Positions 1 to 64,000 of a stretch of DNA of 64,000 nucleotides are shown here, in pieces (the first letter of the stretch is position 1; every line of letters starts with the position of its first letter). Under the pieces are notes generated by a model. The model did no database searches, was not told where the DNA came from, and saw nothing but the letters and a program-made list of their open reading frames with translations. The stretch is from Taklimakanibacter albus (lineage in GTDB: Bacteria > Pseudomonadota > Alphaproteobacteria > Rhizobiales > Aestuariivirgaceae), in assembly GCF_016595235.1 (NCBI RefSeq), contig NZ_JAENHL010000007.1, positions 2,265,594 to 2,329,593 of the forward strand, in the 5' to 3' direction. The position numbers were made by a program, and so were the translations under genes.

Positions 1-1170
1 CGCTTTGACAAGCATCTCCTCAATGTGACGACGCCCAAGATGGACACGTATGCCGAGGCGGACGATCCGCTCTTCGAGCCGTGGCTCGCCGAACGCGCCG
101 ATCATGACTATGCGCCGCGCCGGCTTTATGGTGATTTCCTCACCGAAGCCGTTTCGAATGCCATCACCGGCAAGGACGTCCGCCATTTCCAGACGATGGC
201 CAGCGCAATCCGTTCAACCGATGATGGACTCGCCATCACCTTGGCGGACGGCACGACGCTTGCGGCCTCACATGCCGTGCTGGCGCTTGGCAATCTGCCG
301 CCCAAGCTCCTGGCGCCTGGGATCAGCGATCCGCGCATCATCGAACATCCTTGGAGCCTGACGCCAGAAAGGACTGAAGGACGCAACCGCGTCGTCATCG
401 CGGGTACCGGCCTGACCGCACTCGATGCCGTGACGCTGATCGCGGAGGCCAACCCCAAAGCACATTTCACCCTGGCCGCAGCGCATCCGCTGACGCCGCC
501 TTGCGATCGGACCGTAACACCCTGGGCCGAAGCTGAACACGTCATCGGCCATTCGCCGACCATGGTCTGGAGTATGGTGAAGCGCGAGTTGCGCGAGCGC
601 GACTGGTATGAAGTCATCGATGGCTTACGCGGGCATGTCGAAGCGATCTGGACCCAATGGACACAGGAACAGCGCCGCAGCTTCATGAGGCATGGCGCCC
701 GGCTGTGGCTGCATCACCGCCACCGGTCACCGCCGCCGACCTGGCACCGGATCGAGGAGCTGAAGACGGTCGGGCGCCTGTCCTTGCGCGCCGGTCGCAT
801 CCACCGACTCACACCGCATTCCGATCGTATCGATGTCGATCTGGCCACCGGCACTCTCGCGGCCGATCTCGTCGTCAACACCACCGGGCCGAGCCTGTCG
901 CTGCGCGCGCATGCTCTGCTGAGTGCGCTTCTCGATGAGGGCTTGGTCACCGAATGCCCTCTGGGTCTCGGCATCGCCATCGATGATGACGGACGTTGCC
1001 GGACGCGCAATGGTCATCTTTCACGCCTTTTCGCGCTCGGCACGCTGACCCGCGGCCAGTTCTTCGAAACCGTCGCGGTGCCGCATATCCGCAAACATGC
1101 GGATGATATTGCAAAGGTGATTGTGCCTTCATCCTTCCCCCTTGCGGGGAAGGTGGCTCCCGGGCCTTAG
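1..1170 (+). CDS. FAD/NAD(P)-binding oxidoreductase, 5' end outside the window
   Basis: The frame is open from base 1, so the first possible start (GTG at 25) is probably internal. The residues before it (RFDKHLLNV) resemble the segment after the FAD-binding Gly motif in HpyO/CreE-type FAD-NAD(P)-binding proteins. The visible part contains a second nucleotide-binding motif (VVIAGTGLTALDAV, near residue 125 counted from 25) and a late TTGP motif typical of the family. Such proteins are predicted flavin monooxygenases or oxidoreductases of unknown substrate. The last residues, roughly SSFPLAGKVAPGP, are encoded by a palindromic intergenic repeat that also supplies the stop codon, so the native C-terminus has probably been altered. 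No neighbour indicates the substrate. Family assignment is fairly secure; function is not. Confidence 0.75.
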   Translation, partial: RFDKHLLNVTTPKMDTYAEADDPLFEPWLAERADHDYAPRRLYGDFLTEAVSNAITGKDVRHFQTMASAIRSTDDGLAITLADGTTLAASHAVLALGNLPPKLLAPGISDPRIIEHPWSLTPERTEGRNRVVIAGTGLTALDAVTLIAEANPKAHFTLAAAHPLTPPCDRTVTPWAEAEHVIGHSPTMVWSMVKRELRERDWYEVIDGLRGHVEAIWTQWTQEQRRSFMRHGARLWLHHRHRSPPPTWHRIEELKTVGRLSLRAGRIHRLTPHSDRIDVDLATGTLAADLVVNTTGPSLSLRAHALLSALLDEGLVTECPLGLGIAIDDDGRCRTRNGHLSRLFALGTLTRGQFFETVAVPHIRKHADDIAKVIVPSSFPLAGKVAPGP

Positions 1171-1274
1171 GCCGGGAGCCGGATGGGGGTCGGGTGGTCT
1201 GGCAAATCGTTAGAGAAGAAGATTCGGAAGCACCACCCGACCCTTCGGACCGACCCTCCCCGCAAGGGGGAGGG
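1130..1274. repeat. Composite palindromic repeat, family A copy 1
   Basis: Two inverted arms are built around CCCCCTTGCGGGGA and CCCCGCAAGGGGGAGGG, with inner arms GGGTCGGGTGGT and ACCACCCGACCC. A further hairpin, GGCTCCCGG / CCGGGAGCC, lies in the left arm. The same architecture recurs at 23669-23816. The left arm overlaps the end of the upstream coding region. It resembles REP/BIME-like intergenic repeats of Hyphomicrobiales. Confidence 0.75.
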
Positions 1275-1287
1275 AAAAATCCAGAAC

Positions 1288-2616
1288 CTACTCCGCCGCG
1301 GCCAGAAAACGCGCATCCGCCTGGTCGAGGCGGCGGCGGATCTGGGTGATGGTGAGCGTGTCGTCGGGAACGCAATTGTCATAGGTGAGATAGCTGCCGG
1401 CCTTGACCGGCTTCACCACCTTTGCCCGCTCGGCCAGACCGATCGGGATTGCATTGGCCTGGCGCGCTTCGCCCCAGGTCATCGCCCAGGCACGATATTC
1501 CGTCTCGCCGATTTTGCCGAGCGTTTCGCCGGGCTTGAGATCGCGCTTGGCGAGAGCGATCGCTTCCGCCACCGGATGATCGAGCGGCACCATGTCGGCT
1601 TCTTTGTGCAGCACCGCATGCGCCGCCGAGATCGGCACTTCGAGGCTGGTCAGATGGAAGGGCCGGAACAGCGAGAAATAGGGCCCCTTGCCGACTTTCA
1701 GATCAATCATGCGTTCGACGACGCGCGGATGATCGGCCTCGACGATGCAGAAGACGCCGGGCGCCACACCCTTGCCGATCGAATAATCGACGCAGCCGGT
1801 CTTGCTGAGCACGCCGCCCTTGGATTTCGGAATCAGCACGTCCGCAAGCTCGTCACGCGTCGCCGCCGGACCATGCATGCCGGGCAGGTCAGGCACGAGG
1901 CCGGTCGCATTGGCGATCGCCACCATCTCGACCATGGTCTTCGAGCCGTCGACGAATTCGACCAGCATGCGCGCATTCATGTTGCGCTCACGGGCTTCCT
2001 TCTCGTAATCGGCCGGCACCGCATCGAATTTGAGCGGGTTGTTCTTACCCTTGCCGGCGCAGACGATCGAGAGGCCGAGCGACTGGGCGAAACCGATGAG
2101 CTCGAGGGCCGCGGCCGGCTCATCACCCGCCGCGCCCGTATAAACGACGCCGGCGCGGCGCGCTTCTTCATGGAGAAAGCGGCCGATGGTGATGTCGGCC
2201 TCGACATTGAGCATCACGATCGGCTTGCCGGCCTTGATCGCGGCGAGCGCGAAGACGGCCCCTGTATTGGGATTGCCGGTGGCGTCGATCACCACATCGA
2301 TGCGCCCGGCGCCGACAAGCGCCTGAAGATCGCCGGTGATGGCGATCTTCTTCATCTCGATCAGCCGGTCGATATCCTGGGCGGACTTCGCCTCGGCGAA
2401 GTCCTCGCGCCCATGGCCGGCGAGGAGAAGTGCCGCTTGCGCATTGGAGATATTGAGCTCGGCGATGGCCGCGAGCCGCAGGCCCTCCATGCGGGCGAGC
2501 TGAACGGCGAGATCGGTGCCCATCTGGCCGGCGCCGGCGACACCGATCCGGATCGGGCCTTTCTCCTCGGCATGCCGGCGCAATTCGCGCGCCAGCGACG
2601 ACACATTGGAAATCAC
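1288..2616 (-). CDS. NAD(P)-dependent oxidoreductase, homoserine-dehydrogenase-like with SAF domain
   Basis: A 442-residue protein with an N-terminal Rossmann motif (IGVAGAGQMGTDLAVQLA, residues about 24-41), a homoserine-dehydrogenase-like middle region (VVIDATGNPNTG, then AAGDEP) and a C-terminal SAF-like region with DLKPGETLGKIGE. Proteins of this type are found in sugar and sugar-acid catabolic loci. The exact reaction is not established here. The start codon overlaps the stop of the aldolase gene by 4 bases (ATGA), so the two are translationally coupled. It probably oxidises or reduces a phosphorylated or acidic sugar intermediate in the same pathway as the aldolase and the FGGY kinase. 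A homoserine dehydrogenase role is unlikely because of the context and the added SAF domain. Confidence 0.75.
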   Translation of the reverse strand: MISNVSSLARELRRHAEEKGPIRIGVAGAGQMGTDLAVQLARMEGLRLAAIAELNISNAQAALLLAGHGREDFAEAKSAQDIDRLIEMKKIAITGDLQALVGAGRIDVVIDATGNPNTGAVFALAAIKAGKPIVMLNVEADITIGRFLHEEARRAGVVYTGAAGDEPAAALELIGFAQSLGLSIVCAGKGKNNPLKFDAVPADYEKEARERNMNARMLVEFVDGSKTMVEMVAIANATGLVPDLPGMHGPAATRDELADVLIPKSKGGVLSKTGCVDYSIGKGVAPGVFCIVEADHPRVVERMIDLKVGKGPYFSLFRPFHLTSLEVPISAAHAVLHKEADMVPLDHPVAEAIALAKRDLKPGETLGKIGETEYRAWAMTWGEARQANAIPIGLAERAKVVKPVKAGSYLTYDNCVPDDTLTITQIRRRLDQADARFLAAAE

Positions 2617-3395
2617 TTCGCCTTGTCCTTGGCCTTCTTGGACTTGTCCTTCTTCGGCTTGTCTTTCTTGCCCTTCTCAGGCTTCGCCTCGGGCGCATCG
2701 CGGCGCGTCGGTGCGATCACCGCCAGCGCCTCGCCGCCTTTCAGCTCACCGGCCTGCTTGCCGTATGTCTTGAAGCGCGCCAGGACGGTCTTCATCTGCG
2801 CATCCTTGAGGATGACCGGCTTGCCGGCGAGACACGCCGCCCAATATTGGTGGCAGAGCGTCTCGATCTCACCCGCGAGCCACAGGGCCTTGTCGAGATT
2901 GGGCCCGAAGGCGATCTGGCCGTGATTGGCGAGGAGGCAGGCGGTGCGGTCCTTCAGCGCCTTGAGCATCGTGTCGGAGAGCGCCTGGGTGCCGAATTCG
3001 GCATAGTCGCTGACCCGCAAGGTCGAGCCGCCGGTGACGCCGATCATGTAGTGGAAGGGCGGGATGTCTTTGCGCAAGGTCGCCAGTGCCGTGGCATAGA
3101 TCGAATGCGTATGCACGATGGCGCCCGCCTCGGGTCGCGCCTTGAAGATGTCCATATGCATGCGCCATTCGGTCGACGGCAGATATTTGCCGTAATAGCC
3201 GCCCTCGAGATCCATCTCGACGATGTGCTCGACATCCATAATGTCATAAGGAACGCCCGACGCGGTCATCAGGAAACCGTCCTCGGTGCGGGCGCTGACA
3301 TTGCCCGACGTGCCCTGATTGATGCCCATCTCGTTCATCTGACGGCAGACCCAGATGATCTTCTTCTTGAGATCGGCATGTTTGGACTTCGACAT
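2613..3395 (-). CDS. Class II aldolase/adducin family protein (fuculose-phosphate-aldolase-like)
   Basis: A 260-residue zinc-dependent aldolase-type protein. Visible hallmarks are GTSGNVSAR (substrate phosphate region, about residues 28-36), STEWRMHMDIF with the catalytic-type Glu, the HTHS metal pair and a third His in LLANHGQIAFG. The family cleaves or epimerises phosphorylated ketoses and some members decarboxylate sugar acids. It is the first gene of the minus-strand pair with the SAF dehydrogenase. The divergent regulator and the kinase downstream suggest a kinase-then-aldolase pathway. The last 25 or so residues are an unusual Lys/Asp/Lys tail (KGKKDKPKKDKSKKAKDKAK) that the family does not normally carry. 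Confidence 0.82.
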   Translation of the reverse strand: MSKSKHADLKKKIIWVCRQMNEMGINQGTSGNVSARTEDGFLMTASGVPYDIMDVEHIVEMDLEGGYYGKYLPSTEWRMHMDIFKARPEAGAIVHTHSIYATALATLRKDIPPFHYMIGVTGGSTLRVSDYAEFGTQALSDTMLKALKDRTACLLANHGQIAFGPNLDKALWLAGEIETLCHQYWAACLAGKPVILKDAQMKTVLARFKTYGKQAGELKGGEALAVIAPTRRDAPEAKPEKGKKDKPKKDKSKKAKDKAK

Positions 3396-3480
3396 CGCGA
3401 CGGCTCCATTTGATCAAATTTTCGGGCGGACCCTACAACCTGAAATCCGAAAGGTCCAGAAAGGCTAAAGTCGCGGTCTC

Positions 3481-3509
3481 TTGACAAATTCTCATATTCG
3501 AGAAAATAT
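3481..3509 (+). promoter_or_regulatory. Sigma70-type promoter of the XRE-cupin regulator
   Basis: TTGACA at 3481-3486, a 17-base spacer, then AAATAT at 3504-3509 fits a housekeeping -35/-10 pair. The divergent aldolase start is only 85 bases away. Inference from sequence alone. Confidence 0.5.
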
Positions 3510-3519
3510 CTCAAATATG
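3493..3519. promoter_or_regulatory. 27-base palindrome, probable operator
   Basis: An inverted repeat with outer arms CATATT / AATATG and inner arms GAGA / TCTC lies across the -10 region of the promoter above. Its position just before the XRE-cupin gene and between divergent genes suggests that the regulator binds it, repressing itself and possibly the aldolase operon. Confidence 0.55.
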
Positions 3520-3525
3520 GAAATT

Positions 3526-4080
3526 ATGGATGATGCCATCGACCGGCGGATCGCCCAGCGCCTGAAGGCCCTACGTATCGACCGCGGCTGGTCGCTCGAC
3601 GAGCTGGCCGGCCGCAGCGGGGTGAGCCGCGCCACTTTGTCGAGGCTCGAAAATTTCGCCATCAGCCCGACCACCAGCATGCTGGGCAAGCTCTGCGCCG
3701 CCTTCGGCCTGACGCTGTCACGGCTGATGTATATGGCCGAGGACGGTTTCGCGCCGCTCATCCGGCGCAGCGCCCAGACTTTGTGGAGCGATCCAGAGAT
3801 CAGCTTCAAGCGCCGCGCGGTGTCGCCGCCGGCGCAGACGCTTGTCGGTGAAGTGATCGAAGGCGAGATCGGCCCCGGCACACGCATCGATTACGACAAG
3901 GCGCCGAAACAGGGCCTCGAGCATCATCTCGTTCTGCTCGAGGGCCAGCTCGACATCACGGTGGCCGGCACGACCTATGGGCTGAAAGCCGGCGACTGCC
4001 TGCGTTATCAGCTTTTCGGCCCGAGCAGCTTCGCGACGCCGAAGAAAATCTCAGCCCGCTATCTGATCTTCATGGTGTGA
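3526..4080 (+). CDS. XRE-family transcriptional regulator with C-terminal cupin
   Basis: About 184 residues. The N-terminal helix-turn-helix (AQRLKALRIDRGWSLDELA then SGVSRATLSRLE) is of the XRE type. The C-terminal half is a cupin fold (GQLDITVAGTTYGLKAGDCLRY) that probably senses a small ligand. The ATG at 3526 was chosen because GGAAATT precedes it and because the ATG at 3517 and the TTG at 3481 fall inside the palindrome and promoter. A GNAT gene follows after 3 bases, a common pairing for this regulator type. It probably controls the flanking sugar genes and itself. Confidence 0.8.
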   Translation: MDDAIDRRIAQRLKALRIDRGWSLDELAGRSGVSRATLSRLENFAISPTTSMLGKLCAAFGLTLSRLMYMAEDGFAPLIRRSAQTLWSDPEISFKRRAVSPPAQTLVGEVIEGEIGPGTRIDYDKAPKQGLEHHLVLLEGQLDITVAGTTYGLKAGDCLRYQLFGPSSFATPKKISARYLIFMV

Positions 4081-4083
4081 GAC

Positions 4084-4608
4084 ATGACGATAGACCTCTC
4101 GCTCTTCACCGCCGAGGACATCTCACACGAATTGCCGGAACTGGCGAAGCTCCTGCATGACTGCGTCCATGCCGGCGCCAGCATCGGCTTCATCATGCCG
4201 CACAGCATGGAAGACGCGGAAGGCTTCTGGCGCGACAAGGTCGCGGGGCCGGTGGCGAGCGGCACGCGCTTGCTCCTGGTGGCGAAAGACGGCGCACGCA
4301 TCGCCGGCGCGGTGCAGCTCGATTACGACACGCCGGCCAATCAGCCGCATCGCGCCGAGATCCGCAAATTGCTGGTGCATCCGGATTTCCGCCGCCAGGG
4401 CATCGCCAAAAGACTCATGGCGACGATCGAGGACGAGGCGCGCCGGTTGCGGCGCAGCCTGCTCACTCTCGATACCCGCACCGGCGACACGGCCGAGCCG
4501 CTTTATGCCGCCATCGGCTATCATACGACCGGCGTCATCCCCGGCTATTGCCGCGATACCCATAAAGATCGTCTCGACTCCACCACGATCATGTACAAAA
4601 ATCTGTGA
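4084..4608 (+). CDS. GNAT family N-acetyltransferase
   Basis: A 174-residue GNAT protein. The acetyl-CoA binding motif A is visible as LLVHPDFRRQGIAKRLM (about residues 98-114), followed by the C-terminal motif AEPLYAAIGYHTTGVIPGY. It starts 3 bases after the XRE-cupin regulator, so the two are almost certainly co-transcribed. The substrate is unknown; such partners of XRE-cupin regulators usually remain uncharacterised. The position between regulator and kinase suggests it belongs to the same regulated unit. Confidence 0.8.
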   Translation: MTIDLSLFTAEDISHELPELAKLLHDCVHAGASIGFIMPHSMEDAEGFWRDKVAGPVASGTRLLLVAKDGARIAGAVQLDYDTPANQPHRAEIRKLLVHPDFRRQGIAKRLMATIEDEARRLRRSLLTLDTRTGDTAEPLYAAIGYHTTGVIPGYCRDTHKDRLDSTTIMYKNL

Positions 4609-4641
4609 TGGGCGCCCGGGGGGCGTCCCACAGAGGGGATC

Positions 4642-6048
4642 ATGACGGGAAACAATGTGCGCGGCATCGCCGTGGTGGATGTCGGAGCGACCAACAGCAA
4701 GATCGTGCTCTTCGACAGCGCCGGAAAACCGCTGGCCGAGCGCAAGATGGCGAGCCGCCATGGCTCAGGCCCGCCCTTTCTCCATCTCGATCCGAAGCCG
4801 CTGATCGCCTTCTGTGCCAAACATCTGCCCGAACTCGACGCGGTGCTGCCGATCGACGTCATCGTGCCCTCGGCCCATGGCGCGGCGATTGCCTGCCTCG
4901 CCGAGGATGGTTCACTGGCCTTGCCGGTGATGGATTACATGGCCGAGCCGCCACCCGAGATCATCGACGCCTATCGCAAGGTCGAGCCGCCTTTCTCGGA
5001 AGTCTTCGGGCCGCTTCTGCCGATGGCGCTGACCCATGGCATGCAGCTCTTCTGGGAAGAAGAGGCTTTCCCCGAGGATTTCGCCAAGGTCAAAACCATC
5101 CTGCCCTGGATTCAATATGTGAGCTATCTGCTCAGCGGCAAAGCGGTGATCGAGGTCGCCAGCATGTCGTGCCAGTCACAGCTGATGGATGTGCGCGACA
5201 ACAGCTTCTCGTCGCTGGCGCGTCTGCGCGGCTGGGACAAGCTCTTCGCGCCCTGGGCCAAGGCGTGGGAAGTGACGGGCACGCTGAAGGAGGAATTCCG
5301 CGATGGCCGTTTCCGCGGCCGCGGCGACGTGCTCGCCGGCATCCACGATTCGAGCGCCAATTATCTGCGCTACCTCGCCGGCGGCCGGAAACACTTCACG
5401 CTTCTGTCGACCGGCACCTGGATCATCGGCTTCGACACCGACACCGGCATCACCGAGCTCGACCCTAAGCGCGACACGGTGACCAACACCGACATCTGGG
5501 GCAAGCCCGTCGCTTGCTGCCGCTTCATGGGCGGGCGCGAATTCGAGATTCTCTCGCGTGGCGCCGCCGCCGAAGCGGCGAGCTTCAAGGCGCTCGCCGA
5601 CATTCTCTCGCAAGAGAGCTTCGCGCTTCCGTCCTTCACCGACTCGGGCGGACCGATGCCCGGCACCGGCAATAAAGGCCTGGTGAGAGGCCCGGCACCT
5701 GCAAGCGAAGAAGAACGCGCGACCCTTGCCGCGCTTTATTGCGCGCTGATGGTCGACCGCTCGCTCGCCGCGGTGAAGTCGAAAGGTGACATCATCGTCG
5801 ATGGGCCTTTCGCCAAGAACCCGGTGTTTCTCTCATGCCTCGCGGCTCTCCGCCCGAAGCAGAAAGTGCTCGCCTCGCAATTGCGCGACGGCACCACGCA
5901 AGGCGCCATGGTGCTGGCCTTGATGAGCGAAGACGGCAAGCTGCCCGAGCTCGCTCTCTCGCTCGACCGCGTGGATCCGAAGGCGCCGGCGATGATGGCG
6001 CGTTATGCCGCCAAATGGCGCGCGCTTGCGGCGGAGCAGAATGACTAG
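4642..6048 (+). CDS. FGGY-family carbohydrate kinase
   Basis: A 468-residue sugar kinase. The N-terminal phosphate-1 motif is VVDVGATNSKIVLFD (residues about 9-23). A Gly-Ile-His-Asp segment near residue 235 (GIHDSSANYL) contains the probable catalytic Asp, and LLSTGTWIIGFD is the FGGY ATPase-core motif. The length is usual for the family. It resembles the L-fuculokinase/rhamnulokinase branch more than glycerol or xylulose kinases. With the class II aldolase and SAF dehydrogenase it probably phosphorylates a ketose or sugar acid before cleavage. No transporter is adjacent. The 3' end overlaps priA by 4 bases on the opposite strand. Confidence 0.82.
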   Translation: MTGNNVRGIAVVDVGATNSKIVLFDSAGKPLAERKMASRHGSGPPFLHLDPKPLIAFCAKHLPELDAVLPIDVIVPSAHGAAIACLAEDGSLALPVMDYMAEPPPEIIDAYRKVEPPFSEVFGPLLPMALTHGMQLFWEEEAFPEDFAKVKTILPWIQYVSYLLSGKAVIEVASMSCQSQLMDVRDNSFSSLARLRGWDKLFAPWAKAWEVTGTLKEEFRDGRFRGRGDVLAGIHDSSANYLRYLAGGRKHFTLLSTGTWIIGFDTDTGITELDPKRDTVTNTDIWGKPVACCRFMGGREFEILSRGAAAEAASFKALADILSQESFALPSFTDSGGPMPGTGNKGLVRGPAPASEEERATLAALYCALMVDRSLAAVKSKGDIIVDGPFAKNPVFLSCLAALRPKQKVLASQLRDGTTQGAMVLALMSEDGKLPELALSLDRVDPKAPAMMARYAAKWRALAAEQND

Positions 6049-8216
6049 AGAAAATTATACGGATCGACATCGATCGCGAGGCGCAGCGATCCCTTAGGCT
6101 TGATGTCGCCGAGCCAGGCCTTGAGATAGGCCTGCACATTGATGCCGCGGCGCGCTCTCACCAGAAAGCGCCAGCGATGCAGCCCGCGCACCAGATGCAA
6201 AGGCGCCGGCGCCGGGCCCAGCACATGCACGCCTTCGCCATAGGGGGCGAGCGGCTGCAGCGAGCGGGCGAAGCGTTCGGTCTCGTGCCCGTCGCGCCCC
6301 GATATGACGATGGCCGCGAGATGCCCATAAGGCGGCAGGTCGGCCCCTTCGCGCAGGCGCTTCTCTTCCGTGAGAAAGCCGTCGCGGTCGCCTTCCGCCA
6401 GCGCCCGCATCAGCGGATGATCAGGCCTGTAGGTCTGGATCAGCGCGCGGCCCGGCTTCTCGCCGCGCCCGGCGCGCCCCGCCACTTGCGCCATCTGCGC
6501 CCAGCTGCGCTCGCCGGCGCGCGGATCACTCGAATCGAGCGCGAAATCGGCATCGACGACACCGACGAGAGTGAGATGCGGAAAGTGATGGCCCTTGGCG
6601 ACGAGCTGCGTGCCGATGACGAGATTATGCACGCCATCGGTCACCTCGCGGATCGCATCCTTGAGCAGCGTGCCGCGCGCCAGATCGCTCGACAGGATGG
6701 TGAGTCGCGCTTCGGGGAAACGCTGCGCCACTTCCTCCGCGAGCCGTTCGACGCCCGGCCCGCAGGGCACGAGCTTGCCCGGCGTCTCGCATTTGGGGCA
6801 TTGGCCGGGGATCGCTTCGGTATGGCCGCAATGATGGCACATCAGCTGCTTGCGGAAGCGATGCTCGACCAGCGACGCGGCGCAGTTCGGACAATCGAAG
6901 CGATGACCGCAGGCACGGCAGAGCGTCAAGGGCGCATAGCCGCGCCGGTTGAGAAAGAGCAGCGCCTGATCGCCCTTGGCGAGCGTCTCGCTCACTGCGT
7001 TCGCCAATGGATCGGACAGCCATGATCCGGACTGTGGCGCCGCCTGGCGCATGTCGATGATGTGGCTCGGCGGCAATTCGGCGGCGCCATGGCGGACCGC
7101 GAGCTGCACATGGGTGTAGCGGCCACGCTCGGCATTGACGAGGCTTTCGAGCGAAGGCGTGGCGGAAGCGAGCACGATCGGGAATTTGCCGAGCGCGCCA
7201 TAGACGATCGCCATGTCGCGGGCGTGATAGGGCACACCGTCTTCCTGCTTGTAGGCGCTCTCATGCTCTTCATCGACGACGACGAGGCCGAGCCGCGCCC
7301 AGGGCAGGAACAGGGCCGAGCGCGCGCCGACGACGATGCGCGCCCCACCATCCGCGACGCCGCGCCAAACCCGCTCGCGCTCGCGCGGCCGCATGCCGGA
7401 ATGCCAGGTCGCCGGCGCGGCGCCGAAGCGCCGCTCGACGCGCTCGATGAATTGCTGGGTGAGCGCGATCTCGGGGAGAAGCAGCAGCACCTGACGCCCG
7501 GAAGCGAGCGCCGACGCCATCGCCTCGAAATAGACTTCGGTCTTGCCCGATCCGGTGACGCCGTCGAGCAGCAGCGTGCCTTGCGCGCGCCTCGTCACAA
7601 GGGCGCGCAATTCCCGGGCCGCCTCTTCCTGCGCCTCAGACAAAGCGAGCTTGCCGGCGGAGGGATCGGGCGCGGGGAAAGCGCGATGCGGCGGCAGCGC
7701 CACCACTTCGAGCGCGCCGGCTTTGGCCAGCATCTTCACCACCGATGTGCCGACGCCGGCAAGCTCGGCGAGCTCGGAGGCTTTCATCGCCAGGCCCTCG
7801 CGCGCAATGTCGAGCACGCGGGCGCGCTGCGCGGTCAGCTTCGCCGGTTGGTTGGGGCCGATGCGATAGGCGACGTCGCCCTTCGCCTCACCAAAGGCGC
7901 CAGGAGCCCTGAGGCAGAGCCGCAGCACATTGCCGAGCGGTTCCAGATAATATTGCGCCACCCAGTCGATGAAGGCGCGATGTGTATCACTCAAGGGCGG
8001 CAGGTCGAATTTCTGGACGATCGGCCGCAAGGTCTTGCCGCCGCCGTCACCCTCGCCGATTTTCCAGACGCAGCCGATGAAGGAGCGCGGCCCCAGCGGC
8101 ACTTCGACATAGTCGCCGGGCGCCACCGAAAGCCCCGGCGGCACCGCATAGGTATAGGGCCCCTCGAGCGCGAGCGGCAGCAGGACATCGGCGGTGACCG
8201 GGGAATCGGCGGACAT
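6045..8216 (-). CDS. priA: Primosomal protein N', replication restart helicase
   Basis: A 723-residue superfamily 2 helicase that reloads DnaB at collapsed forks. The N-terminal DNA-binding domain begins near VLLPLALEGPYTYAVP. Walker A is DGVTGSGKTEVYF (about residues 216-228) and Walker B is VVDEEHESAYKQED. The Zn-binding region between the helicase lobes shows the paired CxxC motifs CRACG, CPNC, CHHCG and CPKC. Length and motif order are normal. The gene stands alone between the sugar kinase (convergent) and pabB (divergent), about 80 bases from pabB. Confidence 0.96.
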   Translation of the reverse strand: MSADSPVTADVLLPLALEGPYTYAVPPGLSVAPGDYVEVPLGPRSFIGCVWKIGEGDGGGKTLRPIVQKFDLPPLSDTHRAFIDWVAQYYLEPLGNVLRLCLRAPGAFGEAKGDVAYRIGPNQPAKLTAQRARVLDIAREGLAMKASELAELAGVGTSVVKMLAKAGALEVVALPPHRAFPAPDPSAGKLALSEAQEEAARELRALVTRRAQGTLLLDGVTGSGKTEVYFEAMASALASGRQVLLLLPEIALTQQFIERVERRFGAAPATWHSGMRPRERERVWRGVADGGARIVVGARSALFLPWARLGLVVVDEEHESAYKQEDGVPYHARDMAIVYGALGKFPIVLASATPSLESLVNAERGRYTHVQLAVRHGAAELPPSHIIDMRQAAPQSGSWLSDPLANAVSETLAKGDQALLFLNRRGYAPLTLCRACGHRFDCPNCAASLVEHRFRKQLMCHHCGHTEAIPGQCPKCETPGKLVPCGPGVERLAEEVAQRFPEARLTILSSDLARGTLLKDAIREVTDGVHNLVIGTQLVAKGHHFPHLTLVGVVDADFALDSSDPRAGERSWAQMAQVAGRAGRGEKPGRALIQTYRPDHPLMRALAEGDRDGFLTEEKRLREGADLPPYGHLAAIVISGRDGHETERFARSLQPLAPYGEGVHVLGPAPAPLHLVRGLHRWRFLVRARRGINVQAYLKAWLGDIKPKGSLRLAIDVDPYNFL

Positions 8217-8295
8217 GATGTGGAGCCTTGCGCCAACTCGTCCTCAGGGACAAGCCCATGGCGAAAAGTGACGGCATTGCCTATATGAGGCGGCC

Positions 8296-9678
8296 ATGAA
8301 ACATGTCCCTGCGTCCATGGCCGAAGTGCTCCGGCGCGAGATCGCTTACCGCGATCCGGCGCTGCTGCTGCGCCGTTTTGCGCGCCGCAAGGACGTGACC
8401 TTCCTCGACAGCGCGGCCCAGCAGGGCGAGCTCGGCCGCTATTCCTACATCGCCGCCGACCCGTTCGAGACCTTTACCTTGGCGGAAGGCGAAGGCGGCC
8501 TCGCGGCTCTCGCCCGCCTCGACCGGCGATTGAAGCGCTGGAGCTTGCCGCCCGCGTCCGAGCTGCCGCCTTTCCAGGGCGGGTTCGCCGGCTATATCGC
8601 TTATGAATTCGCCCGTTTGCTCGAGCCGCAGATCAAGGCGCGGACTCCGGCGCCCGACATTCCGGCCATCGCCCTTCACGCTTACGACACGGTCGTCGCC
8701 TTCGATCATCAGGCGAGGCGCTGCTGGATCGTCTCAGCCGGTTTTCCGGAGACCGAGCCCGAGGCCCGCCTGCTGCGCGCCGAAGAGCGCCTCGCCGAAG
8801 TCGAGCAGCTCTGCCTCGAACCTGAACCGCCGCTTTCCGGCGACCATGTGATTGCCGGCTGGCAGTCGAATTTCACCCGCCCCGATTACGAGGCGGCGAT
8901 CCAGCGCACAATCGACTACATTCTCGCCGGCGACATCTTCCAGGCCAATATCGCGCAGCGCTTCACGGCAACCATTCCGGCGAGCTTCGATCCGCTCACT
9001 TTCTATCTCACTCTGCGCCAGCGCAATCCGGCAACCTTCGGCGCCTTTCTCGATTATGGCGCGGTGAAGATCGCCTCGAGCTCGCCCGAGCGTCTCATCA
9101 GCTTCGATGGCAGCCTTGCCGAAGCGCGCCCGATCAAGGGAACGCGGCGGCGCGACGCCAATGCCAGCATCGATGCCGAGCTGAAAGCCGAGCTTCTGGC
9201 GAGCCGCAAGGACCGCGCCGAGAATGTGATGATCGTCGATCTTCTGCGCAACGATCTCTCGCGCGTCGCCGAACCGGGCACGGTGCAGGTGCCGGTCCTC
9301 TGCGGACTCGAGACCTATGCCTCGGTGCATCACCTCACGTCGGTTGTCACCGGCCGTCTCGCGCCGGACAAGAGCCGCGGCGATCTCATCGCCGCCTGCT
9401 TCCCCGGCGGCTCGATCACCGGGGCGCCGAAGATGCGCGCCCAGGAGATCATCGCCGAGATCGAGCGCGTGCCGCGCAACGTCTATTGCGGCTCGATCGG
9501 ATACTTAAGCTTTACCGGCGGGATGGATCTCAACATCGCCATCCGCACCGTGCTGTTCCATGACGGCCGCGCCGAATTCCAGGGCGGCGGCGGCATCACC
9601 GCCAAATCGAATCCGGCGGACGAATATGAGGAGACCCTCGCCAAGGTGACACGCATTCAGGCGAGCTTCGAGACATGA
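8296..9678 (+). CDS. pabB: Aminodeoxychorismate synthase component I
   Basis: A 460-residue chorismate-utilising enzyme that, with PabA-supplied ammonia, makes 4-amino-4-deoxychorismate for folate. The motif PIKGT (Lys at about 281) has the Lys characteristic of PabB, where anthranilate synthase TrpE normally has PIAGT. FPGGSITGAPK and GGGITAKSNP are the conserved C-terminal chorismate-binding motifs. pabA begins inside its stop codon (ATGA overlap) and pabC follows the same way, giving a compact pab operon. Context and the Lys motif argue against TrpE. Confidence 0.93.
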   Translation: MKHVPASMAEVLRREIAYRDPALLLRRFARRKDVTFLDSAAQQGELGRYSYIAADPFETFTLAEGEGGLAALARLDRRLKRWSLPPASELPPFQGGFAGYIAYEFARLLEPQIKARTPAPDIPAIALHAYDTVVAFDHQARRCWIVSAGFPETEPEARLLRAEERLAEVEQLCLEPEPPLSGDHVIAGWQSNFTRPDYEAAIQRTIDYILAGDIFQANIAQRFTATIPASFDPLTFYLTLRQRNPATFGAFLDYGAVKIASSSPERLISFDGSLAEARPIKGTRRRDANASIDAELKAELLASRKDRAENVMIVDLLRNDLSRVAEPGTVQVPVLCGLETYASVHHLTSVVTGRLAPDKSRGDLIAACFPGGSITGAPKMRAQEIIAEIERVPRNVYCGSIGYLSFTGGMDLNIAIRTVLFHDGRAEFQGGGGITAKSNPADEYEETLAKVTRIQASFET

Positions 9679-10238
9679 TCCTCGTCATCGATAATTACGA
9701 CAGCTTCGTCCATAATGTGACGCGTTATCTGCGCGAGCTTGGCTCGCAAGCCGAGGTCAAGCGCAATGACGCGCTCACCCCCGACAGGATCGACGACGAT
9801 GTGAAGGGCATCGTGATCTCACCCGGCCCCTGCACGCCGCATGAAGCTGGCGTCTCGCTCGATGTGGTGCGCAAATTCTCCGGACGCCTTCCTATTCTCG
9901 GCATCTGCCTCGGTCATCAATGTATCGGCGAGGCTTTTGGCGGCAAGGTCACACGTGCCAGACGCCCGATGCATGGCGAGGCCTCCGCCATTCGCCATCA
10001 GGGCGGAGGTGTACTGGCGGGACTGCCCGACGGTTTCAATGCCGGGCGTTATCATTCGCTCATCGTCGAGCTCGCGGGCGATGAGCCGTTGAATATCACC
10101 GCACGCTCCGAAGATGGCGAGATCATGGGGCTGGAACATAAGAGCCATCCGACCTATGGCGTGCAGTTCCACCCCGAGTCGGTGCTCACCGAACATGGCT
10201 ACGACATATTGCGCAATTTCCTGAAGGTGGCGCGGTGA
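9675..10238 (+). CDS. pabA: Aminodeoxychorismate synthase component II (glutamine amidotransferase)
   Basis: A 187-residue class I glutamine amidotransferase. The catalytic triad is visible: Cys78 in LGICLGHQ, and His166 and Glu168 in GVQFHPES. The N-terminus MILVIDNYDSFVHNV is typical of PabA/TrpG. It overlaps pabB by 4 bases and pabC by 4 bases, so it most likely serves PabB. In many bacteria one amidotransferase serves both PabB and TrpE, and that possibility remains open. Confidence 0.92.
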   Translation: MILVIDNYDSFVHNVTRYLRELGSQAEVKRNDALTPDRIDDDVKGIVISPGPCTPHEAGVSLDVVRKFSGRLPILGICLGHQCIGEAFGGKVTRARRPMHGEASAIRHQGGGVLAGLPDGFNAGRYHSLIVELAGDEPLNITARSEDGEIMGLEHKSHPTYGVQFHPESVLTEHGYDILRNFLKVAR

Positions 10239-11083
10239 GCGCGACCGTCTGGTTCAACGGTGAGCTTGCCACCGGCAGTCTCGCAGTCGATCCCGGTGAT
10301 CGCGGCCTGTTGCTGGGCGACGGCATCTTCGAGACCCTCGCCGTCTTCGCCGGCAAGCCCGTTTGGCTCGCGGAACATCTCGAGCGCATGATCGAGGCGG
10401 CCAAGACTCTCGGCATCCCGGCCGACCGCGGCAATATCGAAGCCGCCATCGGCGAGACATTGCGCGCCACACCCCATCACCATGGCATATTGCGCATCAC
10501 CTTGACGCGCGGCGCAGGCATACGCGGCCTCGCCGCCGATGGCAGCACGCCGAGCCTGCTCGTCACGCTGGCGCCCTGGATCAAGGGAATGCTCTTCGCG
10601 CCGGCGAAGCTCGTCACCTCGACAATCCGGCGTAATGAGACATCGCCCGCGTCTGGTCTCAAGACGCTGTCCTACATCGACAATATCCTGGCGGCGCGGG
10701 AAGCCGCCGCGGCCCGCTGCGACGACGCGCTGCTGCTCAACACAAAAAGCCAGGTCGCGGCGACGACCATCGCCAATGTCTTCTTGCTCAAGAACGGCCG
10801 GCTCGCGACGCCGCCACTCAGCGCCGGCATTCTTCCCGGCATCGCCCGCCGGAAGCTGCTGACTCTGACGCAAGCTGAGGAAAGGGCGTTGGTACGGGCG
10901 GAGCTTCGGGAAGCGGACGCCTTGTTCCTCACCAACAGCCTGCGCCTCGTCCGCCCGGTCCATGCGCTCGACGGCGCCGAGCTCCGTCATGACGATGCGG
11001 CATTGACGCGCTATTTCGAACTATTATGCGCGGCGGTCGTTGCGGAAACGGGGTTCGATCCGCGCCAGGCGGATGCGCTTTGA
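10235..11083 (+). CDS. pabC: Aminodeoxychorismate lyase, aminotransferase class IV
   Basis: A 282-residue fold-IV PLP enzyme beginning with GTG inside the pabA stop (GTGA overlap). The PLP Lys is in SGLKTLSYIDN (about residue 148), and the phosphate-binding motif region is QVAATTIANVFLL. It releases pyruvate from aminodeoxychorismate to give p-aminobenzoate. The fold-IV family also includes branched-chain and D-amino-acid aminotransferases, and the usual Glu before the TxxNxF-like segment is not evident. The assignment to PabC therefore rests largely on the operon. Confidence 0.85.
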   Translation: MSATVWFNGELATGSLAVDPGDRGLLLGDGIFETLAVFAGKPVWLAEHLERMIEAAKTLGIPADRGNIEAAIGETLRATPHHHGILRITLTRGAGIRGLAADGSTPSLLVTLAPWIKGMLFAPAKLVTSTIRRNETSPASGLKTLSYIDNILAAREAAAARCDDALLLNTKSQVAATTIANVFLLKNGRLATPPLSAGILPGIARRKLLTLTQAEERALVRAELREADALFLTNSLRLVRPVHALDGAELRHDDAALTRYFELLCAAVVAETGFDPRQADAL

Positions 11084-11146
11084 TCTTGTCAGGGTCACCC
11101 CCCGGGACTAGGTTGCGGCCCTAACAGAGCCTCTAAGGATATCGTC

Positions 11147-11797
11147 ATGAAATTCTTCGTCGACACCGCTGAAATCAATGAAATCAAGGAATTGGCCGCC
11201 ACCGGTCTCCTCGACGGGGTGACCACCAACCCCACGCTCATCGCCAAATCGGGCCGCGATTTCAAAGAGGTGATCGCCGAGATCTGCGCCGCCGTGGAAG
11301 GCCCGGTGAGCGCCGAGGTGACGGCGCTCGATGCCGACGGCATGGTCGCCGAGGGCAAGAAGCTCGCCAAGATCGCCAAGAACGTCACGGTGAAAGTGCC
11401 CTTGACCCTCGACGGGCTCAAAGCCTGCCGGACGCTCAGCCAGGCCGGCACCATGGTGAATGTCACCTTGTGCTTCTCCGCCAACCAGGCGCTGCTCGCC
11501 GCCAAGGCCGGCGCCACTTTCATCTCGCCCTTCATCGGCCGCCTCGACGACATCAATATCGACGGCATGGAGCTCATCCGCGAGATCCGCCAGATCTATG
11601 ACAATTACGATTTCGGGACCGAAATCCTCGCTGCTTCGATCCGCACCGCCAATCACGTCAAGGAAGCGGCCCTCATCGGCGCCGATGTGGCGACCGTGCC
11701 GCCCGCCGTGCTGAAAGGCCTGGTCAAGCACCCGCTGACCGACAAGGGCATCGAATCCTTCCTCGCCGACTGGAAGAAGACCGGCCAGGCGATTTGA
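11147..11797 (+). CDS. fsa: Transaldolase / fructose-6-phosphate aldolase family protein
   Basis: A 216-residue member of the small (about 220-residue) transaldolase subfamily. The Schiff-base Lys is Lys83 in NVTVKVPLT, and [14 protein letters not shown] near the N-terminus is the family signature. [11 protein letters not shown] and [10 protein letters not shown] are also conserved. Members act as transaldolase in the pentose phosphate pathway or as fructose-6-phosphate aldolase. In Hyphomicrobiales this short form is usually annotated as the transaldolase, so the activity needs assay. It stands between pabC and xerC, and a palindromic repeat follows it. Confidence 0.9.
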
Positions 11798-11825
11798 ACT
11801 TCGCTCGCTGTGGTGAAGTGATCGC

Positions 11826-12034
11826 CCTCGCCCCTCGAAGAGGGGAGAGGGAGGGACCCAACGCGCAAGCGTTGGGAGGGTGAGGGGCATCCCTGTTACC
11901 TCTTCCTTCGAGATAGAGGGCCGAGTTCCCGATAGATCCGTTATTCCTCGCGCCAAGAGACCGGGTGCCCCTCACCTTCCCATTGCTTCGCAACGGGCCC
12001 CTCCCTCTCCCCGCTCACGCGGGGCGAGGTGAAG
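11826..12034. repeat. Composite inverted repeat filling the fsa-xerC gap
   Basis: The 334-base gene-free stretch 11798-12131 consists mainly of two arms of about 70 bases in inverted orientation. The left arm carries GGAGAGGGAGGG, then CAACGCGCAAGCGTTG, then GGTGAGGGGCA. The right arm carries TGCCCCTCACC, a CATTGCTTCGCAACG hairpin, then CCCTCCCTCTCC. About 60 unique bases separate them. No gene or convincing promoter is seen in the gap. Confidence 0.7.
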
Positions 12035-12131
12035 ACGCATCCCCTCGCGAGATGCGTGCACACGATAACGGCTTTCGCCGGGGTGACGGTTATGGGTTAT
12101 CCGGTAACCTTTTCGGCGCTAGTCTCGACCC

Positions 12132-13079
12132 ATGGCCGAGACTTCCGACCTTGAGCTTTTCCACGCCGCGCCCGAGACGTCCAAGACCGTCGCGGCTTGG
12201 CTGGCCTATTTCAAGACGGAACGGCGCGCTTCCGTCCATACGCTCGACGCCTATGGCCGCGATATCGGCCAGTTCATGGCTTTCCTCGCCGATCATCTGG
12301 GGGGACCGGCGACGCTCGCCGATCTCGCGGGGCTGACCCCGTCGGATTTCCGCGCCTTCCTGGCGCGCCGGCGCAACGAGGGCAATGGCAGCCGCACTTT
12401 GGCCCGTCAGCTCTCGGCGATCCGAACCTATTTTCGTTTTCTCGAACGGCGCAAAATCCTGAGCAATGCCGCGTTGAGCGTCCTGAGGGCGCCGAAAATT
12501 CCGCATGGCGTGCCGAAGCCTTTGACCGCGGGCGCGGCGCGCGAGGTGGTCAAGGCCGACACGCTCGCCGGCGAAGAAACGCCGGTCTGGGTCACGGCGC
12601 GTGACGCCGCTGTGCTGACCTTGCTTTATGGCTGTGGCCTGCGCATCTCCGAGGCCTTGAGCCTCACGCCGCAGCAGGCGAGCCATGACCCGCTCACTAT
12701 TCTCGGCAAAGGTGGAAAGACGCGCATCGTGCCGGTGATCGACGCGGCGCGCGCGGCGCTCGACCGCTATCTGGCACTCTGCCCGCTGGCGCTCGATTCC
12801 AAGGCACCTCTATTCCGCGGTGTGAAGGGCGGGCCGCTCAATGCCCGCAATATCCAGCTTCTGATCGCGAGGCTGCGCGGTGCGCTGGGATTGCCCGACA
12901 CCGCGACGCCGCATGCGCTACGCCATTCCTTCGCCAGCCATCTTCTCGCCGGCGGCGCCGATCTGCGCACCATCCAGGAACTGCTCGGCCATTCCTCGCT
13001 GTCGACCACCCAGGTCTATACCGAGGTCAACACCACGCATCTGCTCGAGCAATATGCCAAGGCGCATCCGAGGGCCTGA
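12132..13079 (+). CDS. xerC: Tyrosine recombinase XerC
   Basis: A 315-residue tyrosine recombinase. All catalytic residues are visible: Arg171 (GCGLRISEAL), Lys in GKGGKTR near 193, His261 and Arg264 (HALRHSF), His287 (LLGHSSLSTTQ) and the nucleophile Tyr296 (VYTEV). The N-terminal SAM-like core-binding domain spans about 15-110. Paired with XerD it resolves chromosome dimers at dif. The STTQVYT signature and chromosomal setting favour XerC over XerD or an integrase. Its stop overlaps the next start by one base (TGATG). Confidence 0.9.
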   Translation: MAETSDLELFHAAPETSKTVAAWLAYFKTERRASVHTLDAYGRDIGQFMAFLADHLGGPATLADLAGLTPSDFRAFLARRRNEGNGSRTLARQLSAIRTYFRFLERRKILSNAALSVLRAPKIPHGVPKPLTAGAAREVVKADTLAGEETPVWVTARDAAVLTLLYGCGLRISEALSLTPQQASHDPLTILGKGGKTRIVPVIDAARAALDRYLALCPLALDSKAPLFRGVKGGPLNARNIQLLIARLRGALGLPDTATPHALRHSFASHLLAGGADLRTIQELLGHSSLSTTQVYTEVNTTHLLEQYAKAHPRA

Positions 13080-14089
13080 TGCGGATGCGTCTCCTCGCCA
13101 CCATCATCACTCTCCTGCTCGGCATCGAGATCGCGATAGCCGCCGAGCCGCCGGTCTGCACCGGCACGAATCTCCTGCCGGCGCTCAAGACGACGGCGCC
13201 TGAACTGAGAGCCCGGCTGGCGACGGCCGAGACGGATATTCCCAATGGACGAGCGGTCCTCTGGCGTATCACCGACAAGACCGGGAAGGCGAAGCCGTCG
13301 CATCTCTTCGGCACGATCCATCTGACCGATCCACGCATTCACGCTTTGCCCGATGCGGCGCGCAGCGCAATCGAGACAGCGAGCGTCGTCGCTCTCGAAA
13401 TCAAGGAAGTCGTCGATCCGGCCGATCACCTGCGCGCTTATTATCGCAATGCCCGCTTCATGGCGATGCCGCTCGGCCAGGACATGTGGGATCTCATTCC
13501 GGATGAAGACGAGCATTTCATCCGCGACGCCCCGCAGATACCGCCGGAGCGGATGATTACGCTCGGCGCCGTCCAGCCTTGGATGGTGGTCGTCATGCTG
13601 AGCTATTCGACCTGCGAGATGGCGCGCCAGAAGGCCGATCTGCCGATGCTCGACCGCGCCATTGGCCAGCTGGCGAAGCGCCATGGCGTTCCCGTCATCG
13701 GGCTGGAAAAAGTCGAGGAGCAGATGGCGGTTCTGGCCGGCGCAACACTCGAGCAGCAGGCACGCATGCTGGTCATGACGGCGAAATACGCCAATCAGGC
13801 CGGGGATTTTGCCGAGACCTTCGCGCAGCTCTATCTCGCCCGCCGGCTGGCGAGCGTCTGGGTCTTGTCGAAGCAGGGCGTGCCGACGGATGAACCCGAT
13901 CCCGAAATATCGGCCTATCTGGAAAATGAAGTGCTGAACAAACGGAACCGGCTGATGGCCGAGCGCGCTTTGCCCTTGCTGGCCGACGGCAATGCGTTCA
14001 TCGCCGTGGGTTCCGCGCATCTGCCGGGCGAGCAGGGCCTGGTGGCGCTACTGCGCAAAGCCGGCTACGAGGTGACGGCCGTCGACTAG
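13079..14089 (+). CDS. TraB/GumN family protein, secreted
   Basis: A 336-residue protein with an N-terminal signal peptide (hydrophobic segment LLATIITLLLGIEIAIAA, cleavage near residue 22). The TraB/GumN fold is indicated by SHLFGTIHLTDPRIHALP, the VVALEIKE segment and the C-terminal AFIAVGSAHLPGEQGLVALL. Some relatives (TIKI) are metalloproteases; bacterial members are mostly uncharacterised. It is probably co-translated with xerC because of the one-base overlap. No functional link to recombination is known. Confidence 0.8.
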   Translation: MRMRLLATIITLLLGIEIAIAAEPPVCTGTNLLPALKTTAPELRARLATAETDIPNGRAVLWRITDKTGKAKPSHLFGTIHLTDPRIHALPDAARSAIETASVVALEIKEVVDPADHLRAYYRNARFMAMPLGQDMWDLIPDEDEHFIRDAPQIPPERMITLGAVQPWMVVVMLSYSTCEMARQKADLPMLDRAIGQLAKRHGVPVIGLEKVEEQMAVLAGATLEQQARMLVMTAKYANQAGDFAETFAQLYLARRLASVWVLSKQGVPTDEPDPEISAYLENEVLNKRNRLMAERALPLLADGNAFIAVGSAHLPGEQGLVALLRKAGYEVTAVD

Positions 14090-14091
14090 CT

Positions 14092-14616
14092 CTATGGTGT
14101 GTAGCGAAAGACGAGATCGGACTCGTCCTGACGGGGCGCCGAAGAATCCAAGACGCCGCCGAGACGCTGTGCAACCGCAATCGACCGGCTATTGCCGGGA
14201 TCGACATAGCTGATGAGGGTGGTCAGGCCGAGCTCGCCAAAGGCCCAATTCAAGAGAGCCCGAGCCGCCTCGCTGATGTAGCCTTTGCCTTCATAAGACT
14301 CATAAAGCTGCCACCCGAGCTCACGCTCCGGGAACAGCGGTCCATGATTGATCCCGACCTGGCCGATGCAAGCGCCAGTCGAACGAAGCTCGATCGACAA
14401 TCCGCCATGCCCGGCGAGATGCCAGAGCGCCACCTCATGGCAGAACAGGCCCCAGGCCGCCGCCTGGTCGAAAGGCCCGCCCATATAGACGGAGCGTGGC
14501 GAAGCCATCAGTCTCTCATAGCCGGCAAAGTCGTCGAGAATGATGGGGCGCAGGATCAGCCGTTCCGTCGTGAGCGTAGGCGCAATACGCGGAATTGGAT
14601 GCTGATCTGTAGCCAT
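14092..14616 (-). CDS. GNAT family N-acetyltransferase, RimJ/RimL type
   Basis: A 174-residue acetyltransferase. The N-terminal TLTTERLILRPI motif and the motif ELGWQLYESYEGKGYISEAA followed by LTTLISYVDPGNSRSIAVAQRLGG define the Acetyltransf_3 branch that includes ribosomal-protein acetyltransferases. The ATG at 14616 was chosen because GGGAGAAAG precedes it; the longer upstream frame has no ribosome-binding site. It is divergent from the DAO-type oxidoreductase and convergent with the TraB-like gene, so it is probably monocistronic. The substrate is unknown. Confidence 0.82.
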   Translation of the reverse strand: MATDQHPIPRIAPTLTTERLILRPIILDDFAGYERLMASPRSVYMGGPFDQAAAWGLFCHEVALWHLAGHGGLSIELRSTGACIGQVGINHGPLFPERELGWQLYESYEGKGYISEAARALLNWAFGELGLTTLISYVDPGNSRSIAVAQRLGGVLDSSAPRQDESDLVFRYTP

Positions 14617-14752
14617 GACTTTCTCCCGGCAGGATGCCGCGTTTCGGCGCTTGCCTCGCCACGCGATGATCGAAGGCGGGACGACCAAGGTCTTGTGGAG
14701 CTTTTCCCTAAAGCGGGCTACGAAAGCAACACCCAGCACTCAAGGCGCCGTC

Positions 14753-16084
14753 ATGCCCGTCACGCCCGATCACGTCTATTCCGATACGGAAATCCCGAAA
14801 CAAACTGCGGTCGCGATCATCGGTGGCGGCATCATTGGGGTCGCGACGGCGCTCGAGCTGGCCGAGCGTGGCATCGACGTGACCCTCCTCGAAAAAGGCG
14901 TCATCGCCGGTGAGCAATCGAGCCGCAATTGGGGCTGGTGCCGTCAGATGGGCCGCGATCCCCGCGAGATTCCGCTGATCCTGGTGGCGCTCGAAGCCTG
15001 GCGCGGCATGAACGCCCGGATCGGCGGCGAGACCGGCTTTCGCCAAAGCGGCATCATCTATCTTTGCGAGACCGATGCGGAGCTGGCGGCGCGCGAGAGC
15101 TGGCAGGAGCGTAATGCCAAACCTTTCGGCCTCGACACGCGCATCGTCTCGGGCGAAGAGGCCGAGAGCCTGCAGCCCGGCGCGACACGGCGCTGGAAGG
15201 GCGGCCTCTTCACCTCGGCCGACGGCCGCGCCGAGCCTTTCATGGCCGCCCCCGCGATGGCGCAGGGCGCCCGCAGGAAGGGCGCCAGGATCCTCACCCA
15301 ATGCGCGGTGCGCGGCCTCGAAACGTCGGCCGGCAAAGTGTCGGCGGTCGTCACCGAGAAGGGCCGCATCGCCTGTGATACGGTGGTGCTGGCGGGTGGC
15401 GCCTGGTCGCGCCGTTTTCTCGGCAATCTCGACATTCCTTTCCCGCAGCTCTCGGTCGTCAATTCGGTGATGCGTACCGCCCCGATCGAGACGCCGCTCG
15501 AGCGTTCCTGCTCGGCCGGCAAATTCTCGCTGCGAAAGCGGCTCGACGGCGGCTACACGATCGCCCATCGGCATCTGTCGGTGGCCGATATCCTGCCCGA
15601 TTCATTCCTCTTGTTCCGCGAATTCCTGCCCGCTCTGAAAGTCGACTGGAGCGGATTGCGCCTGAGATTTGGCAAGCGCTTCTTCGACGAGGCGCGGCTC
15701 AAGCGCCGCTGGGCGTTGGACGAAACATCGCCTTTCGAGGAAGTACGCATCCTCGATCCCGAGCCCGTCACCGCGATCCTCGATGAGGCGGCGGCGAGCC
15801 TGAAAGAGTATTTCCCGGCCTTCCGCGATCTCGAAATCGCGCAGCGCTGGGGCGGCGTCATCGACGCGACACCCGATGCCGTGCCGGTGATGTCGCCCCT
15901 CGCGCAATTGCCGGGGCTTTATCTCGCGACCGGCTTCTCTGGGCATGGGTTCGGCCTAGGCCCCGGCGCCGGCAAGCTGATGGCCGATCTCGTCACCGGC
16001 GCCACACCTTGCGTCGATCCGGAGCCCTTCCGTTACACGCGTTATTTCGACGGCACCAACCCGCGGCCGACCACGGGGTTGTGA
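14753..16084 (+). CDS. FAD-dependent oxidoreductase, DAO family
   Basis: About 443 residues. The ADP-binding motif is VAIIGGGIIGVATALELAER (near residue 18), followed by EKGVIAGEQSSRNWGWCRQMG, typical of a DAO subgroup of amine or amino-acid oxidases/dehydrogenases. The C-terminal FAD motif is LPGLYLATGFSGHGFGLGPG. The ATG at 14753 (MPVTPDHVYSD) places the Rossmann motif at the usual distance; earlier codons in frame would add about 46 atypical residues. It has no operon partner. Likely substrates are secondary or D-amino acids, but neighbours do not narrow this. Confidence 0.82.
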   Translation: MPVTPDHVYSDTEIPKQTAVAIIGGGIIGVATALELAERGIDVTLLEKGVIAGEQSSRNWGWCRQMGRDPREIPLILVALEAWRGMNARIGGETGFRQSGIIYLCETDAELAARESWQERNAKPFGLDTRIVSGEEAESLQPGATRRWKGGLFTSADGRAEPFMAAPAMAQGARRKGARILTQCAVRGLETSAGKVSAVVTEKGRIACDTVVLAGGAWSRRFLGNLDIPFPQLSVVNSVMRTAPIETPLERSCSAGKFSLRKRLDGGYTIAHRHLSVADILPDSFLLFREFLPALKVDWSGLRLRFGKRFFDEARLKRRWALDETSPFEEVRILDPEPVTAILDEAAASLKEYFPAFRDLEIAQRWGGVIDATPDAVPVMSPLAQLPGLYLATGFSGHGFGLGPGAGKLMADLVTGATPCVDPEPFRYTRYFDGTNPRPTTGL

Positions 16085-16113
16085 CGATAAAAGTTACAAA
16101 GCCCCGCCCCTCC

Positions 16114-16142
16114 ACCGTCATCCCGGCGAAAGCCGGGATCCA
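16114..16142 (+). repeat. 29-base inverted repeat, left copy (family D)
   Basis: A REP-like palindrome with core TCATCCCGGCGAAAGCCGGG. It matches 16519-16547 over 29 bases in opposite orientation, framing the GIY-YIG gene. Confidence 0.85.
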
Positions 16143-16164
16143 ATAAACTCCATCAGAACAATAT

Positions 16165-16476
16165 CTACTCAAGCCAAGCGCCACATGCCTCCTCGAAGAG
16201 ATCTCGCCAAGTCGGATTGAGTCTCTCGATCAGCTCGATCTTCCAGTTCCGCTGCCATTCCTTCAGTTGCTTCTCGCGTTTGATGGCATCCTCCATGGTG
16301 TCGAGGAATTCGTACCAGACGAGGCTCTTCACACCGTAGTCACGGGTGAAGCCCGGAATTTTGCCTTCCTTATGCGCCGCAACACGGCTGCAAAGATCGC
16401 TCGTCACGCCGATATAGAGCGTGCCGTAACGCTTGCTCGCAAGAATATAGACGGCGGGAACCTTCTCCTCGCGCAT
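16165..16476 (-). CDS. GIY-YIG endonuclease domain protein
   Basis: A 103-residue single-domain nuclease. The N-terminal strand motif reads AVYILASKRYGTLYIGVTSD (V-Y-I, then L-Y-I-G), the catalytic Arg is in DLCSRVAAHKEG, and the Glu region is in MEDAIKREKQLKEW. It resembles the small UPF0213/YhbQ-like group rather than UvrC or large homing enzymes. The gene is framed by perfect 29-base inverted repeats 22 bases past its stop and 42 bases before its start. This arrangement suggests a small mobile or formerly mobile unit. The biological role of such stand-alone GIY-YIG proteins is unclear. Confidence 0.85.
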   Translation of the reverse strand: MREEKVPAVYILASKRYGTLYIGVTSDLCSRVAAHKEGKIPGFTRDYGVKSLVWYEFLDTMEDAIKREKQLKEWQRNWKIELIERLNPTWRDLFEEACGAWLE

Positions 16477-16518
16477 TCCCGCAAGATAATGTACTGCTGC
16501 GTATTTGCAACAGCCTAA

Positions 16519-16547
16519 TGGATCCCGGCTTTCGCCGGGATGACGGT
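16519..16547 (-). repeat. 29-base inverted repeat, right copy (family D)
   Basis: The exact reverse complement of 16114-16142. It lies 42 bases upstream of the GIY-YIG start. Confidence 0.85.
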
Positions 16548-16592
16548 AAAATGGTTGGGAGACGGTATAGAACGGAGAGAGCGTGGCGCCGC

Positions 16593-17984
16593 TTACGAGT
16601 GGATCGCTCTTCCCGCGACGGCCATCGCGGCTTCCTTCACCGCTTCAGCCAGAGTCGGATGGGCGTGGGTGGTGCGCGCCAGGTCTTCCGCCGAGCCGCC
16701 AAATTCCATCAGCACCGCCACCTCGTGGATCAGCTCGCCGGCCTGGGCACCGAGAATATGGGCGCCCAGCACGCGGTCGGTCTTGGCGTCGGCAAGGATC
16801 TTCACGAAGCCGTCGGTCGTCTGATTGGCCTTGGCGCGGCCATTGGCGAGGAACAGGAACTTGCCGGCCTTGTAGTCAACGCCTTCCGCCTTGAGCTCCT
16901 CCTCGGTCTTACCGACCGCGGCGATCTCGGGTGTCGTATAAACGACGCTCGGAATGACGGCGTAATTCACATGGCCCGCCTGGCCGGCGAGGAGTTCCGC
17001 CAGCGCCACACCTTCATCCTCACCCTTATGCGCGAGCATGGGGCCGCGAATGACGTCGCCGATCGCATAGATGCCCGGCACATTGGTCTCGAAATGATCG
17101 CCCACCTCGACCCGGCCCTTACCGTCGCGCTTGACACCGACTTCATCGAGGCCGAGGCCATTCGTAAAGGGCACGCGCCCGACGGCGAGCAGCACCGTGT
17201 CGGCTTCGATCGTCTCGGCAGTGCCGCCGGCCGCCGGCTCGACGCTGAGCTTCACCTTGGTTTTGGTCTTCTCCGCACCCGTCACCTTGCTGGCGAGCTT
17301 GAACGTGAAGCCCTGCTTGGTGAGGAGGCGCTGGAAATTCTTCGCCGTTTCGAGATCCATGCCGGGCAGGATGCGGTCGAGATATTCGATCACCGTGACC
17401 TTGGCGCCCAGCCTGGCCCAGACCGAGCCGAGCTCGAGGCCGATCACGCCGGCGCCGATGACCACCAGAGTCTCCGGCACCTTGTCGAGGACGAGCGCGC
17501 CGGTCGAGGACACGATCTGCTTCTCATCGACTTCGACGCCCTTGAGGCCCGCCACGTCGGAGCCGGTGGCGATGACGATGTTCTTCGTCTCGACGATGTC
17601 CTTGCCGTCGACCTCGATCTTGCCGGGAGCGACGATCTTCGCGGTGCCGCGGATCGGCGTGATCTTGTTCTTCTTGAACAGGAAGTCGATGCCCTTGGTG
17701 TTGCCGTCGATCGCTTCCTGGCGGAACACCATCATCTGCTTGAGATCGAGCGTCGGCGAGACGCCGATACCCATCTTGGCGAAGGAGTGCCCGGCTTCGG
17801 CGAAAAGCTCGGAGGCATGCAGCAACGCCTTGGACGGGATACAGCCGACATTGAGACAGGTGCCGCCATGGGTGGCGCGCTTTTCGATCACCGCGACTTT
17901 CATGCCGAGCTGGGCGGCACGGATGGCGCACACATAGCCAGCGGGGCCGGTGCCGATGATGGTGATGTCGAAGGGATCAGCCAT
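16593..17984 (-). CDS. lpd: Dihydrolipoamide dehydrogenase (E3)
   Basis: About 463 residues. The FAD motif [19 protein letters not shown] is near the N-terminus, the redox disulfide is in [17 protein letters not shown], the NAD motif is [20 protein letters not shown], and the active-site His-Glu dyad is in HAHPTLAEA. It reoxidises lipoyl groups of the 2-oxoglutarate dehydrogenase complex, fitting its place last in the sucA-sucB-lpd order. The ATG giving MADPFDITI was chosen over a codon 24 bases upstream. A family C repeat lies between it and sucB, so transcription may be modulated there. Confidence 0.95.
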
Positions 17985-18013
17985 TTCTAAGATTGCCTCT
18001 CTGATCAACTACT

Positions 18014-18128
18014 ACCCTCACCCTGAGGTGGCCGCGAAGCGGCCCTCGAAGGGTGTGTTGCCGCATCTCCGCTCCATCCTGCCGGGCGCTTCGAGGCCCG
18101 GCTGCGCCGGGCACCTCAGCGTGAGGAG
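18014..18128. repeat. Composite palindromic repeat, family C copy 1
   Basis: Left arm CCTCACCCTGAGGTG, then GGCCGCGAAGCGGCC and CTCGAAGGGT. Right arm CGCTTCGAGGCCCGGC, then CACCTCAGCGTGAGG. It lies between sucB and lpd. Other copies are at 47031-47145 and 49462-49576. Confidence 0.75.
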
Positions 18129-18147
18129 GTTGCGGAAGTGGTTCATT

Positions 18148-19383
18148 CTAAAGATCGAGCAGCGCGCGCTGCGGATCTTCGAGGCCTTCCTTGACGCGCA
18201 CCAGGAAGGTCACGGCTTCCTTGCCGTCGACGATGCGGTGGTCATAGGAAAGCGCCAGATACATCATCGGCCGGATCACCACCTGGCCGCCCACCGCCAC
18301 CGGGCGCTCCTGGATCTTGTGCATGCCGAGAATGCCCGACTGCGGCGCGTTGAGGATCGGCGTCGACATCAAGGAGCCATAGACGCCGCCATTCGAGATG
18401 GTGAAGGTGCCGCCCTGCATTTCGGCGATCTGCAACTGGCCGTCGCGCGCCCGTTTGCCGTAATCGTTGATCGTTTTCTCGATGCCGGCGAAGGACAGCC
18501 GGTCGGCGTCGCGCACCACCGGCACGACGAGGCCCTTGTCGGTGCCGACCGCCACGCCGATGTGATAGTAGTTCTTGTAGACGAGGTCATCGCCGTCGAT
18601 CTCGGCATTGACCGCCGGGATCTCCTTCAGCCCCTGGATGACCGCCTTCACGAAGAAGCTCATGAAGCCGAGCTTCACGCCGTGCTTCTTCTCGAACACT
18701 TCCTTGTACTGATTGCGCAGCGCCATCACGTGGCTCATATCCACCTCGTTGAAGGTGGTGAGCATCGCGGCGGTGTTCTGCGCGTCCTTGAGACGGCGCG
18801 CGATGGTGAGACGCAGGCGCGACATGCGCACGCGCTCCTCACGCTCGGCATCGGCCTGGGGCGACGCCACGCGGGGCGCCGACGGCGTGGGTGCGGGCGG
18901 CGGCACGAAGGCGACCGGCGCCGGTGCCGCAGGCTTGCCGACCTCACCCAGCACATCGCCCTTGGTGAGGCGTCCGTCCTTGCCGGTGCCGGCAATGGCG
19001 CTGGGATCGAGCTTGTTTTCCTCGACGATCTTGCGCACCGCCGGCGACAGCGGCTTGGCTTCGGCGGCGACGGCGGCCGGCGCGGGCGGTGGAATTTCGG
19101 CGGACTTCTTGGCTTCCGCCTTGGGCGCGGCTACGGCTGCGGCCGCACCTTCCTCGATGGCGCCGAGAAGAGCACCGACATTCACCGTCTGGCCGGGCTG
19201 CGCCGCGATCGAGGCGAGCACGCCGCCGGCAGGTGCTGGAACTTCCACCGTGACCTTGTCGGTCTCGAGCTCGACCAGCGGCTCGTCGACCTTCACCGCC
19301 TCGCCTTGCGCCTTGAACCATTTGCCGATCGTCGCTTCGGTAACCGATTCACCGAGCTGCGGGACGCGGATTTCCTTTGCCAT
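18148..19383 (-). CDS. sucB: 2-Oxoglutarate dehydrogenase E2, dihydrolipoyl succinyltransferase
   Basis: A 411-residue E2 with the classical order. One N-terminal lipoyl domain (lipoyl Lys in [14 protein letters not shown], about residue 43) is followed by an Ala/Pro linker, a peripheral subunit-binding domain ([15 protein letters not shown]) and a C-terminal catalytic domain ending in [15 protein letters not shown], which holds the active His and Asp. Succinyl specificity is inferred from the operon with sucA. It starts 6 bases after the sucA stop. Confidence 0.96.
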
Positions 19384-19389
19384 GGTTAT

Positions 19390-22344
19390 TTACTTCTCCC
19401 CAAGCGCGTCTTCGAGAAACGCCTTCAATTCCTTTTGATGCTTGCTCATCAGGCCCGTCGCCGTCGCGGCGGAAGCGGGCCTGCCGGTGTAGCGCGGCCG
19501 CCTGTGCTGGGCGCCGAGATAGTCGAGCGCCCTTTCGATGCCGGGCTGCACGAAGGTCCAGGCGCCCATATTCTGCGGCTCTTCCTGGCACCACACCATC
19601 TCGGCCTGCTTGAAGCGCCCAAGCTCCTGGATCAACGCCTTGTGCGGCCAGGGATAGAGCTGCTCGACGCGCAAGAGATAGATGTCCTTGAGGCCGCGCT
19701 TCTCGCGCTCCTCGAAGAGATCGTAATAGACCTTGCCTGAGCACATCACCACACGGCGGATCTTGTCGTCGGCGACGAGCCCGCCCGAATATTGCGCATC
19801 GTCCCACAGCAGACGGTGGAACCAGGTTTCCGGCCCCATTTCAGCGAGCGCCGAAACCACCCGCTTGTGGCGCAGAAGCGACTTCGGCGTCATCAGGATC
19901 AACGGCTTGCGGATGTCGCGCCGGAGCTGGCGCCTGAGGATGTGGAAGTAGTTGGCGGGCGTCGTGCAGTTCGCCACCTGCATATTGTCCTCGGCGCACA
20001 TCTGCAGATAACGCTCGAGCCGGGCCGAGGAATGTTCCGGGCCCTGGCCCTCATAGCCATGCGGCAGGAGGCAGACGAGACCCGACATGCGCAGCCATTT
20101 GCGCTCGCCCGACGACAGGAACTGGTCGAACACCACCTGTGCGCCATTGGCGAAGTCGCCGAACTGCGCTTCCCACAGGACCAGCGTGTTGGGCTCGGCC
20201 AGCGAGTAGCCATATTCGAAGCCGAGCACGGCCTCTTCCGACAGCATCGAGTTGATGACGTTGATCTTGACTTCCTGGTGCTTCACCAGGTGATTGAGCG
20301 GCGTGTAGCGCTTCTCGGTATCCTGGTCGACCAGCACCGCATGGCGCTGCGAGAAGGTGCCACGCTGCACGTCCTGACCCGAGAGCCGGACCGGGAAGCC
20401 TTCCTGCAGCAGCGTGCCGAAGGCCAATTGCTCGGCCATCGCCCAGTCGATGCCCTGGCCTTCCTCGATCGTCTTGCGCCTGGCATCGAGGACGCGCTGC
20501 AAGGTGCGGTGCGGCTTGAAGGTCTTCGGCACCTTGTTGAGCTTGAGGCCGATTTCCTTGAGCTTGGCGAGATCGTAGCCGGTCTGGCCGCGGCGCGGGT
20601 CATCGGCGTCCTTGGCATAGCTCAAATGCGCCCAGCGACCGTCGAGCCAATCGGCCTTGTTGGCCTTGTAGGATTCGGACGCCGAGAAATCATCGTCGAG
20701 ATGCTTGCGATATTCGGCCTTCATCGCCTCGAGCTGGTCAGGCGTCAGCACGCCTCCATCGATCAGGCGCTTGCTGTAGAGCGCCACGACCGTCTGATGC
20801 GCCGAGATCCGCTTGTACATCAGGGGCTGAGTGAAGGACGGCTCGTCCGATTCATTATGGCCGAACCGGCGGTAGCAGAACATGTCGATGACGACAGGCT
20901 TCTTGAACTTCTGGCGGAATTCGATGGCGATCTTCGCCGCGAACACCACCGCTTCCGGATCATCGCCATTCACATGGAAGATCGGCGCCTCGATCATCTT
21001 GGCGACGTCGGACGGATAGGGTGAGGAGCGCGCCCAGAACGGGCTCGTGGTGAAGCCGATCTGGTTGTTGACGATGAAGTGGATCGAACCGCCGGAACGG
21101 TGACCGCGCAGACCGGAAAGCCCGAAACATTCGGCCACCACGCCCTGCCCCGCGAAAGCCGCATCGCCATGGATGAGGAGCGGCAGCACCGTGATACGTT
21201 CCTTGTCGCCGCGCTGATCCTGCTTGGCGCGCGCCTTGCCGAGCACCACCGGATCGACGATCTCGAGATGCGAGGGGTTGGCGGTGAGCGAGAGATGCAC
21301 CCGGTTGCCGTCGAACTCGCGGTCGGACGAGGAGCCCAGATGATATTTGACGTCGCCCGAGCCTTCGACCTCGTCGGGCGTCGAAGAGCCGCCCTTGAAT
21401 TCGTGGAAGATCGCCGAGAACGGCTTCGACATCAGATTGGCGAGCACGTTGAGACGGCCGCGATGCGCCATGCCGAGCACGATGTCCTGCATGCCGAGCT
21501 GGCCACCGCGCTTAACGATCTGCTCGAGCGCCGGGATCATCGATTCACCGCCATCGAGGCCGAAGCGCTTGGTGCCGGTATATTTCACATTGAGGAAATG
21601 CTCGAAGCCTTCCGCCGCGATGAGCTTGCCGAGAATGGCGATCTTGCCTTCCGGCGTGAAGGAGATTTCCTTGTCCGGCCCCTCGATGCGGGCCTGGATC
21701 CAGGCTTTCTGCTCGGGATCGGAAATATGCATGAACTCGACGCCGAGCGTATTGCAATAGGTGCGCTGCAGGATATCGACCATCTGGCGGATGGTCGCCT
21801 GCTCGAGGCCCAGCACCTTGTCGATGAAGATCGGCCGGTCGAGATCGGCATCGGTGAAGCCGTAGGATTTGGGATCGAGCTCGGGCTGCGGCACCGGCTC
21901 GCGCAGTCTCAACGGATCGAGATCGGCGGCGAGATGGCCGCGCATGCGATAGGCGCGGATCATCATGAGCGCGCGGACCGAGTCCATCGTCGCCTTGCGC
22001 ACTTCCTCGATGGAAAGCGCCTGGCCTTTTTCCTTGGCCTTGGCAGCGATTTTGGCGCCGACCTGCGCTTCCGCCGCCGGCCAATTGCCATCGAGCGCCG
22101 AGATCAGCTCGCCATTCTGGGCTTGCGGCCAATCGGGCCTGGCCCAGGACGGGCCTTTCAACTGCTTCCTGGTCGCCTCCTTGTCATCGGCAAGTGTCCC
22201 GAAGAACTGCCGCCACGCCGGATCGACGGAAGCGGGATTCTCAAGAAACTTGTCGTAAAGCTGCTCGATGAATTGGGCGTTGCCGCCATAGAGGAAGGAT
22301 GTCTGCTCGAAAGCGGTCGTGAGATCTGTCTTGTTCATTTCCAT
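19390..22344 (-). CDS. sucA: 2-Oxoglutarate dehydrogenase E1
   Basis: About 984 residues, typical of OdhA/SucA. The N-terminal segment FLYGGNAQFIEQLYDKFLENP is the family's E2-interaction region. The ThDP-binding region includes GMAHRGRLNVLAN and HGDAAFAGQGVVAE, and the C-terminal domain includes LLPHGYEGQGPEHSSARLER. It decarboxylates 2-oxoglutarate and transfers succinyl to SucB. The ATG at 22344 was taken; a TTG one codon earlier and an ATG two codons later are alternatives, and none has a strong ribosome-binding site. sucD ends about 50 bases upstream, so the genes are probably one operon. Confidence 0.96.
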   Translation of the reverse strand: MEMNKTDLTTAFEQTSFLYGGNAQFIEQLYDKFLENPASVDPAWRQFFGTLADDKEATRKQLKGPSWARPDWPQAQNGELISALDGNWPAAEAQVGAKIAAKAKEKGQALSIEEVRKATMDSVRALMMIRAYRMRGHLAADLDPLRLREPVPQPELDPKSYGFTDADLDRPIFIDKVLGLEQATIRQMVDILQRTYCNTLGVEFMHISDPEQKAWIQARIEGPDKEISFTPEGKIAILGKLIAAEGFEHFLNVKYTGTKRFGLDGGESMIPALEQIVKRGGQLGMQDIVLGMAHRGRLNVLANLMSKPFSAIFHEFKGGSSTPDEVEGSGDVKYHLGSSSDREFDGNRVHLSLTANPSHLEIVDPVVLGKARAKQDQRGDKERITVLPLLIHGDAAFAGQGVVAECFGLSGLRGHRSGGSIHFIVNNQIGFTTSPFWARSSPYPSDVAKMIEAPIFHVNGDDPEAVVFAAKIAIEFRQKFKKPVVIDMFCYRRFGHNESDEPSFTQPLMYKRISAHQTVVALYSKRLIDGGVLTPDQLEAMKAEYRKHLDDDFSASESYKANKADWLDGRWAHLSYAKDADDPRRGQTGYDLAKLKEIGLKLNKVPKTFKPHRTLQRVLDARRKTIEEGQGIDWAMAEQLAFGTLLQEGFPVRLSGQDVQRGTFSQRHAVLVDQDTEKRYTPLNHLVKHQEVKINVINSMLSEEAVLGFEYGYSLAEPNTLVLWEAQFGDFANGAQVVFDQFLSSGERKWLRMSGLVCLLPHGYEGQGPEHSSARLERYLQMCAEDNMQVANCTTPANYFHILRRQLRRDIRKPLILMTPKSLLRHKRVVSALAEMGPETWFHRLLWDDAQYSGGLVADDKIRRVVMCSGKVYYDLFEEREKRGLKDIYLLRVEQLYPWPHKALIQELGRFKQAEMVWCQEEPQNMGAWTFVQPGIERALDYLGAQHRRPRYTGRPASAATATGLMSKHQKELKAFLEDALGEK

Positions 22345-22393
22345 CAAGAACCGGGAACCCTGTCCGGCCCTCCTCCTTGCTACATAGAAAGAG

Positions 22394-23272
22394 TCACTTG
22401 CCTTTCAAGACATGCTTTAATGTCTTTCCGAGGGCGGCGGGAGAATCCGATATCGCGATGCCCGCGCGCTTCATCGCTTCGATTTTCGTTTCGGCTTTGC
22501 CTTTGCCGCCTGAGATGATGGCGCCGGCATGGCCCATACGCCGCCCGGGCGGCGCAGTGCGGCCGGCGATGAAGCCAGCCATCGGCTTCTTCACTTTCGA
22601 TTTGCGGATGAATTCCGCCGCGTCTTCTTCGGCCGAGCCGCCGATCTCGCCGATCATGATGATCGATTCCGTATGGGGATCGGCGAGGAACATCTCGAGC
22701 ACGTCGATGAATTCGGTGCCTTTCACCGGATCGCCGCCGATGCCGACGGCCGTGGTCTGGCCCAGGCCCTCCTGCGTCGTCTGGAACACCGCTTCATAAG
22801 TGAGCGTACCTGAGCGCGAGACGATGCCGACCGAGCCCTTCTGGAAAATATTGCCCGGCATGATGCCGATCTTGCATTCGCCCGGCGTCAGGATGCCCGG
22901 ACAGTTGGGCCCGACGAGGCGCGACTTGGAGCCGGTGAGAGAGCGTTTGACCTTGACCATGTCCATCACCGGAATGCCTTCGGTGATGCAGACGATGAGC
23001 GGGATCTCCGCCTCGATCGCTTCCGAGATGGCGTCCGCCGCGAAGGCCGGCGGCACATAAATGACAGTGGCATCAGCCCCCGTCGCGTCACGCGCTTCCA
23101 CCACCGTGTCATAGACCGGCAGCCCGACATGGGTGATGCCGCCTTTGCCCGGCGTGACGCCCGCCACCATCCTGGTGCCATAGGCGATCGCCTGCTCGGT
23201 ATGGAAAGTGCCGTTATTGCCGGTGATGCCCTGGCAGATGACCTTGGTGTTCTTGTCGATCAGGATGGACAT
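22394..23272 (-). CDS. sucD: Succinyl-CoA ligase alpha subunit
   Basis: A 292-residue subunit with CoA-binding N-terminus ([20 protein letters not shown]) and the phosphorylated active-site His in [12 protein letters not shown] near residue 250. With SucC it interconverts succinyl-CoA and succinate with nucleotide triphosphate formation. Its start overlaps by one base (TAATG) the stop of a small membrane-protein gene rather than that of sucC, which is unusual. The protein itself looks intact. Confidence 0.96.
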
Positions 23273-23649
23273 TAATGGGCAACCTTTCGAGTTTCGATGT
23301 TACGGCCGTTCCGCCAGCCGAAATAGAAAATTACTGAAGCAAGGAGCGCTGCAGGGATCATGGTGAGCATCATCGTGCCACGGATCCACGCCTGGGCTAT
23401 TTGACCTTCCCGGCAGAGGATCTTTTCAAGCTCCTCCAGACTCTCGCAGTCCGGATCGGGCTTGATCGCTGGCTCTCCTGCAAAGAAGAGCACGCTGAAA
23501 ATGGCGAGCAGGGATGCCGCGACACCAATGGCAGCTGGCCATCTAAAACGAGAGCTACCAGCGGTGAAGCCGATGATCACCGGAGCCCAGATGAAGCTGG
23601 TCCATCCGGCGATAAAGAGCGCATATCCCACATAGTGCGGCGTGCTCAT
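23272..23649 (-). CDS. Small three-helix membrane protein inserted between sucC and sucD
   Basis: A 125-residue protein of no recognised family. Three hydrophobic segments are evident: about residues 8-29 ([20 protein letters not shown]), 37-57 ([20 protein letters not shown]) and 91-110 ([20 protein letters not shown]). A Cys-containing acidic loop ([18 protein letters not shown]) lies between helices 2 and 3. The stop overlaps the sucD start by one base, implying translational coupling. A family A repeat separates it from sucC. It may be an unrelated gene captured within the suc operon. Confidence 0.6.
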
Positions 23650-23668
23650 GTAGCCTCACCGACCATAT

Positions 23669-23816
23669 TCCCCTCCCCCTTGCGGGGAGGGGTTAGGGGT
23701 GGGGGTCGGGTGGTATCACAGGAACGGCTCACACTCATCGCGCGAAGTTCAGATGGAGAGACCACCCGACCCCCACCCCGGCCCTTTGGGCCGACCCTCC
23801 CCGCAAGGGGGAGGGT
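23669..23816. repeat. Composite palindromic repeat, family A copy 2
   Basis: Left arm CCTCCCCCTTGCGGGGAGGG, then GGGTCGGGTGGT. Right arm ACCACCCGACCCCCACCCC, a GGCCCTTTGGGCC hairpin and CCCTCCCCGCAAGGGGGAGG. It shares the architecture of 1130-1274 and splits sucC from the small membrane-protein gene. Confidence 0.78.
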
Positions 23817-23836
23817 AATGTCCGCGCGTTGTCGCA

Positions 23837-25009
23837 TTAGCCCTTGCCCACCGCCTTGACGATCTTCTGCGCCGCGTCGTCGAGATCATCGGCGGCGATG
23901 ACGTTGAGCTTCGAGTCGCGCAGGATCTGCTTGCCGAGCTCGACATTGGTGCCTTCGAGACGGACGACCAGCGGCACTTTGAGGCCGACTTCCTTCACCG
24001 CCGCGACCACGCCTTCGGCGATGATGTCGCATTTCATGATCCCGCCGAAGATATTCACCAGGATGCCCTTCACCTTGGGATCGGCGGTGATGATCTTGAA
24101 CGCCGCCGCGACCTTCTCCTTGGACGCGCCGCCGCCGACATCGAGGAAGTTGGCGGGCTCCGAGCCATAGAGCTTGATGATGTCCATCGTCGCCATGGCG
24201 AGGCCGGCGCCGTTGACCATGCAGCCGATCGTGCCGTCGAGCGCGATATAGGAGAGATCGAATTTCGACGCCTCGATCTCCTTGGGATCTTCCTCGGTGA
24301 CGTCGCGCAGCTCCTTGATGTCGGGATGACGGTCGAGCGCGTTGCTGTCGAAATTGATCTTGGCGTCGAGGCAGAGAATGTCGCCCGCTTTGGTCACGAT
24401 CAGCGGATTGATCTCGAGCAGGCTCATATCCTTTTCGACGAAAGCGCGGTGGAGCTCGGTGACGAGCTTGGCGAGCTGCTTCTGCTGCGGGCCGCTCATA
24501 GGCAATTTCAATGCCTTGGCGATGGCGCGCACATGATGCGGGCAGATATTGGTAGCGGGATCGATCGAGACATTGATGATCTTGTCGGGCGTGTCATGCG
24601 CGACCTTCTCGATGTCCATGCCGCCTTCGGTCGAGACGACGAAAGCGAGCCTTGAGGTCTCGCGGTCGACGAGAAGCGCCAGATAGAACTCCTTGTCGAT
24701 GGCCGAGCCCTCTTCGATATAGAGCCGCTGCACCACTTTGCCCTGAGGGCCGGTCTGATGAGTGACGAGCGTCGAGCCGAGAAGCCGTTTGGCCTCGCTC
24801 TTCACGTCGTCGATCGACTTCACCACCTTGACGCCGCCGGCCTTGCCGCGCCCGCCGGCATGGATCTGCGCCTTGACGACCCAGACCGGACCGCCGAGCG
24901 TCTCGGCGGCCTTCACCGCTTCGTCCACCGAGAAGGCCGGCAGGCCATGCGCCACCGGCACGCCATAGGCTTTCAAAACCTGTTTGGCCTGGTATTCGTG
25001 AATATTCAT
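23837..25009 (-). CDS. sucC: Succinyl-CoA ligase beta subunit
   Basis: A 390-residue ATP-grasp subunit. The N-terminus [19 protein letters not shown] is diagnostic. The nucleotide-binding loop [16 protein letters not shown] and the magnesium/phosphate region EINPLIV are present, as is the C-terminal [16 protein letters not shown] motif. GAGGGAGA precedes the ATG. It lies between mdh (upstream) and the membrane protein / sucD (downstream). Confidence 0.96.
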
Positions 25010-25044
25010 GGCGTCTCCCTCACTTCGTCGTCGCGGCGCAAGAA

Positions 25045-25072
25045 CGTCATCCCGGTGCGTGCCGGGATGACG
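25045..25072. repeat. REP-like palindrome between mdh and sucC (family D)
   Basis: CGTCATCCCGG - TGCGTG - CCGGGATGACG is a hairpin related to the repeats framing the GIY-YIG gene. It lies in the 77-base gap and has no T-run. Confidence 0.75.
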
Positions 25073-25086
25073 GATTGTGGTTCAGA

Positions 25087-26082
<996 letters not shown>

Positions 26083-26092
26083 TTACGCGCGC

Positions 26093-26110
26093 CTTTTCGC
26101 AGTGCAAAAG
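26093..26110. promoter_or_regulatory. GCAGTGC palindrome upstream of mdh
   Basis: CTTTTCGCAGTGCAAAAG forms an imperfect palindrome centred on G, 44 bases before the mdh start. Its GCANTGC core recurs upstream of mmsA and sdhC. Likely a regulator site; weaker match than the other two. Confidence 0.35.
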
Positions 26111-26177
26111 CGACGGAACCTGTACGCCCATCGCCTGACATCTTCAAGAATTCATTCGGGAATTATTGACCAAAACG

Positions 26178-27272
26178 TCAAGTTTCGACGATTTTTGCAC
26201 CCCACCAGGAGGCCGACTGCATTTCCTGCAGGCGCGAGACGGTGCGCAGGAATTCCTGTGCGTGGTGACCTTCACTGTAGAGGGCTTCCGGTACCGCTTC
26301 GGCGGAGGCGACGAGCCTCACATGCGCGTCATAGAGCGTGTCGATGAGCAGGATGAAGCGCTTCGACGGATTGCGGTGGCGCGGCGTCAGCACCGGAATA
26401 TGTTCGATGAACAGAGTGCGGAAATTCTGCGCCAGCGCCAGGTAGTCGGGCGGCCCGAGCGGCGCCTCGCAGAGATCGGCGAAAGTGAAGCGTGCCGCGC
26501 CATGCGCCGCCTGCGGCACCGGGAGCTTGCGGCCAAGCACGTCGAGCGCCGTGGCCGCGCCGGTCTCGGTGTCGGTGAGCTTCACCCACAGTTCCTGGAG
26601 CTTGCGGTCGGCGTCGGGACCTAGAGGATGGATGAAAGTTTCACGTCCTCTGACGCGGCCGAGCCGGTAATCGGTCGGGCTGTCGAGCGTCACCACATCG
26701 AGCTTCTCTTCCATGAGCTTGATGAAGGGCAGGAACAGCTGGCGGTTGAGGCCGTCCTTATAAAGATCGCCCGGCTTGAGATTTGAGGTCGTCACCACCA
26801 CGCTGCCGCGCTGGAAGAGGATGTCGAACAGCCGGCCGACGATCATCGCATCGGCGATGTCGGCGATCTGCATTTCGTCGAGACAAAGCAGCCGCGCTTC
26901 CGCCGCGACCGCATTCGCGACCGTCAGCAGCGGATCCTTGGCGCCGCGGCGCGCGGCATGGAGGCGGGCATGGATGTCCTGCATGAAAGCGTGGAAATGC
27001 GCCCGCCGCTTGGGTTCGATATCGGCATGGGCGCAGAAAAGGTCCATCAGCATCGTCTTGCCGCGCCCAACCTCGCCCTGGATATAGAGGCCTTTCGGCG
27101 CCGGCCCGTTCTTCGCACCGGTCAGCCGCGCGAAGAAGCCGGCGGGCTTCGGCGCATAATCCTTGAGCGCCTCGGCCAGATGGTCGAGCTTACGCGCGAT
27201 GGCGCCCTGCGCCTCGTCGGGTTTCAACGCGCCGCTTGCGATCTTGTCCTGATAATCCGCCCAGAACCCCAT
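26178..27272 (-). CDS. zapE: AFG1/ZapE-family ATPase
   Basis: A 364-residue P-loop ATPase. Walker A is QGEVGRGKTMLMDLF (about residues 65-79), Walker B is LLCLDEMQIADIADAM, and VVTTSNLKP is the sensor-1 type segment. The length matches ZapE, which associates with the division ring in E. coli. The mitochondrial relative AFG1/LACE1 acts in protein quality control. Placement upstream of mdh on the same strand is frequent in alphaproteobacteria. Divergent from the sigma-factor gene by about 95 bases. Confidence 0.9.
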   Translation of the reverse strand: MGFWADYQDKIASGALKPDEAQGAIARKLDHLAEALKDYAPKPAGFFARLTGAKNGPAPKGLYIQGEVGRGKTMLMDLFCAHADIEPKRRAHFHAFMQDIHARLHAARRGAKDPLLTVANAVAAEARLLCLDEMQIADIADAMIVGRLFDILFQRGSVVVTTSNLKPGDLYKDGLNRQLFLPFIKLMEEKLDVVTLDSPTDYRLGRVRGRETFIHPLGPDADRKLQELWVKLTDTETGAATALDVLGRKLPVPQAAHGAARFTFADLCEAPLGPPDYLALAQNFRTLFIEHIPVLTPRHRNPSKRFILLIDTLYDAHVRLVASAEAVPEALYSEGHHAQEFLRTVSRLQEMQSASWWGAKIVET

Positions 27273-27322
27273 GCCGCCTTATGGCGTGGAGCGTGTTTCG
27301 GCGCAACCGTCGCAAAAATCCG

Positions 27323-27350
27323 GGAACCATTTCCTCCGGGCGGCATCTAC
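27323..27350 (+). promoter_or_regulatory. Candidate ECF promoter of the sigma-factor gene
   Basis: GGAACC at 27323-27328, exactly 17 bases, then TCTAC at 27346-27350 resembles RpoE-type ECF promoters (GGAACTT and TCTGA). The same arrangement occurs at 28057-28084, suggesting autoregulation. Confidence 0.45.
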
Positions 27351-27367
27351 GAGTAAGGAGGATGTCT

Positions 27368-28048
27368 ATGCCACAGCCATATCAAGGCATTGCCGCGCCG
27401 GAGGACATGGACTTGGCCCGCCGGGCGATGGCGCGCGAGGCGGAGGCTTTCCGCCTCATCATGCGCCAGCATAATCAGAAGCTGTACCGCCTTGCCCGCA
27501 GCATCATCCGCAATGACAGCGAGGCCGAGGACATCGTCCAGGAAACCTATGTGACGGCCTTCGCGCATCTCAGCACCTTCCGCGGCGAGGCTAGCCTCGC
27601 GACCTGGCTGTCGCGCATCGCCATCAACGAGGCGCTGGGCCGCCTGCGTAAAAGGCAACGCGCCGCGACGGTGATGATGGACACAACCGTAAACGACGCC
27701 CAGATCATTCCCTTCCCGCTCAATGCCGGCACTGAAGATCCGGAACGAACCATGGCACAGAGACAGATCCTGGCGCTGGTCGAACAGGCCACTGACGCGC
27801 TGCCCGATGTCTACCGCACCGTCTTCGTGGCGCGTGTCATCGAGGGATTGAGCCTGGAGGAGACCGCCGAGCTTCTCGGGATCAAGCCGCAGACGGTGAA
27901 GACGCGCCTGCACCGGGCCCGCGCTCTGGTGCGCCGCAAGCTCGACGAGCAGATCGGCCCCTTGCTGCTCGATGCCTTTCCCTTTGCCGGTCGGCGCTGT
28001 GAGCGACTGACTGTTTCAGTCATGAAACGCCTGGGCCTCCCCAATTGA
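27368..28048 (+). CDS. ECF RNA polymerase sigma factor
   Basis: About 226 residues. Region 2 is LYRLARSIIRNDSEAEDIVQ followed by TYVTAFAHLSTFRGEASLATWL, and region 4 is LSLEETAELLGIKPQTVKTRL. The ATG at 27368 has AAGGAGG six bases upstream, while the in-frame ATG at 27362 touches it. No anti-sigma gene is visible next to it, which is unusual for this class. A short C-terminal extension follows region 4 (LLLDAFPFAGRRCERLTVSV). It probably drives the DUF4142-cupredoxin genes, which carry a matching promoter element. Confidence 0.9.
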   Translation: MPQPYQGIAAPEDMDLARRAMAREAEAFRLIMRQHNQKLYRLARSIIRNDSEAEDIVQETYVTAFAHLSTFRGEASLATWLSRIAINEALGRLRKRQRAATVMMDTTVNDAQIIPFPLNAGTEDPERTMAQRQILALVEQATDALPDVYRTVFVARVIEGLSLEETAELLGIKPQTVKTRLHRARALVRRKLDEQIGPLLLDAFPFAGRRCERLTVSVMKRLGLPN

Positions 28049-28056
28049 GCTACCCA

Positions 28057-28084
28057 GGAACCTTTCTCGGCCCGCTTCATCCAA
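28057..28084 (+). promoter_or_regulatory. Candidate ECF promoter of the DUF4142-cupredoxin genes
   Basis: GGAACC at 28057-28062, exactly 17 bases, then TCCAA at 28080-28084. Same spacing as the element before the sigma gene. Confidence 0.45.
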
Positions 28085-28105
28085 TCATTGTCGCCCACAA
28101 CAAAA

Positions 28106-28124
28106 GCCCGGCAACGCGCCGGGC
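28106..28124 (+). other. Leader hairpin before the DUF4142 gene
   Basis: GCCCGGC - AACGC - GCCGGGC, a perfect 7-bp stem ending just before the AAAGGAG ribosome-binding site. It has no T-run and might stabilise the mRNA or end part of the upstream transcript. Confidence 0.5.
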
Positions 28125-28137
28125 AAAGGAGAAGCTC

Positions 28138-28662
28138 ATGCATGTAAGACTGCTCGCCACCGTCGCCGCTCTCGGCCTCGCCGGTTCATTGTCCCTCGCC
28201 ACCGCGGCCGATAAGCCGAGCGATCCCCAGATCGCCCACATCGCCTATACCGCCGGCGCCATCGATGTCGAGGCGGCCAAGCAGGCCATCGCCAAATCCA
28301 AGAACAAGGAGGTCGTCGCGTTCGCCGAGAGCATGCTGCGCGACCACGAGGCGGTCAAGCAGCAGGCGCTCGACCTGGTGAAGAAGCTCAATGTCACGCC
28401 CGAGGACAATGCCACCAGCCAGGCGCTGTCCAAGGCCGCCACGGCCGAGCGCGACAAGCTCTCGGGCCTCGAGGGCGCCGCCTTCGACAAGGCCTATGTC
28501 GACAACGAAGTGGCGTACCACAAGCAGGTCAATAGCGCGCTCGAAGGTTTGCTCATTCCCTCGGCGCAGAATGCCGAGCTCAAGGGCCTGCTGGAGACCG
28601 GCCTCAAGCTGTTCCAGGGCCATCAGCAGCATGCCGAGCATGTCGCCGCAGCGCTGAAATAG
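28138..28662 (+). CDS. Secreted DUF4142 protein
   Basis: A 174-residue protein with a signal peptide (LLATVAALGLAGSLSLATAA, cleavage near residue 24) followed by a DUF4142 helical-bundle domain. The order of helices (IAHIAYTAGAIDVEAAKQAI, then FAESMLRDHEAVKQQALDL, then YVDNEVAYHKQVNSALEG) places paired His/Asp residues like other ferritin-like DUF4142 proteins. The function is unknown; envelope stress is often suggested. AAAGGAG precedes the ATG. The cupredoxin begins 6 bases after its stop, so the pair is an operon. Confidence 0.88.
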   Translation: MHVRLLATVAALGLAGSLSLATAADKPSDPQIAHIAYTAGAIDVEAAKQAIAKSKNKEVVAFAESMLRDHEAVKQQALDLVKKLNVTPEDNATSQALSKAATAERDKLSGLEGAAFDKAYVDNEVAYHKQVNSALEGLLIPSAQNAELKGLLETGLKLFQGHQQHAEHVAAALK

Positions 28663-28668
28663 AGACGG

Positions 28669-28977
28669 ATGAGACATCTTCTCTTGGTCGCCATGCCGAC
28701 GCTGATCCTGAGCGCCGGCATGGCGCAAGCCGCCACCATCGAGGTGACGATCGAGAAAATGGCCTTCTCGCCCGCCGAGATCGCGGCGAAGATCGGCGAC
28801 ACGATTGAATGGGTGAACAAGGACACCTTCGTTCACACAGCGTCAGTGAAAGGCGGCTGGGACGTCCAGCTGCCTGTCAAAAAGTCGGGCAGCGTCGTCG
28901 TCGATAAAGCCGGCACGCTCGACTACTACTGCCGCTTTCATCCCAATATGAAGGGCCGCATCATCGTGGCGCCGTGA
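28669..28977 (+). CDS. Periplasmic cupredoxin (plastocyanin/amicyanin-like)
   Basis: A 102-residue protein with a signal peptide (cleavage near AQA, residue 21) and one cupredoxin domain. The type 1 copper ligands are visible: His in DTFVHTAS, then Cys, His and Met in YYCRFHPNMKG. The length is normal for a single-domain blue copper protein. It lies 6 bases downstream of the DUF4142 gene and probably shares its promoter. Electron transfer or copper buffering in the periplasm is likely; the partner is unknown. A scrap resembling the 3' end of this gene occurs near 33347. Confidence 0.9.
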   Translation: MRHLLLVAMPTLILSAGMAQAATIEVTIEKMAFSPAEIAAKIGDTIEWVNKDTFVHTASVKGGWDVQLPVKKSGSVVVDKAGTLDYYCRFHPNMKGRIIVAP

Positions 28978-28986
28978 TCACCGGAC

Positions 28987-29307
28987 TCAGATGCCCGTGC
29001 CGCGCGCAAGCGTCGGCACGGCATCCCAGGAATGGCCGGCGGCGATGATGCAGCTTTTGCCGCTCGTCAGCGTCATCAGCATCGTCCAGGTGCCTTGCTC
29101 CGATACGAAGAGCTCGGCGACGCCATTGTCGGAGACGATGCCTACGGCCTGCGGCGTTTCCTTGTATTTGACTTTGAGCTGCTCGACGATCTGCGCCCGC
29201 TCGCCGCACATGGCGAATTGCGCATGGCTGACGAGAGGCATGGTGAGGATGAAAAAACCGGCGGCGAGAGCAATGAGCGGGGCGCGCCGGACATGGGTCG
29301 ACGACAT
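28987..29307 (-). CDS. Small secreted protein of unknown function
   Basis: A 106-residue protein with a signal peptide (APLIALAAGFFILTMPLVSHA). The mature part has two Cys (FAMCGERAQIVEQL and GKSCIIAAGHSW) and a central VAELFVSEQGTWTMLMTL segment. Similar small exported proteins are common in Hyphomicrobiales and lack an assigned function. The ATG at 29307 follows GGAGG by five bases. It is convergent with the cupredoxin gene. Confidence 0.7.
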   Translation of the reverse strand: MSSTHVRRAPLIALAAGFFILTMPLVSHAQFAMCGERAQIVEQLKVKYKETPQAVGIVSDNGVAELFVSEQGTWTMLMTLTSGKSCIIAAGHSWDAVPTLARGTGI

Positions 29308-29350
29308 GCAAACCTCCATCTCGGTCCGAGACGCCGTTTGGCCGGAGGTC

Positions 29351-29410
29351 TTATGCCGTTTCGGTCAGGCGGGCCCCGGAGCATCAAGCGACGCTCCGTG
29401 CTAGGCATAA
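29351..29410. repeat. Nested inverted repeat in the gap before the Asn-Gly repeat genes
   Basis: Outer arms TTATGCC / GGCATAA enclose inner arms CGGAGC / GCTCCG. It lies upstream of the small secreted-protein gene, within the 371-base gene-free stretch 29308-29678. The rest of that stretch holds only the promoter region of the next gene. Confidence 0.45.
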
Positions 29411-29520
29411 GAGACTCGCACCGAAAGCTTACCGAATGATGAAGGACGCGTTCCATCGGGACACGCGAGTCGTGAACCGACCGCCTGCCTATACCGAAAG
29501 GCGTAAGCGCGTCGGCTGAA

Positions 29521-29552
29521 CGGCCTATGCATTCTGGCTAAATAGTAAACGC
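29521..29552 (+). promoter_or_regulatory. Conserved upstream element, copy 1
   Basis: CGGCCTATGC, then CTGGCTAA and TAGTAAAC, starting 158 bases before the repeat-protein start. It matches 32366-32397 (CGGCCTAAGC, CTGGCCAA, TAGTAAAC), 163 bases before the third repeat protein. Similarity continues in patches to the ribosome-binding site. Confidence 0.6.
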
Positions 29553-29678
29553 CGCTGTCGTCTGCGAAGAATTGCCCGTCGCACCACAGTGTAATGCAAG
29601 ATCATGGTGGCTACCGCATTGCGACAACGCCGGAACTGGTGCCGCCAGTCGCCCTCTTGCGTCACGAGGAGTATACCC

Positions 29679-30101
29679 ATGAAGAGACTCATCATCGCGT
29701 CCGCCATGATCGCAGCGATGACGACCTTTGCGGCCGCCGCCAACAATGGCAACGGCAATGGCAATGGTAACATCGGCAGCTTCAACGGAAACTTCAACGG
29801 AAATGCCAATCTCGGCAGCGCCAATGGCAACGGCAACGGCAACGCCAATATCGGCTCCGGGAACGGCAATGTGAACGGCAATCTCAACATCGGAAATGCC
29901 AATGGCAATGTGAACGGCAATGCCAATTTCGGCTCCGGCAACGGTAACTTCAACGGCAACCGTAACCTCGGCAGCGTCAACGGCAACTTCAACGGCAACG
30001 TGAACGGTTGGGGCGGCGGCGGCGGCCTGAACGGCAATGGCAACGGCAACAACAACCTCGGAAGCTTCAACGGCGGCGGCAACGGCAACTTCAACCCGTA
30101 A
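29679..30101 (+). CDS. Secreted Asn-Gly repeat protein 1 (13-residue units)
   Basis: A 140-residue protein. A signal peptide (KRLIIASAMIAAMTTFAAA, cleavage near residue 20) is followed almost entirely by eight 13-residue units at residues 23-113 and 118-130. The consensus is N-G-N-x-N-G-N-x-N-[LIF]-G-[SN]-x, with one degenerate Trp/Gly-rich unit at 101-113. There is no Cys and almost no charge. Such regularity suggests a repetitive beta structure or aggregating extracellular protein, loosely like mycobacterial NxGxGN repeats; this is inference. GAGGAG lies before the ATG. Family unknown. Confidence 0.75.
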   Translation: MKRLIIASAMIAAMTTFAAAANNGNGNGNGNIGSFNGNFNGNANLGSANGNGNGNANIGSGNGNVNGNLNIGNANGNVNGNANFGSGNGNFNGNRNLGSVNGNFNGNVNGWGGGGGLNGNGNGNNNLGSFNGGGNGNFNP

Positions 30102-30165
30102 ATCCGAGGCGAACGCGTCAGCGGGACTCGCAGTCCGTACCCTTGGCCATAAGCGCGAGTCCAGC

Positions 30166-30197
30166 GGCCCGGGCCGGTCCGTCCACCGGCCCGGGCC
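30166..30197. other. Perfect 12-bp GC hairpin between repeat genes 1 and 2
   Basis: GGCCCGGGCCGG - 8-base loop - CCGGCCCGGGCC with no T-run. It could be an mRNA stabiliser or partial terminator that sets the relative amounts of the two repeat proteins. Confidence 0.6.
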
Positions 30198-30260
30198 ATC
30201 ACAGAGGTAAGCAAGGTGCAGGCGCCGCTCGATGTCGGGCGGGCAGTCGTGGAGGAACAG

Positions 30261-30800
30261 ATGAAAACCACATCAGTGGCAGCGCTTTTTATTGGCTTGG
30301 CGGCGGCGCCATGTGGCGCTTTGCCCCTTGTCCCGCCGACGGCACCGCAAGAGCGGGCTCTCTACCAACCGGTCGTGGATCTCCCCAGTCATGACCAGCT
30401 GCGCGGAGCGATCTTCGGTGGCAACGCCAATATCGGCTACAACAATACTGGACAGGGCAATATCGGCGCCAATAATGGCGGCACTGGCAATATCGGCGCC
30501 TTCAACGGCAACGGCAATGCCGATAGCACCAGTGGCAACAACAATGTCGGCGCCTTCAACGGCAACTTCAATTCCGGCCAGAACAACGGCAACAACAACA
30601 TTGGTGGATTGAACGGCAATTTCAATTCGGGGAGCGGCAACGGCAACCAGAATCTCGGCGCCCTCAATGGCAATTTCAATTCCGGCAACGGCAACGGCAA
30701 CCGCAATCGCGGCGTGTTCAATGGCAACTTCAACGGTGGTTCGGGCAACGGCAATCACAATGTTGGAAACTGGAACGGCAACTTCAACGGAAATCCGTGA
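30261..30800 (+). CDS. Secreted Asn-Gly repeat protein 2 (18-residue units)
   Basis: A 179-residue protein. The N-terminal signal sequence (TTSVAALFIGLAAAPCGA) is followed by a non-repetitive stretch to residue 52, two 10-residue units (61-80, NNxGxGNIGA), then five 18-residue units at 82-171. Their consensus is N-G-N-F-N-S-G-x-x-N-G-N-x-N-x-G-x-x. The 18-residue unit equals two 9-residue halves, the second matching part of the 13-residue unit of protein 1. GGAGG precedes the ATG at 30261. It follows protein 1 by 159 bases with only a hairpin between them, so read-through is plausible. Confidence 0.72.
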   Translation: MKTTSVAALFIGLAAAPCGALPLVPPTAPQERALYQPVVDLPSHDQLRGAIFGGNANIGYNNTGQGNIGANNGGTGNIGAFNGNGNADSTSGNNNVGAFNGNFNSGQNNGNNNIGGLNGNFNSGSGNGNQNLGALNGNFNSGNGNGNRNRGVFNGNFNGGSGNGNHNVGNWNGNFNGNP

Positions 30801-30883
30801 CGCAGCACTTCCTGCGGGTCTGACAGGCTCGCAGCCCTCCCCAGGCAGTTCTTCCCCGATCCCCTGCTGCCTGCACCTCGATG

Positions 30884-30908
30884 ACCCCGGCCTTGTGCCG
30901 GGGTTTTT
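30884..30908 (+). terminator. Rho-independent terminator after repeat gene 2
   Basis: CCCCGGC - CTTGT - GCCGGGG followed by TTTTT. It is the only strong intrinsic terminator in the island. Confidence 0.85.
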
Positions 30909-30954
30909 CTACCCCCGCTGCGGGGGCATGGCCTATGCCATGCCGTTCGAAGAC

Positions 30955-30980
30955 AAGTCCCGTCAACCGTGACGGGACTT
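30955..30980. terminator. Strong hairpin downstream of the LuxR-type gene
   Basis: AAGTCCCGTCA - ACCG - TGACGGGACTT, an 11-bp perfect stem 14 bases past the regulator stop. The T-run on the minus strand is weak, so termination is likely but unproven. Two smaller hairpins lie at about 30911-30945. Confidence 0.55.
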
Positions 30981-30994
30981 ATTCCGCTTTTTCG

Positions 30995-31783
30995 CTATGA
31001 ATGGAACTTGGGCAGGGAGGGAAGCGCGATGATCTGGGTGCGGTTGGCGACCCCGCACTTCTTCATGATATTGTGGAGATGCACCTTCACGGTACCCTCC
31101 GACAGGCCGAGCTCGCGGGCGATCTGCTTGTTGGGCTTTCCGCACCTAAGCAAGGTGATGATCTGCTCCTCGCGCGCCGTCAGCTGTCCCTGAGTCTTGC
31201 CGTTCATATGCAGCGGCCGCGACGTGGCGGCGAGACCTTCCGTCGGGATGAATGTTCCACCGGCCATCACCAGTCGGAAAGCCTCCACCGCCACATCGGC
31301 GCTCGAAGACGTCGTCACGATGCCCTGCGCGCCAAGCCGGAGCGCATCGGCGACGAAGCTCGGATCGCAGCTGTCGGTCAAAATGATGAGGCGGCAGGTA
31401 AAATCGCTTTCGCGCAGTATGGAGATCTCATCCAGCGCTTCCTGGCGCGATTTATTGGCCGCGCCCAGGATGATCAGATCCGGCCTGTGATCCGGCCCGT
31501 CCAGAAGAAGCTCACCGATCGTGACGCATCTCTTGACCGATACCCCACTGTATTTCAGCAGCAGCTGGGATATGCAATCGCGGAGCAGGCTTCTGGTTTC
31601 GACCACAGCCACCAGGCAAGCCGTATCACCCGGAACTTTGCTCCCGCGATCGGCGCCGTTCCCAGTGCCGTGCTCCGGTCCTGGGGAGTCGCCTATCGAC
31701 GCTGAAATGCTGGATGCCGTCAGATGAAGAAAGTCTGCCTTCTGTTCGGTTTCGTCTTGCCCCACTCCTCGTAACGTGATCAT
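30995..31783 (-). CDS. LuxR/NarL-type regulator with degenerate receiver
   Basis: About 262 residues. The C-terminal LuxR helix-turn-helix is clear (LTAREEQIITLL, then NKQIARELGLSEGTVKVHL). The region at about 55-180 follows a receiver fold (ACLVAVVETRSLLRDC, LILGAAN, LIILTDS, GAQGIVTTSSSADVAVEAF), but the phosphoacceptor Asp after beta-3 is Gly107 (PDLIILGAAN) and the acidic pair after beta-1 is incomplete. It is therefore unlikely to be controlled by phosphorylation. GGGAGG precedes the ATG at 31783. Its position among the repeat-protein genes suggests that it controls them. No histidine kinase is nearby. Confidence 0.82.
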   Translation of the reverse strand: MITLRGVGQDETEQKADFLHLTASSISASIGDSPGPEHGTGNGADRGSKVPGDTACLVAVVETRSLLRDCISQLLLKYSGVSVKRCVTIGELLLDGPDHRPDLIILGAANKSRQEALDEISILRESDFTCRLIILTDSCDPSFVADALRLGAQGIVTTSSSADVAVEAFRLVMAGGTFIPTEGLAATSRPLHMNGKTQGQLTAREEQIITLLRCGKPNKQIARELGLSEGTVKVHLHNIMKKCGVANRTQIIALPSLPKFHS

Positions 31784-32528
31784 GGGCGCCTCCCACAACG
31801 CATCAACTAACCAGTTCTTCGGTTACGCCTGCTGCCAGGCAAGCCGAAGCGAACACGCATACGCTACCTACACACGAAGAGGCGTTTCCTTGCAGTGGCC
31901 ATGATGGCGAATGATCAGTCGAGCCGAATGAGCCCCGGCAAGAGCGTCAACGCGAAACGCGCCGAACAATCTTGACAGGAGAGTCCATTCGCAATCGGAT
32001 TTGCCATATGGTTCACAAGGGTGCCTTTGCTTTTTGAGCTACATCGGTCTTCGACCGCCGCACTAGGCGGGGCATCCCCATCCGACCAACATATCACGCA
32101 ACGGAAGAAACTGAAAGTCGTTAAAACGCGCGTAAAATTACTTTCTGTTAAAGTGCGATCGTAATTTGTCGTTCAATCATGATCTCACGTCCCACGCATG
32201 CCGCGCGTGTCAGAATGAGCGAAGACGAAGCTTGCGATCAACTCATGATGGTCTTAGCGCCTAATTTGAGATGGAACTTCAGTCGTCGGATCAATATGTC
32301 GATGACGGTCACCGGGACGGCGCCACCCGCAGCTTATATCGAAGGATATATCTGGTCTGGCCTAACGGCCTAAGCTACCTGGCCAAGTAGTAAACACATC
32401 GAGCCTCTGCGAAAAAGATATGACCGTCGCTGTTATCGCGACAGTGCGGGAATTGGATGGATGCCGGGAACGTGACACCGGCGATTGCATCGCCCGGAAC
32501 AAGTCGCACCCCGCCGAGGAGTATGACC
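31784..32528. other. 745-base gene-free region between regulator and repeat gene 3
   Basis: No convincing gene was found; open frames here are short and lack ribosome-binding sites. A less GC-rich patch occurs at about 32100-32180 (GTTAAAACGCGCGTAAAA). The right end contains the conserved element described for repeat gene 3. It probably holds the divergent promoters of the LuxR-type gene and repeat gene 3. Confidence 0.5.
32366..32397 (+). promoter_or_regulatory. Conserved upstream element, copy 2
   Basis: CGGCCTAAGC, CTGGCCAA, TAGTAAAC. The counterpart of 29521-29552. Downstream similarity includes CTGCGAA and the shared GAGGAGTAT before the start codon. Confidence 0.6.
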
Positions 32529-32948
32529 ATGAAGATGACCTTAACTGCATCGGTCGTGATCGCGCTCATGACGAGCGGCGTCATGGCCGGCAACAACGGC
32601 AATGGCAACGGTAATTTCAACGTCGGCAATGGAAACGGCAATGGCAACGGCAACTTCAATGTCGGCAGCTTCAACGGCAATGGCAACGGCAATGGCAATA
32701 TCGGAGATTTCAACGGGAACGGAAACGGCAATGGCGACGCCCTCCCGGATCCCGGCGGCGGGCCTGGTGGTGGTCCTGGCGGCAGCGGAGGCAACAGCCC
32801 GAGCAATGGGCAGGGCAACGGGCAGGGCAACTTCAATATCGGCTCGGGCAAAGGGAATGGTCCAGGCCTGTTGTATTTTTGCGGCAGCTCGCGGCGTGAT
32901 GAGCTGATACCCTATTTGGATGAGTTCTGCGCGAGGTCCGGCAAATAG
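32529..32948 (+). CDS. Secreted Asn-Gly repeat protein 3 with Cys-containing tail
   Basis: A 139-residue protein. The signal peptide (KMTLTASVVIALMTSGVMA) is followed by NGNGNGNFNVG-type units to about residue 70, a Pro/Gly linker (DPGGGPGGGPGGSGG) and a non-repetitive C-terminal segment with two Cys (LLYFCGSSRRDELIPYLDEF, then CARSGK). The ATG at 32529 aligns with the start of protein 1; an ATG at 32523 is an alternative. The tail distinguishes it from proteins 1 and 2 and may be an anchoring or capping part. It shares an upstream region with gene 1. Confidence 0.72.
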   Translation: MKMTLTASVVIALMTSGVMAGNNGNGNGNFNVGNGNGNGNGNFNVGSFNGNGNGNGNIGDFNGNGNGNGDALPDPGGGPGGGPGGSGGNSPSNGQGNGQGNFNIGSGKGNGPGLLYFCGSSRRDELIPYLDEFCARSGK

Positions 32949-33011
32949 CGGCCCTCCCGCAGTCAGGAACGATGATCGGATGGATCATTTTGACGGGAGG
33001 GTGGATCCATC

Positions 33012-33281
33012 ATGAAGACGCGCAGGCGATTCTCGGCCGACTTCAAGGCCCGCATCGCTTTGGAGGCGATCCGCCGGAGTGCGACTGTGGCCGAGCTGGC
33101 GATCCGCCATGGGTTGCATCCCAACTTGATCAGCCAGTGGCGGCGCTTGGCGATCAGCCGCCTGCCCTTGGTATTCGACGACCGGTCACCGCGTCCTTTG
33201 TCGCCGCGCCAGGCCTCGCATCTTCATGCCGGCGATTTCGGCGTGAAGAGTCCCGTGATGACCAAGCGGGACGAGCGTTAG
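33012..33281 (+). pseudogene. Truncated IS3-type transposase orfA
   Basis: The first 60 or so residues (RRRFSADFKARIALEAIRRS, AELAIRHGLHPNLISQWRR) match the helix-turn-helix region of IS3-family OrfA proteins. The reading frame then runs into unrelated sequence, and no OrfB follows. This is a remnant of an insertion sequence at the edge of the repeat-protein island. Confidence 0.75.
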
Positions 33282-33346
33282 CTGGGGGCCACCGCCGCTG
33301 GAGAGATCCGGCGATCGGCAGGGAGACATCAGGAACATTTGGCTAA

Positions 33347-33399
33347 TATCGCCGCCTGCATCCCAAAATGAAGGGACGCATCAGGCCGCCGCCCCGTGA
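33347..33399 (+). pseudogene. Scrap of a second cupredoxin gene 3' end
   Basis: Codons reading YRRLHPKMKGRI match YCRFHPNMKGRI at the end of the cupredoxin gene (28921-28977), with CATCCCAA and ATGAAGGG shared at DNA level and a stop in a similar place in another frame. The rest of the gene is missing, replaced by the IS remnant. The 290-base stretch 33282-33571 contains nothing else recognisable. Confidence 0.5.
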
Positions 33400-33571
33400 G
33401 CACACTCAATATTGAATAGACGCCGGACGCTGGAAGCTCTAGACGTCGATTTTAACAGGCGAGTTTCATCTCGCTCCATTGGCTTGAGTATCGGGGAACG
33501 GATCCCACCGATGGAAACAATAAGCGGCGCGGCCCACAAGTTCGCGCCTTCCAGCCGGTCAGGAGCCCCTC

Positions 33572-34597
33572 ATGCAAGAACAACCCCGGAACACCGGAGT
33601 TGCGCCCAATGCCCGCGAGCTCATGAAGCACCTGGCTCCCTATCGCGAACCGAGAAACGCGCGCAGCCTCGTAGAACTGGCGATCACGGTCGTGCCGTTC
33701 CTGCTTCTCTGGCTGGCGATCTGGGCCGCCGTGGACGCCGGCTATTGGATCGGATTGCTCCTGGTGGTGCCGGCGGCGGGCTTTCTCGTCCGCCTGTTCC
33801 TGATCCAGCATGATTGCGGCCACGGCTCATTTTTCTCCTACCGGCTCGCCAATGACTGGGTCGGACGGATCCTTGGCGTGCTGACGCTGACGCCTTACGA
33901 CTACTGGCGGCATTCCCATGCCCTGCATCACGCGGCCTCGGGCAATCTCGATCACCGTGGCATCGGCGACATCGACACGCTGACGGTGTCGGAGTTTCAG
34001 GCGCGGACGCCCTGGCGGCAGCGCCTCTATCGCCTGTACCGCCACCCGGCCGTGATGTTCGGCATTGGGCCGGCCTATCTGTTCCTTCTGCGCCACCGGC
34101 TGCCGATGGGCCTGATGCACAATGGCTGGCGGCCCTGGTTGAGCGCCATGGCGACGAACGCGGCGATCGCGCTGCTCGCCGGGCTGGCGATCTGGCTGGT
34201 CGGCCTTGTGCCGTTCCTGCTCGTTCATCTGCCGATTACGTTCCTGGCTGCGGCGATCGGCGTCTGGCTGTTTTATGTCCAGCACCAGTTCGAGGAGACC
34301 TTCTGGGAGCATGATGGCGACTGGAGCTTCCACGAGGCGGCGCTGCATGGCAGTTCACATTACGACCTGCCGCCCATCTTGCGCTGGTTCACCGCCAATA
34401 TCGGCGTGCACCACGTGCATCATCTGTCGAGCCGCATTCCCTTTTACCGCCTGCCGGAAGTCTTGCGCGACCGCCCCGAGCTTCACCAGGTCGGCCGCCT
34501 GACTCTGCTCGAGAGCTTGCGGTCCGTGCGACTTGTACTGTGGGACGAGAAGAAGCGGCGCCTGGTCTCCTTCCACGAAGCGCTGCAGCCGGCCTGA
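33572..34597 (+). CDS. Fatty acid desaturase
   Basis: A 341-residue membrane di-iron desaturase. The three His boxes are present: HDCGH (about residues 75-79), HSHALHH (about 111-117) and HHVHH near residue 286. Four or more hydrophobic segments surround them. AGGAG precedes the ATG. Sequence style resembles omega-6/delta-12 acyl-lipid desaturases of alphaproteobacteria. It introduces double bonds into membrane fatty acids, for example during cold adaptation. It has no operon partner and follows the IS remnant. Confidence 0.88.
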   Translation: MQEQPRNTGVAPNARELMKHLAPYREPRNARSLVELAITVVPFLLLWLAIWAAVDAGYWIGLLLVVPAAGFLVRLFLIQHDCGHGSFFSYRLANDWVGRILGVLTLTPYDYWRHSHALHHAASGNLDHRGIGDIDTLTVSEFQARTPWRQRLYRLYRHPAVMFGIGPAYLFLLRHRLPMGLMHNGWRPWLSAMATNAAIALLAGLAIWLVGLVPFLLVHLPITFLAAAIGVWLFYVQHQFEETFWEHDGDWSFHEAALHGSSHYDLPPILRWFTANIGVHHVHHLSSRIPFYRLPEVLRDRPELHQVGRLTLLESLRSVRLVLWDEKKRRLVSFHEALQPA

Positions 34598-34624
34598 GCC
34601 GCGCATCCACGCCTTTCAACCTGA

Positions 34625-34942
34625 TCAGATACGCTTGCGGCGCGAGAGCCTGCGCGCATTGGCGCGCATGCGTCTTTCGCCGGGCCGCGTCGCCGCTTTG
34701 ATCATCCTGGTCGTTGCTGCCGGCGCCGAAACCTTAGCCCCCGAGGCGAGTTTCATCCAGGTGGCGAGCGCCGAAAGCGCCGCCGCATTGAGGCCTTCCG
34801 CCATAGCCATCTGTTTCTCGGCGACCATCTTCACCGCTTCGGCGCGCCGCTCGGGGCTAGGCGAGAACGCCATCGCCCACAGCATCGGCAGCCTGAAGCT
34901 CAGGACCTGGACAGCGGCAAGCGCGTTCTCGATCTCTCGCAT
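34625..34942 (-). CDS. Small phasin-like protein
   Basis: A 105-residue, mostly helical protein (AAVQVLSFRLPMLWAMAF, RRAEAVKMVAEKQMAMAEG, AALSALATWMKLAS) with a strongly basic C-terminus (ERRMRANARRLSRRKRI). The pattern resembles short phasin-like, PHA-granule-associated proteins, but no signature proves it. It starts 2 bases beyond the mmsA stop, so it is co-translated with mmsA. The basic tail might bind nucleic acid. Confidence 0.55.
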   Translation of the reverse strand: MREIENALAAVQVLSFRLPMLWAMAFSPSPERRAEAVKMVAEKQMAMAEGLNAAALSALATWMKLASGAKVSAPAATTRMIKAATRPGERRMRANARRLSRRKRI

Positions 34943-34944
34943 CG

Positions 34945-36444
34945 TCAGCGCATCGTCGGAATGGAGAATTGCGCGCCTTCCTTGATGCCGGATGGCCAGC
35001 GCGACGTCACCGTCTTAGTGCGCGTATAGAAGCGCACCGCATCGGGGCCGTGCTGGTTGAGATCGCCGAAGGCCGAGCGCTTCCAGCCGCCGAAGGTGTG
35101 ATAGGCGAGCGGCACCGGGATCGGCACGTTTATACCGATCATGCCGACCTGAACGCGCGAGGCGAAATCGCGCGCCGCATCGCCGTCGCGCGTGAAGATG
35201 GCGACGCCATTGCCATATTCATGGTCATTGGCGAGGGTCAGGCCCTCTTCATAGGTCTTGGCACGCACCACCGACAGCACCGGTCCGAAGATCTCTTCCT
35301 TGTAGATGCGCATATCCTTGGTGACATTGTCGAACAGCGAGCCGCCGAGGAAGAAGCCGTTTTCGTAGCCCTGCATCTTGAAGCCACGGCCGTCGACCTT
35401 GAGCTTGGCGCCTTCCTTGACGCCGAGATCGATATAGGACTTCACCTTGTCGAGATGCGCCTTGGTCACGAGCGGACCGTAATCGGCCTCGCGGTCGGTC
35501 GAGAGGCCGACTTTGAGCTTCTCGACGCGCGGGATGAGCTTGGCGACCAGCGCGTCGGCGGTGGCTTCACCCACCGGCACGGCGACCGAGATCGCCATGC
35601 AGCGCTCGCCCGCCGAGCCATAGCCGGCGCCGATCAGCGCATCGACTGCTTTGTCCATATCGGCATCGGGCATCACGATCATGTGGTTCTTGGCGCCGCC
35701 GAAGCACTGCACGCGTTTGCCGTGCGAAGTGCCGCGTGAATAGACATATTCGGCGATCGGCGTCGAACCGACAAAGCCGACAGCGCCGACATCGGGATCA
35801 TCGAGCACCGCATCGACGGCTTCCTTGTCGCCATTGACGACATTGAGAATGCCGGGCGGCAGACCCGCTTCGAGGAAGAGCTCGGCGAGGCGCATCGGGC
35901 AGGATGGATCGCGCTCAGACGGTTTCAAGATGAAAGCATTGCCGCAGGCGATGGCGGGCGCGGCCTTCCACAACGGGATCATCGCCGGGAAATTGAACGG
36001 CGTGATGCCGGCGGCGATGCCGATCGGCTGGCGCATCGAATACATGTCGATGCCGGGGCCGGCGCCGTCGGTGAAGTCGCCTTTGAGGAGATGCGGAATG
36101 CCGGTGCAGAATTCCGCGACTTCGAGGCCGCGCTGCAGATCGCCCAAGGCATCGGGAATGGTCTTGCCGTGCTCCATCGAGATCAAGAGCGCCAGCTCCT
36201 CGCGATGCGCATTGGCGAGCTCGAGGAATTTCATCATCACGCGGGCGCGCACTTGCGGGTTCTTCGCCGCCCATTCGGGCTGCGCCGCCTTGGCATTGGC
36301 GACCGCCGCGCGCACTTCCGCCTGGGACGCGAGCGCCACCTTGGCCTGAAGCTCACCGGTATTGGGGTTGAAGATGTCGCCGAAGCGGCCTGATTTGCCC
36401 TCGACGCGTTTGCCGCCGATGAAATGTCCGATGGTCTTGGTCAT
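34945..36444 (-). CDS. mmsA: Methylmalonate-semialdehyde dehydrogenase (CoA-acylating)
   Basis: A 499-residue member of the CoA-dependent aldehyde dehydrogenase branch. The catalytic Cys is in GSAGERCMAIS (near residue 284). The usual general-base Glu motif is replaced by FGGAKNH, as is normal for MmsA/IolA. The N-terminal motif GITPFNFPAMIPLW is also characteristic. It converts methylmalonate or malonate semialdehyde to propionyl-CoA or acetyl-CoA in valine or inositol breakdown. GGAGG precedes the ATG. Two GCANTGC motifs lie upstream. Confidence 0.93.
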   Translation of the reverse strand: MTKTIGHFIGGKRVEGKSGRFGDIFNPNTGELQAKVALASQAEVRAAVANAKAAQPEWAAKNPQVRARVMMKFLELANAHREELALLISMEHGKTIPDALGDLQRGLEVAEFCTGIPHLLKGDFTDGAGPGIDMYSMRQPIGIAAGITPFNFPAMIPLWKAAPAIACGNAFILKPSERDPSCPMRLAELFLEAGLPPGILNVVNGDKEAVDAVLDDPDVGAVGFVGSTPIAEYVYSRGTSHGKRVQCFGGAKNHMIVMPDADMDKAVDALIGAGYGSAGERCMAISVAVPVGEATADALVAKLIPRVEKLKVGLSTDREADYGPLVTKAHLDKVKSYIDLGVKEGAKLKVDGRGFKMQGYENGFFLGGSLFDNVTKDMRIYKEEIFGPVLSVVRAKTYEEGLTLANDHEYGNGVAIFTRDGDAARDFASRVQVGMIGINVPIPVPLAYHTFGGWKRSAFGDLNQHGPDAVRFYTRTKTVTSRWPSGIKEGAQFSIPTMR

Positions 36445-36557
36445 GAAATCCTCCGCATGGCGCTATCGGCGCCCTGATGGCTATAGACGCCTTGTCGGTC
36501 AGCAACATGCGCCAAAAAGCCGTTCGGATCAGCCCTGCGCTGCCGGAATTTCCATCA

Positions 36558-36600
36558 TGCACTGCACAAAAAATCTCCTTGATTTTGATGCAATGCAGCA
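36558..36600. promoter_or_regulatory. Pair of inverted TGC/GCA motifs upstream of mmsA
   Basis: TGCACTGCACAA at 36558-36569 and TGCAATGCAGCA at 36589-36600. Both fit the degenerate pattern TGCRNYGCASMA, which I recall for the regulator PhaR of Bradyrhizobium (not checked). They lie 114-156 bases before the mmsA start. Confidence 0.45.
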
Positions 36601-36668
36601 TAACTTCTGTCACGTTAGGGATGGACAGTCCAGGTCGGAATCACAGTGTGAGACCGGACTTATCTATT

Positions 36669-37208
36669 ATGAACAAGACTTTGCGTAAGTTATGGCTGGG
36701 CGATCTGGGGGCGTTGCGCGCCCATCTGAAGCGCCTTGACCCAGAGGCAAGGCGGTTGCGCTTCGGCGGCGTCACCACCGATGATTTCATCGACGCCTAT
36801 GTCGATACCGCCTTTAGGCTGGACGCCACCATCTTCGGCGTCTTCATCGACGGCGAGATCCGCGCATCGGCCGAGTTGCGCGGCATATTCGGCGGGATGG
36901 CGCCCGATGCCGAGGCCGCTTTCGCCGTCGAGGGCGACTGGCAAGACCAGGGCCTCGGCAGCGAGCTGATGGACCGCATCCTCACCACCGCGCAGAATCG
37001 CGGCGTGACGCGCCTCCATATGATCTGCCTCACCGAGAACGCCCGCATGCGCCATATCGCCGGCAAGTTCGGCGCGCGCCTCTCTTTCGCCCAAGGTGAA
37101 GTGGCGGGCGAGGTCACGCCGGCCGGCCCCACGCCCATGTCGCTCCTCGACGAATTCGTGCATGACGCGCAAGGCTTCGTCACCGCGGTGTTCGACTGGC
37201 GGCGCTGA
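36669..37208 (+). CDS. GNAT family N-acetyltransferase
   Basis: A 179-residue acetyltransferase. The motif A region is AAFAVEGDWQDQGLGSELMD (Gln/Gly-x-Gly-Leu-Gly type), followed by LHMICLTENARMRHIAGKFG. The N-terminus LRAHLKRLDPEARRLRFGG is common in alphaproteobacterial GNATs near stress genes. The ATG at 36669 was chosen because longer starts add atypical residues, although its ribosome-binding site is weak. Divergent from mmsA. Substrate unknown. Confidence 0.78.
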   Translation: MNKTLRKLWLGDLGALRAHLKRLDPEARRLRFGGVTTDDFIDAYVDTAFRLDATIFGVFIDGEIRASAELRGIFGGMAPDAEAAFAVEGDWQDQGLGSELMDRILTTAQNRGVTRLHMICLTENARMRHIAGKFGARLSFAQGEVAGEVTPAGPTPMSLLDEFVHDAQGFVTAVFDWRR

Positions 37209-37304
37209 TGGACCCGCATCATTATTGGCACGTCGTCCGCTCGGGCCTGCCCGAGCAGGAGCGCACACGTCCGCGCTGGATCGGCCGAAACCAGGCTCCG
37301 GACT

Positions 37305-37748
37305 TTATCTTGTCGGATCGGGAATACCGATACCCGGCACCCACACATAACCTTCATGGTCGAGGATGACGCATTCGCGAAGCCCATGCGGCTTGTCGAT
37401 CGATCCCGCCAGCACGGTGAAGCCCTGCGCGCGCGCCCGGGCTTCCGCCTCGTCCGGTGAAAGACCATAGATCCTGAGCTCGACGCCGGCGCCGCGGCCT
37501 TCCAGGCCTTCGACGAGGCCCCGCACCACATTGCCGCGATAGGTATTGTCGTGATGCAGCATCCACACGCTGTCGCCGAAGCGGATGGCGGCAAAATCGG
37601 CATCGGCATGAAGAATGGTGGCGCCCAGCACCTCTCTGGCGAAACGCACGCCTTCGCCGACATCGCGCATCAGGAGATTGACGCCGAGGCCCGGCCGGAA
37701 AGACCGGCCCAGCTCGGGCGCCGGCATGAAGGCTTCAGTCTCGGCCAT
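37305..37748 (-). CDS. VOC-family (glyoxalase/bleomycin-resistance-like) protein
   Basis: A 147-residue vicinal-oxygen-chelate fold protein. Recognisable elements are VNLLMRDVGEGVRFAREVLG, the strand FAAIRFGDSVWMLHHD, and LRECVILDHEGYVWVPG, with likely metal-binding His and Glu positions. It is the second gene after the small hypothetical at 37752-38165, separated by 3 bases. No substrate can be inferred. Confidence 0.72.
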   Translation of the reverse strand: MAETEAFMPAPELGRSFRPGLGVNLLMRDVGEGVRFAREVLGATILHADADFAAIRFGDSVWMLHHDNTYRGNVVRGLVEGLEGRGAGVELRIYGLSPDEAEARARAQGFTVLAGSIDKPHGLRECVILDHEGYVWVPGIGIPDPTR

Positions 37749-37751
37749 GGC

Positions 37752-38165
37752 TCACGCGCGTTTGAGGATGAGCTCCTGCCGGCGCTCCTCGTCCCACAAT
37801 AAAGTGCAGGGTCCGATATCGTCGGGACTCTTGACCCCGGCGCGCCGCATGGCGAGCAGGAACAGCACCGCCGCATCGCTCACCACATCGGTGAGATCGG
37901 CCGAGCTGATATTGTCGTCGAGCACATTGGCGAGCCTGGAGCCCGCGAGCCGGCTCATGTCGGCAAGGGCCGTGGCCGGCAGATGCACCGCCGTTTCCCA
38001 GCTTTCGGCGAGATCACCCTTGGCGATCTCGGCGAGCAACCGGTCGTCGATCATCAAAGGCAGGTTGCCCCGCGCCCGGATGGCCTGCACCTCATGGTCG
38101 GGACTGTCCTTGGCCGGACAGGTCAAGGTGAAAGCCGGGGCGTCAGGCACTGCGGTCGTGGGCAT
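37752..38165 (-). CDS. Conserved hypothetical protein
   Basis: A 137-residue soluble protein with no recognised motif. It contains helical segments (RLLAEIAKGDLAESWETAVHL and LTDVVSDAAVLFLLAMRRAG) and ends in LLWDEERRQELILKRA. The next gene, a VOC protein, follows after 3 bases, so the two are likely co-expressed. Codon use resembles its neighbours. No function is proposed. Confidence 0.6.
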   Translation of the reverse strand: MPTTAVPDAPAFTLTCPAKDSPDHEVQAIRARGNLPLMIDDRLLAEIAKGDLAESWETAVHLPATALADMSRLAGSRLANVLDDNISSADLTDVVSDAAVLFLLAMRRAGVKSPDDIGPCTLLWDEERRQELILKRA

Positions 38166-38236
38166 GGCACGGCACTTTCCTGGATGTCGTATCCAGTCTG
38201 CGCCCCTGTCCTTGCCAAGCCGTTAACCATGCCCGG

Positions 38237-39274
<1,038 letters not shown>

Positions 39275-39301
39275 GGAAGGTGTTTTAGCCCAGGATCCAA
39301 G

Positions 39302-39799
39302 CTACGGCGACACCAGATCGTCGAGCACCACGCCGCGATAGGGCTTCACCGCCTTCAGTACGATATAGGAGCTTAAGTTTCCCACTTTGGGACCAAGCCT
39401 CAGGAGCTCGTCCGACAGCATCTGATAGGAGCCGATATCGGGGCAGATGAAACGCACCAGATAATCGATGGTCCCCGAGACCTTGGTGCATTCGACGACA
39501 TATCGCATGTCGGCGACCATCTTTTCGAAATCGTTGAAATCCTCGAGGCCGTGGCTGTTCAGGGTGACGGCGGCGACGACGTCGACATGCCGGCACACTT
39601 TGTTGATGTCGACCTGAGCCTGGTACATCGCGATGATGCCGGCCCGCTCCAGCCTTTTGACGCGCTGCAGGCAGGGACTGGGCGACAAGCCCACCGCATC
39701 GGCCAATTCCTGGTTGGTGATGCGGGCATCGGTCTGCAGCTTGGCCAGGATCTTGAGGTCGAGATGATCGAGCCTCACGGATGCGTCGCTGTCTTTCAT
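39302..39799 (-). CDS. Lrp/AsnC family transcriptional regulator
   Basis: A 165-residue protein with an N-terminal helix-turn-helix (LDLKILAKLQTDARITNQEL, then SPSPCLQRVKRLE) and a C-terminal RAM ligand-binding domain (VAAVTLNSHGLEDFNDFEKM, ending in KAVKPYRGVVL). The ATG at 39799 follows GGGAGGAAGACT. Longer frames run into unrelated sequence. It faces the APC permease gene across 256 bases, the classic layout for an Lrp-type activator of amino-acid uptake and breakdown. Confidence 0.9.
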   Translation of the reverse strand: MKDSDASVRLDHLDLKILAKLQTDARITNQELADAVGLSPSPCLQRVKRLERAGIIAMYQAQVDINKVCRHVDVVAAVTLNSHGLEDFNDFEKMVADMRYVVECTKVSGTIDYLVRFICPDIGSYQMLSDELLRLGPKVGNLSSYIVLKAVKPYRGVVLDDLVSP

Positions 39800-40055
39800 A
39801 GTCTTCCTCCCGCCGAGTGCCATTTGACACCGAAGCGCGGATGCTGTCGAGTGGAACAGCAGAAACCGCTTTGCGGGGGACACATGCCGATAGCTTCGCT
39901 TGTGCGTGCCCTCAACTACGGCAGCACATTTTGGCCGTTTCACGGTAAAAGCGCCGTCAAGAAAAAGCGCGCTCAAGCGCCATCGAACGCCTAAGGCCGG
40001 CCGCATCCCACCTTGCGAGACCGGTTGCCGCTATAGGGGTGTTGGGAGGAAAATT

Positions 40056-41528
40056 ATGTCAGAACAGCAAACGCTGAGTTTCCGCCTGCTGCGCAAGAAA
40101 CCGGTCGAGAAGCTCATCAGCGAAACCCAAGGGGCCGATCCTGAGCACGGCCATCTCGGCCGCTCGATCACCCTCTTTCAGCTCATCATGTTCGGCGTCG
40201 GCGCCACCATCGGAACGGGTATCTTCTTCGTCCTCTCGGAGACCGTGCCGACCGCCGGACCGTCGGTCATCATTTCCTTCCTCATGGCGGGCGTCGTCGC
40301 CGGCCTCACCGCGCTCTGTTACGCCGAAATGGCCTCGATGATCCCGGTCTCGGGCTCATCCTATTCTTATGCCTATGCGACTTTGGGCGAAATCATCGCC
40401 TATTTCGTCGGCGCCTGTCTCGTTCTCGAATACGGCATCTCGGCTTCCGCCGTCGCCATCGGCTGGAGCGGCTATCTCAACAAGCTGTTCGAGATCGTCT
40501 TCGGCTCGGGCCTCCCCGCGGCGCTTTCCGCCGCCCCCCTCATTTCCGACAATCACCGGCTCGCCGTCGGCGGCGACGGCTATATCAACCTGCCGGCCGC
40601 CATCCTGGTCTTCCTCTGCTGCCTGATGCTCATCCGCGGTACCAAGGAATCGGCCAAGGCCAATGCCATCATGGTGATGATCAAGATCGGCGTCCTCATC
40701 CTCTTCATCGCCATCGCCGTCACCGGTTTCTCCGCCAGCAACTTCCAGCCTTTCGCGCCCGCGGGCTTCGCCGGCATCAGCGCCGCCGCCGGCACCATCT
40801 TCTTCACCTATGTCGGCCTCGATGCAGTCTCGACCGCCGGCGAAGAAGTGGAGAATCCGAAACGCAACCTGCCGCTCGCCATCATCGCGGCGCTCATCAT
40901 CGTGACCTCGCTCTATGTATTGACCGCGGTGACGGCGCTCGGCGTCCAGCCGGCCGCCGCCTTCGAAGGCCAGGAAGCAGGCCTCGCCACCATCCTGCAG
41001 AACCTCACCGGCTCGAACTGGCCGGCGCTGATCCTCGCCATGGGCGCCGTCATCTCGGTGTTCAGCGTGACGCTGGTGGTGCTCTACGGCCAGACCCGCA
41101 TCCTCTTCGCCATGTCGCGTGACGGGCTCATCCCCGAGCTGTTTCACCGCGTCAATCCGCGCACTTTGTCGCCGGTCGCCAACACCATCGCGGTGGCTTT
41201 GTTCGTCGGCGCCATCGCCGCCTTCATCCCCAATGACATCCTGTGGGACCTGACGAGCCTCGGCACGCTCACCGCCTTCATCGTCGTCTCGGCCGGCGTG
41301 ATGATCCTGCGCCGCACCAAGCCCGATCTGCCACGCGGCTTCAAAGTGCCGCTCTATCCGGTGCTGCCCATCCTCAGCATCCTGTCCTCGCTCTATCTGA
41401 TCTCCAACCTCAAGGTGCAGGTCTACGAGCTGTTCGGTATCTGGCTGTTCCTCGCGGCGGTCTTCTATTTCCTCTACAGCGTGAAGAAGTCCCGGCTCGA
41501 GCCCAAAGCTCGCATCACCAAGTCGTAA
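40056..41528 (+). CDS. APC-superfamily amino-acid permease
   Basis: A 490-residue protein with about 12 membrane segments. The N-terminal motif FGVGATIGTGIFFVLSETVP and SGSSYSYAYATLGEIIAYFV match the cationic-amino-acid-transporter-like branch of the APC superfamily. GTKESAKANAIMVMIKIGVL and the cytoplasmic GQTRILFAMSRDGLIPELF are further hallmarks. GGGAGGAAAATT precedes the ATG. As first gene of the cluster it is likely to import the amino acid metabolised downstream; a basic amino acid is a fair guess. Confidence 0.9.
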   Translation: MSEQQTLSFRLLRKKPVEKLISETQGADPEHGHLGRSITLFQLIMFGVGATIGTGIFFVLSETVPTAGPSVIISFLMAGVVAGLTALCYAEMASMIPVSGSSYSYAYATLGEIIAYFVGACLVLEYGISASAVAIGWSGYLNKLFEIVFGSGLPAALSAAPLISDNHRLAVGGDGYINLPAAILVFLCCLMLIRGTKESAKANAIMVMIKIGVLILFIAIAVTGFSASNFQPFAPAGFAGISAAAGTIFFTYVGLDAVSTAGEEVENPKRNLPLAIIAALIIVTSLYVLTAVTALGVQPAAAFEGQEAGLATILQNLTGSNWPALILAMGAVISVFSVTLVVLYGQTRILFAMSRDGLIPELFHRVNPRTLSPVANTIAVALFVGAIAAFIPNDILWDLTSLGTLTAFIVVSAGVMILRRTKPDLPRGFKVPLYPVLPILSILSSLYLISNLKVQVYELFGIWLFLAAVFYFLYSVKKSRLEPKARITKS

Positions 41529-41543
41529 AGCGCGGAGGGTGCC

Positions 41544-42440
41544 ATGAAATACCTGGTTGCCTATTCGGCCGATCGCGGCGGACAGGAAGCGCTCTCCCTC
41601 GGCATGATGCTGTCGAAGCGCGACAAGGCGAAGCTCGTCGTCTGCCTCATATTACCCAAGACCTGGGGCTATCCCTCGATGGCCAATGTCGATGCGGAAT
41701 ATGCCGCCTTCCTCGACAAGCACGCACAGAAGACGCTCGACAAGGCGAAAGCCTATGTCGGCGATCAGCTGCCGGTGCAGTTCATCACCCGCAACAACAA
41801 CTCGGCCGAGGAAGGCCTCATCGCCACGGCCGAGGAACTTGGCGCCGACATCATCGTGCTCGGCTCCTCGCGCAGCGCCGCCTCGGGCAAATTCCTGGAA
41901 GGCAGCGTCACCCGCCACCTGCTGCATCTGTCGAAATTGCCGGTGGCGCTGGCGCCGCGCGGCTTCGAGGCGGGACCTAAGACGGTGCTCACCCGCTTGA
42001 CCTGCGCCTTCGCGGCGACGCGCAAGTCACGCGCCACCGTCGAATATTGCCTGAAATTCGCCCGCAAATATCAGGTCCCGTTGCGCCTCTCCACTTTCGT
42101 GGTGCGCGACAAGCAGATGTATCCGACGGGCGCCGGCTACCAGGTCGAGAATCTCGTCGCCAATCAATGGAAGAGCCAGGCGACCACGGCGCAGAAGGCG
42201 CTGCTCGGCGACTTGCAGAGTGACGTGCCGGTCAAGACGCAGATCGGTGACGGCGCCAACTGGAAGGAGGCACTCTCCTCCATCGGCTGGAAACCCGGCG
42301 AGATGCTGGTGATCGGCTCGGGCCGCATCGGTCCACTGGCTCAGGTCTTTCTCGGCTCCAATGGCAGCCGCATCATCCGCAACGCACCGGTGCCGATGAT
42401 CATCGTGCCGCGCACCGCCGAATTCCATGATGAGGAATGA
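41544..42440 (+). CDS. Tandem universal stress protein
   Basis: A 298-residue protein with two USP-like halves. The first ends with IVLGSSRSAASGKFLEGSVT and LPVALAPRG; the second ends with LVIGSGRIGPLAQVFLGSNG and PVPMIIVPR. The G-x2-G-x9-G-type ATP motif is therefore approximately kept in both. It starts 15 bases after the permease. USP proteins next to APC permeases may modulate transport by nucleotide binding; this is inference. Confidence 0.85.
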   Translation: MKYLVAYSADRGGQEALSLGMMLSKRDKAKLVVCLILPKTWGYPSMANVDAEYAAFLDKHAQKTLDKAKAYVGDQLPVQFITRNNNSAEEGLIATAEELGADIIVLGSSRSAASGKFLEGSVTRHLLHLSKLPVALAPRGFEAGPKTVLTRLTCAFAATRKSRATVEYCLKFARKYQVPLRLSTFVVRDKQMYPTGAGYQVENLVANQWKSQATTAQKALLGDLQSDVPVKTQIGDGANWKEALSSIGWKPGEMLVIGSGRIGPLAQVFLGSNGSRIIRNAPVPMIIVPRTAEFHDEE

Positions 42441-42501
42441 GATGGTCTTCTGTCGCGAACCTCAGTAGTGCTGCGGCGGCTGACATCCAAGGAGAACTAG
42501 T

Positions 42502-44109
42502 GTGCCCACCTGTGGTGAATTCCTCGTCAAGATTCTCGAAGCCTATGGCGTCGACACGATTTTCGGCATCCCCGGCGTCCATACCGTCGAGCTCTATCGC
42601 GGCCTGCCGCAGACACGCATCCGCCATGTGACACCGCGCCATGAGCAGGGCGCCGGCTTCATGGCCGACGGCTATGCGCGCGCCTCGGGCAAGCCCGGCG
42701 TGTGTTTCATCATCACCGGCCCCGGCATGACCAATATCGCCACCGCCATGGGCCAGGCCTATGCCGACTCGATCCCCATGCTGGTGATCTCGAGCGTCAA
42801 TGACCGCACCCATCTCGGCATGGCGCAAGGCCGCCTGCACGAGCTTCCCTCGCAGCGCAATCTCATCGCCGGCGTGTCGGCTTTCAGCCACACGGTGCTC
42901 GATCCCAAGCAGCTGCCGGAAGTGCTGGCCCGCGCTTTCGCGGTCTTCTCGGGTTCGCGCCCGCGGCCCGTCCATATCGAGCTGCCGCTCGACGTCATCA
43001 CCGCACGCATGACCGGCAAGGCCAAGGCCTGGCCGCTGCCCTCACGCCCCGCCGCCGAGCCGCAGCTGATCGCTGCCGCGGCAAAGCTGCTGAAAAGCGC
43101 CAAGACGCCGCTGATCATTGCCGGCGGCGGCGCCGCGGATGCGGCGCCTGGCATCCAGAAGCTTGCCGAGACGCTCGACGCGCCGGTCTTCACCACCATC
43201 AACGGCAAAGGCATTCTGCCGCCCGGCCACAAATTGGCGCTCGCCGGTAATCTCGGCATGGATGCGGCACAGGCCGAGCTCGAAGCGAGCGATGTCGTCC
43301 TCGCCATCGGCACCGAATTCGGCGAGACCGAAATGTATCCGGCGGCGCGCCCCGTCGAGGTCGCGGGCAAGCTCATCCGCATCGACATCGATCCCTTGCA
43401 GCTCGTCAACCAGCTGCCTGCCGATATCGCCATCACCGCCGACAGCGCCCTCGCTGTCGCGGCGCTGAATGACGCGGTCGGCTCGACCGTCCAGTCGCGT
43501 AAAGGCGCCGAGCGTGCCGCCGCCACGCGCAAGAAGATCACCAGCAAATTGTGGCCCGCCTGCAAGACGCATGGTCGCCTTCTCGAGGTGATCAGCAAGG
43601 CGCTGCCGGATGTGGTCATCGCCGGCGACCAGACCGAGCCGGTCTATGCCTCGAACCAGACCTATGAAGCGCCGAAGCCGCGCTCCTATTTCAATTCGAG
43701 CACCGGTTACGGCACGCTGGGTTATGGGCTTCCCGCCGCGATCGGCGCCAAGCTCGGCCAGCCGGATCGTCCCTCCGTTTGCCTCATCGGCGATGGCGGC
43801 CTGCAATTCTCGCTGCCCGAGCTCGCTTCCGCCGTCGAGGCGCAAGTGCCGCTCGCGGTGGTGATCTGGAACAACACCGGCTATGGCGAGATCAAGGCCT
43901 ATATGATGGAGCGCCAGATCCCCGAGATCGGCGTCGACATCTACACGCCGGATTTCGTCACCATCGCCTCAGGGCTGGGCTGCAAGGCCGTGCGTCCCGC
44001 CAATATCGCGGCGCTGCACAAGGAGCTCGTCCAGTCGGCGAAGCGCAAGGTCCCGACCGTCATTGAAATCCGCGCCGGCGACAGCCTCGCCCGCGAACTG
44101 GCCAAGTGA
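42502..44109 (+). CDS. ThDP-dependent 2-oxoacid decarboxylase, AruI-like
   Basis: A 535-residue acetolactate-synthase-fold enzyme starting with GTG after AAGGAG. The activating Glu is Glu48 in VTPRHEQGAGFMADGYARAS. The ThDP motif runs from CLIGDGGLQFSLPELASAVE to WNNTGYG. The motif FGIPGVHTVELYRGLP is reminiscent of proteins annotated as 5-guanidino-2-oxopentanoate decarboxylase (AruI). Acetolactate synthase is less likely because there is no small subunit and the next gene is an aldehyde dehydrogenase. It would convert 2-ketoarginine, or a similar 2-oxo acid, to an aldehyde. Confidence 0.8.
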   Translation: MPTCGEFLVKILEAYGVDTIFGIPGVHTVELYRGLPQTRIRHVTPRHEQGAGFMADGYARASGKPGVCFIITGPGMTNIATAMGQAYADSIPMLVISSVNDRTHLGMAQGRLHELPSQRNLIAGVSAFSHTVLDPKQLPEVLARAFAVFSGSRPRPVHIELPLDVITARMTGKAKAWPLPSRPAAEPQLIAAAAKLLKSAKTPLIIAGGGAADAAPGIQKLAETLDAPVFTTINGKGILPPGHKLALAGNLGMDAAQAELEASDVVLAIGTEFGETEMYPAARPVEVAGKLIRIDIDPLQLVNQLPADIAITADSALAVAALNDAVGSTVQSRKGAERAAATRKKITSKLWPACKTHGRLLEVISKALPDVVIAGDQTEPVYASNQTYEAPKPRSYFNSSTGYGTLGYGLPAAIGAKLGQPDRPSVCLIGDGGLQFSLPELASAVEAQVPLAVVIWNNTGYGEIKAYMMERQIPEIGVDIYTPDFVTIASGLGCKAVRPANIAALHKELVQSAKRKVPTVIEIRAGDSLARELAK

Positions 44110-45560
44110 TGCAGGACAAGCTTTATATTGACGGCGTGTGGCGTGCCCCCGTGAAAGGGGGCAAGCTGCCCGTCTTCAATCCCTATACCGAACAGGTCAT
44201 CCATCATGTCGCGGCGGGTGGCCCTGAGGATGTGGATCTCGCGGTAAAAGCGGCGGCCAGGGCCTTTCCGGCCTGGCGCCGCACCTCCGGCGCCGTGCGC
44301 GGGCAGTTCCTGCGCGCCATCGCCGAGAAGGTGCGTCAGCGCAAAGACGAGCTCGCCCGGCTGTCCTCGCTCAACAATGGCAAGCCCTACGCCGAGGCGC
44401 TCATCGACATGCAGGATGTCGCGTCCTCCTTCGACTATTATGGCGGGCTCGCCGCCGATCTCGACCGCGAGCAGGATTCCCCCGTTTCGGTGCCGGACGG
44501 CGCCTTCCGCGCCAGCCTTCGGCGTGAGCCGATCGGCGTCGCCGGTCTGATCGTGCCGTGGAATTTCCCGATGGTGACGACCTCGTGGAAAGTGGCGCCG
44601 GCGCTTGCCGCCGGCTGCACCGTGGTGCTGAAGCCGTCCGAGGTGACGCCCATCGTCGAGCTCGAGCTCGGCGTGATCGCCGATGAGATCGGATTGCCCA
44701 AAGGCGTGCTCAATCTCGTCACTGGACTGGGCCCCGATGTCGGCGCCCCGCTCACCACCCATAAGGATGTCGCCAAGATCTCCTTCACCGGCAGCAACGG
44801 TGTGGGCTCGCGCGTGATGGCGGCGGCCGCGGCCGGTCCCAAGGCGGTGAGCCTAGAGCTCGGCGGAAAGTCGCCGATCGTCGTCTTCGCCGATGCCGAT
44901 CTCGACATCGCCACCGAATGCGTGGTGAACGGCATCTTCTTCAATGCCGGCCAGATGTGCTCGGCGACCTCCAGGCTTCTGGTCGAGGAATCGATCGCGC
45001 CGAAGCTGATGGCGCGGGTCATTGCGGCAGCCAAGGCCTTGCAGCCGGGCGATCCGCTCGATCCCAAGACGACTCTGGGTCCCCTCACCACCAGAGCCCA
45101 ATATGACAAGGTCCTGTCCTACATCGCCAAGGGCAAGGCCGAAAAACTCGATCTGATCCTGGGCGGCGACAGGCCGGAAGGGCTCGACACCGGCTGGTTC
45201 ATCGCTCCGACGATATTCGGCGATGTCCCGGTTTCGAGCCCTCTCTGGCGTGAAGAGATTTTCGGGCCCGTTCTGTGCGTGAAGACCTTCACCAGCGAGG
45301 ATCAGGCGGTGGCGCTCGCCAATGACAGTGATTTTGGCTTGGTGGCGACAGTGATCAGCAAGGATACGGTGAAAGCCGAGCGCGTCGCCGACGCGATCGA
45401 CACCGGCCTCGTCTGGATCAACAGCCCGCAGGTCATTTTCGTCGAGACCTCCTGGGGCGGCTTCAAGGCGAGCGGCATCGGCCGCGAGCTCGGGCCCTGG
45501 GGCCTCGATGCCTATCTCGAAGTCAAGCACAAAGCGCGTCGGATAAGTTCGGCGGCCTAA
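44109..45560 (+). CDS. Aldehyde dehydrogenase, NAD(P)-dependent
   Basis: A 483-residue aldehyde dehydrogenase. The general-base Glu (near residue 250) is in SLELGGKSPIVVFADADLDI and the nucleophile Cys (near 284) in [33 protein letters not shown] is the NAD-binding region. Its ATG overlaps the decarboxylase stop by one base (TGATG); a GTG three bases earlier is possible. Direct coupling to the decarboxylase suggests that it oxidises the decarboxylase's aldehyde product, for example 4-guanidinobutyraldehyde to 4-guanidinobutyrate (KauB-like). Confidence 0.88.
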   Translation: MQDKLYIDGVWRAPVKGGKLPVFNPYTEQVIHHVAAGGPEDVDLAVKAAARAFPAWRRTSGAVRGQFLRAIAEKVRQRKDELARLSSLNNGKPYAEALIDMQDVASSFDYYGGLAADLDREQDSPVSVPDGAFRASLRREPIGVAGLIVPWNFPMVTTSWKVAPALAAGCTVVLKPSEVTPIVELELGVIADEIGLPKGVLNLVTGLGPDVGAPLTTHKDVAKISFTGSNGVGSRVMAAAAAGPKAVSLELGGKSPIVVFADADLDIATECVVNGIFFNAGQMCSATSRLLVEESIAPKLMARVIAAAKALQPGDPLDPKTTLGPLTTRAQYDKVLSYIAKGKAEKLDLILGGDRPEGLDTGWFIAPTIFGDVPVSSPLWREEIFGPVLCVKTFTSEDQAVALANDSDFGLVATVISKDTVKAERVADAIDTGLVWINSPQVIFVETSWGGFKASGIGRELGPWGLDAYLEVKHKARRISSAA

Positions 45561-45572
45561 AAGGGGAAAGCG

Positions 45573-47027
45573 ATGCAGACGGTCAGGAACGTTTCGGATT
45601 TGCGCAATGTCATGCATCGCAACGAGCAGCCGATCTATTTCATCTCGGCCACCAACTTCAACCTGATCGGCATCGACCAGTGGGTGCGCAATCTCAAATT
45701 CATCTCCTATATCGACTGTTTCGACGGCCGCCACCCGAATGTCTTCGTGCCCTCCAAGGCACCGCATGATGAGTTCGAATCGATCGAAGACATCAACAAT
45801 CACATGCTTCAGCACAAGGATGTGATCGATCATGTGAAGAAGCGCGGCGGCAAGCCGGCGGCGACCTTCCTGATGTTCAACGAGGAAACCGAAGGCCTCT
45901 GCGAAGAGCTCGGCATCGACGTCTGGTTTCCGCAAGCGAAGCTCCGCTCGCGCTGCGACAATAAGATGGAGACGGTCCGCATCGGCAACAAAGCGGGCGT
46001 CGCCTCGGTGCCGAACACGTTGGCCCGCGCGTCGAGCTATGACGAGCTGATCAAGGTCGCCGACAAGGCGAAGATCGGTCGCGACCTGGTGGTACAGAGC
46101 GCCTTCGGCGATTCCGGCCACACCACATTCTTCATCGCCAATGAGCAGGACTTCGCCCGCCATGCGAAGGACATCACCGGCGAGAAGGAAGTGAAGATCA
46201 TGAAGCGGATCAAATGCCGGGGTGCCACGATGGAGGCCTGCGCGACGCGGTCCGGCACGCTGGTCGGCCCGCTTTTGACCGAAGTGGTCGGCCGCAAGGA
46301 ACTGACGCCATACAAGGGCGGCTGGTGCGGCAATGAGATCTTCCCCGGCGCCTTCAGCGAAAAAGTGCGCAACAAGGCGCGTGACATGGCGTTCCGCTTC
46401 GGCAACCGGCTGATCAAGGAAGGTTATCGCGGCTATTTCGATCTCGATTTCCTGATTGATGAGACTGACGGCGAGGTCTATCTGGGCGAGCTCAATCCGC
46501 GCATCTGCGGCGCCTCCTCGATGACCAATCACGCGGCCTTCGCTTATGCCGATGCACCACTCTTCCTGTTCCACCTACTCGAATTCTCCGGTCTCAAATA
46601 CAAGATCGACGTCGAGGAGCTGAATGAGCGCTGGGCCAAGAAGGAGTTCATCGATTCCTGGTCGCAGCTCGTCATCAAATCGACCGATGATATCGTCGAC
46701 ATCGTGACCCACGCGCCGCCGACCGGCGTCTACCGCATGGCGAGCGACGGCTCGGTCTCCTATGACCGTTTCGACTATAACCGCCAGGCGATCGAATCCG
46801 AGCGCGAGGCTTTCTTCCTGCGCATCACCGGCCCCGGCGACTATCGCTATGAAGGCGCCGATCTCGGCATCTTGATCACCCGCGGCCGGGTGATGAGCGA
46901 CGATTTCGACTTGAACGACCGGGCGCGCGATTGGATCAAGGGGATCAAGAAGCTCTATGCGGCGAAACCGCTGAGCGAAGTGCAAAGGGAGGAAGCCCCG
47001 GCGCCCGGGTCGTTCAAGATATTGTGA
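45573..47027 (+). CDS. ATP-grasp family ligase of unknown substrate
   Basis: A 484-residue protein. The ATP-grasp fold is indicated by VVQSAFGDSGHTTFFIAN, KEVKIMKRIKCRG, and the magnesium/phosphate-binding DLDFLIDETDGEVYLGELNP followed by RICGASS. It starts 12 bases after the aldehyde dehydrogenase with GGGGAAAG before the ATG. ATP-grasp enzymes join a carboxylate to an amine or thiol through an acyl phosphate. It resembles carboxylate-amine ligases more than carboxylases. With the C45 hydrolase next door, it may make or activate an amino-acid conjugate. The substrate is unknown. Confidence 0.75.
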   Translation: MQTVRNVSDLRNVMHRNEQPIYFISATNFNLIGIDQWVRNLKFISYIDCFDGRHPNVFVPSKAPHDEFESIEDINNHMLQHKDVIDHVKKRGGKPAATFLMFNEETEGLCEELGIDVWFPQAKLRSRCDNKMETVRIGNKAGVASVPNTLARASSYDELIKVADKAKIGRDLVVQSAFGDSGHTTFFIANEQDFARHAKDITGEKEVKIMKRIKCRGATMEACATRSGTLVGPLLTEVVGRKELTPYKGGWCGNEIFPGAFSEKVRNKARDMAFRFGNRLIKEGYRGYFDLDFLIDETDGEVYLGELNPRICGASSMTNHAAFAYADAPLFLFHLLEFSGLKYKIDVEELNERWAKKEFIDSWSQLVIKSTDDIVDIVTHAPPTGVYRMASDGSVSYDRFDYNRQAIESEREAFFLRITGPGDYRYEGADLGILITRGRVMSDDFDLNDRARDWIKGIKKLYAAKPLSEVQREEAPAPGSFKIL

Positions 47028-47030
47028 ATT

Positions 47031-47145
47031 TCCCTCGTGCTGAGGTGCGAGCGCAGCGAGCCTCGAAGCATCCCTCAGGATAGGGCGAATTTGTGGATAC
47101 AGACCCTTCGAGGCCCGCCTTCTGCGGGCACCTCAGGGTGAGGAT
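47031..47145. repeat. Composite palindromic repeat, family C copy 2
   Basis: Left arm CCTCGTGCTGAGGTGCGAGC, then CGCAGCGAGCCTCGAAGCAT. Right arm AGACCCTTCGAGGCCCGC, then CACCTCAGGGTGAGG. It lies between the ATP-grasp and C45 genes. Its right end provides the GAGGATAGGTGGG that serves as ribosome-binding site of the C45 gene. Confidence 0.75.
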
Positions 47146-47152
47146 AGGTGGG

Positions 47153-48181
47153 ATGAACCTCGTCTTCGAAGCGATCGCGGAAGACCAGCCGGGGCCGAAA
47201 TGGCGGGCGATCTATGACCGTCATTGGCACGCCTATAGCCGCTGGTTCATGCGCGACGGCATGAAGGCGCGCCCGACCTATCTGGCGAGCCTGCGCGCTT
47301 TGCGCCAGCATATGCCGGAATTGCTGCCCGCTTATGAGCGGATCGCCGAGACGGCGGGCGGCGGTGATCTCGAAGCGCGCTTCCTCTCGATGTGGTGCCC
47401 GCCCATGTATGTCGGCGGCTGCTCGCAGGCAATCAGCGTCGGCAGCGCGCCCGCCCTCTTGCGCAATTACGACTACAGCCCCGAGCTTCTGGAAGGTACC
47501 TGGCTCGCCTCCAGGCTCCATGGCCGCCGCGTCCTCGCGGTGGTCGACTGCCTGTGGGGCGTGCTCGACGGGATCAATGAGGATGGCCTTGCCGTATCGC
47601 TCGCTTTCGGCGGGCGCACCGCGGTCGGCGACGGCTTCGGCATCCCGATCGTCATGCGCTATGTGCTCGAATTCGCATCGACCGTCGCCGAGGCGGTGAA
47701 GATCCTCGACCGCGTGCCGGTGCATATGTCCTATTCGGTGGCACTGCTCGACCGGAAGGGACGCCATGCCACCGTCTTCGTGGCGCCGGATCGCCCGACC
47801 GAGGTCCTCGGCCGGCGCGTCAGCACCAATCACCAGCATGAGATCGAATGGCCGCGCCATGCCGCGGCCACCCGCTCGCTGGAGCGTGCCGAAAGTCTCG
47901 ATGCGGCGATGGTGGATGCACCGGAGGCGGAAGAGCTGCTCAAGGCCTTTTTGCGCCCGCCGGTTTTCCAGACGTCTTATGGGCGCGGCTATGGTACCCT
48001 CTATACGGCGCTCTACCGGCCCGAAGATTCATCCGCCGAGCTGATCTGGCCGGTGGCGCGCTGGCGCCAGTCTTGCGCCCGGTTCGAGGAAGGTTCGCGC
48101 AGCATCCGCTTTGCCGAAGGCACGACGCCGCCACGCTTGCGGCCGCCCAAAGGCACGGCCATCAGGGGAGGCATCCTATGA
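47153..48181 (+). CDS. C45-family autoproteolytic acyltransferase/hydrolase
   Basis: A 342-residue Ntn-type enzyme of the isopenicillin N acyltransferase (C45) group. The predicted nucleophile Cys90 is in MYVGGCSQAISVG, followed by LLRNYDYSPE and the core motif GINEDGLAVSLAFGGR. C45 proteins cleave themselves to expose the Cys and then hydrolyse or transfer acyl groups on amides. The ATG at 47153 lies at the end of a family C repeat. The DadA-like gene overlaps its stop by 4 bases (ATGA), so it probably acts in the same pathway, perhaps releasing an amino acid from an N-acyl or peptide conjugate. Confidence 0.8.
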   Translation: MNLVFEAIAEDQPGPKWRAIYDRHWHAYSRWFMRDGMKARPTYLASLRALRQHMPELLPAYERIAETAGGGDLEARFLSMWCPPMYVGGCSQAISVGSAPALLRNYDYSPELLEGTWLASRLHGRRVLAVVDCLWGVLDGINEDGLAVSLAFGGRTAVGDGFGIPIVMRYVLEFASTVAEAVKILDRVPVHMSYSVALLDRKGRHATVFVAPDRPTEVLGRRVSTNHQHEIEWPRHAAATRSLERAESLDAAMVDAPEAEELLKAFLRPPVFQTSYGRGYGTLYTALYRPEDSSAELIWPVARWRQSCARFEEGSRSIRFAEGTTPPRLRPPKGTAIRGGIL

Positions 48182-49428
48182 AAGTGCTGGTGCTCGGCGG
48201 CGGTGTGGTCGGCGTGGCCGCCGCTTATTATCTGGGCCGCGACGGCTACGAGGTCGAGCTCATCGAGCGCAACGCCGAATTGGCGCGCGAAACGAGCTAT
48301 GGCAATGCCGGCCTCGTCTCGCCCGGCGATTCTTATGCCTGGGCTTCGCCCGCGGCGCTGGCCGTCTTCATCAAGTCGCTCTACCGGCCTGATCTCGGCA
48401 TCAAGGTGCGTTTCAATCTCGATCCGCATTTCATCGCCTGGGGCTGGAAGTTCCTGTTCGAATGCACCCATGCACGCGCGCATATCAACACTTTGCGCAA
48501 GCTGCGGCTCGCCTTCTATTCCAAGGCCTGCATCAATGAGATCGCCGCCGCGACCAAGGTCGACTATGACGCGGACGGCAAAGGCATCCTCTATTTCTTC
48601 CGCTCGCAGGAAACCCTCGATGCCGGCGCCAAACATATGCGGATCCTCTCGGATAACGGCCTGACGCTCGACGTGATCGGGCGCGAGCGCCTGGTCGAGC
48701 TGGAGCCCGGCCTCAAGGCAGCAGCCCCCGGCATCGCCGGCGCCGTTTATTCGCCGATCGACCAGACTGGTGATTCCTGCAAATTCTCGCGCAACCTCGC
48801 CAGCTGGTGCGCGCAGAATCTCAACGTCCGCCTGCGCCTCGGCACGACCGTGACCGGCATCGAGACACAAGGTGATCGCGTCACCACTATCCTCACCGAC
48901 AAGGGCCGGCTCGATTGCGATGCGGTCGTCATAGCGCTGGGTCCCGAGACGCCGCTCCTCACCCGCAAGATCGGCCTCAATGTCCCGATCTATCCGGTGA
49001 AAGGTTATTCCGCCACCTTGCCGCTCGACGATCCCGCAAAGGGCCCGACCATGGGCGGTGTCGATGAGGACCGGCTCATCGCCTATTCGAGGCTGGGCGA
49101 TCGCCTGCGCGTGGCGAGCACGGCGGAATTCGCCGGTTACGACAGAAGCCACAGGCCTTCGGATTTCACGCGGCTTCTCGCCACCGCGGAAGATCTCTTT
49201 CCCGGTGCCTTCGACCGCGCGAAAGCCGAATACTGGGCAGGGCTCAGACCGATGACGCCGGCCTCGGTGCCGATATTGGGCCGGGCGCGCTATGCCAATC
49301 TCTTTCTCGATTGCGGCCATGGCCATGTCGGCTGGACGATGGCCTGCGGATCGGGGAAATTCGTCGCCGATCTCGTTTCCGGCCGTAAGCCCGAGATCGA
49401 CACCGACGGCCTTCTTTATGTGAATTGA
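48178..49428 (+). CDS. D-amino-acid dehydrogenase (DadA-like)
   Basis: A 416-residue flavoprotein. The dinucleotide motif VLVLGGGVVGVAAAYYLGRD is at the N-terminus, the DadA-like motif ETSYGNAGLVSPGDSYAWAS follows, and the C-terminal FAD segment is LFLDCGHGHVGWTMACGSGK. Members deaminate D-amino acids to 2-oxo acids and pass electrons to the respiratory chain. It overlaps the C45 gene by 4 bases. With the racemase downstream and the AruI-like decarboxylase upstream, a D-arginine or D-ornithine substrate is plausible. Confidence 0.88.
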   Translation: MKVLVLGGGVVGVAAAYYLGRDGYEVELIERNAELARETSYGNAGLVSPGDSYAWASPAALAVFIKSLYRPDLGIKVRFNLDPHFIAWGWKFLFECTHARAHINTLRKLRLAFYSKACINEIAAATKVDYDADGKGILYFFRSQETLDAGAKHMRILSDNGLTLDVIGRERLVELEPGLKAAAPGIAGAVYSPIDQTGDSCKFSRNLASWCAQNLNVRLRLGTTVTGIETQGDRVTTILTDKGRLDCDAVVIALGPETPLLTRKIGLNVPIYPVKGYSATLPLDDPAKGPTMGGVDEDRLIAYSRLGDRLRVASTAEFAGYDRSHRPSDFTRLLATAEDLFPGAFDRAKAEYWAGLRPMTPASVPILGRARYANLFLDCGHGHVGWTMACGSGKFVADLVSGRKPEIDTDGLLYVN

Positions 49429-49461
49429 ATGTCGACACTCGCAAGAACCATCTCTCTCAGC

Positions 49462-49576
49462 ACCCTCATGCTGAGGTGCCCGGCGCAAGCCGGGCCTCGA
49501 AGCATCCTTCAGGATAGAGTGAGAGTGCTGCAGCAGACCCTTCGAGGCTCGCTGCGCTCGCACCTCAGGGTGAGGG
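49462..49576. repeat. Composite palindromic repeat, family C copy 3
   Basis: Left arm CCCTCATGCTGAGGTGCCC, then GGCGCAAGCCGGGCCTCGAA. Right arm AGACCCTTCGAGGCTCGC, then CACCTCAGGGTGAGG. It lies between the DadA-like and racemase genes. Confidence 0.75.
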
Positions 49577-49614
49577 TGAGAGGGTTGCCTCAACTCATCA
49601 TGGCATAGATCACA

Positions 49615-51456
49615 ATGCCCGGCCCGCAAGTCACCATCGACCTCGAACGGATCGAGCGCAATGCCAGAACGGTCGTGTCCTGGTGCGCCGAGGCCGGTAT
49701 TTCCACCTTCGGCGTCACCAAGGGCGCCTGCGGCATGCCGCAAGTGGCGCGCGCCATGCTGCGCGGTGGCGTTCAGGGCCTCGCCGAATCGCGTTTCGAG
49801 AATATCAAACGTTTGCGCGACGCCGGCATCGACGCGCCGATCATGCTGCTGCGCTCGCCGCCTCTGTCGCTCATCGACGAGGTCGTCCGCTCCGTCGATG
49901 TCAGCCTCAATTCCGAGCTGACCGTCATCCGTGAGCTGTCGCGCGTCGCCGAGCGCATGGGCCGCATCCACGACATCATCCTGATGATCGATCTGGGCGA
50001 TCTGCGCGAAGGCATCTGGCCCGACGATCTCATCCCGACGGTAGAGCAGATCCTCGCGCTGCCGGGGATCCGCATCGCCGGACTCGGCACCAATCTCACC
50101 TGCTTCGGCGCCATCATCCCGACCGAAGTCAATCTCGGCCAGCTGACCGACCTCTCCGACACGGTAAGGAAGACCTTCGGCCTCGATCTCACTTACATAT
50201 CGGGCGGCAATTCGAGCTCGCTGCCGCTGCTGCTGTCGGGCGGCATGCCCAAGGGCATCAACAATCTGCGCGTCGGCGAGGCGATATTGCAGGGTGGGCG
50301 CGACACGTTCCTCGATACACCGCGGCCTGAACTCGACCGTGACGTCTTTCTGCTGTCCGGCGAACTGCTGGAAGTGAAGATGAAGCCCTCGATGCCGATC
50401 GGCAAATCGGGCGTCGACGCCTTCGGCGGCCGCCCGGTCTTCCAGGACATCGGCGAGCGGTTGCGCGGCATCGTCAATATCGGGCGCGAGGATGCGCATA
50501 TCGAAGGTCTCTTGCCGGTGGCGCCCGGCATCATCGTGCTCGGCGCTTCGAGCGACCACCTGATCCTCGACGTCACCGAGGCGGCAAATCCGCCCCGGGT
50601 CGGCGATAAAGTGAATTTCCGCATGAGCTATGGCGCCCTGCTCGCCGCCATGACCTCCGAATATGTGGAGAAGATTCCGATGTATGACCGCCATGCCGCC
50701 ACCCCCGCCTCACGCGTGAGCATTTTCGCCGATGAGGCCGTGGCGCCGGTGCTCCACAAGCAGACGCTCGACGGCCGGCTCGCCAATATCGGCTATGACG
50801 TCGACTTCACCACCGCGACTTCCGCCGACGCCATCGCGCGGGCGCTGGACCGGCGCGCCACACCTCTGGTCTTCGGTGCCGACCACCGCACCAGCTTCGC
50901 GGCGATGAAGGCGCTGAGCGGAAGCTTTGACGCCTTCGGCCTCATCTGGCTCGATTCAGTGGCGAGCATGTTGCCCGAGCAGCCGGGACAGGCGGTAGCG
51001 GGGGAATCGGCACTCTACCGGGCGCTGGGCTTAGGCACAGGGGCCGAACCGCTGGCGCCGAAATTGTCGCCTGAGAATGTCGTGCTCATAGGCTTGCGCG
51101 AAACCGCGCCGGAGGAAGTGGAGATCCTGAAATCCGCCCGGCTCAAGATCTTCACCATCGCCGATATCGACGCCCTCGGTATGCGCGAGGTGATCCGCCA
51201 GGCGGTGCAGATCGCTTCCGCCGGCATGCAGGGCTTCCATGTGAGCTACAACCCCGCCGTCACCGACATTCCGGGCCATCTGCCGGGGTCGGGCGGCATC
51301 ACTGTGCGTGAAACACATCAGGTGATGGAAGCGATCCATCAGAGCAAGGCGATGCGGGGCATGGACATCACTGGCCTCGATGGCGAGACGGAACCGCGCC
51401 TCGCTTCGGTGATCGTGCATTTCGCACTTTCCGCATTTGGCAAAAGAATCCTGTAA
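49615..51456 (+). CDS. Fusion: ornithine-racemase-like PLP domain plus degenerate arginase domain
   Basis: A 613-residue protein. Residues 1 to about 355 match the alanine/ornithine racemase fold-III family: PLP Lys36 in FGVTKGACGMPQVARAML, LAESRFENIKRLRDAGI, MIDLGDLREGIWP, and SGGNSSSLPLLL with NNLRVGEAIL. Residues from about 370 to the end align by motif with arginase: PLVFGADHRTSF (usually GGDHS), LIWLDSVAS (usually DAHxD), PENVVLIGLRE, and HVSYNPAVTDIP (usually SxDxDxxDP), ending GKRIL. Of the six usual manganese ligands only the GADH His424 and Asp447 appear kept; the other positions are Val449, Ser, Asn546 and Ala548. The C-terminal domain is therefore probably catalytically dead. Confidence 0.82.
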   Translation: MPGPQVTIDLERIERNARTVVSWCAEAGISTFGVTKGACGMPQVARAMLRGGVQGLAESRFENIKRLRDAGIDAPIMLLRSPPLSLIDEVVRSVDVSLNSELTVIRELSRVAERMGRIHDIILMIDLGDLREGIWPDDLIPTVEQILALPGIRIAGLGTNLTCFGAIIPTEVNLGQLTDLSDTVRKTFGLDLTYISGGNSSSLPLLLSGGMPKGINNLRVGEAILQGGRDTFLDTPRPELDRDVFLLSGELLEVKMKPSMPIGKSGVDAFGGRPVFQDIGERLRGIVNIGREDAHIEGLLPVAPGIIVLGASSDHLILDVTEAANPPRVGDKVNFRMSYGALLAAMTSEYVEKIPMYDRHAATPASRVSIFADEAVAPVLHKQTLDGRLANIGYDVDFTTATSADAIARALDRRATPLVFGADHRTSFAAMKALSGSFDAFGLIWLDSVASMLPEQPGQAVAGESALYRALGLGTGAEPLAPKLSPENVVLIGLRETAPEEVEILKSARLKIFTIADIDALGMREVIRQAVQIASAGMQGFHVSYNPAVTDIPGHLPGSGGITVRETHQVMEAIHQSKAMRGMDITGLDGETEPRLASVIVHFALSAFGKRIL

Positions 51457-51554
51457 GTGTCATTGACGCAACTACAACTTGACGTAGCCGCGTGTTTGAT
51501 GCAAGCTACAGGCGAGAGGGCCTACTTTGCGCGATTTTCGCGGGAGGCTATGTC

Positions 51555-51914
51555 ATGCAAGTGATCAAGGTTGCGGTGCGGTGCGCTCTGGTTGCGGCGG
51601 TCGCGGTAACTGGCGGCTTGTGGCTCAAGAGTCTCGTCATCGGACCGACGACAGCCGCGACCAGATATGAATGCCTTCCTCCCTTCAAATGCGACAAGCA
51701 GAGCGACGAACAAAGATCGCGAAGCTCCAGCAGCATTGGCAACACGGCGAGCAGTAGCAGTAGCAGTGGCAGCACGAGCGATACGAGCAGCACCAGCGAC
51801 ACCAGCAGCACGGCGGACACCAGCAGCACGAGCGATACGAGCAACACCGTCGCCGACAGCAGCTCTACGAACGACAGCGACAGCGGGGTCGATTGGGACG
51901 TTCAGATAGACTGA
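51555..51914 (+). CDS. Exported Ser/Thr/Asp-rich low-complexity protein
   Basis: A 119-residue protein. The N-terminal hydrophobic segment (VAVRCALVAAVAVTGGLWL) is a signal peptide or anchor. It is followed by a short segment with two Cys (YECLPPFKCDKQ) and then a disordered region of about 65 residues rich in Ser, Thr and Asp, including repeated D-T-S-S-T units (about residues 76-95). GGGAGG precedes the ATG at 51555. No family was recognised. The next gene, a membrane methyltransferase-like protein, begins 28 bases downstream. Confidence 0.6.
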   Translation: MQVIKVAVRCALVAAVAVTGGLWLKSLVIGPTTAATRYECLPPFKCDKQSDEQRSRSSSSIGNTASSSSSSGSTSDTSSTSDTSSTADTSSTSDTSNTVADSSSTNDSDSGVDWDVQID

Positions 51915-51941
51915 TCATCGGACACGGACGGGAGATCCTCC

Positions 51942-53237
51942 GTGAGTCTGCGTCCATCTTCCGCAACCACGCAGCTGACTGGCGCTGCCGGCGTTATCAC
52001 GGTTGGTATTGCCGTCACAATTCTGCGTGAACCGGCGCTTCCCGTCCACGTGAAGGCATTATTCATCGCCGCCGCGGCGGCGGTGGTCATGATCATTATC
52101 GAGACCGCGCTGTTCAGAACGCATTGCAATCCCTCCACCGGGCTTACGTCCTCACCAAACCGTCCGTTTTCGCTCGAGCGCACGATCCGCAAAGTGACGG
52201 GGCTCTACGCCACCTTCTCGGTGATCGCCGCCGGCTATTGGTTCTTTCCGGTTTATCGTCGCCCGGTCTTTGATAATTTCTGGCCCGCCATCGAGCTGGT
52301 GATGCCTTGCGTCATTCTTGCGGCGCCGATCTATATCGCCTTCATCGACCGCCGACTGCGCGAGCCCGAAGACACCTATGCGGCCATCGGCAGCTTCATT
52401 CTCCATGGCAAAGTGCCATCGGATATGGGGCAGATCGGCCAGCATGCTCTGGGCTGGGCCGTCAAGGCGTTCTTCCTGCCTTTGATGTTCGCCTATATGT
52501 GCGGCTCGCTCAACGCCTTCCTGACCGGCTTGCAGCAGGACGAGCTCGGCAGGCTCGCCTTGCATCGCCTGATCGTCACTTTCTTCTTTCTGCTGGACGT
52601 AAGCTTCGCGGTGGCGGGTTATAGCCTGACGCTTCGCATTCTCGACACCCACGTCAGGTCGGCCGAACCGACGGCCTTCGGCTGGTTCGTCTGCCTTTTA
52701 TGCTACGATCCGTTCGTCGTCGTCATGAATGCCTATTTCAGTCGCGATGTCCTCGACAACAACTGGTTCGCATTGCTCGCGGCATGGCCGGCGCTGCAGA
52801 TTTTCTGGAGCGCGGCGATCCTCATTTGCCTCTTCATTTATGTCTGGTCGACCGTCAGCTTCGGCCTTCGCTTCTCTAATCTCACCCATCGCGGCATCAT
52901 CACCAGCGGCCCCTACCGCTTTGTGAAGCACCCGGCCTACATCACCAAGAATCTCGCCTGGTGGCTGGTATCGCTTCCCTTCTTCAACGAAGCGGGCTTG
53001 GCCGAAGGGCTGCGCAATTCCCTGATGCTCCTCTGCATCAACGGCGTCTATCTGCTGCGCGCCTGGACCGAGGAACGGCATCTGGCACGCGATCCCACCT
53101 ATCGCGCCTATCAGGATTACATCCACGAGCACGGCCTGTGGGCGCAGGTGATCAGGTCCGCGGCACCGATCGGCGCCGCGCTGGCATCGCCGCTGCGCGC
53201 GACGGGCGCGCGATCCGACGACCAGTCGGATCGCTAG
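51942..53237 (+). CDS. Polytopic membrane protein, isoprenylcysteine/phospholipid methyltransferase-like
   Basis: A 431-residue membrane protein with roughly nine or ten hydrophobic segments. The C-terminal third carries the ICMT/PEMT-type motif SGPYRFVKHPAYITKNLAWW and RAWTEERHLARDPTYRAYQD, which binds S-adenosylmethionine in this group. The N-terminal part is longer than in plain ICMT homologues and has no recognised domain. A GTG start after GGGAGATCC was used. Substrate unknown; a lipid or lipid-linked thiol/carboxyl group is plausible. Confidence 0.75.
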   Translation: MSLRPSSATTQLTGAAGVITVGIAVTILREPALPVHVKALFIAAAAAVVMIIIETALFRTHCNPSTGLTSSPNRPFSLERTIRKVTGLYATFSVIAAGYWFFPVYRRPVFDNFWPAIELVMPCVILAAPIYIAFIDRRLREPEDTYAAIGSFILHGKVPSDMGQIGQHALGWAVKAFFLPLMFAYMCGSLNAFLTGLQQDELGRLALHRLIVTFFFLLDVSFAVAGYSLTLRILDTHVRSAEPTAFGWFVCLLCYDPFVVVMNAYFSRDVLDNNWFALLAAWPALQIFWSAAILICLFIYVWSTVSFGLRFSNLTHRGIITSGPYRFVKHPAYITKNLAWWLVSLPFFNEAGLAEGLRNSLMLLCINGVYLLRAWTEERHLARDPTYRAYQDYIHEHGLWAQVIRSAAPIGAALASPLRATGARSDDQSDR

Positions 53238-53357
53238 CGCGGGATGCGAAAAAGTGGATCCCGGTTTTTCGCGAGAATCCCGCGCCAACATATTAGAATC
53301 GATCACGTTTATGAATTTGGATCGTAACGATCCAAATTCATCGTGATCTAGAGCCCA
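53238..53357. repeat. Intergenic repeat with long perfect palindrome (family E)
   Basis: Contains AAAAAGTGGATCCCGGTTTT followed at 53301-53348 by arms ATGAATTTGGATCG / CGATCCAAATTCAT around TAA, extended by GATCACG / CGTGATC. Similar dispersed elements are widespread in Hyphomicrobiales. It may also end transcription of both convergent genes. Confidence 0.7.
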
Positions 53358-53744
53358 TCACTTGCGGCGCGGCATCTCCACGCTCTGATAGACAGAGAAC
53401 TGATGGCCGTCCGGATCGGCGAACTCGGCCGACCAACCGCCCGGCGCATGGCTTACCGGCGTCACGATGCTGGCACCCTTCTGCGCCAGGCCCTCGATCA
53501 CGTCGTCGATCAGGCCTTCTTTCAGGTCGAAGACGAGGATCGGCGTGGTGCCTGGCCGGCTGTCGCCTTTGAAGAAGATCAGCTCGATATTGTTCTCGAT
53601 CGCGATCATGATCCAGTCATTGCCGCTGCCGTCATCGCCCATTTGCTGGATCTCCAGGCCCATCACGTCGCGATAGAAGGCTTCGGTGCGGGCGACATCC
53701 TTCACGAAGAAGCAGATATTCCCGATCCGGCAGTTTTTGAGCAT
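53358..53744 (-). CDS. VOC-family protein
   Basis: A 128-residue glyoxalase-fold protein: NICFFVKDVARTEAFYRDVM at the N-terminus, IENNIELIFFKGD in the middle and AEFADPDGHQFSVYQSVE at the end, giving likely metal ligands. GGGGAG precedes the ATG at 53744. It stands alone, beside the ECF-like sigma gene on the same strand. Substrate unknown. Confidence 0.8.
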   Translation of the reverse strand: MLKNCRIGNICFFVKDVARTEAFYRDVMGLEIQQMGDDGSGNDWIMIAIENNIELIFFKGDSRPGTTPILVFDLKEGLIDDVIEGLAQKGASIVTPVSHAPGGWSAEFADPDGHQFSVYQSVEMPRRK

Positions 53745-53872
53745 TACGAGCTCCCCTTTTGAATTGTGAAAGGCAAATCCCGCCAAAGTTGAAGACTTTG
53801 GCGCTAAGGATTTGCTCCAGATTTGGCGCGAATCCTTTTCGGAGACGTGATTCCACGTCGCCGGGATGCACG

Positions 53873-54496
53873 CTAGTTGCCGCCATCTGGTGTTTTGTGA
53901 GCTGTGCGTCCCACTATTTTTACGGCAAAGAGATGCCCGTCGGGATCATAACTTCCGAAGGAGGCGCCACCCAGCTTGACCACCGGCAGCAGCGCCCGCC
54001 GAAGCGCGCCGGCGGCGAGCCCCCCGTTCAGCATGGTGAATTCAGCGAGCGGCTCGCCCGCTCGCACGCCGCCGAGCTTGCGCCTGAGGGCACAGAGGCG
54101 CTGACGCAAGGTTTCGTCCGCAATACGCAGAAGATGGCAGATCTCCGCCCGGTTGTGGCCGGTGAGAATCAGCAACGCCACGATACGCAGGCTCTTGGGC
54201 AGGGCCGCCACCGATATCCACGGTTCCGGCAGCGCAACGGGCTCGGCGTGGTCAGGGACCGCCGCCAGCGTTTCGCGGCGGCGCCGGCGCACCGCGCCGC
54301 GGGCCTGCATGGCGGCCTGCTGGCGCAGGACACCGCGAAACCACGCCAAGCCCTCCTGCCAGGGCCGGCGCCCTTGCGCGATCGCCGCGATCAGCGCGTC
54401 ATGGAGCAGGTCCTCGGCTTCGTCGCGGCGTTGCGCATGAAAAGCGGCAAGCCGCAGCAGCGCCTGATATTGCGGCCGCGATAGCTGCAGGCTCAT
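53873..54496 (-). CDS. ECF-like sigma factor coupled to a VOC gene
   Basis: About 207 residues. Region 2 is discernible as YQALLRLAAFHAQRRDEAED followed by LLHDALIAAIAQGRRPWQEG, and region 4 as LPKSLRIVALLILTGHNRAE then IADETLRQRLCALRRKLGG. A C-terminal extension of about 60 residues follows. The ATG at 54496 overlaps the stop of the upstream VOC gene by 4 bases, so the two are translationally coupled. The Gly/Ala-rich extension ends in FGSYDPDGHLFAVKIVGRTA. It might act as a regulator responding to the same stress as the VOC protein. Relatedness to ECF sigma factors is clear but divergent. Confidence 0.7.
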   Translation of the reverse strand: MSLQLSRPQYQALLRLAAFHAQRRDEAEDLLHDALIAAIAQGRRPWQEGLAWFRGVLRQQAAMQARGAVRRRRRETLAAVPDHAEPVALPEPWISVAALPKSLRIVALLILTGHNRAEICHLLRIADETLRQRLCALRRKLGGVRAGEPLAEFTMLNGGLAAGALRRALLPVVKLGGASFGSYDPDGHLFAVKIVGRTAHKTPDGGN

Positions 54497-54879
54497 GCCG
54501 GAGCGTGACACACCGCTTCGATATTGTTGCCGTCGGGATCGAGGATGAAGGCACCATAATAATCGGGGTGGTAGATCGGCCGGAGGCCAGGCTTGCCATT
54601 ATCGCGCCCACCGGCGGCGATCGCCGCCGCATAGAAGGCATCCACCGCCCTGCGATCAGACGCGGCGAAGGCGACATGCTGGCCGCCTTTCGGCTTGGCG
54701 CCGGTGCCGATCCAGAAATAAGGTTTTTGGCCTTCACCGAAACCACCATGGGCGTCGCCGCCCGTCTGCTCGGGCGTCACTTCCATCAGGAGGCTGATGC
54801 CGAGCGGTCGCAAGGCCTTCTCATAGAAGGCCTTGGACCTGGCATAATCCGCAACAGCGAATCCGACATGGTCGAGCAT
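54493..54879 (-). CDS. VOC-family protein (coupled to the sigma-like gene)
   Basis: A 128-residue glyoxalase-like protein beginning MLDHVGFAVADYARSKAFYE and containing GQHVAFAASDRRAVDAFYAA and FILDPDGNNIEAVCHAPA. The first His and last Glu fit the usual metal ligands. The sigma-like gene overlaps its stop (ATGA), so both are expressed together. It is downstream of the LprI-type gene on the same strand, by 9 bases. Confidence 0.82.
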   Translation of the reverse strand: MLDHVGFAVADYARSKAFYEKALRPLGISLLMEVTPEQTGGDAHGGFGEGQKPYFWIGTGAKPKGGQHVAFAASDRRAVDAFYAAAIAAGGRDNGKPGLRPIYHPDYYGAFILDPDGNNIEAVCHAPA

Positions 54880-54888
54880 GATGATCTC

Positions 54889-55890
54889 CTATTGAGGCAA
54901 CGGGGCGGAAGGTTTGGCCAGCGATTTGAGCTTGGCCATCGGGAATTCGCATTCGTAAGGACCTTCGGCATAGGAGCCGATCGCATAGGAATTGAAGGTG
55001 ACGATCGCTTTGTCCTGCCAGAAATTCCAGCTGTCGAGCGACTTCAGCACATCGACCACGGTCTGCTCCTGGTAATTCGGATCATTGGCCGGATCGAAAT
55101 CCTGGCCGTCATTCTTCTCTTTCTTCTGGACGATGATCTGGGCGACGCAGTCGGCCTTGAGTGCCGCCAGCGCCTTGCCGTCGAACACATCATCGGCTTT
55201 CATCGCGACGCCGCGCGCCAGATCGACATTGATCGCCGAGGTGCCGCCATTGCCATGGGCGCCGCCGGTATTCTCCCATCCTTCGATCTTGGCCGAGAGG
55301 AATTTGGGCGACGCGTAAGTGATGTCCATCGCCGAGTAGGATGCATAATTCATGCCTTCGGGCGCCGCCTCTGCCTGGCGCTTCAAGGGCGCATCCTTGA
55401 CGATCTTGTCCACTTCGGCGTTGAACAGCTTTTCCCCGTTTGATTTGGGAGCGGCGAAGCGAATGAGTGTGTAGTCGACATCGAAACGATGCGGATCGGG
55501 ATCCTGCTGGACGAAGACCGGCACCATGCGAGCGCCGGTGCCCGGGCCGCTTTCAGGCTCGGCCAGGAACAGGCGGCGACGTTCCTCGGTCTGATCTTGG
55601 ATGCAGCTCGACAGCTCCGCGCCCTCTTGGACGCCGCAACTGTCTTCACGGCTCTTGATCCATTTGCGCTGCGAGGCGGTCAGTCCCTTGCGTTCGGTGG
55701 CGCTGAGCGCCTCGCGCAGGCTCGAATAGGCCGCCGACATCGCATCATCCGCCGCCTTGAGCTTCGGATCGGCGCAAATCGCCTTCTCGATCGGGCTTTG
55801 CGCCTTGGCGCAGTCGAAAGCCACGGCCGGCTCGACACCGACAACCAGCAACAGGGGAGTGCAGGACAACAGGGTCTTGGAGATTCTCAT
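54889..55890 (-). CDS. Secreted protein with LprI-like and DUF3298-like domains
   Basis: A 333-residue protein. A signal peptide (TLLSCTPLLLVVGVEPAVA) is followed by an LprI/DUF1311-type segment (FDCAKAQSPIEKAICADPKL, with further Cys in SCGVQEGAELSSC). A C-terminal DUF3298/RsiV-like part contains GWENTGGAHGNGGTSAINVD and LKALAALKADCVAQI-like residues. LprI proteins inhibit lysozyme in some bacteria, so an envelope role is possible. The ATG at 55890 was chosen over a TTG one codon upstream. It precedes the VOC and sigma-like genes. Confidence 0.75.
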   Translation of the reverse strand: MRISKTLLSCTPLLLVVGVEPAVAFDCAKAQSPIEKAICADPKLKAADDAMSAAYSSLREALSATERKGLTASQRKWIKSREDSCGVQEGAELSSCIQDQTEERRRLFLAEPESGPGTGARMVPVFVQQDPDPHRFDVDYTLIRFAAPKSNGEKLFNAEVDKIVKDAPLKRQAEAAPEGMNYASYSAMDITYASPKFLSAKIEGWENTGGAHGNGGTSAINVDLARGVAMKADDVFDGKALAALKADCVAQIIVQKKEKNDGQDFDPANDPNYQEQTVVDVLKSLDSWNFWQDKAIVTFNSYAIGSYAEGPYECEFPMAKLKSLAKPSAPLPQ

Positions 55891-55914
55891 CAAATTCTAC
55901 TCGTGTTTCTCTTT

Positions 55915-57330
55915 TCAAGCGCCCGGCCGGGGATCTATGGGAGTTGTGCGGCCGAGACCGATCACATCTTCCATGAGCTTTGCGGCGGCAAGCAGGCGGC
56001 CTTCGCCGCGGCAGGGCGCGGCGATCTGGAGTCCGACCGGCAGATTTTCGGCGGTGAAGCCGGCCGGGATCGAAATGGCGGGCGATGCCACATTGGTAAA
56101 GGCATAGACGATGGCGAGCCACTCGACATAGTTGGAGAATTTGTGCCCGTCGCATTCGGCGACATAACGCTGCTCGACCGGGAACGGCGCCACGATGGTG
56201 GCGGGGCACAAAATGAGATCATAGCGGCTGAAGAATTCACGCGCCCTGGCGAACATCACGCCGCGCTGCATCTCGGCGCGTGCGATCTCCGCACCGGTAA
56301 GCGCCAGGCCCTTTTCGATATTCCAGATGACGTCAGGCTTCAGCTTGTCGCGGTGATTCTCATAAAGCGTCTTGAGGCCGGTGACGAAGGAGAGCGCCCG
56401 CAGGACCTGGAAACACTCATGCGCTTCACGGAAATCGGGATGCGCCTCCTCGACGACGACGCCGGCATCCTGAAGTTTGAGCGCCGCCTTTTCGACGATC
56501 GCCGCCACTTCCGGATCGACCGGTGTGATGCCGAGATCGCGGCTGAAGGCGACACGCTTCGGCTTGGGGCCTGAGCGCGCCTGTTCGAGATAGGAGATGT
56601 CCTCGCGCGGCAACGACAGAGGATCGGCCGGATTGGCGCCGACCATGGCGTCGAAGAGCAGCGCCAAATCTTCCACATTGCGCGCCATCGGCCCGTCGAC
56701 GCCGAGCGTGCCGTCGATCTTGCCATAGACGCTCATCGCCACCCGTCCGGGTGACGGGCGCATGCCGACGACGCCGCAGAAGCTCGCCGGGTTGCGCAAC
56801 GAGCCGCCCATGTCCGAGCCATGCGCCACCCAGGCCGTGCCGGTGGCGAGCGCCGCCGCAGCACCGCCCGAAGAACCCGCCACCGAACGCGACAGATTCC
56901 ATGGATTGAGCGTGCGGCCGAAGACTTCGTTGAAAGTGTTGGCGCCGGCGCCGAATTCCGGCGTGTTCGACATCGCATAGACGATGCCGCCCTGGTCTTC
57001 GAGATTCTCGACCAGTATGTCGGATTTCTTCGGGACATGGTTGGCGAAGATGGGCGAGCCTTGCGTCGAGCGCACACCCGCCACATCATTGAGATCCTTG
57101 ATCGGGACGGGCAGGCCCGCCAGCAGCCCACGGTCAGCCAAAGGCTTCTTCATCAGCTTGGCGGCATGGTCGCGCGCCCGGTCGAAACACAAGGTCGGCA
57201 GGGCATTCACCTGGCTATCGACTTCCGCAATGCGGGTCTCCACTGCCGCGAGACAGTCGAGGGCTGAGATCTCGCCGGCTTTCAGCAACCCCACGATCTC
57301 ATTGGCGGATTTACGAATCAGGTCGGTCAT
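55915..57330 (-). CDS. Amidase signature family protein
   Basis: A 471-residue amidase. The Ser-cisSer-Lys triad is visible as Lys in PVPIKDLNDVAG (near residue 75), and the Ser pair in SVAGSSGGAAAALATG and GSDMGGSLRNPASFCG. It hydrolyses carboxamides. The ATG at 57330 follows AGAGGGGCG. It is divergent from gabT by about 90 bases, and in this neighbourhood it might supply a substrate to gabT. It could equally be a general amidase; the substrate is unknown. Confidence 0.88.
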   Translation of the reverse strand: MTDLIRKSANEIVGLLKAGEISALDCLAAVETRIAEVDSQVNALPTLCFDRARDHAAKLMKKPLADRGLLAGLPVPIKDLNDVAGVRSTQGSPIFANHVPKKSDILVENLEDQGGIVYAMSNTPEFGAGANTFNEVFGRTLNPWNLSRSVAGSSGGAAAALATGTAWVAHGSDMGGSLRNPASFCGVVGMRPSPGRVAMSVYGKIDGTLGVDGPMARNVEDLALLFDAMVGANPADPLSLPREDISYLEQARSGPKPKRVAFSRDLGITPVDPEVAAIVEKAALKLQDAGVVVEEAHPDFREAHECFQVLRALSFVTGLKTLYENHRDKLKPDVIWNIEKGLALTGAEIARAEMQRGVMFARAREFFSRYDLILCPATIVAPFPVEQRYVAECDGHKFSNYVEWLAIVYAFTNVASPAISIPAGFTAENLPVGLQIAAPCRGEGRLLAAAKLMEDVIGLGRTTPIDPRPGA

Positions 57331-57423
57331 GGTGTCGCCCCTCTGCTTTATCGATTTGAATCCATTTGCCGCCCGGGGGTCAATGGAGGTAGAACGCCGC
57401 AGCATTTCTCAGGAGACCATAAC

Positions 57424-58725
57424 ATGAACGTCAAGGCATCGGCCAAGGGCCTCAACGAAGCTTGGGTTGAACGGCGCGCCAAAGCAGTTTCGCGCGGCGT
57501 CGGCATGGCCGCCCCGATCATCGCGGCACGCGCCGAGGATTCCGAGATGTGGGACATCGAGGGTCGCCGCTATATCGATTTCGGCGGCGGCATCGCCGTG
57601 CTCAATACCGGCCATCGCCATCCCTCGGTGATGAAGCGGGTGCAGGAGCAGCTCAACGCCTTCACCCATACCTGCTTCATGGTGGCGCCCTACGCGCCCT
57701 TCATCGAGCTGGCCGAGAAGCTCAACGCCATCGCGCCGATCTCGGGCGACAAGAAGAGCCTGTTCGTCACCACCGGCGCCGAAGCCGTCGAGAACGCCAT
57801 CAAGATCGCCCGCGCCCATACCGGCCGCAGCGACGTCATCTGCTTCCAGGGCAGCTTCCATGGCCGCACCCTCCTCACCATGGCGATGACCGGCAAGGTC
57901 GTTCCCTACAAGACGAAGTTCGGCCCGATGCCGGGCGGCGTGTGGCATGTGCCCTTCCCGGTCGCCCATCGTGGCGTCACCGTCGAGGATTCGATCCACG
58001 CCATCGAATGGCTGTTCAAGGCCGATGTCGAGCCGTCGCGCGTGGCGGCCATCGTCATCGAGCCGGTGCAGGGCGAGGGCGGTTTCTATGTGGCGCCCAA
58101 GGAGCTCATGAAGGCGCTGCGCAAGATCTGCGACGATCACGGCATCGTGCTCATCGCCGATGAGATCCAGTCGGGCTTCGGACGCACCGGCAAGTGGTTC
58201 GCCATGGAGCATATGGGCGTCGAGCCGGATCTGATGACGGTCGCCAAGTCGCTCGCCGGCGGTTTCCCGCTGGCCGGCGTCGTCGGCCGCGCCAAGATGA
58301 TGGACGCGCCGGAGCCGGGCGGCCTCGGCGGCACCTATGCCGGCAATCCGGTATCCTGTGCTGCCGCTCTCGGCGTCTTTGATGCCTTCGAGCAGGACAA
58401 GCTCCTCGAAAAGGCGGAAAAGCAGGGCAAGCTCATGGTCGAGCGCCTCAAATCCATCAAGGCCAAGAACCAGGGCATGCCGATGGGCGACATCCGGGCT
58501 CTCGGCGCCATGGTCGCTTTCGAGGTCGTGACCGAGCGTGGCGGCAACAAGCCGGATGCGGCGGGCGCCAAGGCGCTGGTCGCCAAGTGCCTCGAGCGCG
58601 GCCTGCTCATCCTGAGCTGCGGCGTCTATGGCGACACGATCCGCTTGCTGACCCCGCTCACCGCGTCGGAAGCCATCCTCAACGAAGGCCTCGATATCCT
58701 CGAATCCGCCATTTTGGGCAACTAA
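57424..58725 (+). CDS. gabT: 4-Aminobutyrate aminotransferase
   Basis: A 433-residue class III aminotransferase. The PLP Lys is in MTVAKSLAGGFPLAG (near residue 276), with DEIQSGFGRTGKWFAMEHMG before it and GSFHGRTLLTMAMTGK in the phosphate-binding region. VIEPVQGEGGFYVAP is typical of GabT. It converts GABA and 2-oxoglutarate to succinate semialdehyde and glutamate. No gabD is adjacent. It could finish a route from arginine through 4-guanidinobutyrate, but other omega-amino acids are possible substrates. Confidence 0.9.
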   Translation: MNVKASAKGLNEAWVERRAKAVSRGVGMAAPIIAARAEDSEMWDIEGRRYIDFGGGIAVLNTGHRHPSVMKRVQEQLNAFTHTCFMVAPYAPFIELAEKLNAIAPISGDKKSLFVTTGAEAVENAIKIARAHTGRSDVICFQGSFHGRTLLTMAMTGKVVPYKTKFGPMPGGVWHVPFPVAHRGVTVEDSIHAIEWLFKADVEPSRVAAIVIEPVQGEGGFYVAPKELMKALRKICDDHGIVLIADEIQSGFGRTGKWFAMEHMGVEPDLMTVAKSLAGGFPLAGVVGRAKMMDAPEPGGLGGTYAGNPVSCAAALGVFDAFEQDKLLEKAEKQGKLMVERLKSIKAKNQGMPMGDIRALGAMVAFEVVTERGGNKPDAAGAKALVAKCLERGLLILSCGVYGDTIRLLTPLTASEAILNEGLDILESAILGN

Positions 58726-58747
58726 GACTACCCCTCGAGATTGTGAT

Positions 58748-58785
58748 GAGGCGGCGATCATCCGGTCGCCGCCTCACTCTTTTTT
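58748..58785 (+). terminator. Rho-independent terminator after gabT
   Basis: GAGGCGGCGA - 8-base loop - TCGCCGCCTC followed by ACTC and TTTTTT, 22 bases after the gabT stop. Confidence 0.9.
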
Positions 58786-58846
58786 GATGGCGACGGAACC
58801 GGCATCCCCGCTCGTCTAAACTGTGAACGACTTCGGGAGACTTTGC

Positions 58847-59407
58847 ATGCATCGCCGCCTGTTCCTGACCGCTCTGGCCTCGAGCCTGGGGGCCGCGGCT
58901 TTTCCGGGTCTGGCCGAAGCGGCCAAGCAAAGCCGGCAGCGCCAGCGTTATCAGGGCGCCGAATTCGTCTATTTCGACAGCTATGAGGATCCGGGCACGA
59001 TCATCATCGATACCGGCAAGCGCGCGCTCTACTATATATTGAGCGACGGCGAGGCGATCCGTTACGGCGTCGCCGTCGGCAAGGACGGTTTCTCCTGGGC
59101 CGGCATCGCCAAGATCGGCCGCAAGACCGAATGGCCGCGCTGGACACCGCCGAGCTCGATGATCAAGCGCAAGCCGGAGCTCGCCAAATTCGCCAATGGC
59201 ATGCCGGGCGGCCCGAACAATCCCCTGGGCGCCCGCGCGCTTTATCTCTTCGCCGATGGCCGCGACACGTTGTTCCGCATTCACGGCACCAACGAGCCGC
59301 AGTCGATCGGCACCGCCGCCTCTTCCGGCTGCATCCGCATGCTCAATGAGGAAGTCACCGAGCTCTATGACCGGGTACCCATCGGCACCAAGGTGATCGT
59401 GCTCTAG
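58847..59407 (+). CDS. L,D-transpeptidase (YkuD/ErfK-type)
   Basis: A 186-residue exported enzyme. The signal peptide begins MHRRLFLTALASSLGAAAFP, with cleavage near AEA. The YkuD active site is HGTNEPQSIGTAASSGCIRM with the catalytic Cys near residue 166. It forms or links peptidoglycan through 3-3 crosslinks or attaches proteins. GGGAGA precedes the ATG at 58847. Alphaproteobacteria carry many such paralogues, so the exact role is open. Confidence 0.9.
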   Translation: MHRRLFLTALASSLGAAAFPGLAEAAKQSRQRQRYQGAEFVYFDSYEDPGTIIIDTGKRALYYILSDGEAIRYGVAVGKDGFSWAGIAKIGRKTEWPRWTPPSSMIKRKPELAKFANGMPGGPNNPLGARALYLFADGRDTLFRIHGTNEPQSIGTAASSGCIRMLNEEVTELYDRVPIGTKVIVL

Positions 59408-59471
59408 CTGCGGCGCTGCGCCTCAGAGATGCGCGCCGACCGGAGGCCCACATTAGCTTGTGGAGCCCATC

Positions 59472-59927
59472 ATGTCGGGAATGACCTGGAAGCCTCAGCC
59501 TGCCCCGGACCTGCCGGACGGACTCGTCCTGTTCGACGGCTTTTGCCATGTCTGTTCGGGCGGTGTGCAGTTTCTCCTGGCGCGGGACCGAAACCAGCAA
59601 TTCTCCTACGTGCCCTGCCAGTCGCCCTGGGGGTATGAGATCATGGCCCGCTACGGCATCGACCGCGATTTCGCCGAAAGCTTCGCCTTCGTGGACAAGG
59701 GACGTATCCTGTTCAAGTCGGACGCCGCCATCGCGATCATGCGCCGGCTGCCTTATTGGGGTTGGGCCGGAATGGGATGGATCATCCCGCGCTTCATCCG
59801 CGACCCGCTCTATGATGTCCTGGCGCGCAATCGCTACAAATGGTTCGGTAAGCGGCAAAGCTGCATGGTCCTGCCACCCGGCGCGACGGCCCGTTTCCTC
59901 ACCGAAGCGCCAACGAAGGAGAACTGA
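59472..59927 (+). CDS. DCC-family thiol-disulfide oxidoreductase (DUF393)
   Basis: A 151-residue protein with the DCC motif DGFCHVCSGGVQFLLARD near residue 22, followed by FAFVDKGRILFKSDAAIAIM and a C-terminal YKWFGKRQSCMVLPPG. DUF393 proteins have a thioredoxin-like CxxC and no signal peptide. The ATG follows GGAG by six bases. Function unknown; redox activity is inferred. Confidence 0.82.
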   Translation: MSGMTWKPQPAPDLPDGLVLFDGFCHVCSGGVQFLLARDRNQQFSYVPCQSPWGYEIMARYGIDRDFAESFAFVDKGRILFKSDAAIAIMRRLPYWGWAGMGWIIPRFIRDPLYDVLARNRYKWFGKRQSCMVLPPGATARFLTEAPTKEN

Positions 59928-59928
59928 T

Positions 59929-60741
59929 CTAGTCTTTCCGCGCCCAGGCCTGAAAAATACGCGGCATGGAAATGATCGTGTCGGGTCGTGCGGCAAAATC
60001 CTTCAGCTCGCGGGTGATCTCCGCGATCTCGTCTGCATCGGCGAGCTTCTCGGCTACAAGACCCTCGGCAATCGCCTCGAAGGTCAAAATCAGGATATCC
60101 TTGGCGCCGCCCTGTCGCGCAAAAGGCTGGATCAGGGCGGTTTCTACGCCAGCATATCCGGCCGTTTCCAGAAGCAGCCCCAGGCGTCGGCCGATCAACG
60201 GATCGCCACCACGGCGACGCGACAGTTTTATATAGAGCTCGACATACCGGTCCACCGCCGGACATTCGGGGGACGTGAAGTGACCGGGAAAGTCGATATC
60301 CTCGATGAGAATCCTGCCGCCGGGCTTGAGCGCCGCCAGCGCCTGGGCCAACATCGCCTGCGGTTCGCGCAGATGCGTGAGGATGAAGCGCGCATAAACG
60401 AGATCGACGCCGGTGACCGGCCAAGGCTGGGTGACATTCGTGCTCTCGAAACGCACATGATCGAGGCCCTGCGCCCGGGCTTCGGCGCGCGCCCAGCCGA
60501 GCTTCTCCTCATCGAGATCGATGCCGATGATCTGGCCCTTGGCTCCCGCCCGCCGCGCCAGAGCGAATGTCACATCGCCGCCGCCGCAGCCGACATCGAC
60601 AACCGTGAGGCCGGAAAGGGACCCGGCCCGATCCAGATGCCGCTCTGTCGTCTGCGCCAAAGCGCGCGCCAGCACCGCGAGCCGGGCACGGCCGACCTCG
60701 CCGCCCTTGATCGGATAGATCTTCAACGCATCCGTCGTCAT
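59929..60741 (-). CDS. SAM-dependent methyltransferase
   Basis: A 270-residue class I methyltransferase. Motif I is VVDVGCGGGDVTFALARRAG (about residues 47-66), motif II includes IIGIDLDEEKLGWA and later motifs are VTGVDLVYARFILTHL and LAALKPGGRILIEDIDF. The ATG at 60741 follows AAGGAG. It resembles UbiE/MenG-like small-molecule methyltransferases. The substrate is unknown. Convergent with the DCC gene, separated by one base. Confidence 0.82.
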   Translation of the reverse strand: MTTDALKIYPIKGGEVGRARLAVLARALAQTTERHLDRAGSLSGLTVVDVGCGGGDVTFALARRAGAKGQIIGIDLDEEKLGWARAEARAQGLDHVRFESTNVTQPWPVTGVDLVYARFILTHLREPQAMLAQALAALKPGGRILIEDIDFPGHFTSPECPAVDRYVELYIKLSRRRGGDPLIGRRLGLLLETAGYAGVETALIQPFARQGGAKDILILTFEAIAEGLVAEKLADADEIAEITRELKDFAARPDTIISMPRIFQAWARKD

Positions 60742-60800
60742 GCCGTCTACTCCTTGAAGCGAGATTGAATTCCCGCCCTCCATTTACCGGCACATTTACG

Positions 60801-62393
60801 TCAGGCTTGCTTCTGGTAGTCCTTCACATCGGCAAAAGCGATCTTCGGCCAGCGCTCCTGCTCATATTGCAGCAGGAAGGCGCTGCCGGCCAGGAACACC
60901 GGCGCCTGGTCGAGATCATGCGCCATGCCGGAGCGGTTGGCTTCGATGAAACGGTCGAGTTCCATCTCATCGTCGGACGAAATCCAGCGGCAGACCGAGA
61001 AGCGTGGTGTTTCATAGGCGATGGGAAGCCCATATTCGCCTTGCAGTCGCTCGGCGAGCACGTCGAGCTGCAGTGCGCCGACCACGCCCACCATGGCATT
61101 CGATCCGTCATAGGGCAGGAACAGCTGCACCACGCCTTCTTCCGCCATCTGCTGCAGGGCTTCGCGCAGTTTCTTCGCCTTCATCGCGTCCTGCAACTTG
61201 ATGCGCCGCAGGATTTCCGGGGCGAAGCTCGGCACGCCGCGGAAGACGAGCTCCTCGCCTTCGGTCAGCGTATCGCCGATGCGCAAGGTGCCGTGATTGG
61301 GAATGCCGACCACGTCGCCGGCATAGGCCTCATCCGCCACAGAGCGGTCCTGGGCGAAGAAGAATTGCGGCGCCGACAGGCTGATCGGCTTGCCGGTGCG
61401 CACCAGCTTGGCCTTCATGCCACGCTGCAACTTGCCGGCACAGACACGCAGGAAAGCGATGCGGTCGCGGTGATTGGGATCCATATTGGCCTGGATCTTG
61501 AAGACGAAGCCCGCCATTTTGGGCTCGCTCGCCTCAACCATGCGGCTGGCCGCCTGCTGGTTGCGCGGTGACGGCGCATAGGCGCCGAGCCCATTGATGA
61601 GATCGCGCACGCCGTAATTGCGCAAGGCCGAGCCCCAGAAGACCGGTGTGAGATGGCCTTCGCGGAAGGAGTCGAGATCGAACGGCTTGGAGCCGTCGCG
61701 GGCCAGCTCCACCTCGTCCCGGAAGGCGCTCGCCTCATCGGCGGGAATGAAGCTCGCGATCTGGGGATCATCAGGCCCGGAAAGCTGACGGGGCGTCTCT
61801 TCCGAATCGAGGCCGCGCAGCGTGTTGCGGCCGAGATCATAGGTGCCGGCGAAGCTGCGCCCGCGCCCGACCGGCCAGGTCATCGGCGTGACGTCGAGAG
61901 CGAGCGTTTTTTCGATCTCGTCCAGAAGCTCGAACGGATCGCGCGTCTCGCGGTCCATCTTGTTGATGAAAGTGACGATCGGGATGTCGCGCAGGCGGCA
62001 GACCTCGAACAGCTTGCGGGTGCGCGCCTCGATGCCCTTGGCGGCGTCGATCACCATGATGGCGGAATCGACCGCGGTCAGGGTGCGGTAGGTGTCCTCG
62101 GAGAAGTCGGCATGGCCCGGCGTGTCGAGCAGGTTGAAGACATGGCCGCCATATTCGAAGGTCATCACCGAGGTGACGACGGAAATGCCGCGCTGGCGCT
62201 CGATAGCCATCCAGTCGGAGCGGGTCGAGATGCGGTTTTTCTTGGCCTTGACCTCGCCGGCGAGCTGAATGGCGCCGCCGAACAGCAGGAATTTCTCGGT
62301 CAAGGTGGTCTTGCCGGCGTCCGGATGCGAGATGACCGCGAAAGTGCGGCGCCGCGCCACTTCGGAGGCGGCCGAATTTTGCATGATATTCAT
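60801..62393 (-). CDS. prfC: Peptide chain release factor 3
   Basis: A 530-residue translational GTPase. The G1 motif is SHPDAGKTTLTEKFLLFGG, G2 lies in RQRGISVVTSVMTFEY, G3 is LLDTPGHADFSEDTYRTL and G4 is FINKMDRETRDP. The C-terminal region VDSA..., FSVCRWISSDDEMELDRF matches RF3. It recycles RF1 and RF2 after termination. The ATG at 62393 was used, with another at 62384 possible. No operon partner. Confidence 0.95.
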   Translation of the reverse strand: MNIMQNSAASEVARRRTFAVISHPDAGKTTLTEKFLLFGGAIQLAGEVKAKKNRISTRSDWMAIERQRGISVVTSVMTFEYGGHVFNLLDTPGHADFSEDTYRTLTAVDSAIMVIDAAKGIEARTRKLFEVCRLRDIPIVTFINKMDRETRDPFELLDEIEKTLALDVTPMTWPVGRGRSFAGTYDLGRNTLRGLDSEETPRQLSGPDDPQIASFIPADEASAFRDEVELARDGSKPFDLDSFREGHLTPVFWGSALRNYGVRDLINGLGAYAPSPRNQQAASRMVEASEPKMAGFVFKIQANMDPNHRDRIAFLRVCAGKLQRGMKAKLVRTGKPISLSAPQFFFAQDRSVADEAYAGDVVGIPNHGTLRIGDTLTEGEELVFRGVPSFAPEILRRIKLQDAMKAKKLREALQQMAEEGVVQLFLPYDGSNAMVGVVGALQLDVLAERLQGEYGLPIAYETPRFSVCRWISSDDEMELDRFIEANRSGMAHDLDQAPVFLAGSAFLLQYEQERWPKIAFADVKDYQKQA

Positions 62394-62556
62394 TGATTTT
62401 GGGCTCTTTTCGGGGGCGTCCCTAGCACCTCAACCCTGCTATGTCACCCCTGGCGCCTTCGACCGGACAAATGTGATCTGATTCAAATGCTTAACACCTA
62501 GAGACTAGATATCCGCACCCGGCTTTCCTGCACACACGTTATGCCTTATGGATCAT

Positions 62557-62568
62557 TGCAGTGCAGCA
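62557..62568 (+). promoter_or_regulatory. GCANTGC-type motif upstream of sdhC
   Basis: TGCAGTGCAGCA, 45 bases before the sdhC start. It differs by one base from the motif at 36589-36600 and shares its core with 26098-26106. Confidence 0.45.
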
Positions 62569-62612
62569 TGGACCGGGTTAAAAGGCGACCTAGCTGAGAC
62601 CAAATACGACCA

Positions 62613-63017
62613 ATGGCTGAAACACACACCGACAAGCGGCCTCTGTCGCCGCATCTGCAGATCTACCGGCCGATGCTGACCATGATGATGTCCATCGTGC
62701 ATCGCATCACCGGCAGCGCCCTCTATTTCGGCATCGTCTTCTTCGTCTGGTGGCTCATCGCCGGCGCCATTTCGGCCGAATATTTCGCCATGACCCAGGC
62801 GGTCTTCGGCCATTGGCTGAGCAAGATCATCCTGTTCGGCTTCACCTGGGCGCTCATCCACCACATGCTGGGGGGCCTGCGCCACCTTCTGTGGGACACC
62901 GGCCACGGCTTCAAGCTCACGACCGTCGAATTCATGGCCCGCGCCAATCTCGTTCTGTCGATCGTCCTGACCTTCGCTCTGTGGATCGGCGTCTATCTGG
63001 TGCGAGGCACCCTATGA
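62613..63017 (+). CDS. sdhC: Succinate dehydrogenase cytochrome b556 subunit
   Basis: A 134-residue membrane anchor. The signature SPHLQIYRPMLTMMMSIVHR is at the N-terminus and HHMLGGLRHLLWDTGHGF contains the heme His. Three membrane segments are seen. sdhD begins inside its stop (ATGA). It anchors SdhAB and passes electrons to ubiquinone. Confidence 0.93.
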   Translation: MAETHTDKRPLSPHLQIYRPMLTMMMSIVHRITGSALYFGIVFFVWWLIAGAISAEYFAMTQAVFGHWLSKIILFGFTWALIHHMLGGLRHLLWDTGHGFKLTTVEFMARANLVLSIVLTFALWIGVYLVRGTL

Positions 63018-63385
63018 AGACACCTCTCGGCATGGTGCGGGGCCTGGGCTCCGCCAAGACCGGCACCGAACATTGGTGGCTGCAGCGGGTGACCGCGATC
63101 GCCAATATCCCGCTGGTTCTATTCCTCGTCGTCTTCATTCTCTGCCATCTCGGCGCCGACCGCACCGCTCTGGTGGCCAGCGTCAAACATCCCCTCATCG
63201 CCATCGCGCTCATCGCCTCCTTCCTGTCGATCCTCTGGCACATGCGCCTTGGCATGCAAGTCGTCATCGAGGATTATGTCCATGGCGGCTGGCGCATCGC
63301 CTGCCTCCTCGGCAATGCCTTCTTCACCATCGCGCTGGGCGTCGCCGCCCTTTATGCGATCCTGTCCATGAGCTTCGGAGCCTGA
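63014..63385 (+). CDS. sdhD: Succinate dehydrogenase hydrophobic membrane anchor subunit
   Basis: A 123-residue protein with three hydrophobic segments ([32 protein letters not shown] and [20 protein letters not shown]). The [18 protein letters not shown] segment is typical of SdhD. The ATG at 63014 overlaps sdhC by 4 bases. Confidence 0.92.
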
Positions 63386-63389
63386 GCGC

Positions 63390-64000
63390 ATGGCCGCGCC
63401 TGAAATTACCGCAACCGCCCCCAAATCCTTCACCGTCGGCGGGCGGGCCTATCCGATCACCGATCACAGCTTTGACGTCGTCGTTGTCGGCGCCGGCGGC
63501 TCGGGCCTTCGCGCCGCGCTCGGCGCCTCGCAATCGGGCCTCAAGACCGCCTGCATCACCAAGGTGTTCCCGACCCGCTCGCATACCGTCGCGGCGCAGG
63601 GCGGCATCGCCGCCTCGCTCGGCAATATGGGCCCCGACAACTGGCGCTGGCATATGTACGACACCGTCAAGGGTGCCGACTGGCTGGGCGACCAGGACGC
63701 CATCGAATATATGTGCCGCAACGCGCCGGTCGCCGTTTACGAGCTCGAGCATTTCGGCATGCCCTTCTCGCGCACCGAGGAAGGCAAGATCTATCAGCGG
63801 CCCTTCGGCGGCCATATGATGAATTTCGGCGATGGCCCGCCGGTGCAGCGCACCTGCGCGGTGGCCGACCGCACCGGCCATGCCATGCTGCACACGCTTT
63901 ATGGCCAGTCGCTGCGCTATTCGACCGAGTTCTTCGTCGAATATTTCGCCCTTGACCTCATCATGGAGGACGGCGCCTGCCGCGGTGTGATGGCCTTGTC
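63390..64000 (+). CDS. sdhA: Succinate dehydrogenase flavoprotein subunit, 3' end outside the window
   Basis: The frame is open to the window end; 203 residues are visible. The dinucleotide motif [18 protein letters not shown] and the FAD-His segment [20 protein letters not shown] are diagnostic, followed by [11 protein letters not shown]. The ATG at 63390 begins 4 bases after sdhD. It oxidises succinate to fumarate with covalent FAD. Confidence 0.95.

Follow-up and report, generated by a model that had tools for sequence, protein, structure and literature searches.

What does a PLP racemase gain from an arginase domain that has lost most of its metal ligands? The question is raised by one open reading frame in the 64,000-nucleotide stretch of the Taklimakanibacter albus genome analysed here (the window), which encodes an ornithine-racemase-family domain followed by an arginase-like domain. 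The second domain still has the residues with which other arginases bind an arginine molecule between subunits, and this suggests that the dead enzyme was retained to sense arginine or to help in assembly. Our best reading, to which we give a probability of roughly 45%, is that an active racemase is joined to a pseudo-arginase retained for both assembly and arginine sensing.

The fusion protein and its arginase-like half

The protein and its parts are located as follows.

49615–51456, + strand: racemase/pseudo-arginase fusion, 613 residues in one open frame
49615–50673, + strand: fold-type III PLP racemase domain of the ornithine-racemase family, residues 1–353 (Pfam, NCBIfam)
49720–49722, + strand: codon of the PLP lysine K36, invariant in 10 aligned fusions
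50674–51453, + strand: RocF-type pseudo-arginase domain, residues 354–613 (Pfam, structural model, tree)

Pfam assigns residues 8–224 to Ala_racemase_N (E 1.5e-28) and residues 395–593 to Arginase (PF00491, 79 bits versus a gathering cut-off of 22), which establishes superfamily membership. The more specific NCBIfam models score below their cut-offs, namely 415.6 of 480 bits for the Orr model NF040742 on residues 4–353 and 74.8 of 227.6 bits for rocF_arginase (TIGR01229) on residues 400–589. An earlier interpretation of this DNA (the sequence-only reading) had pointed to racemase hallmarks in the N-terminal half and arginase likeness in the C-terminal half, and its motifs are all in place: K36 within FGVTKG, GDLREGIWP, and SGGNSS in the former, PENVVLIGLRE and the terminal GKRIL in the latter.

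In all, 28 distinct racemase–arginase fusions were compared, 24 collected first and four added later. These form the basis of the ligand and conservation counts, from which L010, L012, L051, and L057 had been dropped beforehand (their genomes are the same as those of L017, L018, L023, and L021, respectively), as had L064, which is cut by a contig end; L048 and L061, which are one sequence, also stand outside these counts, with L048 included in the context and dN/dS sets. Three further Taklimakanibacter genomes carry one fusion each, 96, 90, and 82% identical to the window protein. The frame runs uninterrupted across the arginase domain in every one of the 28, and dN/dS of this domain is 0.077–0.266 in 12 pairs, indicating purifying selection. 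The relatives in other genomes, the 28 distinct fusions, and the low dN/dS together show that the fusion in the window is no sequencing artefact; chance resemblance or a frameshifted pseudogene is likewise ruled out by the single open frame and its conservation. The first half of the pseudo-arginase domain varies in length and sequence among fusions, and the second half has the lower dN/dS in 12 of 12 pairs, which were taken within groups and are partly non-independent.

The predicted structure of the isolated C-terminal domain (pLDDT 84.7, pTM 0.87) is matched best in the PDB by RocF arginases, with TM scores of 0.81–0.85 to Bacillus arginases and 0.82 to 2cev. For the full-length protein pTM is 0.65, and how its domains are arranged relative to each other is uncertain; the best 50 Foldseek PDB matches listed for that model are alanine-racemase-fold proteins only, with no arginase among them. 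In the tree, the pseudo-arginase domain groups with RocF, apart from the agmatinase/guanidinobutyrase side. Going by the predicted model, the C-terminal half is a RocF-type arginase fold, and the outcome named in advance as fatal to the idea, that it would not fold like a ureohydrolase, was not seen.

In four Bacillota genomes (L110–L113), orr and an intact rocF with six ligands are adjacent separate genes, in one case of the four beside oraE/ortB. Throughout the samples searched, a rocF with all six ligands next to orr was found only as a separate gene, and such adjacent pairs are a possible precursor of the fusion. Whether the fusion arose once is left unsettled by the trees (p-AU 0.069 for the racemase and 0.38 for the arginase; L050 was left out of both trees and L031 out of the racemase tree).

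Metal site and subunit interface of the pseudo-arginase domain

The positions on which the functional assignment of the domain turns are listed below.

50884–50967, + strand: initial segment of the former metal site, with H424 and D447 still canonical and V449 and S451 in place of His and Asp (ligand alignment)
51250–51258, + strand: remaining segment of the former metal site, where both Asp of SxDxD have given way to N546 and A548 (ligand alignment)
51097–51099, + strand: R495, kept in 26 of 28 fusions
51169–51171, + strand: D519, kept in 28 of 28 fusions
51307–51312, + strand: R565–E566, kept in 28 of 28 fusions
51328–51330, + strand: E572, kept in 28 of 28 fusions

A canonical metal ligand is found at only two of six positions of the window protein, H424 and D447. 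The loss of most ligands, originally read from the motifs DSVAS and SYNPAVTDI, is therefore real: four of the six are replaced, and five of the six positions lie within those motifs. None of the first 24 fusions has more than two ligands; the best of all, L107, has three, and the other three later additions have fewer. Homologues keeping all six, the finding that would have counted against a dead arginase, were thus absent among the 28 distinct fusions compared. Asp is absent from position 546 throughout and present at position 548 in a single fusion, and all five substrate-site positions tested differ between the window protein and RocF. The C-terminal domain is very unlikely to be a working arginase. 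E566 had been considered as the counterpart of the catalytic human Glu277, which we rejected: the ligand offsets give E256 instead, and at the E277 position the Glu has been lost, with G587 in its place.

What has survived lies elsewhere. The RocF reference set comprised 16 rows (L092 and L093 were excluded after their divergence was noticed), and of its 83 columns with the same residue in 15 or all 16 rows, 13 persist in 26 or more of the 28 fusions. The charged residues among them are R495, D519, R565, E566, and E572; a separate hmmsearch alignment of the first 24 fusions returned the same kept residues wherever it covered them. They align with R180, D204, R255, E256, and E262 of human arginase, of which D204 and E262 contact Arg308 at the subunit interface. 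An intrachain bond to Glu262 is described for human Arg308, with a further one, in rat, to Asp204 of the neighbouring subunit; R308A arginases are monomeric, with the trimer restored by guanidinium, and the arginase of B. caldovelox, which has no such Arg, binds L-arginine in the same interface region (passages of PMC7925462). E256 has been assigned to an allosteric site (PMC12267995). Judged by alignment, all five residues of the interface arginine site of RocF appear to be present in the window protein.

Ten controls from the agmatinase/guanidinobutyrase side show the opposite pattern, with the ligands HDHDDD in all ten and Asp/Glu at the D519/E572 counterparts in none. The divergent RocF-like L092 and L093 have six of six metal ligands and are without the D519/E572 pair. 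Arg occurs at the R495 counterpart in all ten agmatinase-side controls, and two share the letters of R565 and E566, so these three residues are less telling than D519/E572. The whole cluster may also be retained simply for folding or assembly. A weak, post hoc chance test of residue survival, drawing on 27 conserved D/E/R/K/H/N columns, gave 0.028 for two named residues and 0.0034 for three. The fusions thus act as natural mutants that separate two arginase properties: all 28 have a broken metal site, and all 28 retain D519/E572.

On this basis, we propose that the pseudo-arginase assembles via the RocF trimer interface, and that racemase dimers combined with pseudo-arginase trimers could give a hexamer. 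The acidic pair D519/E572 would hold the guanidinium of free L-arginine at the interface, as in Bacillus arginase, and through this binding racemase assembly or activity would come to depend on how much arginine is present. That the domain acts through an oligomer interface we consider fairly probable; that it senses arginine there has somewhat less than an even chance; and the fullest version, in which the allosteric L-arginine pocket of RocF, recruited through fusion of adjacent orr and rocF genes, sets both assembly and activity of the racemase at the entry to a D-arginine pathway, is a shade more tentative still. Of the earlier proposal of a sensor or scaffold, the general idea stands as the best remaining explanation and now has a concrete candidate site in the interface residues, with its sensing part carrying the weaker odds just given. 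If arginine does bind, the interface arginine site of a bacterial arginase would become testable free of catalysis, and a simple route from enzyme to sensor would be documented.

The strongest competing explanation is a pure assembly domain, in which the trimer interface serves to build the racemase into a larger oligomer and no small molecule is sensed. It would account for the match of D519 and E572 to known subunit-interface residues, for the erosion, in groups A and B, of the region that held most of the pocket, and for the lower dN/dS of the second half. The B. caldovelox interface mutant E278A, whose hexamer is broken with little change in kinetics (as reported in part of PMC11271267), shows that assembly need not tune activity. 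The known partner of the acidic pair is, however, a guanidinium group, and the window protein ends at GKRIL, as bacterial RocF does, so that it would have no Arg308-type tail to substitute for bound arginine. We regard assembly alone as rather unlikely.

The operon and the racemase substrate

In the preferred reading, an active racemase with an arginine-sensing pseudo-arginase, arginine as the substrate is suggested by the genes upstream of the fusion.

39302–40006, − strand: divergent Lrp/AsnC regulator, start probably further in (39302–39946 scanned)
40053–41528, + strand: amino acid permease
41544–42440, + strand: counterpart of the 'universal stress protein' gene of Shinella-type operons, similar to those of L021 and L049; no NCBIfam match
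42502–44109, + strand: ThDP enzyme, 5-guanidino-2-oxopentanoate decarboxylase (NF005712, 769.7 bits, cut-off 500)
44106–45560, + strand: aldehyde dehydrogenase, candidate 4-guanidinobutyraldehyde dehydrogenase by inferred substrate (family only, no listed model over cut-off)
45573–47027, + strand: ATP-grasp protein, annotated biotin carboxylase PRK06524 (771 bits, cut-off 684)
47093–48181, + strand: C45 autoproteolytic acyltransferase/hydrolase (NF040521, 181 bits, cut-off 85)
48190–49428, + strand: FAD D-amino acid dehydrogenase, DadA type (PRK00711, 426.6 bits, cut-off 383)

Because the operon holds a 5-guanidino-2-oxopentanoate decarboxylase together with a D-amino acid dehydrogenase, the racemase likely converts L-arginine to D-arginine. 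The DadA-type enzyme, our sequence-based candidate for the D-arginine dehydrogenase step, would yield 2-ketoarginine, which the ThDP enzyme and the aldehyde dehydrogenase would convert to 4-guanidinobutyrate; a guanidinobutyrase encoded elsewhere in the genome would then free urea. A putative guanidinobutyrase does lie outside the window in the same genome, 86% identical to the protein of the L021 operon. Shinella-type operons also carry a guanidinobutyrase (the L021 copy scores 508 bits to PDB 3nio) and a RidA-family protein. None of 17 matches in the window's own genome exceeds the RocF cut-off.

Among fused loci of group A, the dehydrogenase is found in 12 of 13 and the decarboxylase in 8 of 13; arginine-pathway neighbours occur in none of the seven loci of groups B and C. 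The substrate in groups B and C, or everywhere, may thus differ from arginine. In the operon of the window, we hold arginine to be the probable main substrate.

The alternative is that ornithine is the substrate and the arginase relic merely reflects an old arginine-to-ornithine route. The domain is of the Orr type, and K36 and the other near-invariant family residues are found in 90% or more of the rows, fused or unfused. Of the unfused loci, 10 of 11 (L025–L034 and L100) lie beside D-ornithine aminomutase genes in D-ornithine operons, a count made without 25 alphaproteobacterial and similar tree rows, whose flanks are about 1.5 kb, and without most Bacillota matches. The closest unfused relative found, L013 (52% identity, same family), immediately follows a D-ornithine aminomutase gene, and Bacillota orr–rocF pairs exist. 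When the racemase residues of 19 fused rows (groups A and B) were compared with those of 9 OraE-linked rows, a single position differed, 232, which is not an obvious specificity switch. Against ornithine stand the absence of an OraE gene from all 20 fused loci within the available flank, the guanidino keto acid decarboxylase of the window operon, and the guanidinobutyrase and RidA-family protein of Shinella-type operons; the Orr score is also below cut-off, whereas the unfused L026 reaches 528.4 bits. We consider an ornithine substrate improbable. The original description as ornithine-racemase-like therefore holds for the domain type, with arginine as the likelier substrate judging from the score and the neighbouring genes. 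L013 was also examined as a split fusion and rejected, being an ornithine-operon racemase with no adjoining arginase match (although its contig stops some 0.7 kb further on).

It is also conceivable, with a small probability, that the dead domain forms a hetero-oligomer with an active ureohydrolase, for example the operon guanidinobutyrase, much as metformin hydrolase requires the metal-free arginase-family subunit MetCb (in the account of PMC11271267). The guanidinobutyrase-type gene of Shinella-type operons and a ureohydrolase gene 1 nt before the L099 fusion fit this idea. The fused domain is, however, of the RocF type, the neighbours are agmatinase-side proteins without the D519/E572 pair, and the window has no PF00491 match besides the fusion. 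A decaying, functionless remnant, to which the variable first half of the domain might point, is hardly credible given the frame open in all 28 fusions, the low dN/dS in 12 pairs, and four charged residues kept in every fusion.

Relation to known systems

The sequence-only reading knew of no described protein with this layout. Searches of open PubMed Central papers for an arginase-bearing racemase, or for an arginine racemase or 2-ketoarginine route, turned up no such protein. A near layout has, however, been published, and it is the nearest precedent. The C-terminal arginase domain of the ornithine decarboxylase/arginase (ODA) of Fusobacterium nucleatum is described as non-functional, having lost two metal-binding Asp (Ser609, Asn713; PMC12826042), so a PLP enzyme followed by a dead C-terminal arginase domain is not unprecedented. 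The N-terminal domain of ODA is a decarboxylase instead of a racemase, two lost ligands are named, as opposed to four in the window fusion (ODA being compared from its published description), and the sections consulted mention no retained arginine site (PMC12826042). The functions of earlier arginase-family pseudoenzymes, both biochemical and physiological, were called elusive in 2024, and MetCb is one with a proven non-catalytic role (both from portions of PMC11271267); it is a separate subunit for an active ureohydrolase, whereas the fusion's C-terminal domain is attached to a PLP enzyme.

The fusion shares the domain of residues 1–353, K36, and the near-invariant residues with Orr (NF040742), which is free-standing and lies beside D-ornithine aminomutase genes. 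With the RocF of Bacillus caldovelox (3CEV), the C-terminal domain has the predicted fold and the R/D/R/E/E residues in common, and differs from it at four of six metal ligands and all five tested substrate-site positions. Working relatives of ODA reportedly exist, to judge from the title of Mothersole 2022.

Pseudomonas D-arginine catabolism follows the same route through 2-ketoarginine and 4-guanidinobutyrate, with AruI, KauB, and GbuA as enzymes of the 2-ketoarginine route, and to our knowledge it includes no racemase–arginase fusion. DauA is part of that catabolism (according to the text available from PMC5619798). The operon dehydrogenase is, in contrast, of the DadA type, with no DauA structure among its PDB matches at E 1e-10. 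Likely carriers of an arginine racemase and a D-arginine operon, one that includes ATP-grasp and C45 genes, are Taklimakanibacter, Shinella, and Hyphomicrobiales related to them.

Domain architecture and distribution

The sequence-only reading had proposed an ornithine-racemase-like domain fused to a metal-depleted arginase domain. All of the motifs it quoted are present in the ORF, which is organized as follows.

49615-51456, + strand: ORF of the racemase/pseudo-arginase fusion, 613 aa
Residues 1-353, + strand: fold-type III PLP racemase domain, ornithine-racemase family (NF040742, Pfam PF01168)
Residues 354-613, + strand: arginase domain (C-domain; PF00491, 79 bits, cut-off 22)

In the profile search, NF040742 matched residues 4-353 with 415.6 bits, which is below its cut-off of 480. 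The arginase-like character of the C-terminal half is borne out by both the PF00491 score and the predicted fold: the best 17 PDB matches of an AlphaFold2 model of the isolated C-domain (pLDDT 84.7, pTM 0.87) are the arginases of Bacillus subtilis, B. cereus, and B. caldovelox, with TM scores (query) of 0.81-0.85. For the full-length model (pLDDT 86.0, pTM 0.65), the best 50 PDB rows are alanine-racemase-fold proteins, including a lysine racemase.

We compared 28 distinct fusions in three groups: A (17 from Hyphomicrobiales, the window's among them), B (three, L065-L067, from the Shinella family sample), and C (eight, from a Lentisphaeria MAG and its relatives). In the relatives sample, 4/5 genomes of the genus carry the fusion, own genome counted, and at E <= 1e-60 it is present in none of the 385 genomes of the class sample besides those of the genus; 13 further genomes of that sample match the racemase part only. 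Of 247 genomes in the family of the Shinella genome, at least 11 have it (eight full-length matches plus three more divergent ones, separately confirmed; one more match is cut by a contig end), and in the overlapping phylum and class samples around the Lentisphaeria MAG it occurs in 4/240 and 8/197 genomes. Three plasmid records carry it, as do 8/18 loci of a genome-contig scan, and it was found in none of the 299 genomes in the phylum sample of a Caldanaerobacter.

The view that no protein with this layout had been described holds only in part. The racemase version, the pattern of loss and retention, and the operon were not found in the open PubMed Central papers searched, but there is one known case of a PLP enzyme ending in a dead arginase, namely ODA of F. 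nucleatum, in which two Asp ligands have become Ser609 and Asn713 and a structural role is only suggested for the dead domain (PMC12826042). Another precedent for an arginase pseudoenzyme is MetCb (PMC11271267).

Metal-site loss and the retained interface pair

At the six metal-ligand positions, 16 Bacillota RocF arginases have H D H D D D and the window has H D V S N A. The claim that most ligands are gone thus stands, with 2/6 kept here and the metal site broken in 28/28 fusions. Each of the first 24 fusions keeps at most two ligands, and the highest of the four added later, L107, keeps three. Position by position, the canonical residue occurs in 11, 20, 2, 5, 0, and 1 of the 28. The first Asp ligand is lost in 8/8 of group C and retained in 20/20 of A and B; since the losses differ between groups, erosion of the metal site was not one frozen event. 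At five other substrate-site positions, groups A and B keep none or one, and group C varies from 5/5 (L023, L052, L106) down to 1/5 (L107). L107, a fusion from the class sample with ligands HSHDVN, is the fusion whose metal site is least eroded and is a possible intermediate.

Despite the broken metal site, the arginase domain is maintained under selection. Over 12 pairs, its dN/dS is 0.077-0.266, with a lower ratio in its second half than in its first in 12/12, and that of the racemase domain is 0.039-0.292. Of 83 RocF-conserved columns (same residue in at least 15/16 RocF), 13 are retained in at least 26/28 fusions, and the identical 13 were obtained with 24 fusions.

Retained columns, window numbers: P355, G442, G493, R495, D519, G522, A530, G561, R565, E566, E572, S606, G609

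D519, R565, E566, and E572 each occur in 28/28 fusions and R495 in 26/28. By ligand offsets, we take R495, D519, R565, E566, and E572 to be the positions of R180, D204, R255, E256, and E262 of human arginase, the human ligands being H101, D124, H126, D128, D232, and D234. Glu256 and Asp204 reportedly play a part in the cooperativity of human arginase I and in its oligomeric structure, and B. caldovelox arginase is said to have an allosteric arginine site. When aligned with the latter enzyme, D519 pairs with its residue 199 and E572 with its residue 256. Arg308 bonds Glu262 of its own chain in human arginase and Asp204 of the adjacent subunit in rat arginase; R308A arginases are monomers in which guanidinium restores the trimer and cooperativity, and the B. 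caldovelox enzyme, which lacks Arg308, has an L-arginine molecule in that same part of the interface (3CEV) (PMC7925462). E256 sits inside an allosteric site (PMC12267995). D519 and E572 match the pair Asp204/Glu262, so the two acidic residues that would bind an arginine between subunits belong to the small set of surviving columns. With five of 27 conserved D/E/R/K/H/N columns kept, the probability that D204, E256, and E262 would all be among them by chance is 0.0034, and for two named residues it is 0.028, the residues being chosen post hoc in both cases.

As a control, we used ten proteins from the agmatinase/guanidinobutyrase side of the ureohydrolases (eight of the own genome's 17 PF00491 matches plus one each from loci L021 and L099). 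HDHDDD is intact in 10/10, and the full RDREE set is found in 0/10, as is Asp plus Glu at the D519 and E572 counterparts; the R565-E566 counterparts are Arg-Glu in 2/10, and the R495 counterpart is Arg in 10/10. Two divergent RocF-like rows, L092 and L093, likewise have 6/6 ligands without the pair. D519/E572 is therefore not needed for the fold or for general ureohydrolase chemistry, although the control branches may have substituted other contacts.

These residues suggest that the pseudo-arginase retains the RocF subunit contact together with its arginine pair. We propose that L-arginine, bound at D519/E572 between subunits, would promote assembly or activity of the racemase in a feed-forward manner. 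The main rival is that the pseudo-arginase serves assembly only. The interest of the racemase version is that, throughout a family, it sets the interface arginine site of arginase apart from the catalytic one.

Gene neighborhood and proposed pathway

The window operon comprises a divergent Lrp regulator, an amino acid permease, a universal-stress-type gene, a 5-guanidino-2-oxopentanoate decarboxylase (769.7 bits, cut-off 500), an aldehyde dehydrogenase, an ATP-grasp protein, a C45 hydrolase, a D-amino acid dehydrogenase, and the fusion. The order is the same in loci L017 and L018 and, up to contig ends, in L019, L021, and L022. L020 lacks the ATP-grasp and C45 genes but carries a guanidinobutyrase-type gene along with the decarboxylase and dehydrogenase genes, and L024 has the dehydrogenase alone. 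Shinella-type plasmids carry an extra gene annotated agmatinase and, directly 3' of the fusion, one annotated RidA family. The L021 counterpart of that agmatinase is by sequence a guanidinobutyrase (508 bits to 3nio), and outside the window the own genome codes for a protein that shares 86% identity with it. Iminoarginine from D-arginine dehydrogenase is deaminated by Rid2 and Rid3, not by the RidA/Rid1 subfamilies (PMC5619798).

The racemase would convert L-Arg to D-Arg, which would then pass through 2-ketoarginine, 4-guanidinobutyraldehyde, and 4-guanidinobutyrate to GABA and urea. As none of the own genome's 17 arginase-family matches is a RocF over cut-off, the D-Arg pathway may be a main route for arginine. 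Four of nine matches to the decarboxylase family exceed the cut-off, and each of the three that are not in the window has a ureohydrolase gene within ~10 kb; taken with the 17 arginase-family matches and judged from the own genome alone, this looks like an unusual expansion of guanidino-acid catabolism.

Among 11 unfused-racemase loci with flanks, OraE and OrtB occur in ten and neither in L028, and decarboxylase or dehydrogenase in 0/11. The 20 fused loci have OraE in none, the dehydrogenase in 12, and the decarboxylase in eight, both confined to the 13 loci of group A, where two contigs end short of where the decarboxylase would lie. Of four group C loci examined, all have an EamA transporter downstream and two an Lrp-type regulator adjacent to the fusion. 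The Lentisphaeria-type loci L023, L094, L095, and L096, with EamA after the fusion, have no decarboxylase or dehydrogenase match in the examined flanks, an arrangement that would suit the export of a D-amino acid produced there. In group B, a MATE-type gene is beside or near the fusion in 3/3 (by Pfam for L097, by eye for the others); a ureohydrolase gene lies 1 nt upstream of the fusion in L099, and a caspase-domain protein (Peptidase_C14, L098 6712-8844) adjoins it in L098.

Origin and minor observations

In the tree, the C-domain groups with RocF. For the arginase domain, the test does not reject a single clade of all fusions (p-AU 0.38); for the racemase domain, where the unfused L013 groups with A and B, such a clade is borderline (p-AU 0.069). 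The Caldanaerobacter phylum sample has 4/299 genomes in which an unfused orr precedes a rocF gene of its own with all six ligands, the gap being 12-33 nt in the three with a start codon found; in L131, one of these four, the two genes lie downstream of the D-ornithine pathway genes ortB and oraE (two others are near a contig start). A plausible history would begin with an orr-rocF pair (arginine to ornithine to D-ornithine), followed by fusion and then loss of ureohydrolase activity.

An ATP-grasp gene (PRK06524, 45573-47027) and a C45 autoproteolytic hydrolase gene (47093-48181) accompany the arginine genes in L017-L019, L021, L022, and the Shinella-type plasmids; the pair could attach, then strip, a protecting amide group. 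Between the dehydrogenase and fusion genes, 49452-49590 holds a dispersed palindromic element of ~125 bases with 53 matches in the own genome, where some copies are counted on both strands. Strong folding (z -4.08) is predicted for the intergenic stretch 49429-49614. In L017, the nearest relative, ~10 bases separate the two genes. After the fusion, a small ORF (51492-51914) has a Ser/Thr/Asp-rich repetitive tail and is possibly a secreted or surface protein.
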